A model generated the notes under the pieces. The model did not search any database. It worked only from the letters and a program-made list of their open reading frames with translations, and was not told the DNA's origin. This document shows positions 1 to 27,199 of a DNA stretch of 27,199 bases, piece by piece (position 1 is the first letter of the stretch; each line of letters starts with the position of its first letter). The translations under genes and the position numbers were made by a program. The stretch is from a virus, in IMG/VR virus record IMGVR_UViG_3300046327_000092, positions 1 through 27,199 of that record; one strand, 5' to 3'.

Positions 1-1221
1 GCGAATGGCGACAATTATGCTGCTGGTGACTCCAGACTTCCGAAAATCCTCATTCCTATGATCAGACGTACTTTCCCCGAATTAATCTCTAACGAGATTT
101 GCGGTGTTCAACCTATGGGTGGACCTGTCGGTTTGGCTTTTGCCTTACGCTATCAATATCAATCTGATTTCCTCAGTGATACCGATGGTGTTGGCAAGAC
201 TGCTGCAACTGGCGGAACCAATCCCGGATTAGGTTATACAGGTAACACAAATGGTGTCACTAATGAACTCGGTTATCAATTACTTGATACTCGTTTCACT
301 GGTGTTTCATCTGCTGCGTTGTCTGGACACGCCGAGTGGGCTTTTGCTAACCAAGATCGCGGCGTTGCCCAACTCTTGGAGAACTATGAAGCCACTGGAC
401 GCATTCCTCAAATTGAGATGAAGTTCGAAAAAACCTCCGTTGAAGCTGGTACTCGCAGACTCGCAACTCGTTGGTCAATCGAATTGGAACAAGATATTAA
501 AAATATGCAAGGCATCGACATCGATGGCGAGCTTACTAATGCAATGTCTTACGAAATCCAAGCCGAAATCGACCGTGAAGTTGTTATGCGTATGCTACAA
601 GCTGCATTCAACGCTGGTTATGGGGCAGGTTACTCCTTCTGGAGTCCTGTAAGTGCTGATGGTCGTTGGACCGCTGAAAGAAATCTTACATTCTATCAAA
701 AATTGATTATCGAAGCTGGACGTATGGCCGCTCGTAACCGTAGAGGTGCCGCTAATTTCATTATCGCCACTCCTCGTGTTTGCAGTATCCTCGAAATGCT
801 TCCTGACTTCAAGATTTACGAAATCAATGGCACTGTCTCGACTGCTGGTGTTGGTATCGCTAAAGTTGGAACTGTTGGATCTAGATTCACCGTCTATCGT
901 GATACAAGAACTGAAGTTCAGAATACTACTTACTATCCTAACCAAAACTATTACACACCAACTCGTACCGAGCCTGTGGAATATGCGTTGATGGGTTATA
1001 AGGGTTCTGAATATTATGATACTGGTATTATCTATTGCCCATATATCCCGATCATGGTACAACGTGCCATCGATCCTATTAACTTCACCCCTCGCGTTGG
1101 TCTAATGACCCGTTACGGTATCGTTAATAACATATTTGGTGCCAATCTTTATTATCATTTAATTATCGTAAAAGGACTTGGTGTTGCCTTTACCCCCGGA
1201 TCAACTTCAGTTTACCTGTAA
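1..1221 (+). CDS. 23: Major capsid protein, gp23-like (5' end outside window)
   Basis: The frame is open from base 1, so only the C-terminal 406 residues are present; the ATG at 58 is internal. It is recognised by gp23 family signatures: IPMIRRTFPELISNEICGVQ followed by PMGGPVGLAFALRY near the start, and DPINFTPRVGLMTRYG near the C terminus. In T4-like phages this protein forms the hexameric head lattice after proteolytic removal of an N-terminal propeptide by the prohead protease; the propeptide region is not in the window. The gene ends with TAA and is followed at once by a strong hairpin terminator, as expected for a very highly expressed late gene. It has fewer AT-ending codons and more C-ending codons than its neighbours, consistent with selection for high expression (by eye only). 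Confidence 0.96.
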   Translation, partial: ANGDNYAAGDSRLPKILIPMIRRTFPELISNEICGVQPMGGPVGLAFALRYQYQSDFLSDTDGVGKTAATGGTNPGLGYTGNTNGVTNELGYQLLDTRFTGVSSAALSGHAEWAFANQDRGVAQLLENYEATGRIPQIEMKFEKTSVEAGTRRLATRWSIELEQDIKNMQGIDIDGELTNAMSYEIQAEIDREVVMRMLQAAFNAGYGAGYSFWSPVSADGRWTAERNLTFYQKLIIEAGRMAARNRRGAANFIIATPRVCSILEMLPDFKIYEINGTVSTAGVGIAKVGTVGSRFTVYRDTRTEVQNTTYYPNQNYYTPTRTEPVEYALMGYKGSEYYDTGIIYCPYIPIMVQRAIDPINFTPRVGLMTRYGIVNNIFGANLYYHLIIVKGLGVAFTPGSTSVYL

Positions 1222-1252
1222 CCGATCCAGTAAAGCAAAACGAATCAAAACC

Positions 1253-1290
1253 GAAACCGTGGGAACCGAAGATCCCACGGTTTCTTCTTT
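1253..1290 (+). terminator. Rho-independent terminator after capsid gene
   Basis: A 12-bp perfect stem (1253-1264 with 1273-1284, 5' arm GAAACCGTGGGA) with an 8-base loop is followed by TTCTTTTA. It lies 31 bases after the gp23 stop codon and would end the capsid transcript. Confidence 0.88.
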
Positions 1291-1322
1291 TATACATAAA
1301 ATGGAAAAATATATCATAATGA

Positions 1323-1329
1323 CTAAATA
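1323..1329 (+). promoter_or_regulatory. Late promoter CTAAATA, leaderless geometry
   Basis: CTAAATA resembles the T4 late -10 element TATAAATA. It ends 5 bases before the ATG at 1335, so the transcript should start at or next to the start codon. The same CTAAATA-N5-ATG layout recurs at 9813, 12873, 19771, 20847 and 26065. Confidence 0.75.
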
Positions 1330-1334
1330 ATAGT

Positions 1335-1706
1335 ATGGCTAGATATACTTTCGATACTCTCTTACTTTCCGCCCAAAAAACAGGAAATCCCCCACTAACC
1401 AATACATCATTATCAAGTGATGGTGTAAGGATCGTTTATTTAAATACTCTCGATAAAGGAATAGCATTTAATAGAAAAACAACTTTAAGTAATACCTTAT
1501 GTTCATTTAATGCTTTTGGTTCTGCTTTCCAAATTGATAAAAATTATCACTATTCCCCAATGGCTATTTCTAATAATTCAACATACACATTCTTTACGTA
1601 TAGTTCCGCTAGTAATTCATTAACTGACTCATTAGGAATGAGCGGCCAAGATATTAATATATGGGATTCTAATAAATCCAGAATGCACATATTAGGTTAC
1701 ATTTAA
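1335..1706 (+). CDS. Unknown late protein, 123 aa
   Basis: No family is recognised. The sequence is rich in Ser, Thr and Asn, has no cysteine pair, signal peptide or membrane segment, and looks like a small soluble or virion-associated protein. The start is fixed by the late promoter 5 bases upstream; there is no Shine-Dalgarno sequence. It stands alone between the capsid terminator and a hairpin-rich gap, so it is probably monocistronic. Its position beside gp23 and its late promoter argue for a structural or head-decoration role, but this is inference from location only. Confidence 0.75.
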   Translation: MARYTFDTLLLSAQKTGNPPLTNTSLSSDGVRIVYLNTLDKGIAFNRKTTLSNTLCSFNAFGSAFQIDKNYHYSPMAISNNSTYTFFTYSSASNSLTDSLGMSGQDINIWDSNKSRMHILGYI

Positions 1707-1790
1707 TGTGTTATACAATACACAAACAGACACTTTTCGTCTGATATTTCATACATTAACACATTGGATTGATTTCCCGTGTGTTTTTTA
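1705..1790 (+). terminator. Nested hairpins, possible terminator with alternative fold
   Basis: A 9-bp stem pairs 1705-1713 (AATGTGTTA) with 1757-1765 and encloses a small CAGAC/GTCTG hairpin. Alternatively 1758-1763 (AACACA) pairs with 1780-1785 and runs into TTTTTT. The two folds share bases and exclude each other. A termination role is plausible; a switching role is speculative. Confidence 0.4.
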
Positions 1791-1818
1791 TTGACATTTT
1801 TATAAGTGTTGTAAATAT
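1791..1818 (+). promoter_or_regulatory. Promoter upstream of 1825 gene
   Basis: TTGACA at 1791-1796 is followed after about 16 bases by an AAATAT/TAAATA element that ends 6-7 bases before the ATG at 1825. The sequence fits both the sigma70-like and the late promoter layout used elsewhere in the window. Confidence 0.6.
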
Positions 1819-1824
1819 ATATCT

Positions 1825-2373
1825 ATGATTGATTATATAACAGAAGAAGTTAAACAATTGGAAAATGTGGTTAAGAATATTCCCGGTTTTAATGATCCCA
1901 CATTTTCTAACTTTAAAAAGGATGTATTGACAATGGCTTTCTATAATGGGAAGAGGTACTTTATCCCAAGAGATAAATCTGAACTATACACAAATGAAAT
2001 GTTTTCATTGTTATGGTTGAAATGGTCAGATAATAAACAATTAGTTTCCGTTCCAGAAATTAAACTATTTGAAAGTAAAAAAGATATGAGGAAATGGTTG
2101 AGAGGCAATAGACCAGTCATTTATTCTATTATATGTTCGATAATCTTAGAATGTCCAGATAATCCATTTTCAAAAGATTCTATAATTGAAAGGGTTAAGT
2201 GGTCTAACAATAATCCAGATAATTGTGTAGAGAAACGAAGATATGCGTGTAGATATCACCCCGAAGAAGTTCCTTTATCATGGTTAAAGTATAATTTTCA
2301 ATTTATAGTAAATAAAATATCAAAAAGTAAACTACTTTATTGGTTCTGTTATAAGCTATATGCTGTTAAATAA
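1825..2373 (+). CDS. Unknown protein, 182 aa
   Basis: No family is recognised. The protein is moderately basic, with a central lysine/tryptophan-rich stretch (KDMRKWLRGNRPV) and a C terminus rich in aromatic residues. It has scattered cysteines and no clear zinc-binding arrangement. There is no signal peptide. The start is set by the promoter directly upstream. Its stop codon overlaps the TTAAATA element that drives the baseplate gene at 2380, so the genes are tightly packed and may be co-transcribed with the hub and spike genes. A tail or baseplate-assembly role would fit the location but is not shown by sequence. Confidence 0.75.
   Translation: MIDYITEEVKQLENVVKNIPGFNDPTFSNFKKDVLTMAFYNGKRYFIPRDKSELYTNEMFSLLWLKWSDNKQLVSVPEIKLFESKKDMRKWLRGNRPVIYSIICSIILECPDNPFSKDSIIERVKWSNNNPDNCVEKRRYACRYHPEEVPLSWLKYNFQFIVNKISKSKLLYWFCYKLYAVK
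2366..2372 (+). promoter_or_regulatory. Late promoter TTAAATA overlapping a stop codon
   Basis: TTAAATA lies across the TAA of the preceding gene and ends 7 bases before the ATG at 2380. Confidence 0.55.
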
Positions 2374-2379
2374 TAATAC

Positions 2380-3129
2380 ATGTTTGTAAGAGGCAGTGGA
2401 AGTGGCAATGAATACCGTAGAGTGGATAACTCATTCTATAGAGGAATTATCGTTAAGAACAATGATCCCGAAAAACTCAATAGGGTTAAAATATACATAC
2501 CAGAATTAACAAATCAACCATATGATGAATGGTTTGAAAAATTTGAAATATTTATATTAAAATCTCCCGGTGTAAATTCCAATCCCAAAACGGAATCAGA
2601 AAAAAAGAAAACCGGAGATTGGGAAGACTATGAAATTTTTGATGAAATTTGTAAAGGTATTCCATGGGCGGAACCATGTTTTCCATTATTCGGAGAATCC
2701 AATAATTTTAGGCTAAACAGGAATCTAGAAGATATATCAACAATATCTGATTGTAATTATGAAGATGGGTTTAGAATTATCGATAAAGATGCTCCAACAA
2801 TTCAAGATGGATCTTTCAGCCCAGCATTTTTATATGAAAATGAAGAAACTGTAATAGGAGATTCTTTCTCTTCTCCAACTGTTAATTTTTGTGTCAAATG
2901 TAATCCTTATTCCTTTTCATATAGACCATCAAAACACGTAAATAAAACGAAGGGGGTTATAGGAATTCCAGAAGTTGGAAGTAAAGTTTGGGTTTTTCAC
3001 TATGAAGGGGACTTGAATTTTCCTGTTTATTTTGGAGTTACCCAAGATTTTAGAAGCTTGACATTGCTCAACGATACAGACAATGAAAGTAAAATAGGTC
3101 CAGTGTATCCTAACGATTTCGAAAATTAA
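2380..3129 (+). CDS. Baseplate hub OB-fold protein, gp5 N-terminal type
   Basis: The protein shows the OB-fold signature of the gp5/VgrG/gpV hub family: YRGIIVKNNDPEKLNRVKIY near residue 20, and late in the protein GIPEVGSKVWVFHYEGDLNF followed by PVYFGV. In T4 this domain forms the collar that joins the spike to the hub below the tail tube. T4 gp5 fuses OB, lysozyme and beta-helix domains. Here the OB part stands alone, no lysozyme domain is seen, and the helix part is encoded by the next gene 3 bases downstream. An insert between the two OB motifs (residues about 60-190) is rich in charged residues. Assignment to the hub is confident; the split arrangement is seen directly. Confidence 0.85.
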   Translation: MFVRGSGSGNEYRRVDNSFYRGIIVKNNDPEKLNRVKIYIPELTNQPYDEWFEKFEIFILKSPGVNSNPKTESEKKKTGDWEDYEIFDEICKGIPWAEPCFPLFGESNNFRLNRNLEDISTISDCNYEDGFRIIDKDAPTIQDGSFSPAFLYENEETVIGDSFSSPTVNFCVKCNPYSFSYRPSKHVNKTKGVIGIPEVGSKVWVFHYEGDLNFPVYFGVTQDFRSLTLLNDTDNESKIGPVYPNDFEN

Positions 3130-3132
3130 AAT

Positions 3133-4725
3133 ATGGGATTAATATATAAAAACAGACTGATTATAAATCAGAGAGGGGGATCAATCGATATTGACAACAC
3201 TACCGATAAAGAGAAACTTAAATTGTCACATAGAAGTGGTTCAAATATAAATTTGACAAATGTGGTTAATTCCGAGTTAGCTACAAATAATAAGCAAACT
3301 TCTGTCATAAACGATCTTTTTCAAACTGTGGGTAAAGATAAAACCGAATTTGTAGCTAAAGACAATACTTTAAGAACGGGAGGAAACACTTATAATTTAA
3401 AGGGATTTATCGGGGATGAACAGTTAAAGGCTTTTGAAACATGGAGAGATATATTTCGACCAATATCAAAATTAAATTCCCAATTTAAAATTAAGAGAGG
3501 GGGTATTGGGGTTCCAAATGGGGAAGAAACTATAGAATCAGGAAATAGAGCAAGTAATCCAGTTGTTGGAAGCACTGTGTTCACTGTAGAAAATACCTTC
3601 AATGGTTATTCTGGTGTTCCCATTAGAAAATCGGATACGGATGAAGTGGTTACATTTGCCAAAGTTCCCGATTATAATAAAACAAAACCAGCAGAAACAA
3701 GACAAATATCTTCAGCTAATATAGAAAGTGCGGCGGGAGAATCTGGTTCTAATGCTCCCGGTGTCATATCCCAAGGAGCAGAGAAGAGTGCGGCATCTGA
3801 GAATGGTCTATGGGATATCAACTATGATGCCCAACGAATAGATTTAAAACTATTAGATATTCAAGAAGAAATTCAACCAATTGAACAACAAATGGGTGAT
3901 GGGGGTGATGAAATTCTCTTTACTAAAAGAAATAAATTTGAACAAGTAGGTGCCACGTTTAATGATTATCCATCTATTAGAATAGATAAAACTGGAAGAA
4001 GCCAACCATTTGAAATGGTTGTATCCAGCACGGGGGCATTTAAAAACCATGATGCGGTTCCACATATCGAAGAGATTGACAACTCATCTTTTTTTCCATG
4101 TGGAAATGATGATAAAATTATAGGCAATAGATATTCCAGAACAGTTGGTTCGGGTGGTATAAATTTCAAGACCACGGGATCTACGGAATTGGGAGGCACT
4201 ATACTTAAAGCTGGTTTCAATAGAATTCATCTAAATGCTTCGGATGGTATTCAAGTCGCGTCAGAGGAATTTATTGAACTTCAATCATTAAAAACTATAA
4301 CCCTAAGAACCAACAGACAAGTATATGTTGAGAGTTCATTAGGTGTAAAGGGTAATTTAATCGTTGGTGGGGGGATATACGTGGAAGGAGAACTATATTG
4401 TCATCACATTACAGCACCTTTGGAAGTTCATCAAACTCAAGACACTGTAGTAACAGGTAAATTCGCAACCGACACAGATAGAACTTTATTAATAGGGGAA
4501 GCACATATCGGAGACAGATATTATCCCGTATATGCCATCAAAAATGATGATTTAATCGTCAACTATCCGCATAGTCACCATCATAATGGTATTCCCATGA
4601 GATTGACCAGATCCAATTCCGATGTAAGAGAGTTCGCGGCCAATGAAAAGATCAATGAACATAATAATATTTCCCAATCTCTGCCACAAATTCATGAAAG
4701 AAAAATGGCAAATGAAATATTATAA
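3133..4725 (+). CDS. Baseplate central spike, gp5 C-terminal beta-helix type
   Basis: This 530-residue protein continues the gp5 module. An N-terminal region of polar beta-type sequence is followed by short repeats of alternating hydrophobic residues (about residues 340-450, for example GNLIVGGGIYVEGELY) typical of triple-stranded beta-helix spikes. Near the C terminus is PHSHHHNG, a histidine-rich tip motif; metal-binding HxH motifs are known at the tips of phage P2 and phi92 spikes, so iron binding here is a reasonable inference. It probably trimerises and pierces the outer membrane. It lies 3 bases after the OB gene and converges with the ClpP gene, overlapping it by 6 bases. Confidence 0.8.
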   Translation: MGLIYKNRLIINQRGGSIDIDNTTDKEKLKLSHRSGSNINLTNVVNSELATNNKQTSVINDLFQTVGKDKTEFVAKDNTLRTGGNTYNLKGFIGDEQLKAFETWRDIFRPISKLNSQFKIKRGGIGVPNGEETIESGNRASNPVVGSTVFTVENTFNGYSGVPIRKSDTDEVVTFAKVPDYNKTKPAETRQISSANIESAAGESGSNAPGVISQGAEKSAASENGLWDINYDAQRIDLKLLDIQEEIQPIEQQMGDGGDEILFTKRNKFEQVGATFNDYPSIRIDKTGRSQPFEMVVSSTGAFKNHDAVPHIEEIDNSSFFPCGNDDKIIGNRYSRTVGSGGINFKTTGSTELGGTILKAGFNRIHLNASDGIQVASEEFIELQSLKTITLRTNRQVYVESSLGVKGNLIVGGGIYVEGELYCHHITAPLEVHQTQDTVVTGKFATDTDRTLLIGEAHIGDRYYPVYAIKNDDLIVNYPHSHHHNGIPMRLTRSNSDVREFAANEKINEHNNISQSLPQIHERKMANEIL

Positions 4726-5346
4726 TTGTTGATCAACAATACCATACTCCAAACACTCTTCGATACTTAAACATAAATCACGTTTAAGTAATTCATCTAA
4801 ACGTTCCATTGGAATTTTAGTATACTGTTTATAAAATCCTTTGATAAACTTCATCATGTTATTGCAATTTTCCATTGAGTCTTCCAATTCGGAATACTTT
4901 CCATATATTTCAGAAGAAAGTTGATGAATCAATAAAGATGCATGTCTGCCCATAAATCTCTTATGACCAACTATGGAAATAAGTGTTCCAGCGGAAGCAA
5001 CATACCCATCAACATATGTATATACTTTTGATTTTAAAGTTGGTATAAAATCAATGACTGCAATAGCAGAACTTAGTTCTCCACCATCTGTCTTTAAATG
5101 TAAATGGATCACTGGATCGAAACTATCACCCAATACATTTTTAGTATTTTGTAATTTAGTATCCACTTCTTGAAGTGATCTATTCAACTCCAATACAGAT
5201 TCATTTGTAATATCATCATAGAAGAAAATCTTATTTTCCAATACCCTAAGTGCCGAAGAAGATTGGAACTGTTCATTGCTTATGGTAAATGGGGTGGGTT
5301 GTTCTTCTGAGGAACACTTGGCTTTGTTTTTATTTTTCCAATTCAT
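4720..5346 (-). CDS. ClpP-like serine protease
   Basis: The 208-residue sequence has the ClpP core: the HLHLKTDGGELSSA strand/helix, nucleophile Ser118 in VASAG, His141 in LLIHQLS, and Asp190 in KRDLC followed by LSIEECLEYGIVDQQL. All three catalytic residues are present. ClpP forms tetradecameric chambers fed by an AAA+ unfoldase; no ATPase partner is in the window, so it may use a host Clp ATPase or act on its own. The N-terminal 30 residues are extra and polar. The start ATG overlaps the upstream stop as ATGA, so translation is probably coupled. Its operon partners are the RNR and a [2Fe-2S] protein. Phage ClpP homologues can act as prohead proteases, but the operon does not favour that. 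Confidence 0.88.
   Translation of the reverse strand: MNWKNKNKAKCSSEEQPTPFTISNEQFQSSSALRVLENKIFFYDDITNESVLELNRSLQEVDTKLQNTKNVLGDSFDPVIHLHLKTDGGELSSAIAVIDFIPTLKSKVYTYVDGYVASAGTLISIVGHKRFMGRHASLLIHQLSSEIYGKYSELEDSMENCNNMMKFIKGFYKQYTKIPMERLDELLKRDLCLSIEECLEYGIVDQQL
4725..4740. repeat. 16-bp perfect palindrome at convergent gene ends
   Basis: ATTGTTGATCAACAAT is a perfect palindrome at the junction of the spike and ClpP genes and encodes the last ClpP residues. As RNA it gives a 6-bp stem with a GATC loop in either direction. There is no U-tract, so a bidirectional terminator is only possible. Confidence 0.4.
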
Positions 5347-5534
5347 TTTATTATTTTATTAAATTCTACTTTCCCTGTCTTAAACATGTCAACTATGTAG
5401 GGATTACATAGTTGACATTTGTTGCAAATATTCATAATGGATTTTACATTTTCCAATGTATCTATTCCAGTTTCCGTTGCTTCTTTATGGATTCTTCTAA
5501 AAGATCTATTATAACATATACATTTATCAATCAT
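5343..5534 (-). CDS. BFD-like [2Fe-2S]-binding small protein
   Basis: This 63-residue protein has the cysteine pattern of bacterioferritin-associated ferredoxin domains: C5-x-C7 at the N terminus, then C37-x2-C40-x2-C43 after a helical stretch of about 30 residues. That spacing (CxC, about 32 residues, CxxC) is typical of the fold, which binds a [2Fe-2S] cluster; the third cysteine in the second group is extra. It sits between RNR and ClpP. It could supply electrons to the reductase or bind host bacterioferritin, but this is inference. Its ATG lies in a CTATGA context that once overlapped the stop of the RNR frame (see 5531-5584), and its stop overlaps the ClpP start. Confidence 0.72.
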   Translation of the reverse strand: MIDKCICYNRSFRRIHKEATETGIDTLENVKSIMNICNKCQLCNPYIVDMFKTGKVEFNKIIK

Positions 5535-5584
5535 AGAATCTCGCAGCTACCTCCAGAACATATAATTAATTCACATTAATTCAC
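5531..5584 (-). repeat. 10-bp tandem duplication and orphaned RNR tail
   Basis: The unit ATTAATTCAC (+ strand) occurs twice in tandem at 5565-5574 and 5575-5584. The duplication makes the reductase stop at 5571. Downstream, 5531-5560 read on the minus strand encodes Cys-Ser-Gly-Gly-Ser-Cys-Glu-Ile-Leu-stop, the classic C-terminal redox tail of ribonucleotide reductases, in another frame. Removing one repeat unit joins the two reading frames, and the restored stop would overlap the next gene start as ATGA. Confidence 0.85.
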
Positions 5585-7889
5585 ACGTTCCTGTGCCTGA
5601 ACAAGCCTGTGCGCCCAAAGTATCGGCATCAACATGACTTTCATGATCTTCAGTTATTTGCGTCCAATCAAGCTCAACATATTCTCTCTTAAGGTCACAC
5701 CAAGTTTTCCATAGAGAAACATGTTTTAAACAATATGTAGCACGTTTAACATCACCATCAAAGTATCTATCACCGAATTGTTTCACTCTACGAACCCAAT
5801 CAACTTTATTAAACCATTCATCATATGATTCAGTTTCTAAAAAATATTCAGCCAACGCTTTATTCGTTCTTTTAACTGTTGGGTAAACTGGTTTAATCCA
5901 ACCGTGACCTTTGGTTAAATCCTCACCGAATCCAAGAACGGTATCACAAGCTCTCCAAAGATTATTATCAAAAGCAGCAAGACCATCTACAATAAGACCT
6001 GATGCAAATACAGATGCGTCTCCGTATTCTTTAACCAACTCAGACGGTGTTAATACGGTTGCAAATGGTGCTTGAGCATAATCCAAATCCCCAGAAGAAG
6101 GTAATAAAGAAATTCCAGCAAACCATTGTTGATTATCAAAGATGAAGTTTTCAACATCTTCCCATTCGTCAGGTTTTACAGTAATAGTATTAGAAACGTT
6201 ATGTCTTGCTTTTGGATTAACACAACGTTCTATAACAGTTCCATGATCTACCCAATTTTGTTGAGTCGTTCTAACTCTTTCTAAGAGTTCAACCGCTTTT
6301 AATTGATTCTTTACAATAGCACCAACTGGAACTTCACATAAAAATGAAATAACTTTATCCGTTTTATTTGTGGACCAAACTGATTCTTCAACCGCAGCAG
6401 GATTTCTTTTTTCCGTTTCCTTTAAACAAAATTCTGATTTATTTGCTTGAACTCTTCTTACATAACGTTTTGCGTGATGTGGATGGATACCGGATGCAGT
6501 TCCCAATACACATGACGTAGAACCAGCGGGTTTAACACAGGTAGCTCTCGCACAAGGATTAATACCCAACATTGTTGCAATTTTTTTATTAATATCTAAA
6601 ATTGATTTAGCGGCTTCTTGTTGAATCTCTTCATCAAATAATAAATCAGGATTATCCATCATTCCAGTAATGGAACAACCAAGTAGTGCCTCTTCTTCAA
6701 AAATCTCTTTGGATTCTTTGGAAAGATATTTAAAATCTGTATATCCTGCCTGTAAAGTTCCTATAATAGCAGATGCTTCACAAGCCTTTAAAAAGTTTTC
6801 CTTTGTATCACACCATTTACCATTAATCTCTGTAAGATTACATCCTTGAAAACCACTACGACCATCTTTGGTTTTTGGATACATACCAATTTCAACACAA
6901 GGATTATAACCAATATCCAAATCATCCATCCAAATAAATCCGGGTTCACCGAACTCCTTTGTGGATTTCATTAATTTTGCAAATTCTTCTCTTGTGACTT
7001 TACCTTTTAAAAGAGCAGCACTGTTATTAGAACGACCACGTTGAGGATTAGTAATAAACCAATCTCCAATCTTGGCATTCAACATCTCTTCATCGTCATG
7101 AGAGAAGAGACAAAGGGTGGCGGAACGACGAACACCACCGGACAAAACGGCATCGGAAATGTGCATGATAATATCATATGCATCGATAGGACGAAGTTTA
7201 CCCGCAAATTCATCGGTATTGAATTCTGGAGAATTTAATCTTTGTTCTATAACAAATTCTATTTTTTCTAAAGATGCCTTCAGCCCATTCGGTCCCGGTG
7301 CTTTGAATTGTCCAGCGATTAAGGTGCCTTCTGGTCTGATTTTAGAAAAATCATATTTCAATGTGGCTCCGTGATGTGATTTAAATTCATCGTTGGATTG
7401 AAAATATGAATCTAATAAAACACCAATCGCATCCGCCCAACCCTCGATTGAATCTTCAATAGTATATTTATTTGTAAGTATGCTGCGTTTATGTATCACT
7501 CCCAACTTTTTGACATGTTGCTTCTGAACAGAAAACCCAACACCGCATCCACATAGAAGAGAATACATAATCTCTTGAAATACTCGTTCTCTATCAATAT
7601 GTGTGAATAAACAATTGTATACTTTTAATTCATGTTTGAAAATTGGATCACCAGCAAATTGTAATGTTCTTTGTGCTGCCAGAACCCTTTTCTTATTTTG
7701 CATTGATTGTGCAAATGAAATAAGTTGATCCAATTCTGGATTTTCTTCAATTTGTTTCGCATATTTTATTCTATGCATTTCAAATACTCTACCTACCGCT
7801 TCTTCCCATGTCTCTCTTCTTTTTTTCTCTTTGTTGTATCTCGCGTAACGAGAATAAAATGTGTAATCGGATAATGCTTTAATACTCAT
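5571..7889 (-). CDS. nrdJ: Adenosylcobalamin-dependent ribonucleotide reductase (class II)
   Basis: The 772-residue protein matches the monomeric B12-dependent class: CGCGVGFS (about 113-120), NNSA (about 288), active-site Cys331 and Glu333 in NPCVE, and the likely disulfide pair Cys93 (VYNC) and Cys350 (QGCNLTEI). KPAGST and SLLPSSG motifs follow. It makes deoxyribonucleotides for phage DNA synthesis without oxygen dependence, given host cobalamin. The C terminus ACSGTGTCELM carries a C-x5-C pair; the canonical C-x4-C tail lies just beyond the stop, out of frame (see 5531-5584). The gene heads an operon with a [2Fe-2S] protein and ClpP. The start ATG is 6 bases from a TTTATA -10 element. No intein or intron is seen. 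Confidence 0.93.
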   Translation of the reverse strand: MSIKALSDYTFYSRYARYNKEKKRRETWEEAVGRVFEMHRIKYAKQIEENPELDQLISFAQSMQNKKRVLAAQRTLQFAGDPIFKHELKVYNCLFTHIDRERVFQEIMYSLLCGCGVGFSVQKQHVKKLGVIHKRSILTNKYTIEDSIEGWADAIGVLLDSYFQSNDEFKSHHGATLKYDFSKIRPEGTLIAGQFKAPGPNGLKASLEKIEFVIEQRLNSPEFNTDEFAGKLRPIDAYDIIMHISDAVLSGGVRRSATLCLFSHDDEEMLNAKIGDWFITNPQRGRSNNSAALLKGKVTREEFAKLMKSTKEFGEPGFIWMDDLDIGYNPCVEIGMYPKTKDGRSGFQGCNLTEINGKWCDTKENFLKACEASAIIGTLQAGYTDFKYLSKESKEIFEEEALLGCSITGMMDNPDLLFDEEIQQEAAKSILDINKKIATMLGINPCARATCVKPAGSTSCVLGTASGIHPHHAKRYVRRVQANKSEFCLKETEKRNPAAVEESVWSTNKTDKVISFLCEVPVGAIVKNQLKAVELLERVRTTQQNWVDHGTVIERCVNPKARHNVSNTITVKPDEWEDVENFIFDNQQWFAGISLLPSSGDLDYAQAPFATVLTPSELVKEYGDASVFASGLIVDGLAAFDNNLWRACDTVLGFGEDLTKGHGWIKPVYPTVKRTNKALAEYFLETESYDEWFNKVDWVRRVKQFGDRYFDGDVKRATYCLKHVSLWKTWCDLKREYVELDWTQITEDHESHVDADTLGAQACSGTGTCELM

Positions 7890-7895
7890 AAGTTT

Positions 7896-7923
7896 TATAA
7901 AATGTCTCGTTGACCGTTCTCAA
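7896..7923 (-). promoter_or_regulatory. Sigma70-like promoter of the RNR operon
   Basis: On the minus strand TTGAGA (7923-7918), a 16-base spacer and TTTATA (7901-7896) end 6 bases before the ATG. The geometry equals that at 14617, 17582 and 24241. An alternative upstream match, TTGACT-N17-CTAATT around 7955-7926, would leave a longer leader. Confidence 0.55.
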
Positions 7924-8044
7924 TTAGACCATCTAATCGGAGAAAGTCAATCGTTTTTTGTTTGATTATTTACCCTCAAAAATATAAATTTCAAACCTTT
8001 AAAAAGTTCATCCGTGTGAATAAATAGGAATTTTTTCCAATCGA

Positions 8045-8051
8045 TTAAATA
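8045..8051 (+). promoter_or_regulatory. Late promoter TTAAATA
   Basis: TTAAATA ends 5 bases before the ATG at 8057. It is divergent from the RNR promoter. The 120 bases in between hold no gene. Confidence 0.7.
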
Positions 8052-8056
8052 ATAAT

Positions 8057-8395
8057 ATGTGGATCAAAGAAATAGGAATGTTATATGAAGGATGGGGTCC
8101 GAGTAGTCCCAATTACCCCGCAGATGGTCGTTCTACGCTTCCCCCACAAGAAACCAAGGATAGTATCCGAATGAAGGGAGTCTTCGGTAGCGGTGATTCT
8201 CCTGCTAATATAGCATCCCTTAGTATGGCTAGTGGCCAAAATCCTTATGAACAAGAGGAAGATTCCGCAGTAAGTAAATCCACTATATTACAATTACTTC
8301 ATAAAAGTATGCAAGATTTAGATCACAATAATAATATGGATAAAAATTCTATATTAATTTTAAGCGGATTGATTAAAATAATAAAAAATTTATGA
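8057..8395 (+). CDS. Unknown protein, 112 aa
   Basis: No family is recognised. The N-terminal two thirds are Gly, Pro and Ser rich and look disordered (GWGPSSPNYPADGRSTLPPQ). The C-terminal 40 residues form a predicted amphipathic helix pair with many Leu and Ile. No signal peptide or membrane segment is evident. The start is set by the late promoter 5 bases upstream. It overlaps the next gene as ATGA, so the two are co-translated and may act together in the virion or during late infection. Confidence 0.72.
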   Translation: MWIKEIGMLYEGWGPSSPNYPADGRSTLPPQETKDSIRMKGVFGSGDSPANIASLSMASGQNPYEQEEDSAVSKSTILQLLHKSMQDLDHNNNMDKNSILILSGLIKIIKNL

Positions 8396-8715
8396 ACAAA
8401 TCATTACAAAATATTTACGAAAATATAAAATCGGGTAAAAAATCAGAGGAAGAAGTTATTAAGGAAAATAATAAATTCTCCAAATTTGATTTAAAAGATT
8501 ACACTGAAATAGTGTATGAGGGAAAATCTGGACACGGTGATCAAAAAGCAGTTCAAAATATGATGAATGATGCCATTTCTAAAGGTCTTATTACTGCAAA
8601 AGAAACTAAAGGTGGATGGTTGTTAAAATCTACTGATGGTGTTCATCAGGAAGCTATTCATAAAGGTGAACGTGCCTTACATTATCTTCGAAGATTTCTT
8701 CAGAAATTAAGTTGA
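8392..8715 (+). CDS. Unknown small basic protein, 107 aa
   Basis: The protein is lysine rich and helical at the N terminus, with a conserved-looking C-terminal motif GWLLKSTDGVHQEAIHKGERA then LHYLRRFLQKLS. The G-W-L-L plus H and HKG pattern slightly recalls HicA-type double-stranded RNA-binding toxins, but the fit is too weak to name it. The start codon overlaps the upstream stop (ATGA), which implies translational coupling. The stop at 8715 lies within the -35 element (8712-8717) of the next promoter. Confidence 0.7.
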   Translation: MNKSLQNIYENIKSGKKSEEEVIKENNKFSKFDLKDYTEIVYEGKSGHGDQKAVQNMMNDAISKGLITAKETKGGWLLKSTDGVHQEAIHKGERALHYLRRFLQKLS

Positions 8716-8739
8716 CATTCCAAAATAGTGTGGTAAATT
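8712..8739 (+). promoter_or_regulatory. Promoter of VWA gene
   Basis: TTGACA (8712-8717), a 16-base spacer and TAAATT (8734-8739) end 7 bases before the ATG at 8747. Confidence 0.6.
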
Positions 8740-8746
8740 TATTTTG

Positions 8747-9397
8747 ATGAACAAAAATTATACACACATCGCAATGATAATCGACCGCAGCGGAAGCATG
8801 TCTTCCTGCTGGAAAGACGTTATGGGTGGTTACACCGAACTTGTAAAACAAAATAAGGAAGAACCCGGAAAATGCACATTTACTGTTGCTGCATTTGATA
8901 CCGAATATGAGCTATTAGAAGATTTCACTGATATTAAGGACGTTAAAGATGAACTTACTGTTACACCTAGAGGTGGAACTGCACTATTGGATGCTATTGG
9001 AAAGACTATTGTTACCGTAGGTGAGAATCTTGCTAAGATGAAAGAAAAGGATCGTCCTATGAAAGTAATGGTGGTAGTGCAAACCGATGGTGAAGAAAAT
9101 TCATCTAAAGAATTTAAAAAGGAAGATATTAAAAAACTTATCGAAGAACAAACCAATACTTATAAATGGCAATTTCAATTTATAGGAGCATCTTTAGCTT
9201 CTATAAATGAAGCCAGAAATTGGGGATTTGCTGCCTCAAATATGAGCACGTATAATACTACAAACTCAAACGCAACATTCTCTACACTTGGATTGAAGAT
9301 GAGATCTGCAAGATCCGCCAATACCATGGAACAATATTGTGCGTCCGTAGCATTTAGTGATGATGAAAAAACATTATTAAATTCTGATAAAATTTAA
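8747..9397 (+). CDS. VWA (von Willebrand factor A) domain protein
   Basis: The 216-residue protein is a single VWA domain with a complete metal-ion-dependent adhesion site: D13-R-S15-G-S17 near the N terminus, the threonine in RGGTALLDAIG about residue 78, and the aspartate in QTDGEEN about residue 115. Such domains bind a divalent cation and a protein ligand. In phages they occur as stand-alone late proteins of unsettled function. I start it at ATG 8747 rather than the in-frame TTG at 8744, because the ATG fits the promoter spacing used across the window. No membrane segment or signal peptide is present. Its partner is not apparent from the neighbours. Confidence 0.85.
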   Translation: MNKNYTHIAMIIDRSGSMSSCWKDVMGGYTELVKQNKEEPGKCTFTVAAFDTEYELLEDFTDIKDVKDELTVTPRGGTALLDAIGKTIVTVGENLAKMKEKDRPMKVMVVVQTDGEENSSKEFKKEDIKKLIEEQTNTYKWQFQFIGASLASINEARNWGFAASNMSTYNTTNSNATFSTLGLKMRSARSANTMEQYCASVAFSDDEKTLLNSDKI

Positions 9398-9406
9398 TAC
9401 AGAAGA

Positions 9407-9413
9407 CTAAATA
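9407..9413 (+). promoter_or_regulatory. Late promoter-like CTAAATA
   Basis: GACTAAATA has the same core as the other late promoters, but the nearest ATG (9429) is 15 bases further on, so this would give a short leader. Confidence 0.45.
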
Positions 9414-9428
9414 AAAATACCAAAACAA

Positions 9429-9485
9429 ATGTCACATATCGAACAAGGCGGATTTTACCCAACAAGTAATCGTAAAGATTACTAA
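9429..9485 (+). CDS. Possible 18-residue peptide
   Basis: A short frame MSHIEQGGFYPTSNRKDY follows the CTAAATA at 9407. Its stop is directly followed by the first GGGAGTC copy of the terminator region. It may be a leader peptide or a tiny late protein; coding is unproven. Confidence 0.35.
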   Translation: MSHIEQGGFYPTSNRKDY

Positions 9486-9559
9486 GGGAGTCTTGTTGTT
9501 TGATATTAATTAAAACCCAAATATAATGAGACTCCCTACGAAAATAGGGAGTCTTTTTT
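9484..9559 (+). terminator. Strong terminator with an upstream copy of its 3' arm
   Basis: A 10-bp perfect stem (9529-9538 with 9545-9554) with loop CGAAAA runs into TTTTTT. The 3'-arm word AGGGAGTCTT also occurs upstream at 9485-9494. That copy could pair with the 5' arm in place of the terminator, as in an attenuator. Confidence 0.85.
9500..9527 (+). promoter_or_regulatory. Sigma70-like promoter with conserved spacer word
   Basis: TTGATA, the 16-base spacer TTAATTAAAACCCAAA and TATAAT. The predicted start (about 9534) falls inside the terminator 5' arm, so this RNA would escape that hairpin. The spacer word recurs at 9663, 13700 and 17582. Confidence 0.65.
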
Positions 9560-9571
9560 GTTAAGGATATG

Positions 9572-9644
9572 ATAGGCCCAAGACGAGGGAGTGCCTGAAA
9601 CGCCCAAGCAGCACGGAAAATTGTGCGGTCACGCGAAAGCCTGT
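9572..9644 (+). ncRNA. Candidate small structured RNA, unknown
   Basis: A 6-bp closing helix (9572-9577 with 9639-9644, one G-T pair) encloses GGG/CCC (9587-9589 with 9603-9605) and GCAC/GTGC (9611-9614 with 9623-9626). The whole is 73 bases. It has no anticodon or T-loop and does not match a tRNA. It lies downstream of the 9500 promoter and before another promoter at 9663. No family is recognised. Confidence 0.35.
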
Positions 9645-9662
9645 TAAAATGCAAATATTAAG

Positions 9663-9690
9663 TTGACATTAATTAAAACCGGATTATAAT
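9663..9690 (+). promoter_or_regulatory. Sigma70-like promoter of tRNA array
   Basis: TTGACA, a 16-base spacer containing TTAATTAAAACC and TATAAT. The predicted start is about 3 bases before the first tRNA at 9700. Confidence 0.8.
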
Positions 9691-9699
9691 CCGGGAAAC

Positions 9700-9785
9700 G
9701 ATGCCGTAGGAAAATTGGTTATCCCCACCAGACTTTCACTCTGGAGTCCGCAAGGACAGTGCGCGTTCGATTCGCGTCGGCATTG
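9700..9785 (+). tRNA. Class II (serine-type) tRNA with TTC (Glu) anticodon
   Basis: The acceptor GATGCCG pairs with CGGCATT (7 bp, one G-T). The anticodon stem CCAGA/TCTGG holds loop CTTTCAC, giving anticodon TTC. The variable region is 16 bases with a GTCC-GCAA-GGAC stem-loop, and the T arm is GCGCG/CGCGT. The discriminator is G and CCA is not encoded. A long arm with G73 is the serine-tRNA body, whereas tRNA-Glu has a short variable loop. The D arm is irregular (3 bp, with 1-3 unpaired bases before the anticodon stem). Confidence 0.75.
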
Positions 9786-9812
9786 CTATTCAATGATTTG
9801 AAGTTCGAAAGA

Positions 9813-9819
9813 CTAAATA
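9813..9819 (+). promoter_or_regulatory. Late promoter CTAAATA
   Basis: CTAAATA-N5-ATG drives the broken HNH gene at 9825; the flanking GACTAAATAATAGTATGG is identical to that at 1321. Confidence 0.65.
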
Positions 9820-9824
9820 ATAGT

Positions 9825-10581
9825 ATGGAAAATAAAAGAAGAAAGTCTATTATCTGGAAATAGAAAAATCTAAACTTATAGAAATAACAGAAGAATCTAG
9901 TAGTATCGCTGAAATACTAAGAAAATTAGGTTATGAAAAACACCTAACATCTAGGTGGTATATTATTCTCAAGAAAAGGTTAGATGAAGATGGAATCGAT
10001 TACTCTCATATTAATTTAGGGTTAGGTTCCAATTTAAATAGAAAATTTGATTGCACAGCATATACAAAAGATGAAGTTTTAGAAAAGTTAAAAATTCCAA
10101 AATTACTCCATTCTGGAGATAAACAAAGAATTATAAAATCTAATATAGTTCCACACACTAATTGCGCTATTTGTAATATTAAAAGGTCGTGGAATGGTAT
10201 AGAATTAAGTCTACAACTAGACCACATCGACGGTAATCCAACGAATAATAACCCCCCACCAACTTAAGATTTTTATGTCCAAACTGTCACAGTCAAACCG
10301 ATACGTTTTGTTATGGAGAAAAACAGAGATCTAAATGTATTGATTGTGGGACTAGGATAAATAAAATATCCACAAGATGTATCAAATGTTCAAATAAAAT
10401 CACCGGGAAACATAGTAAAAAATTCGAAATATCGGACGATGACTTGACAAAATTAGTGTGTTGTGATAAAGTTCCATTTACAAGAATTGATAAAATGTTC
10501 GGAGTTTCAGATAACGCTATTAGAAAAAGATGTGAAAATATTGGAATAGATTCAAAAACAAGAAAATTAATTAAACAGTAG
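9825..10581 (+). pseudogene. HNH endonuclease with two frameshifts
   Basis: Translation from ATG 9825 gives MENKRRKSIIWK and then a TAG at 9861. Shifting frame by -1 there continues as an HNH homing-type nuclease with CAICN, then LSLQLDHIDGNPTNN. A second -1 shift at the six-C run near 10252-10257 restores NLRFLCPNCHSQTDTF, two CxxC zinc knuckles and a helix-turn-helix-like tail that ends at TAG 10579. Both breaks lie next to homopolymers. Sequencing error is possible, but large intact frames nearby argue for true decay. The intact relative at 13965-14474 shares the same N-terminal plan. The stop overlaps the following tRNA. Confidence 0.8.
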
Positions 10582-10668
10582 GGTAGTGTAATCAGGTAAC
10601 ATGCCAGCCTCATAAGCTGGAGAAAGGTTAAAATCCCGTTGTTGGTTCAAATCCAACCCCTGCAACCA
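10577..10668 (+). tRNA. tRNA with CAT anticodon and long variable region
   Basis: The anticodon stem CCAGC/GCTGG has loop CTCATAA (CAT: Met or lysidine-type Ile). The T arm is GTTGG/CCAAC, and A73 and CCA are encoded. The variable region is 20 bases, far longer than in normal Met or Ile tRNAs. Acceptor position 1 (A) faces A72, an unpaired end as in bacterial initiator tRNAs, though the anticodon stem lacks the three G-C pairs of an initiator. Confidence 0.75.
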
Positions 10669-10672
10669 TAAT

Positions 10673-10748
10673 TGGAATATCGTCAAGTGGTTAAGACAAC
10701 GCTTTCATACGGCGTTATGCGTCAGTTCAAATCTGACTATTCCTACCA
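10673..10748 (+). tRNA. tRNA-Met (CAT)
   Basis: The anticodon stem ACGCT/GGCGT has loop TTCATAC. Variable loop 5 bases, T arm GTCAG/CTGAC, CCA encoded. With standard D-arm numbering, base 1 (T) faces T72 and is unpaired, while 2-7 pair with 66-71. Confidence 0.8.
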
Positions 10749-10759
10749 AATTAAAATTT

Positions 10760-11323
10760 ATGACAAAACTAAGACTAATAAGAGCAATAGATCCGTATAC
10801 ATTCACCCCTAGAGTTGGAATTATGGACGGTAAGGAAAAATTACTACAATTCGACTTGGTATTTAACCAAGATAATTCAGCAATAATGGGTGACGAAGAA
10901 GCTATTCTAGAATTGAAAAGATTAATTAGAGAAAAAGTAAATCCTTCTAGATATGATGAAGTTGATGAATTATTATATAATGAATTTAAGAAACCTTTAA
11001 CAATAAACGAATACCAAAACAAAGCAATTGCAACCGCAATTTATGGAGAAGGATCTTCAATAATTTATCCAACTCTTGGACTTAGCGGTGAAGCAGGAGA
11101 AGTAGCAGACAAGGTTAAGAAAGTTCTTAGAGATAATAATGGAGAATTTACTGATGAAGTTAAGAAACAAATAATTTTTGAGAGCGGGGACGTATTATGG
11201 TATTTGGCTGCATTAGCCAGAGACTTAGGATATACGCTTGAAGAAATGGCTCAAATGAATTTGGAAAAATTAGCTTCTAGAAAAGAACGTAATATGATTA
11301 GTGGAAGCGGAGATAATAGATGA
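10760..11323 (+). CDS. MazG-like nucleotide pyrophosphohydrolase with extra N-terminal segment
   Basis: Residues about 78-180 are a MazG/all-alpha NTP pyrophosphatase domain: YPTLGLSGEAGEVADKVKKV with the metal-binding EAGEV helix, then ESGDVLWYLAALARDLGYTL with the E-x2-D pair. Such enzymes hydrolyse (d)NTPs to monophosphates; phage versions may lower ppGpp or damaged nucleotides. The first 75 residues are not part of that domain. They include RAIDPYTFTPRVGIMDG, which closely resembles the C-terminal gp23 segment RAIDPINFTPRVGLMTR in this window. The gene starts 11 bases after a tRNA, with no own promoter or Shine-Dalgarno sequence. It overlaps the next gene as ATGA. Confidence 0.85.
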   Translation: MTKLRLIRAIDPYTFTPRVGIMDGKEKLLQFDLVFNQDNSAIMGDEEAILELKRLIREKVNPSRYDEVDELLYNEFKKPLTINEYQNKAIATAIYGEGSSIIYPTLGLSGEAGEVADKVKKVLRDNNGEFTDEVKKQIIFESGDVLWYLAALARDLGYTLEEMAQMNLEKLASRKERNMISGSGDNR

Positions 11324-11865
11324 TTAATAAAGACGATAAAATGTTATGGGAACTTTACTTAAAAGAATCTCCTTGGAGTTTTCCAGAACTTCCAAATGAT
11401 TTCGATTCTAAAATGGAAACCACCAATATACGAGATATCGAAAAATTAAATTGTGTAGGAACTTTCGAAGAATTTAAAATATATGAAACAGTGGTCGGTG
11501 ATAAGATAGAATTGTATTTTACAACTTCAAACGAATTAGCCGCATTTTATTCATATATTGTGAGAAATAAACAACCAATCAAAACAAAGTTGGTGTGGAA
11601 TAGTAAAAAACATATCGGAACACTTAGAAGAGTTTTTGGTGATTACATAATTCCAAAATTTAAAATTGTTGAGAGTGATGATATGATGTCCGATTCGGCA
11701 TTTAAAATGTGGCAAAAGATGATTGGGTTTTATCCACAGTATAAATTCTTTGCCAAGGTTGGGGATAATTTAATACCCCTGAAACATCCATATGACGTTT
11801 TCACATATAAGGAAAAATTGACTGATAGAGATTCACCATTCATAGTTGAATATGGTGAGAAATAA
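11320..11865 (+). CDS. Unknown protein, 181 aa
   Basis: No family is recognised. The protein is mixed alpha/beta by eye, rich in Lys, Phe, Tyr and Trp, with no cysteine motif, signal peptide or membrane segment. The start overlaps the MazG stop (ATGA), so the two are translationally coupled and possibly functionally linked. Its stop lies one base before tRNA-Tyr, so the mRNA would have to be cut from the tRNA precursor. Function is not inferred. Confidence 0.75.
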   Translation: MINKDDKMLWELYLKESPWSFPELPNDFDSKMETTNIRDIEKLNCVGTFEEFKIYETVVGDKIELYFTTSNELAAFYSYIVRNKQPIKTKLVWNSKKHIGTLRRVFGDYIIPKFKIVESDDMMSDSAFKMWQKMIGFYPQYKFFAKVGDNLIPLKHPYDVFTYKEKLTDRDSPFIVEYGEK

Positions 11866-11866
11866 A

Positions 11867-11953
11867 GTAAGTGCGCCAAAGCGAGAGTGTTGGGGAGGTC
11901 TGTAAAACCTCTGGCGAAAGCCATAAAGGGTGCGAATCCCTTCACTTACACCA
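11867..11953 (+). tRNA. tRNA-Tyr (GTA)
   Basis: The acceptor GTAAGTG/CACTTAC is perfect. D stem CCAA/TTGG, anticodon stem GAGGT/ACCTC with loop CTGTAAA. The long variable arm (TGGC-GAAA-GCCA) is as expected for bacterial tRNA-Tyr. A73 and CCA are encoded. Confidence 0.92.
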
Positions 11954-11959
11954 TACAAT

Positions 11960-12111
11960 ATGAAATTTAACGGAAAAGAATTATTTGAATTGGGAGTTCC
12001 TCCAAAATAAAATTAAGCTTTTCATAGGAAGAGACTTTTAAGTTCGGCAATCTTAATTATAAGGAAACTTATGATGAGGAAGTCGATAAATGGCTTGACA
12101 CCAAAGAATAA
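11960..12111 (+). pseudogene. Small frameshifted gene, unknown
   Basis: The ATG gives MKFNGKELFELGVPPK and a stop. With two +1 shifts (near 11998 and 12035) the frame continues as NKIKLFIGRDF and then KFGNLNYKETYDEEVDKWLD to a TAA at 12111, about 49 residues in all. The remnant resembles other short phage proteins that begin with GKELxELGVP, but I cannot name it. The promoter of the next RNA lies inside its 3' end. Confidence 0.55.
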
Positions 12112-12122
12112 GGTGATAATAT
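12095..12122 (+). promoter_or_regulatory. Sigma70-like promoter of ncRNA
   Basis: TTGACA (12095-12100), 16-base spacer, TAATAT (12117-12122). Six bases later, exactly at the expected start, begins the closing helix of the RNA at 12129. Confidence 0.75.
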
Positions 12123-12128
12123 AAATCT

Positions 12129-12250
12129 GATTCCGCAATGAGGGCATTCGTCACTAAGACGTATATCAAGGATTTTCAATGAAGGGATAACTCCCCGAGA
12201 ATAGAGATAGAATCTCAATTATTGATAAAATGAGCGACCTGATCGGAATC
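12129..12250 (+). ncRNA. Structured RNA of about 122 nt, unknown
   Basis: The ends pair perfectly: GATTCCG (12129-12135) with CGGAATC (12244-12250). Inside are GGGA-TAAC-TCCC and a GAGAT/ATCTC hairpin. No reading frame of note is present. The promoter predicts a start exactly at base 12129, and the RNA ends 4 bases before the amber-suppressor tRNA, so it is probably released with that tRNA. It has no T-loop and no anticodon arm. No known family is recognised. Confidence 0.6.
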
Positions 12251-12254
12251 AAAA

Positions 12255-12326
12255 GCTGCGTTGGGCGAGTGGTTAGCCACGAGACTCTAAATCTCTTTTA
12301 CATGGGTTCGAATCCCATACGTTGTA
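12255..12326 (+). tRNA. Amber suppressor tRNA (CTA)
   Basis: D stem GGC/GCC; anticodon stem GAGA/TCTC with loop CTCTAAA gives CTA, which reads UAG. T arm ATGGG/CCCAT, variable loop 5 bases, A73, no CCA. The acceptor GCTGCGT/ACGTTGT is weak (one T-T mismatch and two G-T pairs), so the amino-acid identity is unclear. TAG ends only one intact gene in the window (18679) and one pseudogene (10579). Confidence 0.75.
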
Positions 12327-12327
12327 C

Positions 12328-12404
12328 TTGAATGATACTTTAATTGGAAATAAGAAGACCCTACGAAATAGGAGCAATATAGGTTCGAATCCTATTCATT
12401 CAAC
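12328..12404 (+). tRNA. tRNA-like gene, possibly Phe (GAA), degenerate
   Basis: TTGAATGA pairs with TCATTCAA over 8 bp, and the T arm ATAGG/CCTAT is good. The anticodon region ACCCT-ACGAAAT-AGGAG pairs poorly, and GAA would follow C33 rather than U33. A complete tRNA-Phe exists at 16788, so this one may be decaying. Confidence 0.45.
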
Positions 12405-12408
12405 ATTT

Positions 12409-12605
12409 GATGAAGTGGCTACTTGGAGTAGCTGGTTCCTGATTCCCACTCGAAAATCAGGCGTCTTAACCTTATTTATAAGATTCAGATGAATTCTTAA
12501 TGGAGAAAATAGTCATCTATATAACATAAGATTGATAGCAAATCCGACAGGAAAAGGGTAGCCTGAAACGAAAGACCTTAGACGGTTTGAATCCGTTCTT
12601 CATCA
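12409..12605 (+). ncRNA. tRNA-like acceptor/T-arm module enclosing about 150 nt
   Basis: GATGAAG (12409-12415) pairs perfectly with CTTCATC (12598-12604), preceded by a normal T arm (GACGG, loop TTTGAAT, CCGTT) and followed by A. After the 5' acceptor strand come a D-arm-like hairpin GCTA-CTTGGAG-TAGC and a long arm GGTT..CCTGAT/ATCAGG..AACC with CTCGAAA in its loop. About 110 further bases precede the T arm. The layout is that of a tRNA with an intron or a tmRNA-like molecule, but no group I core and no tag frame could be identified. Confidence 0.45.
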
Positions 12606-12611
12606 TCGGAT

Positions 12612-12628
12612 GTTGGGTAGCTCCCAAC
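12612..12628 (+). repeat. Hairpin and tRNA 3'-flank repeat
   Basis: GTTGGGTAGCTCCCAAC forms a 6-bp stem. Its 3' flank ACTGATTTGGAT (12627-12638) recurs at 12840-12851, directly after tRNA-Pro. The region to 12688 holds no gene and looks like the remnant of a lost tRNA. Confidence 0.4.
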
Positions 12629-12688
12629 TGATTTGGATAACAATAGCGTGATAAGTCCAAAGAGAACCAAAAATAAAACGCGCACAAA

Positions 12689-12761
12689 ACCATAGTAGCT
12701 CAGTGGCAGTAGCGGGAGATTGTTAATCTCTAGGTCGTACGTTCGAACCGTACCTGTGGTG
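12689..12761 (+). tRNA. tRNA-Asn (GTT)
   Basis: Acceptor ACCATAG/CTGTGGT, D stem GCT/AGC, anticodon stem GGAGA/TCTCT with loop TTGTTAA, T arm GTACG/CGTAC, G73, no CCA. Confidence 0.92.
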
Positions 12762-12767
12762 CATGAA

Positions 12768-12840
12768 CGGGAATTGATGTAACTTGGTAGCATGAGGCAT
12801 TTGGATTGCTTTCGTTTGGGTTCAAATCCCAAGTTCCCGA
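12768..12840 (+). tRNA. tRNA-Pro (TGG)
   Basis: Acceptor CGGGAAT/GTTCCCG, D stem ATG/CAT, anticodon stem AGGCA/TGCTT with loop TTTGGAT, T arm TTGGG/CCCAA, A73, no CCA. Confidence 0.9.
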
Positions 12841-12844
12841 CTGA

Positions 12845-12870
12845 TTTGGATTTGTATTTTAGTATCCAAA
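12845..12870 (+). terminator. Hairpin between tRNA-Pro and HNH gene
   Basis: TTTGGAT (12845-12851) pairs with ATCCAAA (12864-12870) around a 12-base T-rich loop. No U-tract follows, so it may be a weak terminator or processing signal. Confidence 0.35.
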
Positions 12871-12872
12871 CA

Positions 12873-12879
12873 CTAAATA
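12873..12879 (+). promoter_or_regulatory. Late promoter CTAAATA
   Basis: CTAAATA-N5-ATG; sets the HNH start at 12885. Confidence 0.7.
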
Positions 12880-12884
12880 CAAAT

Positions 12885-13325
12885 ATGGTCAAAGTATGCA
12901 CAAAATGTAATATCGAAAAGGATGAAACGGAGTTTAGATGGAGAAATAAAATTAAGAATGATAGAAGTTGTTGGTGTAAATTCTGTTATTCTCTATATGA
13001 GAAAGAAAAATGGAAAACATCCCCAAAAACTAGGATAAAACATAATAATCAATTAAACTCTAGAAGGATACGAAATGGTCAATACGTTTGGGATTTTTTA
13101 AAAATAAATCCATGTGTGGATTGTGGAAATAACAATCCTATAGTTTTAGAATTCGATCATAGAGATCCAAATGATAAGTTATATAATATATGTGATTTAA
13201 CTTTTAAAGCATCTAATATAGAACTCTTAAAATCAGAAATAGATAAGTGTGATGTGGTGTGTTCTAATTGTCATAAAATTAGAACAGCTAAACAGTTCGA
13301 TTTTTATAAAAATATAATAAAATAA
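12885..13325 (+). CDS. HNH endonuclease, zinc-finger type
   Basis: The 146-residue protein starts with a zinc knuckle CTKCN..CKFC and carries a second zinc pair CVDCG before VLEFDHRDPNDK. The histidine of DH and the later CSNCHKIRT complete an HNH (His-Me finger) nuclease of the GIY/HNH free-standing homing type. Such enzymes cut DNA at tRNA or conserved genes and spread by repair. I take ATG 12885, which has a late promoter 5 bases upstream; an in-frame ATG at 12792 lies inside tRNA-Pro and is rejected. It appears intact, unlike its relatives at 9825 and 16412. Confidence 0.85.
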   Translation: MVKVCTKCNIEKDETEFRWRNKIKNDRSCWCKFCYSLYEKEKWKTSPKTRIKHNNQLNSRRIRNGQYVWDFLKINPCVDCGNNNPIVLEFDHRDPNDKLYNICDLTFKASNIELLKSEIDKCDVVCSNCHKIRTAKQFDFYKNIIK

Positions 13326-13331
13326 TACACC

Positions 13332-13709
13332 ATGAAAGTAAAAATAATAGATATGGATAAACCAAATGCTAATGGTAGAATATACCCATTAACAGTGGTT
13401 GAAAACGCATTCAAGAAATATAAGGAACATATGATTGATAAAGGTAGTGCCATTATCTTTAATAAGAATTCTAATGATCTTGCGAATGCTTATGGTATTG
13501 TTAAAGATATTACCATAGAAGGTAAAGAAGGATTTGTAGAATTAAAACCATTATCTCTTAATGGAGTCGAAACGTTTACATCTTTATTAGAACATAATAA
13601 ATTATCTGTAGTAACTTCAGGTATAGGAACGGTAAAGGATAATGTTATACAGGATGATTTTGAGTTAAGATGGTTGTTTTTAACAGATGATCCATCACAC
13701 TCCAATTAA
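13332..13709 (+). CDS. Prohead-protease-like protein lacking the usual histidine
   Basis: The 125-residue protein resembles the core of T4-type prohead proteases (gp21): NANGRIYPLTVVENAFKKY matches the family's NxNxRxYP..V...AVK.Y strand/helix, and VVTSGIGTV matches the serine strand (VSSRGLG). The end DDFELRWLFLTDDPSHSN resembles the DxVxxPS region. The catalytic histidine segment (family ELNHP) is replaced by AIIFNKNSND, with no histidine. It is therefore probably catalytically dead or divergent. It sits in the tRNA region and not beside the capsid gene. It might be an inhibitor or core protein, or a relic; that is inference. Confidence 0.5.
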   Translation: MKVKIIDMDKPNANGRIYPLTVVENAFKKYKEHMIDKGSAIIFNKNSNDLANAYGIVKDITIEGKEGFVELKPLSLNGVETFTSLLEHNKLSVVTSGIGTVKDNVIQDDFELRWLFLTDDPSHSN

Positions 13710-13727
13710 TTAAAACCGAAGTATAAT
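13700..13727 (+). promoter_or_regulatory. Promoter with conserved spacer word, weak -35
   Basis: The spacer TTAATTAAAACCGAAG and TATAAT are conserved, but the -35 position reads CTCCAA, constrained by the coding end of the upstream gene. The -10 ends 6 bases before ATG 13734. Confidence 0.65.
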
Positions 13728-13733
13728 CCCAAT

Positions 13734-13769
13734 ATGATAAACGAAGAACAATTTAAAAAATGCTGGTAA
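13734..13769 (+). CDS. Possible 11-residue leader or gene remnant
   Basis: ATG at the exact leaderless distance from TATAAT encodes MINEEQFKKCW and stops. It is the start of a lost gene or a leader peptide. Coding status is uncertain. Confidence 0.35.
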   Translation: MINEEQFKKCW

Positions 13770-13783
13770 AATGTAATAATTCA

Positions 13784-13867
13784 ACCCTCCGCGCCTCTCT
13801 AAATTGTAGGTATTAAATCTAGTGATCATAAATTTAATACTGTTTTATGAAGCGTAATTCGGAGGGT
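13784..13867 (+). ncRNA. Nested stem-loop RNA upstream of tRNA-Lys
   Basis: ACCCTCCG (13784-13791) pairs with CGGAGGGT (13860-13867). Inside, GTATTAAAT (13810-13818) pairs perfectly with 13832-13840. The element is directly followed by tRNA-Lys at 13872, the same layout as at 12129 and 15152. Confidence 0.5.
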
Positions 13868-13871
13868 GTTT

Positions 13872-13948
13872 GGAGGGGTAATTCAGTTGGTTAGAATAAC
13901 TCACTTTTAATGAGTAAGTCGAGGGTTCGAGTCCCTCCCCCTTCACCA
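13872..13948 (+). tRNA. tRNA-Lys (TTT)
   Basis: Acceptor GGAGGGG/CCCCTTC, anticodon stem ACTCA/TGAGT with loop CTTTTAA, T arm GAGGG/CCCTC, A73 and CCA encoded. Confidence 0.92.
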
Positions 13949-13964
13949 AAAACCGAGTATACCT

Positions 13965-14474
13965 TTAATGTAGAAGGCGGCGGCTTTTCTTACCGGAAAA
14001 GGTTATCGTTTGAGAGTGACAATTAGGGCATAGGAATCTAAGATTTTTTAATCTATTGTCATTATGAATTCCGTTGATATGATCAAGTTGTAGAGATATC
14101 GGTTTACTGTTATAGGTATTGGTTATATTACATTCAGCACATCTATAATCCCATCCTCTTTCCAATAATCTGTTCTTTATAAAAAATCTATTATTAAATG
14201 TGGACGATGTGACGAATATCTCCTCGTCTGTTTTTCTAATCTTTTTACCAGTCTCAATCATTTTTTTATGTCTATTCTCATTTATATTTGTCAAATCCAA
14301 TTCGTAGAATTTTATAACCAAGTTTAATGTTTTATAATTTCCACAAGAAGCCCTGACATTCAATGCATCTAGTATTTCTTTATATGTGTTGTGGGTGTTT
14401 AATAAATTTTGTAATTCTTCAGATGGTATTTTCCAAAATAAACTTCTTTTTTGCCTTGATTTCTTATCAGTCAT
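13965..14474 (-). CDS. HNH endonuclease
   Basis: The 169-residue protein has a complete HNH motif: zinc pair CAECN, then LQLDHINGIHNDNRLKNLRF and LCPNCHSQT with the second zinc pair. The N-terminal half is basic and helical and includes a likely DNA-recognition helix-turn-helix (YKEILDALNVRASCGNYKTL). It lies opposite to the tRNAs, 17 bases after tRNA-Lys. A late promoter CTAAATA lies 7 bases before its ATG, so the gene can be expressed on its own. It is the intact counterpart of the frameshifted gene at 9825. Confidence 0.88.
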   Translation of the reverse strand: MTDKKSRQKRSLFWKIPSEELQNLLNTHNTYKEILDALNVRASCGNYKTLNLVIKFYELDLTNINENRHKKMIETGKKIRKTDEEIFVTSSTFNNRFFIKNRLLERGWDYRCAECNITNTYNSKPISLQLDHINGIHNDNRLKNLRFLCPNCHSQTITFSGKKSRRLLH

Positions 14475-14481
14475 ACCCTAT

Positions 14482-14488
14482 TATTTAG
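14482..14488 (-). promoter_or_regulatory. Late promoter CTAAATA
   Basis: On the minus strand GACTAAATAATAGGGTATG, 7 bases between element and ATG. Confidence 0.65.
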
Positions 14489-14542
14489 TCATTCGATACA
14501 ATAATTAATTTGTGGTTAAAACAACCAGATGGTAGAACCAAA

Positions 14543-14615
14543 CCGAGAGTAGTATAATTGGCTATTACCCTCCCTTGTGACGGGAGATATTCAAGTTCGA
14601 ACCTTGACTCGCGGA
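14543..14615 (+). tRNA. tRNA-His (GTG), no G-1
   Basis: Anticodon stem CTCCC/GGGAG with loop TTGTGAC, D stem GTA/TAC, T arm TCAAG/CTTGA. Acceptor CCGAGAG/CTCGCGG has one A-G mismatch. The base before position 1 is A rather than G, and position 73 is A. Most bacteria have G-1 and C73; loss of both is known in part of the alphaproteobacteria. Confidence 0.85.
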
Positions 14616-14616
14616 C

Positions 14617-14644
14617 TTGACTAATCAAAATTTTAAAGTAGAAT
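14617..14644 (+). promoter_or_regulatory. Sigma70-like promoter, leaderless geometry
   Basis: TTGACT, 16-base spacer, TAGAAT ending 6 bases before ATG 14651. It starts two bases after tRNA-His. Confidence 0.7.
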
Positions 14645-14650
14645 AAATTT

Positions 14651-14740
14651 ATGGAAATTGATAGTCAAACAATGAAACAAATAGTGGACTTATTAAAAGA
14701 TATGAATACTATGATGGACTCTTTTAGAAACAATAATTAA
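14651..14740 (+). CDS. Small protein, 29 aa
   Basis: The frame MEIDSQTMKQIVDLLKDMNT continues for 9 residues as a single amphipathic helix with a heptad-like pattern. The promoter distance (6 bases) matches other genes and the next ATG follows one base after the stop, so it is probably a real first cistron. No family is recognised. Confidence 0.55.
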   Translation: MEIDSQTMKQIVDLLKDMNTMMDSFRNNN

Positions 14741-14741
14741 T

Positions 14742-14993
14742 ATGATAGTAAGAACAATAAGTTTACAAAGAGAAATTCCTCAAGTTAGAACATATTTCGG
14801 GGGACAGGGTTATAATATAAGTAGACCGGAAACTAAACAAAATTTCATAGTTTATGGTAAAGATATTCAATTTGATATTTCAATGTTAACCCACGATGGA
14901 TTTTATCTACCAGTTGATTGTGATGTTGATATGGAAATAAAGTTTACCATAATTCCGAAACCACAATCACCAGTAATTAAAACTTTTAAATAA
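14742..14993 (+). CDS. Unknown protein, 83 aa
   Basis: A beta-rich small protein (for example FYLPVDCDVDMEIKFTIIPK) without a recognised family, signal peptide or membrane segment. It starts one base after the stop of the 29-residue frame and is surely co-transcribed with it. The alternating hydrophobic strands suggest a beta-sandwich, which is common in small virion proteins. That is inference only. Confidence 0.65.
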   Translation: MIVRTISLQREIPQVRTYFGGQGYNISRPETKQNFIVYGKDIQFDISMLTHDGFYLPVDCDVDMEIKFTIIPKPQSPVIKTFK

Positions 14994-14998
14994 TTTAT

Positions 14999-15117
14999 AA
15001 AACTTCGTGTCCCCTTGTAATGGGTGGGGGGTGGCGGAAGGAAACTTCGTGAGTCCCGTGACAGTATCGCAATGTGAAGGCAATCCATGCCCGAAAGGGA
15101 ACGGCTCGATTCTTAGC
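14999..15117 (+). ncRNA. Possible structured RNA with GNRA hairpins
   Basis: No convincing frame exists in this stretch. It contains GAAG-GAAA-CTTC (15037-15048) and CCC-GAAA-GGG (15090-15099), two GAAA tetraloop hairpins. It also has a G-rich tract (GGGTGGGGGGTGG near 15022) and a 10-base direct repeat AAACTTCGTG (15000 and 15042). No tRNA cloverleaf can be drawn. Confidence 0.35.
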
Positions 15118-15145
15118 TTGACTATGTTGCAACATGGTATAGAAT
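15118..15145 (+). promoter_or_regulatory. Promoter with palindrome in the spacer
   Basis: TTGACT (15118-15123), 16-base spacer, TAGAAT (15140-15145). The spacer begins with the perfect 12-bp palindrome ATGTTGCAACAT, a likely operator for a dimeric regulator. Confidence 0.65.
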
Positions 15146-15151
15146 AAAAAC

Positions 15152-15316
15152 GTATCCAAGGTGGACGCTCTTGAATGAGAAGTGTTACTCATGTAGGTGA
15201 ACTAAACGAATGTTCTCTGGATATTATCAATCAAATAGGTATAGTTGAATTTCGAAATAGATTATACTGAATGTGAAATGGTTGGGGCTAATGCAAATGA
15301 CCCTTCTTGATTGATA
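15152..15316 (+). ncRNA. Structured RNA of about 165 nt, unknown
   Basis: The predicted start 6 bases after the -10 coincides with helix GTATCC (15152-15157) pairing with 15219-15224, enclosing an ATGAG/CTCAT hairpin. A second domain is closed by 10 bp, TATCAATCAA (15225-15234) with 15307-15316. It contains a GTATA/TATAC arm capped by the palindrome ATTTCGAAAT. It ends 4 bases before tRNA-Gly and is probably cut from the same precursor. Confidence 0.6.
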
Positions 15317-15320
15317 TAAC

Positions 15321-15394
15321 GCGGGATTAGGTTAATGGTAAACCGTCTGACTTCCACTCAGAAGTTATCAGTTCGATTCTGATATCCCGTACCA
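15321..15394 (+). tRNA. tRNA-Gly (TCC)
   Basis: Acceptor GCGGGAT/ATCCCGT (G1-T72), D stem GGT/ACC, anticodon stem TCTGA/TCAGA with loop CTTCCAC, T arm ATCAG/CTGAT, A73 and CCA encoded. Confidence 0.92.
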
Positions 15395-15401
15395 TAAAAT
15401 T

Positions 15402-15839
15402 ATGACCACATATCCAATACAATATAAAAAAGGTAAGATTGTAAAACATATTAAAACATATTAAACCATATAAGGATAACACAAAAACACGTAAGTATAC
15501 ATATACTATAGACGCTTATACTTCTGTTCCATTATCAAAATTAATAGAATGGGTTGAGTCTAATGATGGTGATCCAAGAAATGCCATTTTAGATATTAAA
15601 GAAGATTATTATGATAATATTGTGGGTGATCTTTCTTTAGAAATTCCATTAACCGAAAGGAATTAAATGATTTAGAGAAAGATTATCAAAAAAGATTAAA
15701 GGATTGGAATGAGTGGGTTGTATTATCCAAAGAAGCAAGAGAATCCGATGATTTTAAAGAGAAGGAAAAAAGAGCGAAATCTTTAAATAATATTCTAAAG
15801 CAGTTAGAAAAAATTAGAAAACAACAAGATAAATTATGA
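15402..15839 (+). pseudogene. Unknown gene broken by a 10-bp tandem duplication and a 1-bp loss
   Basis: From ATG 15402 the frame reads MTTYPIQYKKGKIVKHIKTY and stops. The cause is a tandem copy of AAACATATTA (15444-15453 and 15454-15463). Without one copy the frame continues as PYKDNTKTRKYTYTIDAYTS then VPLSKLIEWVESNDGDP, to ERN-stop near 15666. A further -1 shift there continues as LNDLEKDYQKRLKDWNEWV and a Lys/Glu-rich coiled-coil-like tail ending at TGA 15839, which overlaps the next start as ATGA. About 145 residues originally; no family recognised. Confidence 0.7.
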
Positions 15840-16294
15840 ACGAAGAATTGATACTACACGATTCGGAAACATTAAAACATGTTAATGAAGTCCGATCTAA
15901 TATATGGAATCTAATAAAGGAATTGGATGAACGCGCACAAGTTCATGATGCTTCCAAATTTCAAGAACCGGAAAGAAGTGTATTCGCACAGAATACACCA
16001 AAGTTGGCTAAGACGGAATATGGAACAGATGCTTATAAGGAATTACTTGTTGAAGTAAAACCCGCAATCGATCATCACTATTCCAAGAACACACACCATC
16101 CAGAACATTGGCCGAATGGTATTGAGGATATGGACCTTTTAGATCTAGTTGAAATGTTGTCGGATTGGGCGGCTGCTACCAAAAGAAATAAGAATGGCAA
16201 CATTCATAAATCCATTGAATTGAATCAAGAGCGATTTAAGATTTCTCCACAGCTTTCCAAAATTTTCACAAACACTGTAAATAGATATTTTTAA
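15836..16294 (+). CDS. DUF5662 family protein
   Basis: The 152-residue protein has the family pattern VHDASKFQEPE near residue 38, then IDHHYSKNTHHPEHWPNGI and DMDLLDLVEMLSDWAAATKR. The ordered His and Asp residues (HD..E..HH...HHPE..D) resemble an HD-like metal site, so a phosphohydrolase-type activity is possible. The biochemical function of the family is not established as far as I know. The start overlaps the stop of the broken upstream gene (ATGA), so it was the second cistron of an operon and may now be poorly translated. Confidence 0.8.
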   Translation: MNEELILHDSETLKHVNEVRSNIWNLIKELDERAQVHDASKFQEPERSVFAQNTPKLAKTEYGTDAYKELLVEVKPAIDHHYSKNTHHPEHWPNGIEDMDLLDLVEMLSDWAAATKRNKNGNIHKSIELNQERFKISPQLSKIFTNTVNRYF

Positions 16295-16297
16295 TTA

Positions 16298-16330
16298 GCC
16301 TTGTTAGTTTAATGGTAAAACGGTAGATTT
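16298..16330 (+). other. 5' half of a lost tRNA
   Basis: GCCTTGT, TA and a good D arm GTTT/AAAC with loop AATGGTA look like the first 25 bases of a tRNA. The anticodon arm and 3' half are missing and tRNA-Thr follows at once, so this seems to be a deletion or recombination remnant. Confidence 0.5.
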
Positions 16331-16410
16331 GCTTCAGTCGCTTAGTGGTCGATAGCACCATACTTGTAATATGGTATTCCACACCGTCAGTTCGAATCTG
16401 ACCTGAAGCT
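16331..16410 (+). tRNA. tRNA-Thr (TGT)
   Basis: Acceptor GCTTCAG/CTGAAGC perfect, D stem GCT/AGC, anticodon stem CCATA/TATGG with loop CTTGTAA, T arm GTCAG/CTGAC, T73, no CCA. The variable loop is 11 bases, longer than the usual 4-5. Confidence 0.88.
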
Positions 16411-16411
16411 C

Positions 16412-16612
16412 TTATTTTCTAATTCTTTTACTATTAGAATTTAAATTTCTAAAATTTGGAGTTAAAGAATGACAATTTGGACATATTACTTCTAAATTAT
16501 CCTCAATACAATTTTCAGCGTCTCCATCAATATGATTTATTTCTAGAGGACAATTATTTGTTTGTGGGTGAAGTTCACTCCAACCACATTCAAACAATTG
16601 GGGCAACTCCAA
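16412..16612 (-). pseudogene. HNH endonuclease C-terminal fragment
   Basis: The frame encodes CPLEINHIDGDAENCIEDNL followed by EVICPNCHSLTPNFR, a clear HNH active site with its second zinc pair. Only about 66 residues precede the frame's loss in the neighbouring tRNA-Arg, the first zinc pair is reduced to FECGW, and no ATG or promoter is present (only TTG). It is best read as the 3' end of a truncated free-standing HNH gene. Confidence 0.7.
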
Positions 16613-16632
16613 TGATTTAAAAGAATATATAA

Positions 16633-16704
16633 GGGAGATTAGTATAACGGAAGAACATATGAATACGAATCATAAGACAGTGGGTTCAATTCCCCTATTT
16701 CCCA
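16633..16704 (+). tRNA. tRNA-Arg (ACG)
   Basis: Acceptor GGGAGAT/ATTTCCC, anticodon stem TATGA/TCATA with loop ATACGAA, T arm GTGGG/CCCCT with one mismatch, A73, no CCA. A34 would need deamination to inosine by host TadA. Confidence 0.85.
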
Positions 16705-16709
16705 CAAAA

Positions 16710-16782
16710 GGCTAGGTATTCCAATGGTAGAGAAAGTGCGCTAAGAACGCATACAGTGTCGGTTCGAATCCGACCCTAGCTA
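16710..16782 (+). tRNA. Class I tRNA with AAG (Leu) anticodon
   Basis: Acceptor GGCTAGG/CCTAGCT, D stem TTC/GAA, anticodon stem GTGCG/CGCAT with loop CTAAGAA (AAG), T arm GTCGG/CCGAC, A73. The variable loop is only 5 bases, whereas all standard Leu tRNAs have a long arm, so body and anticodon disagree. Confidence 0.78.
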
Positions 16783-16787
16783 CATAA

Positions 16788-16862
16788 CCCTTGGTAGCTG
16801 AGTTGGTTCCAAGCGGCAGATTGAAGATTTGCAGTAGGTCGGTTCGATTCCGACACAAGGGA
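16788..16862 (+). tRNA. tRNA-Phe (GAA)
   Basis: CCCTTG/CAAGGG acceptor (7-66 unpaired), D stem GCT/AGC, anticodon stem GCAGA/TTTGC with loop TTGAAGA, T arm GTCGG/CCGAC, A73, no CCA. Confidence 0.88.
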
Positions 16863-16874
16863 CATTAAATTAAA

Positions 16875-16949
16875 TGGAACATTAGCATAGTGGTTTAATG
16901 CACCCGCCTGTCGAGCGGGTTATCGTCGGTTCGAATCCGTCATGTTCCG
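16875..16949 (+). tRNA. tRNA-Asp (GTC)
   Basis: Acceptor GGAACAT/ATGTTCC perfect, D stem GCA/TGC, anticodon stem CCCGC/GCGGG with loop CTGTCGA, G73, no CCA. Confidence 0.92.
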
Positions 16950-16953
16950 CATT

Positions 16954-17130
16954 ATGAAAACAAGTTGGGTTGAAAATTTATATGATGACGAGGGAGATTG
17001 TTATGAAAAATGTATTCTCCTCTTTTATGATAACACTATTTTAAAATTTGAAACCGTGGAACAGCTTGACTATTTTGCGAGTAGTGTTAAAATAATGGTT
17101 AACGAAATAAAAGAAATATCAGATGACTAA
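16954..17130 (+). CDS. Small acidic protein, 58 aa
   Basis: I start at ATG 16954 (MKTSWVENLYDDEGDC), because the in-frame ATG at 16942 lies inside tRNA-Asp. The protein is acidic and beta/alpha in character, with no known family. It begins 4 bases after the tRNA, lacks its own promoter, and is followed 3 bases later by the next gene, so both are expressed from the tRNA transcript. Confidence 0.65.
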   Translation: MKTSWVENLYDDEGDCYEKCILLFYDNTILKFETVEQLDYFASSVKIMVNEIKEISDD

Positions 17131-17133
17131 ACC

Positions 17134-17409
17134 ATGAACTGGAAATGTATGAGATGTGGTCATATTTTTAATGACTCAAATAAAGAATGTAATTGCAGTG
17201 AAAGTCCATCACCATGGGTAGCATTACGAGAAATTACCGATACTGTAAGATTGGATTGGCTTGCTAATAATATAAATTGTTATAAATTTATAGGTCATCC
17301 ATCAATGGATGGAAAATATCCATGTTGGAGTGTTTGGTCCCCAAAAGAAGGGAGAACAACAAGAAAAACATTAAGAGAAGCGATTGATGCTTCTATGGAT
17401 TTGGAATAA
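17134..17409 (+). CDS. Small zinc-ribbon protein, 91 aa
   Basis: The N terminus has CMRCG at residues 5-9 and CNCS at residues 19-22, a probable zinc ribbon. The rest (DTVRLDWLANN, then LREAIDASM) belongs to a widespread type of short phage protein that carries an LDWL helix and an LREAID helix. The function is unknown. It lies in one transcript with the 58-residue gene upstream and with tRNA-Gln 2 bases downstream. Confidence 0.72.
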   Translation: MNWKCMRCGHIFNDSNKECNCSESPSPWVALREITDTVRLDWLANNINCYKFIGHPSMDGKYPCWSVWSPKEGRTTRKTLREAIDASMDLE

Positions 17410-17411
17410 AT

Positions 17412-17483
17412 TGAGGGGTAGTGTAACGGTTAGCACAGCAGATTTTGAATCTGCTAGTGAGGGTTCGATTCCCTCCCCCTCTA
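17412..17483 (+). tRNA. tRNA-Gln (TTG)
   Basis: D stem GTG/CAC, anticodon stem GCAGA/TCTGC with loop TTTTGAA, T arm GAGGG/CCCTC, A73. Position 1 (T) faces T72 and is unpaired; 2-7 pair with 66-71. A weak 1-72 pair is normal for Gln tRNAs. Confidence 0.9.
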
Positions 17484-17488
17484 CATAT

Positions 17489-17580
17489 GGGTGTGTGGTC
17501 GAGTCTGGTTTATGGCATCCGATTTGAAATCGGACGATGGGTTAGTAGCCTGTCCGTGGGTTCAAATCCTACCGCACCCG
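17489..17580 (+). tRNA. tRNA-Ser (TGA)
   Basis: Acceptor GGGTGTG/CGCACCC, anticodon stem TCCGA/TCGGA with loop TTTGAAA, long variable arm, T arm GTGGG/CCTAC, G73. A normal serine tRNA and a useful reference for the two odd ones at 9700 and 17910. Confidence 0.93.
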
Positions 17581-17581
17581 C

Positions 17582-17609
17582 TTGACATTGATTAAAACCG
17601 AAATATAAT
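17582..17609 (+). promoter_or_regulatory. Sigma70-like promoter, leaderless geometry
   Basis: TTGACA, a 16-base spacer containing TTGATTAAAACCG, and TATAAT ending 6 bases before ATG 17616. It starts 2 bases after tRNA-Ser. Confidence 0.85.
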
Positions 17610-17615
17610 ACAACC

Positions 17616-17831
17616 ATGTCAGATAGATACAACGCAATAACAGTGGTTCTTGAAAAAGACACCAGAGATGACGATGCTCAAGACATTATAGCAGCACTAA
17701 AAATGGTAAAAGGTGTAGCTGATGCTAAACCAAATATTGTCAATGTGGATTCTTTTGTATCTGATACTAGAGCAAGACAAGAACTTGGATCTAAATTGTT
17801 TGAAGTGTTATATGATAAATATAAAAAATAA
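17616..17831 (+). CDS. Unknown small protein, 71 aa
   Basis: The sequence MSDRYNAITVVLEKDTRDDD is followed by an amphipathic helix (AQDIIAALKMVKGVADAKP) and a basic C terminus. Proteins of this shape (a beta strand then a helix with MVKGV) occur in many large phages as conserved small hypothetical proteins; I know no function. The start is fixed by the perfectly spaced promoter. The stop codon directly abuts tRNA-Ala, so the transcript continues into the Ala, Ser-like, GAC-like RNA and Cys genes. Confidence 0.75.
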   Translation: MSDRYNAITVVLEKDTRDDDAQDIIAALKMVKGVADAKPNIVNVDSFVSDTRARQELGSKLFEVLYDKYKK

Positions 17832-17906
17832 TGGGATGCAGCTTTAGTTGGTTAAAGCACTTCATTTGCAATGAAGAGTTCGCAGGTTCGATTCCTGTCA
17901 TCTCCA
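17832..17906 (+). tRNA. tRNA-Ala (TGC)
   Basis: Anticodon stem CTTCA/TGAAG with loop TTTGCAA, D stem GCTT/AAGC, T arm GCAGG/CCTGT. With standard numbering G3 faces T70, the known alanine identity pair, while T1 faces C72 and is unpaired. A73, no full CCA. Confidence 0.9.
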
Positions 17907-17909
17907 CAT

Positions 17910-17995
17910 ACCAAGATGCGTGAATGGTTGAAGCGAGCGGATTCCAAATCCGCCGAACGAAAGTTCCACTGTGGGTTCGAATCCTACTCTTGGTG
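17910..17995 (+). tRNA. Class II (serine-type) tRNA with CCA (Trp) anticodon
   Basis: Acceptor ACCAAGA/TCTTGGT perfect, D stem CGT/GCG with the serine-like loop GAATGGTTGAA, anticodon stem GCGGA/TCCGC with loop TTCCAAA (CCA). The variable arm is 17 bases (GAAC-GAAA-GTTC), T arm GTGGG/CCTAC, G73. Body, variable arm and discriminator are those of serine tRNA, but the anticodon reads UGG (Trp). It differs from the serine anticodon CGA by one base at position 35. Confidence 0.85.
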
Positions 17996-18000
17996 CATGA

Positions 18001-18230
18001 GATTATTAAGGATGTCGGCTTAGAAGCAGCCATCATTTAAAGAGTTACGGCATTGCCATGATGGTGCGATATGTCAGCCAGTTCGGTAACAGAACATACT
18101 GATGATGTGCCTGTGGATAAACAAGAGTCGTCGTAGGGTCATCAAGCCCAACCACTAGAGAACATAGGATAGTGGCGACAAGTAGGTTCCTAAGCCTCAA
18201 GTATTTGGCGTAACAGCACACTTTTTAATC
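18001..18230 (+). ncRNA. Split mimic of the 23S rRNA GTPase-associated centre (L11-binding domain)
   Basis: Bases 18009-18045 match 23S rRNA 1054-1090 (E. coli numbering) with one change inside helix 43 (U1061 to C). This covers the GGCTTAGAAGCAGCC hairpin with A1067 and the CATCATTTAAAGAGT strand (the GAGT ending as in Thermotoga-type rRNA). After a 162-base insert, 18208-18221 match 1091-1104 (GCGTAACAGC then ACAC; 13 of 14). The ends pair as rRNA helix 42 in the same register (G18010-C18221 = G1055-C1104), extended to 18001/18230 with two T-T mismatches. The insert folds into its own arms: TCAG/CTGA with GTTC/GAAC, and CCACTA/TAGTGG within GTCG/CGAC. The element lies between tRNA genes on one transcript. 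Confidence 0.85.
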
Positions 18231-18237
18231 TCACAAT

Positions 18238-18308
18238 GTTCCGTTGACAGATTGGTTATGTGAGTGATTGCAAATCACTTAAGGGGGATTCGATTTCCTC
18301 ACGGAACT
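18238..18308 (+). tRNA. tRNA-Cys (GCA)
   Basis: Acceptor GTTCCGT/ACGGAAC, D stem ACA/TGT, anticodon stem AGTGA/TCACT with loop TTGCAAA, T arm GGGGA/TCCTC, T73 (U73 is the Cys identity base), no CCA. Confidence 0.92.
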
Positions 18309-18328
18309 CAGAAAACTAATATAAAATT

Positions 18329-18679
18329 ATGGAATATCCACAAGCTTACTGTGAAAAATGGAGAATATCGAGAAAACCACATAAATGTTGTGAGTGTGGT
18401 GGAATTATCTTTTATAAAGAACGATATCACTATTGTTCTGGAGTATGGGATGGTCAGGGACAATCATATAAAACATGTGTAGATTGTAATGAATTTCGCA
18501 ATCTGATAAATTCTACCAACTCATATGAGGATGGTGCCGCTCTTGGAGAATTAAGAGAATATATAATGTCTGATTATTTTCTTCCAGACATTACCAAATT
18601 TGTATCGATCTGGGATAAGCGTGGTGTGTTTGTCAGACCCAAAATTAGGGAATGGATAAGAAGAGGAAAAATTATTTAG
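18329..18679 (+). CDS. Small zinc-binding phage protein, 116 aa
   Basis: Residues about 19-52 hold four well-spaced cysteines: HKCCECGG and, 25 residues on, TCVDCNEF, with YHYCSGVWDG in between. This treble-clef-like zinc arrangement followed by a helical tail is common in phage hypothetical proteins, and I know no function for it. It is the only intact gene here that ends in TAG, notable because the window encodes a tRNA reading UAG; readthrough would add 9 codons up to a second TAG and then 5 more before TAA. It converges with the endolysin gene and overlaps it by 8 bases. Confidence 0.72.
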   Translation: MEYPQAYCEKWRISRKPHKCCECGGIIFYKERYHYCSGVWDGQGQSYKTCVDCNEFRNLINSTNSYEDGAALGELREYIMSDYFLPDITKFVSIWDKRGVFVRPKIREWIRRGKII

Positions 18680-19391
18680 AATCTAAACCATCTTGAAACA
18701 GTTTAGCTTCGGCATCTCTTCTAAGATGCAATCCTTTGAGAGCAGTATAGTTCCAAAGACGCTTCATCGATTTAATATCAGATGGGACATCCTTTTCTTT
18801 ACCAGTGGATATGTTATATTTTATCCATCTCATTTCTTTTCTCGAATCAGAACTACCTAAAGATGGTCCTCTGTTGAATACAAGACTAACCAATGAACCG
18901 TTGGAATGTGGGTGAAGTCGATCTTTTCTTAAAGCAAAAGCATCAGATGTTTGTTTAGCAAATCTAGGAAGGCTATCCTTCTTAAAGACTTGTTCTGATT
19001 GTTCGTAAGTTAATACAACAGAATTCTTAACTTTTGGTAATCCATTATAGTAAGCATTCTTACCTTTCAATCCAGAAACACTTTGTAGTGCCTTTATTTC
19101 GGAATCGCTTAGAATTCCCTTAAAAGCGTCCTCTATCTGTTTCGGGGTGTTGTAACCTAGGTCAAATCCAAAGCCGACAGTGACCCCGCTGGAGGTCGTC
19201 TGCCATGCAGGAACCATTGGTTTAGTATACTTTGAGTTATAATAGGATCTACCACCAACTTCGTAGTATATAATGTGGTCTATGGCTTTTTGCGATACGG
19301 GAATTGTTAACCCTTCAGATATAACATCATTTGGATTAGTGCTTCCGTATAATACAATAGTTAATAAAAAATATATTAATATTTTTTTCAT
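18672..19391 (-). CDS. Endolysin, pesticin/T4-lysozyme-like, with N-terminal hydrophobic segment
   Basis: The 239-residue protein begins MKKILIYFLLTIVLYGS, a signal peptide or signal-arrest anchor. The catalytic domain has Glu in YYEVGG, then SGVTVGFGFDLGYNT with Thr and Asp six residues apart, the spacing of the pesticin E-T-D triad. Family blocks SLVFNRGPSLG, KSMKRLW and LRRDAEAKLF follow. It should cleave peptidoglycan in the periplasm after Sec export. ATG 19391 overlaps the upstream stop (ATGA). A longer frame upstream is rejected because the hydrophobic start is at 19391. It is the last gene of the lysis cassette. Confidence 0.85.
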   Translation of the reverse strand: MKKILIYFLLTIVLYGSTNPNDVISEGLTIPVSQKAIDHIIYYEVGGRSYYNSKYTKPMVPAWQTTSSGVTVGFGFDLGYNTPKQIEDAFKGILSDSEIKALQSVSGLKGKNAYYNGLPKVKNSVVLTYEQSEQVFKKDSLPRFAKQTSDAFALRKDRLHPHSNGSLVSLVFNRGPSLGSSDSRKEMRWIKYNISTGKEKDVPSDIKSMKRLWNYTALKGLHLRRDAEAKLFQDGLDSK

Positions 19392-19765
19392 TGCAACGTT
19401 ACCATAATGGTGGTGAACATTACAGAGAATATCACCAAAATCCATCTTGCTTTTTCGATGCTTGTCATGGAATTCCAACCAGTATCAAATGTATCACCGA
19501 AGTCTTTACCCAAAGTATTCTTAAAGATAAACTTCTTAACAGTCCAAGCTAGAGCGGATGCAAAAGCAACCTTCGCCACTACTATGGAAAAGTCTACAAC
19601 ATTGAATATAGCGGAAAAATCAAAATTTTGATCAATCCATCCTGCACCTTTTAGTAATGCAAAAAACCCTGCGGCTGCACCACCAACATATAACCAATCC
19701 TTATTAACACCAACTTGTTCGGGTTCGGCTACAGGAGTAACAACTTTTTCTTTTTTATTTACCAT
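19388..19765 (-). CDS. Putative holin, about three membrane segments
   Basis: The 125-residue protein has a polar N terminus and about three hydrophobic segments: DWLYVGGAAAG then FFALLKGAG (about 23-43), a second around VVAKVAFASALAW (about 62-80), and a C-terminal RWILVIFSVMFTTIMV (about 106-122). The size, topology and immediate overlap with the endolysin suggest a holin. Holins are not recognisable by sequence alone, so this rests on context. A late promoter lies 5 bases upstream, giving it independent late expression. Confidence 0.65.
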   Translation of the reverse strand: MVNKKEKVVTPVAEPEQVGVNKDWLYVGGAAAGFFALLKGAGWIDQNFDFSAIFNVVDFSIVVAKVAFASALAWTVKKFIFKNTLGKDFGDTFDTGWNSMTSIEKARWILVIFSVMFTTIMVTLQ

Positions 19766-19770
19766 ATCAC

Positions 19771-19777
19771 TATTTAG
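19771..19777 (-). promoter_or_regulatory. Late promoter CTAAATA
   Basis: Minus strand CTAAATA-N5-ATG (19765); it overlaps the end of the spanin gene. Confidence 0.72.
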
Positions 19778-19778
19778 T

Positions 19779-20504
19779 TTAGATTCTAAATTTAGTCATT
19801 GGAAAATAAACCATGAGAACATTTTTTATGATAATCCATAAGACAAATCCACCAACCAAACCAAATATCCAGTTTCTATAGACAGAAGCTTTTGCAGCTT
19901 TTACCTTTTCCTTTTCCAGATTTTTCTTAAGAGTTTCAGCTTCTTGATTCTTAGTGGTTAAATTGGTAGCCAGAAATGTATTTTGATTTCTCAATTCATT
20001 GGCTTCATTTTCCTTATCCATTAACTTTCTGTAGGTTATGGATGCATCCTCTTTCGTCATTTTTAAAATAGCAGCTTGATCTTTTCGAATATTTTCCAGT
20101 TCACCATTTTGGGTTTCTAAAAATAGATTGCGTTGTTCTATTGTTCGTAAATCATTGATGATTTCAACAACTTCGATTTCTTTTATTAATTGTTCCGCTA
20201 AAACTTTCTCCCTTAATTTCTCAACTTTAGTAATTGTTTCGGATATTTTTATTTTTTGTCGAAGAACTGTCTCCCTTTGTTGTTTGATGGTTGTATCTAT
20301 TTTAGTATTAGTTTCAATAGTTCTATCTATACCATCAGATACTTTTCTCAGAGAAGGTGCAACGCTTTCGATTTTTGCTGGTGGTGGGGGAATTATGGAT
20401 GGGGGTGTTGTTTTTGGAGCACATCCAAAGATTATAAACACGGCTAACAAGACACTGCTCACTGATAGGTGTCTCTTAACATTACTATATTTTCTTTTAT
20501 TCAT
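19779..20504 (-). CDS. Unimolecular spanin (lipoprotein plus C-terminal membrane anchor)
   Basis: The N terminus has a lipoprotein signal with lipobox around VLLAVFIIFGC, then a proline-rich linker (PPSIIPPPP). About 130 residues of charged heptad-like coiled coil follow, and finally a C-terminal transmembrane segment IFGLVGGFVLWIIIKNVLMV. One protein that spans from outer-membrane lipid anchor to inner membrane is the layout of u-spanins such as phage T1 gp11, which fuse the two membranes in the last step of lysis. This implies a Gram-negative host. The start is ATG 20504, overlapping the stop of the upstream gene; the GTG at 20507 is less likely. Confidence 0.8.
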   Translation of the reverse strand: MNKRKYSNVKRHLSVSSVLLAVFIIFGCAPKTTPPSIIPPPPAKIESVAPSLRKVSDGIDRTIETNTKIDTTIKQQRETVLRQKIKISETITKVEKLREKVLAEQLIKEIEVVEIINDLRTIEQRNLFLETQNGELENIRKDQAAILKMTKEDASITYRKLMDKENEANELRNQNTFLATNLTTKNQEAETLKKNLEKEKVKAAKASVYRNWIFGLVGGFVLWIIIKNVLMVYFPMTKFRI

Positions 20505-20841
20505 CACTCTGTTTCCTTAATGTTTGTTTGATTTCCAATAGAGATTCTTTTATCACAGGAACGGATTCTTCCAATCTCATAATTCTACGATCTTGAGCCA
20601 AACGTTCACTATCCAGTATGGATTTTGCATCAATCCAATTAGTGGATGTGAATCTATTACCACTGGTTTCCGCAGCGGCTATCATTATAGTATTTACCTT
20701 TTTTTCAAGATCTGATATTTTATACCATGCTTCTTTCAAAAAGAAAGAGCTTATCGCTATAGCTACAGACATAGTTAATCCAACGATTCGGATTGTCCAG
20801 TCGTTAATAAGGGTTTTATCGGGGGATTGAGGTTTTTCCAT
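20497..20841 (-). CDS. Membrane protein of lysis cassette, 114 aa
   Basis: ATG 20841 gives MEKPQSPDKTLINDWTIRIV, then one transmembrane helix (about 18-38, VGLTMSVAIAISSFFL), followed by a soluble coiled-coil-rich C terminus. The N-in, C-out layout with a single segment resembles T4-type holins or antiholin-like partners. As it is first in the lysis operon it may be a holin, an antiholin, or a partner of the putative holin at 19388. A late promoter lies 5 bases upstream. The in-frame start 30 bases upstream is rejected, because it would lie within the promoter. Confidence 0.65.
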   Translation of the reverse strand: MEKPQSPDKTLINDWTIRIVGLTMSVAIAISSFFLKEAWYKISDLEKKVNTIMIAAAETSGNRFTSTNWIDAKSILDSERLAQDRRIMRLEESVPVIKESLLEIKQTLRKQSDE

Positions 20842-20846
20842 ATTAA

Positions 20847-20853
20847 TATTTAG
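20847..20853 (-). promoter_or_regulatory. Late promoter CTAAATA of the lysis cassette
   Basis: Minus strand CTAAATA-N5-ATG (20841). Confidence 0.75.
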
Positions 20854-20864
20854 TGTGTAACGGG

Positions 20865-20894
20865 TTGACAAAACGAATATTGGTGATATAAATA
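20865..20894 (+). promoter_or_regulatory. Composite promoter: TTGACA plus TATAAATA
   Basis: TTGACA (20865-20870), 16 bases, then TATAAATA (20887-20894), a perfect T4-type late element ending 6 bases before ATG 20901. It could be used by both sigma70 and the phage late sigma. Confidence 0.75.
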
Positions 20895-20900
20895 CATACT

Positions 20901-21257
20901 ATGAAAACTTTTCTATTAATAATTACGATTCTAATGTTAAACATGCAAGTATATGCGGAAGAACAAGGCAAAGCCTCATGGTATTCTATAGCGTGTAATG
21001 GTGGAACTCATACAGCCAGTGGGCAAAAACTCAACAATTATTCAAATACAGCAGCACATAAAACATTACCATTTGGAACCAAAGTAAAGGTCACAAATTT
21101 AAAAAATGGAAAGGCACAAGTCGTCACTATTAATAACCGTGGACCATTCATTAAGGGGAGAATTATTGATGTAACTATAGGAGTGGCGGATAAATTAGGA
21201 TTTAAAAATCAAGGAGTTACATCGGTCAAATTAGAAGTCTTAAGCAAAGGTAAATAA
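20901..21257 (+). CDS. RlpA-like double-psi beta-barrel protein, secreted
   Basis: An N-terminal signal peptide (MKTFLLIITILMLNMQVYA, cleavage before EE) is followed by the RlpA core: GKASWYS, TASGQ, AAHKTLPFGTKVKVTNL, then NNRGPFIKGRIIDVT. RlpA proteins are lytic transglycosylases that act on peptidoglycan, with an Asp in the RIIDVT strand. Size (118 aa) is near that of the bare domain, with no SPOR domain. Divergent to the lysis cassette, it probably helps wall degradation. The composite promoter may allow both early and late expression. Confidence 0.85.
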   Translation: MKTFLLIITILMLNMQVYAEEQGKASWYSIACNGGTHTASGQKLNNYSNTAAHKTLPFGTKVKVTNLKNGKAQVVTINNRGPFIKGRIIDVTIGVADKLGFKNQGVTSVKLEVLSKGK

Positions 21258-21278
21258 TATTATAAAAAAATTAAAATT

Positions 21279-21641
21279 ATGAAATTTAGAATATGGAATA
21301 AAAGCTTGGGATGTTTTGTATCTTCCGACGAATGGTTTGTTAATGGTCTTGGGGAAATATTTTACTATGAAATAATGGATGGTGAACTTGTAAATGCTGA
21401 TAAATCTAATTGTATTATACAAAAATTCACAGAATTATATGATAGAAATAAAAATCCAATATATGAAGGGGATAAATTAATTTATCCATCGCATAAGGAT
21501 AATGGTGATATGATCGTAGAATATCAATTTGGAAGATGGGTATTGAACGATATGGAAGACTTGGATGATTATTGGGCAGATAATGTTGATGTTGGGAACA
21601 TTACTACATTACAAATTATAGGAAATATATTTGAAAAATAA
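21279..21641 (+). CDS. YopX-like protein
   Basis: The 120-residue protein has the YopX family plan: an N-terminal KFRIWNKSLGCF, the central FTELYDRNKNPIYEGDKLIY (family FTGLKDKNGKEIYEGDIV) and the end TLQIIGNIFEK (family VIGNIYENP). The fold is a small beta-barrel found in many phages of varied hosts, and its function is unknown. It starts 21 bases after the RlpA gene behind an AATTAAAATT sequence, without a Shine-Dalgarno site, and is probably co-transcribed with it. Confidence 0.85.
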   Translation: MKFRIWNKSLGCFVSSDEWFVNGLGEIFYYEIMDGELVNADKSNCIIQKFTELYDRNKNPIYEGDKLIYPSHKDNGDMIVEYQFGRWVLNDMEDLDDYWADNVDVGNITTLQIIGNIFEK

Positions 21642-21651
21642 ATACATCATA

Positions 21652-21658
21652 CTAAATA
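21652..21658 (+). promoter_or_regulatory. Late promoter CTAAATA
   Basis: CTAAATA-N6-ATG (21665). Confidence 0.65.
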
Positions 21659-21664
21659 TAAGAT

Positions 21665-21862
21665 ATGATTAAGCGCGAAAATAAAAACACCGTAAGATTG
21701 TGTTGTGGAAAAAAGGGATGTCCCACTGTTACAGATCTAGGTAATGGATTTGTTGAAATAACAGATGATAATGGTAATAAGATACAGGTGAAGCAAGAAG
21801 AAGCTGAACTTATATCAGATGGGGTTAAAACTTTAAAGGGGGAAAAGTTAATCCTTGGCTGA
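21665..21862 (+). CDS. Small protein, 65 aa
   Basis: The protein contains LCCGKKGCP near the N terminus and then two beta strands (NGFVEITDDNGNKIQVK) and a short helix. The double glycine-cysteine motif may bind metal. It resembles a frequent class of small phage proteins (CCGKKGCP..), with no known function. A late promoter sets the start. Its stop overlaps the TTG start of the next gene. Confidence 0.68.
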   Translation: MIKRENKNTVRLCCGKKGCPTVTDLGNGFVEITDDNGNKIQVKQEEAELISDGVKTLKGEKLILG

Positions 21863-22145
21863 TTTAATTTTCCTAAGTTTTTCTCTTATTGGATGTTGTT
21901 TCATAATAAAATATGCGACTATATTAAACTTTATCAGAAATCCCCTAAAGAAAATAAAATTTTTTAACGAACTACTATCATGCTCACTTTGTATAGGTTT
22001 TCACATAGGGTTTTGGAAAGTGATACTTTTTGGGCCATTCTCAATGGAATATGCTTTATCATTAGCGTTATATTCATCAGCAATATGCTGGCTACTTGAT
22101 CACATATTAGATGTAATGCACATCTACATTCACGGTAGGGATTAA
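21855..22145 (+). CDS. Small membrane protein, DUF1360-like
   Basis: The 96-residue protein begins at TTG (no ATG is available) within the end of the previous gene, suggesting translational coupling. It has two to three hydrophobic segments and the motif ELLSCSLCIGFHIGF, which resembles the CxxCxGFWxG motif of DUF1360-type membrane proteins found in phages and in Bacillus. Function unknown. It converges with the long minus-strand gene and overlaps it by 4 bases. Confidence 0.65.
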   Translation: MADLIFLSFSLIGCCFIIKYATILNFIRNPLKKIKFFNELLSCSLCIGFHIGFWKVILFGPFSMEYALSLALYSSAICWLLDHILDVMHIYIHGRD

Positions 22146-24220
22146 TTTAAATATTTTCCATATACTCTTTTCAGATTTTGAAAAAGAATTTTATATTTTG
22201 GACTATTCGTTAATATGTATTTATTTTTTGAAAAATATGCCAATTTGGCCATATTTTTTAAATCTGTTAAACGACTGTCTAAAAATAGAATTAGATTTAC
22301 AGACGACTCACTAAATTCTTCCACTTCTAATTTTAATGTAAATAAAATAACTTGAGTGTTATATTTCCATCTTGGTTCTATTTCTATAAGAATATCATTT
22401 AAATCATTATTATATAATAATTGTCTATCGCTTGAATCTATAGTTAAACTATAATAAGATTCAAAAAACTTGTTGAATGTTTTTTGATTATCTATTTTGG
22501 GAGAAGTGTCATAATTATCCCTAATATAATTAAAAACCATTTTACCAAATTCATCACCTATAAAAGACACTTCTCTAGATATATTGGGAATACCATTAAA
22601 TGATGCGGGGTCTGAATAAGTTTCATATGTTTCTTGGGTTATTCCATCAACTATCATTTCCCATTCAACATGCCTATTTCCTCTCCCATCATGATATGTG
22701 AGATCTTCTGATCCATTTTCTACCAACTTATTTAAGAATTCATTAGACGATTGGATGATTCCAATCTCCTCGAAAATATTAACCCAATCATTTGGTTCTG
22801 TAAATGCTTCCAATATACTATTATCAAATTCGTCAACCCCCCTACAGTATTCCTCGTATTCAGAAGAATCAAAAAACACACTCTCTGAACTAAAAGAAAT
22901 TTCTAATTTATTATTTACGAAAGATAGAGCACGAATATCCACTATACTAGCAACATTTTGATCTAACCAATACATCAATCCTGACCAAATTATATCATCG
23001 TCATATTCTCCATCCTTTGCCTTTGAAAAATCCCCCTCGTCGTCCAGCTTTAAACCAATATTACTGAAATCTATTCCAGTATAATCAAAAGTAATTTCAG
23101 CATAGGCTTCCCCCACACAGTATGCGGTGTCATCCCACGAAACATCATAATCAACTTTACAGTATTTCATTCGACTGTTATAATAATTCTTAAGTTGTTC
23201 ACATTCCTCTTCTAAATTATTGTATAATTCTTTTATTTCACGATTTCTTCCGACTTCAGCTATTCTATCTGAATCATAATGATTTATATATTGGGGAATT
23301 CTATGTTCCACATCATCTCCAATATCGTAATAGTTTTTAACCAACCCCAAAATGCTATTGTCGTAATATGTTCCTCCTCTTTTTTTCCAATCACTTGCTT
23401 TGAATTCTTCCAGATCTATTGGCTGTTTTTCTTTTAGAAATGCCTTCAAACTTTCGTAAAATTGGGGAATGGTCGAACTACCATATACTCTATCATCTGG
23501 TATGGCCAATTCTTTACCATCTACTTCCAATCTTCTAACTCTTAATCTGGATATTGGTTCCAAATCAAATCTGTCCCCATGGCGTTCTTCATCAACAAAT
23601 ATTTCATCTTGTTGTAAAGACTCTCCATTATTTAAAAATTCTTCCAGATCTTCCGCTTCCACTATATATGCAACTGCTCCACCATTGATTGCTTCCTGAA
23701 CCGCACATTGAAAGTATTCCTTTCCTTGGCCATGGCAAGATTTTATATTATCATGGTCAGACATGCGAACAACATCAATTGGAGCACGGGAAAGAACGAT
23801 ACTATATTTGGATGTTCCTAGAGTATCTTTTAAATTTTCCTTATACCTTGCAAGCCAATCCAGATATTTTTTCTTATCATCATCAGTTAATTTTAATTTA
23901 GATATAGCCGAACCAAGTTTTATTCGTTGTTCCTTTTCTCCACCCCCATGTTTTGGGTCCAATTTGATTTTACGTATTAATTCTCCTGAATCTAAATCTA
24001 TACCACCATAATCTTTAATTCTCTTTAAGGCATTAATAATATCCTTGGCAGTTGGATCACTGAAAATTGGAATAATTATTCTCAAATCTTCATCTCCGAA
24101 AATATGTGAAAACGGTAGATCCTCTTTATGTTCATCCAAATAGTCGATTATTCGTTCATCCATTTCACGAATCAATCTAGCATTATAGAGATTAGCTATA
24201 CTATGACGGGATACATACAT
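22142..24220 (-). CDS. Large unknown phage protein, 692 aa
   Basis: I start at ATG 24220 (MYVSRHSIANLYNARLI), 5 bases after a TTAAATA late element; an in-frame start 27 bases upstream would lie in the promoter. The protein is acidic. A motif around residues 137-180 (LSRAPIDVVRMSDHDNIKSC, then HGQG, a Cys and GGAVAYIV) recurs in a family of large proteins of many big phages, often written as SCM..G...VAY, without known function. The conserved Cys-His may be catalytic, but this is inference. The C-terminal half is poorly conserved-looking, with Asn/Asp-rich stretches. No signal peptide or membrane segment. Confidence 0.75.
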   Translation of the reverse strand: MYVSRHSIANLYNARLIREMDERIIDYLDEHKEDLPFSHIFGDEDLRIIIPIFSDPTAKDIINALKRIKDYGGIDLDSGELIRKIKLDPKHGGGEKEQRIKLGSAISKLKLTDDDKKKYLDWLARYKENLKDTLGTSKYSIVLSRAPIDVVRMSDHDNIKSCHGQGKEYFQCAVQEAINGGAVAYIVEAEDLEEFLNNGESLQQDEIFVDEERHGDRFDLEPISRLRVRRLEVDGKELAIPDDRVYGSSTIPQFYESLKAFLKEKQPIDLEEFKASDWKKRGGTYYDNSILGLVKNYYDIGDDVEHRIPQYINHYDSDRIAEVGRNREIKELYNNLEEECEQLKNYYNSRMKYCKVDYDVSWDDTAYCVGEAYAEITFDYTGIDFSNIGLKLDDEGDFSKAKDGEYDDDIIWSGLMYWLDQNVASIVDIRALSFVNNKLEISFSSESVFFDSSEYEEYCRGVDEFDNSILEAFTEPNDWVNIFEEIGIIQSSNEFLNKLVENGSEDLTYHDGRGNRHVEWEMIVDGITQETYETYSDPASFNGIPNISREVSFIGDEFGKMVFNYIRDNYDTSPKIDNQKTFNKFFESYYSLTIDSSDRQLLYNNDLNDILIEIEPRWKYNTQVILFTLKLEVEEFSESSVNLILFLDSRLTDLKNMAKLAYFSKNKYILTNSPKYKILFQNLKRVYGKYLN

Positions 24221-24225
24221 ACAAC

Positions 24226-24232
24226 TATTTAA
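24226..24232 (-). promoter_or_regulatory. Late promoter TTAAATA
   Basis: Minus strand TTAAATA-N5-ATG (24220). Confidence 0.7.
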
Positions 24233-24240
24233 TAAGATCC

Positions 24241-24268
24241 TTGACAATTACCACCGTTTGGTTATCAT
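24241..24268 (+). promoter_or_regulatory. Sigma70-like promoter, leaderless geometry
   Basis: TTGACA (24241-24246), 16-base spacer, TATCAT (24263-24268) ending 6 bases before ATG 24275. Confidence 0.75.
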
Positions 24269-24274
24269 CATACA

Positions 24275-24574
24275 ATGACCGAGAGAGTAAATTGGAATGA
24301 GCCATATGATATTCTTATAACAAGACCTAGTAAATTTTCGAATCCTTATTCACATAAGGAAAATACTCTAGCGTTATATAAAACAAATTCTCGAAAAGAG
24401 TCTGTAGAAAAGTTTAAAGAATATTTTTATAGTAATAAAGAGTTACAGGAAGCATGTGAAGAACTTCGTGGAAAACGAATAGCTTGTGTTTGCACTAGAA
24501 AAGAATCCTGTCACGGTGACATTATTGTTGACTTTTTAGAAAATCGTCCTAAGATAAATTTAGAAGAGTTATGA
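24275..24574 (+). CDS. DUF4326 protein
   Basis: The 99-residue protein matches DUF4326: YDILITRPSKFSNPYSH near the start, a central helix, LRGKRIACVCTRKESCHGD and IIVDFL. The CxC...CHGD cluster probably binds metal. Small proteins of this family are common in phages and plasmids, and their function is unsettled. The start is exactly at the distance set by the promoter, and the gene converges with the CCA-adding enzyme gene with a 6-base overlap. Confidence 0.85.
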   Translation: MTERVNWNEPYDILITRPSKFSNPYSHKENTLALYKTNSRKESVEKFKEYFYSNKELQEACEELRGKRIACVCTRKESCHGDIIVDFLENRPKINLEEL

Positions 24575-26059
24575 TTTAGGAACCATCTGTTTAGCTTTCT
24601 TATATGCCATTTGTTCCGTGACTTCCTTGCTATTCAATAGCATTTCTGCCACCCAATCCTGTATCTTAGGAAGATACTTTCCTATTTGGGTTCTATCGGT
24701 TTGAAACTGTGGAAACCATTGCATCATTTTATTACCATTAATAACTACGGATATTTGTTTTTTCAATTCATCTGCTCCACCGGGAACGGTAGCCAGTTTA
24801 GCTTCTGCTCTCTCAATCTTATCTAAGAACGCTTGTTTATTAAACAAACCGGGACCACGGGAAGCTTCATCACAATATCCTACAGCTTTAATAGTTTCCC
24901 AAGCGGGATTGTGTATAATACGTCTCAAAACTTTAAGACTTAACTTATCAAGTCCATGTATATACATATGATTTGCAACCGCAGCTAGTATATTTTTTTT
25001 ATCATCTGGACCCAACTTGGCAAAACGCAATCTCTTGAAAATATTTTCAACGATGGGAACTCCTGCTGCTTCATGAGCATGATAATTACTAAACCCGTTT
25101 GGTTTAGTTCCTCTTGTGGTTGCTTTTCCAAAATCATGAAACATTACCGCTAAATTGATAACGGGGTCACTATATGGTGAAGCTTTTAGACATTCATGAA
25201 TATGTCCTAGAACTTGGGAATCACCTTCCGGGTGATGTGCAGGATCATGATCAAATCCTTCCATATCTGTAAATTCTGGAAGTATGTCATGTAAAATTCC
25301 AGCATCTTGTAATTTATATAAAAAGTTGGATAACGTTCTACCGGACTTAGCAGCTTTATACATTTCTTGTGAAATGCTTTCTTGAGATATCAAATTGGGA
25401 TTTAATAACAAATGTTTTAATTCCTTAGCAGCATTTAGAGTTTCTGGTTCGATATCAAAATCCATTTTAGCGGCGAAACGGAACACACGGAGTAATCTAG
25501 TGGCATCTTCCTTGAAACGCTCCCTAGCGTCTCCTACGGCTCGGATTAGCCCATTCTGTAGATCTTGTAATCCCCCTTGGTAATCAACGATCCTTCCACT
25601 ATGATCCAATCCAAAACTGTTGATCGTTATATCCCTTCTTTTGGTATCGGTTTCAAAACTGTCCACTTCGGTTGATACATTGCTCTGTCTTCCCATTGCG
25701 GTTTGGGAATCTTCCCTAAACTTGGCAAGATCGAATGCATAATCTCCATATAGAATTGTATACACGGGCTGTGTATCGTTTTTACTTATATTTCTCAATT
25801 CAAAATGTTTTGATAGATCTTCAAATGGAATATTTGTAGCCATATCAACATCATCAATAGAATTTCCCATAAGCAAATCCCTTGGGACTCCTCCCACAAT
25901 ATAAATCTCTCCTGTTGGAAAAAGATCAACTATTTTATTCATTAGGTCTAATCCAACACGCAATTCTTCTGATGATGTCAACGCCTGTTCCCATTTGTCG
26001 GAAAAATCATCTAATTGATAATTTACGCTTTCTTGAAAGAATTTGGAGAATGTTATCAT
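24569..26059 (-). CDS. cca: CCA-adding enzyme / tRNA nucleotidyltransferase, class II, with HD domain
   Basis: The 496-residue protein has the class II nucleotidyltransferase head: IVGGVPRDLLMG, DDVDMAT (metal aspartates), TDTKRRDITINSFGLD, GRIVDYQGGLQDL and the EDATRLLRVFRF motif that reads ATP and CTP. A C-terminal HD phosphohydrolase domain follows (HIHE, then VMFHDFGKATTR), as in E. coli Cca. It adds or repairs CCA at tRNA 3' ends. That fits this window, where most tRNAs lack an encoded CCA. It could also act as a poly(A) polymerase; the two are hard to tell apart by eye. ATG 26059 is 5 bases after a late promoter. Confidence 0.88.
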   Translation of the reverse strand: MITFSKFFQESVNYQLDDFSDKWEQALTSSEELRVGLDLMNKIVDLFPTGEIYIVGGVPRDLLMGNSIDDVDMATNIPFEDLSKHFELRNISKNDTQPVYTILYGDYAFDLAKFREDSQTAMGRQSNVSTEVDSFETDTKRRDITINSFGLDHSGRIVDYQGGLQDLQNGLIRAVGDARERFKEDATRLLRVFRFAAKMDFDIEPETLNAAKELKHLLLNPNLISQESISQEMYKAAKSGRTLSNFLYKLQDAGILHDILPEFTDMEGFDHDPAHHPEGDSQVLGHIHECLKASPYSDPVINLAVMFHDFGKATTRGTKPNGFSNYHAHEAAGVPIVENIFKRLRFAKLGPDDKKNILAAVANHMYIHGLDKLSLKVLRRIIHNPAWETIKAVGYCDEASRGPGLFNKQAFLDKIERAEAKLATVPGGADELKKQISVVINGNKMMQWFPQFQTDRTQIGKYLPKIQDWVAEMLLNSKEVTEQMAYKKAKQMVPKS

Positions 26060-26064
26060 GGTAA

Positions 26065-26071
26065 TATTTAG
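26065..26071 (-). promoter_or_regulatory. Late promoter CTAAATA
   Basis: Minus strand CTAAATA-N5-ATG (26059); back to back with the + strand element at 26080. Confidence 0.72.
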
Positions 26072-26079
26072 ATAAATCA

Positions 26080-26086
26080 TTAAATA
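26080..26086 (+). promoter_or_regulatory. Late promoter TTAAATA
   Basis: TTAAATA-N5-ATG (26092). Confidence 0.7.
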
Positions 26087-26091
26087 ATGCT

Positions 26092-27199
26092 ATGCAAAGG
26101 TTTGAAGATATGTATATTCGGGTTCTGGAGGAAAGATTTTATACATATAAAATGCCTGAAGATAAGTCTCTTACAATGTATGATTTTTATGTATTGGATT
26201 ATCTGAACTATTTATTGGACCAACCATCAAAGAATTTTCGTGATCTACCATCGGATTTGGAGGACAGTGTTCGTTCGGCTGTTCAAAATCTGTATCCTGC
26301 CTTAAGGGAAGAATTATTGAATGCGGTGTTCTATGCCATATGTGCGGAGATTCGACATGCTGAAGTAAACAAATTAAATCGAACCTTACTAAATGAACAC
26401 CCTAAGTATGTGGAGTTGTACAAGCATTGGTTAAAATATAAAAACTTTCATGGTAAGAGTCTTATTGATAAGGAAGAACTCATGAATTTGTATGATGTTA
26501 AAAAACCATCATCTGTTAAAAGAACCCCCCAATCCGAAAAGAGCAATGATGCAGGTCGAAATATATCATATAAAGCCGCGAACTATGCCATAGAACAAAC
26601 TGGTCTATCCACGGCGGATTTCGTAAAGATGTGTGAATATCTTTACGATTATGGAACTTGGGCAACTTCTTATGGTGGTAAGGCATGGGCTAATATATGT
26701 AAAGGATGGTTGATGTTAAATGAAGCCGATCAAATCAACACTTCCGTAAAGGATGATAAGACTAAACAAAAATCTACCAAAAAACCGATGGGTGTTGCCA
26801 TCGACCACATTTATGATCTACAACACAACACAGATACGGTATTCAACAAACTGACATCTTATTATAAAGGAGGTTATTTTTGGATTTTAAAAGCATTGGA
26901 TGATAAAGCCAATACAGATAGTTATCACAAACTTTTAAGTAAAAGCTCGGGAACCGTTAAGGCCATGGCCCTACCAATTTTATATAACAAACTTGGAACC
27001 ACATGGGAAAAGGAAATAAAATTGGAAAAACCAGCACCCGCAACCATTCTTGGTTTACCACCCATAGATTTAGATTTTGGTAATAAACTAACTGATACCA
27101 ATACCCCCGATACCTATACGCCTGATGTGGGGGATGTTTTAGAATATGAATCTATAATAACTAAAACTACTATTAAAATAATCATTTCTAATATAGAAC
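26092..27199 (+). CDS. Large unknown phage protein, 3' end outside window
   Basis: An open frame runs from ATG 26092 to the window edge (369 complete codons) without a stop. It starts MQRFEDMYIRVLEERFYTYK. The N-terminal 120 residues are helical and acidic. A distinctive middle motif is CEYLYDYGTWATSYGGKAWA followed by NICKGWLMLNEA (about residues 185-215), after a Lys/Ser-rich linker. The later part is Pro/Thr-rich (NTPDTYTPDVGDV). No family is recognised. A late promoter 5 bases upstream suggests a structural or late-assembly function. Confidence 0.8.
   Translation, partial: MQRFEDMYIRVLEERFYTYKMPEDKSLTMYDFYVLDYLNYLLDQPSKNFRDLPSDLEDSVRSAVQNLYPALREELLNAVFYAICAEIRHAEVNKLNRTLLNEHPKYVELYKHWLKYKNFHGKSLIDKEELMNLYDVKKPSSVKRTPQSEKSNDAGRNISYKAANYAIEQTGLSTADFVKMCEYLYDYGTWATSYGGKAWANICKGWLMLNEADQINTSVKDDKTKQKSTKKPMGVAIDHIYDLQHNTDTVFNKLTSYYKGGYFWILKALDDKANTDSYHKLLSKSSGTVKAMALPILYNKLGTTWEKEIKLEKPAPATILGLPPIDLDFGNKLTDTNTPDTYTPDVGDVLEYESIITKTTIKIIISNIE

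Follow-up and report, generated by a model that had tools for sequence, protein, structure and literature searches.

We examined a 27,199-base virus record (IMGVR_UViG_3300046327_000092, analysed over its whole length and hereafter called the window), in which ARAGORN detected 19 tRNAs. Ten window proteins were scanned, among them a major head protein, a ribonucleotide reductase, a MazG-like protein and a tRNA nucleotidyltransferase (phrog_2244; 24572-26080, minus strand), the last of which lies some 6 kb from the tRNA cluster. The cluster also includes a tRNA with the anticodon CTA (12255-12327), which ARAGORN labels as Pyl and which may be an amber suppressor, and a plus-strand ORF at 8744-9397 resembles, by eye, a von Willebrand A-domain protein with the motif IIDRSGSM. 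The gap between tRNA-Trp and tRNA-Cys (17998-18233) is filled by an element that carries a copy of the GTPase-associated centre (GAC) of 23S rRNA, split into two halves by an inserted arm (Table 1).

Table 1. Features of the split element and of the tRNA genes on either side of it, in window coordinates.
Feature	Position	Strand	Remarks
tRNA-Trp(CCA)	17910..17996	+	ARAGORN; Rfam RF00005; directly upstream of the element
Helix-42 equivalent, 5' strand	17998..18010	+	Begins directly after tRNA-Trp; partner is 18221-18233
GAC mimic, 5' half	18010..18045	+	E. coli 23S 1055-1090
Inserted arm, 158 nt	18046..18203	+	Sits between 1090 and 1091
UUUG linker, from the arm to G1091	18204..18207	+	Missing from both rRNA loci read (L025, L030)
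GAC mimic, 3' half	18208..18221	+	E. coli 1091-1104
Helix-42 equivalent, 3' strand	18221..18233	+	Stops 4 nt short of tRNA-Cys
tRNA-Cys(GCA)	18238..18309	+	ARAGORN; directly downstream of the element

The original prediction had recognised the L11/thiostrepton-binding region in 37 bases with one change, and this held: positions 18009-18045 (AGGATGTCGGCTTAGAAGCAGCCATCATTTAAAGAGT) were 97.3% identical over 37 nt to true Paenibacillus 23S rRNA, taken from a locus of contiguous rRNA, with one change. Against the E. coli-type sequence, that of L025 included, the differences fell at 1061, 1089 and 1090. The 3' part of the domain, GCGTAACAGCACAC at 18208-18221, starts 162 nt after 18045, and direct reading confirmed its predicted reappearance there. 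In E. coli numbering, which we take to be 18010 = G1055, 18045 = U1090 and 18208-18221 = 1091-1104, and which agrees with the alignment of two true rRNA loci (L025 and L030), the 5' half (18010-18045) includes helix 43, the 1082-1086 loop, G1087 and A1088, and the 3' half comprises the helix-44 hairpin GC-GUAACA-GC followed by A1101, C1102, A1103 and C1104. All the residues said to be kept were found in place (U1060 at 18015, A1067 at 18022, A1088 at 18043, C1092-G1099 at 18209-18216 and A1095 at 18212), and A1096 is retained together with A1067 and A1095. Position 1101 is changed from U to A and pairs with U1090. The pairing of the two ends (TGAGATTATTAAG / CTTTTTAATCTCA) in helix 42 was better than the eight pairs first claimed: 11 positions form Watson-Crick pairs and two are U-U mismatches. 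The arm is closed in the window by the pairs U18046-A18203, A18047-U18202 and C18048-G18201.

Rfam cmscan of the window reported LSU_rRNA_bacteria at 18009-18054 with 21.5 bits (E 7.3e-5), which does not reach the gathering score of 50 of RF02541, and at a permissive E-value the only match besides LSU was snoU13, on the opposite strand (E 9.6). The covariance model R1 scored the 5' half of the window at 59.7 bits (E 3.2e-13), a value that is not independent because the training relatives of R1 include an identical 5' half. A continuous helix 44 and the adjoining 23S domains are absent, with the halves 162 nt apart and tRNAs flanking the element. The minimum-free-energy (MFE) fold of the window element was no better than that of shuffled sequences (z -0.59; 49 of 200 shuffles folded equally well), and helix 43 was missing from it; the structure is therefore supported by comparison and not by thermodynamics. 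A 40,471-base IMG/VR contig (L024) has an element that matches that of the window exactly in core, arm and 3' half.

A 23-letter pattern of the 5' half retrieved 28 viral contigs, all of which were read: 27 contained the split form and one (L025) a continuous 23S rRNA. In the 27 split contigs, which had been retrieved through the 5' pattern alone, the 3' half lay 58-248 nt past that pattern, position 1101 was A, and a UUUG or UUUA linker preceded the 3' half in every case (27/27). These contigs bear on the possibility that the element is a captured rRNA fragment, a pseudogene or an assembly chimera, as the 36-37 nt that it has in common with rRNA could suggest; a host rRNA chimera was one of the outcomes that the original prediction had named as fatal to itself. 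We regard this explanation as refuted, since the joint, the position of the arm, the linker and A1101 are common to 27 of the 28 contigs and to complete genomes of cultured phages, and the covariation reported below is strong. What had been proposed as a split phage copy, whose helix 44 is broken by a separate arm and which is distinct from a simple rRNA fragment, was thus upheld. An intron also seems unlikely from the sequences, because some arms measure no more than 37-45 nt and because the linker together with A1101 appears to form a closed junction. We likewise rejected the arm as another piece of rRNA: the longest exact matches of the arms to the 13.7-kb rRNA-bearing L025 were like those of shuffled arms, with the exception of one 17-mer of the L095 arm that occurs in L025 away from the GAC.

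The search of viral contigs with a 3'-half pattern returned at least 120 rows. Among the matches listed, and with the named-phage copies and the window copy counted, there were 139 3'-half places, 131 of which had a 5' half: 107 had the canonical 36-nt form, corresponding to 88 distinct elements, and a further 24 had a variant form recognised by R1 (E up to 0.05). The 3'-half places in L057, L068, L107 and L121 were cut by, or lay near, a contig edge; no 5' half was found beside the 3'-half matches in L113, L114, L122 and L123, which are probably due to chance. Twelve cultured phages carry the element, namely XaC1, GAP32, CBB, XacN1, 4_4572, pf16, UNO-G1W1, Astolliot, Milchi, XbC2, Kaldavass and Serratia BF. 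The 3' pattern, run over the full length of 30 carrier records, matched 27 of them (26 once and one twice); the three that were missed differ from it at 1095 (XaC1) or in the linker (L013 and L020). The record of L100, a 193-kb virus, showed two 3'-half matches, at 18381 and 192067. In a one-genome-per-species bacterial collection, 16 loci matched a 19-letter pattern, and for 13 of them R1 placed a 5' half upstream of the match, in the same orientation. The bacterial-genome loci L154 and L156 had phage-type neighbours, and downstream of the element in L154 (a Flintibacter muris contig) we observed a kinase-phosphatase-RNA ligase fusion of the RNA repair type (phrog_8238; 2522-4711). In L160 (3216-5066), on a Propionibacterium MAG contig, the halves are 1.9 kb apart and enclose a reading frame that resembles an IS transposase by eye.

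The same split element, with a covarying helix 42 and insert stem, was therefore found in other phages, where the original prediction had proposed that it be sought. In an alignment of 50 of the 79 element pieces, 93.4% of 1300 cells were paired and both sides had changed in 19 of the 26 pairs; for helix 1, the helix-42 equivalent, this was the case in 8 of 9 pairs. The covariation score was 0.600 vs 0.143 in shuffles, none of which reached 0.600 (0/500), and vs at most 0.184 in slid controls. Across the 88 distinct elements, the closing pair of the arm was always kept, as GC, AU, UA, GU or CG, and the second and third arm pairs were kept in 85 and 80 of them, respectively. The pairs 1058-1080 (six pair types), 1064-1074 and U1060-A1088 (87 UA, 1 UG) were also kept in 88/88, and the 1082-1086 pair (UA, CG, AU) in 84/88. 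U1090 paired with position 1101 in all 88, where A was found in 86 (UA) and G in 2 (UG); the search patterns themselves account for part of the conservation of the 3' half. The helix-42 equivalent was kept in 65-88 of 88 over the eight pairs past G1055-C1104 and in at most 40 beyond them, and the non-standard 1061-1070 contact was variable, with a standard pair in 54/88. Helix 43 has been rebuilt in some phages (e.g. GGATTAATGGCGTCC), and the phage copy therefore evolves apart from rRNA. With the secondary and tertiary pairs of the GAC fold of the 1055-1104 domain present in the family, we are almost certain that the element is a conserved, functional phage RNA with that fold.

Compared to helices 42-44 of 23S rRNA (part of RF02541), the phage RNA shares helix 43, the 1057-1059/1079-1081 pairs, U1060-A1088, the 1082-1086 pair, G1087-C1102, and the helix-44 hairpin and its loop. 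It differs in standing alone, in a helix 42 of approximately 8 bp of free sequence, in the arm between 1090 and 1091, the UUUG linker and the change of U1101 to A, in the relaxation of 1067, 1095 and 1096, and in a score below the Rfam gathering level. Arm length ranged from 45 to 334 nt in the 88 distinct elements (parser limit 345), and the arms differed between phages: a module formed by CACC, a hairpin and UAAGG was shared near the 3' end by 19 of the 88, and other arms had different words in common. Arm folding gave a median z of -0.86 against single-base shuffles, with 22 of 88 (25%) below -2. A second insertion point was observed in L093, L096, L111, L118, L136 and L139, with an extra hairpin placed after A1077, where helix 43 gives way to the 1082-1086 turn; several of the variant 5' halves recognised by R1 have such a hairpin.

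We then compared the residues that face translation factors in the ribosome, which include 1095-1096 of the rRNA. A1067 and A1095 were retained in most phage copies. Position 1067 was A in 75 of the 88 elements (13 deviate) and position 1096 was A in 62 (26 deviate); a scan for bases other than A at 1095 found 41 contigs, 23 of which (16 distinct) had a helix-43 motif upstream, and XaC1 has G at 1095. In rRNA, 1067-1068 was AG in 78 of 78 copies from the 33 matching genomes among 100 Pseudomonadota, the only group sampled, with a pattern that left 1067-1068 free; the phage elements that matched the same pattern (n=54) had 45 AG, 5 AA and 4 GG. Positions 1095-1096 were AA in 46 of 46 rRNA copies, from the 26 matching genomes among 60 of those Pseudomonadota. 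The invariance of A1067, A1095 and A1096 in the sampled rRNA thus does not extend to the phage family.

These counts weigh on the decoy for translational GTPases or thiopeptides that the original prediction had put forward. The full GAC fold and the presence of A1067, A1095 and A1096 in the window copy are in line with such a decoy, yet 1067 deviates in 13 of 88 elements, 1096 in 26 of 88 and 1095 in 23 loci (16 distinct), at the very residues that are invariant in the sampled Pseudomonadota rRNA (78/78 and 46/46), and we consider it quite improbable. Judged by this pattern, the GTPase/thiopeptide surface may not be what selection holds most tightly; the core seems to be held. Because 1067, 1095 and 1096 are relaxed and the core is kept, uL11 or another reader of the core is favoured over a decoy for GTPases or thiopeptides. 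According to PMC5829649, A1067 is the main determinant of thiostrepton resistance and is touched by the A/R tRNA of RelA complexes; since this residue varies in phages, a direct decoy for RelA or tRNA is not suggested.

The element is closely associated with tRNA genes. At the 88 distinct loci, ARAGORN found a tRNA in the stretch examined at 62; a same-strand tRNA lay within 300 nt at 50 loci and within 60 nt at 42, and an opposite-strand tRNA was present at 0 of 88 within that stretch (the strand reading was verified on three loci). In eight annotated phages the element is intergenic, except for one 108-nt reverse-strand hypothetical gene in UNO-G1W1; Milchi has a similar short gene call on the reverse strand. 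In pf16, recorded from the host Pseudomonas putida PpG1, the flanking genes are tRNA-Asn and tRNA-Pro. The gap between tRNA-Trp and tRNA-Arg measures 213 nt with the element in UNO-G1W1 and 9 nt without it in the relative 16Q, and the R1 search gave no match in 16Q, PPSC2 or PE09, which makes the element an accessory cassette of tRNA arrays. The original prediction would have counted related phages without the element against itself; such phages do occur (16Q vs UNO-G1W1), but they point to an accessory cassette and not to an artefact. A terminator-like hairpin followed 9 of the 88 elements vs 16 of 440 random windows (clear by eye in XacN1, L007 and L115), and a -10-like box preceded 20 of the 88 vs 69 of the 440. 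Terminator and promoter signals are thus weak.

No protein family was constant among the neighbours within 3.5 kb across the 88 loci: the largest cluster covered 8 of the 88 and looks like an antisense frame over the element and a tRNA, and the next covered 5. A search for the L11 gene found it in 0 of 30 element-bearing records (the control was detected in 14/14), and any L11 would therefore be the host's. Leaders of ribosomal-protein operons that mimic rRNA are an established class, in which an RNA outside the ribosome imitates the site of a ribosomal protein as the phage RNA does, and a cis-regulatory leader of this kind could be imagined here. This idea is largely refuted and highly improbable: the phage RNA lacks a conserved downstream gene or neighbour protein in the 88 loci, many copies lie between two tRNAs, and no position upstream of a ribosomal-protein gene emerged, L11 being the only ribosomal-protein family sought (0/30).

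The tRNA setting is also the starting point of the main rival to uL11 capture, namely that the RNA is a decoy for an enzyme directed against the GAC by a host defence or a competitor (an ADP-ribosyltransferase, a nuclease or a methyltransferase). The tRNA cluster would then be a translation counter-defence island and the RNA its rRNA member. PMC10264068 argues that phage tRNAs act against host defences aimed at tRNAs, and the review PMC9990079 describes Tre23, which ADP-ribosylates the GTPase-associated site of 23S rRNA; the location of the element in tRNA arrays and its variable presence among related phages agree with such a role. Nevertheless, the most exposed loop residues (1067, 1095, 1096 and 1097) are among the variable ones and it is the core that is kept, which leaves the enzyme decoy an unlikely explanation.

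A further explanation concerns a protein partner: the RNA could be a guide or scaffold of a phage Ro60-like (DUF2828/TROVE-like) protein, an analogue of Y RNA with an rRNA-like effector module. Of 40 records that carry the element, 15 had DUF2828 and 2 had TROVE; in Astolliot, Milchi, 4_4572 and the record of L103 the gene was at most approximately 5 kb away from the element. None of 24 control records, mostly small contigs, gave a DUF2828 match. These proportions (15/40 and 2/40) are not the consistent pairing with a Ro/TROVE-like gene that is expected of a Y RNA, DUF2828 gave no match in the element carriers XacN1, pf16 and UNO-G1W1, and 681 phage records match the DUF2828 protein. With stricter filters the element was found in 3 and missing from 8 of 11 fetched records, 9 of which have the DUF2828 protein and 2 of which (Staphylococcus phage K and Listeria phage A511) were merely expected to have it; A511, among the 8 without the element, gave an R1 match of 14.1 bits (E 0.28). 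Given the 681 matching records and the 8 of 11 lacking the element, the Ro-like protein is not a fixed partner, and we hold this explanation to be very improbable. DUF2828/DUF7788 Ro-like proteins were also observed at L156 (2070-3590), L210 (253-1713, minus strand) and L211 (738-2249).

The shape kept by evolution suggests that the RNA probably captures a piece of the host translation machinery. Among the readings listed in the original prediction, capture of L11 is the one that we would prefer on the sequences at hand, so that its description of a split GAC copy with an arm stands and its decoy for GTPases and thiopeptides does not. Binding of uL11 by the RNA appears somewhat likelier than its opposite. 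The best explanation that we can offer, held with as much doubt as belief, is that of a stand-alone structured phage RNA whose copy of the L11-binding domain captures host uL11. The element would be a stand-alone RNA gene of large phages, presumably transcribed, whose transcript would fold as an accurate, independently evolving L11-binding domain of 23S rRNA with an arm on helix 44 that is specific to phages. Where the element lies in a tRNA array, tRNA processing would probably free its ends, and outside such arrays it may be its own unit. The folded core could then capture host uL11, either free or exchanged from 50S subunits, and the captured protein would be sequestered or tethered to the arm, which may alter processes that depend on L11 in the infected cell, among them the activation of RelA and translation-factor turnover.

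Most cellular uL11 sits on ribosomes, and an abundant RNA would therefore be needed for an effect. PMC7873864 describes a partial dependence of RelA function on L11; that the phage RNA blunts RelA is nonetheless doubtful. The helix-42 equivalent appears too short and variable, and an L10-L12 site is therefore not suggested. For the broader proposal, a phage-wide class of trans-acting rRNA-domain mimics that would seize host uL11 or another reader of the GAC core and reprogramme the stringent response or factor turnover, we find belief and disbelief equally balanced.

ROOL and GOLLD are large structured RNAs of unknown role, some of them in phages and there near tRNAs; the phage GAC RNA is smaller, has an rRNA-domain core and showed no Rfam match to them. 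The stable RNAs C and D of T4 (rnaC, rnaD) are similar in being small stable RNA genes that end a phage tRNA cluster, but they lack a GAC core: the best match to a 15-letter motif there was 11/15, R1 gave no match in T4, and they are not related to the phage GAC RNA. Rfam 15 contained no matching family for the phage RNA, with only tRNA reported at gathering level in the window and 20 related loci, and the carrier phage records examined had no RNA annotation of the element. We found no earlier description of a phage GAC RNA in open-licence PMC papers, a search that could miss one published elsewhere. Within that scope, a self-standing phage RNA that covaries and is modelled on a functional domain of the ribosome seems new as a kind.

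If true, this widespread RNA family means that viruses carry a ribosomal centre in apparent working shape, and it offers a handle on how phages may act upon host translation and stringent control. It also provides a natural collection of GAC sequences that covary outside the constraints of the ribosome, and with these L11 binding could be separated from factor binding. Finally, sequence resembling rRNA in a phage contig need not be contamination. True 23S rRNA was observed in L030, a record filed as the genome of Paenibacillus phage Pd_22F, and several other short 'phage' records hold 23S rRNA by annotation or match only; in all of these the rRNA is likely host sequence.
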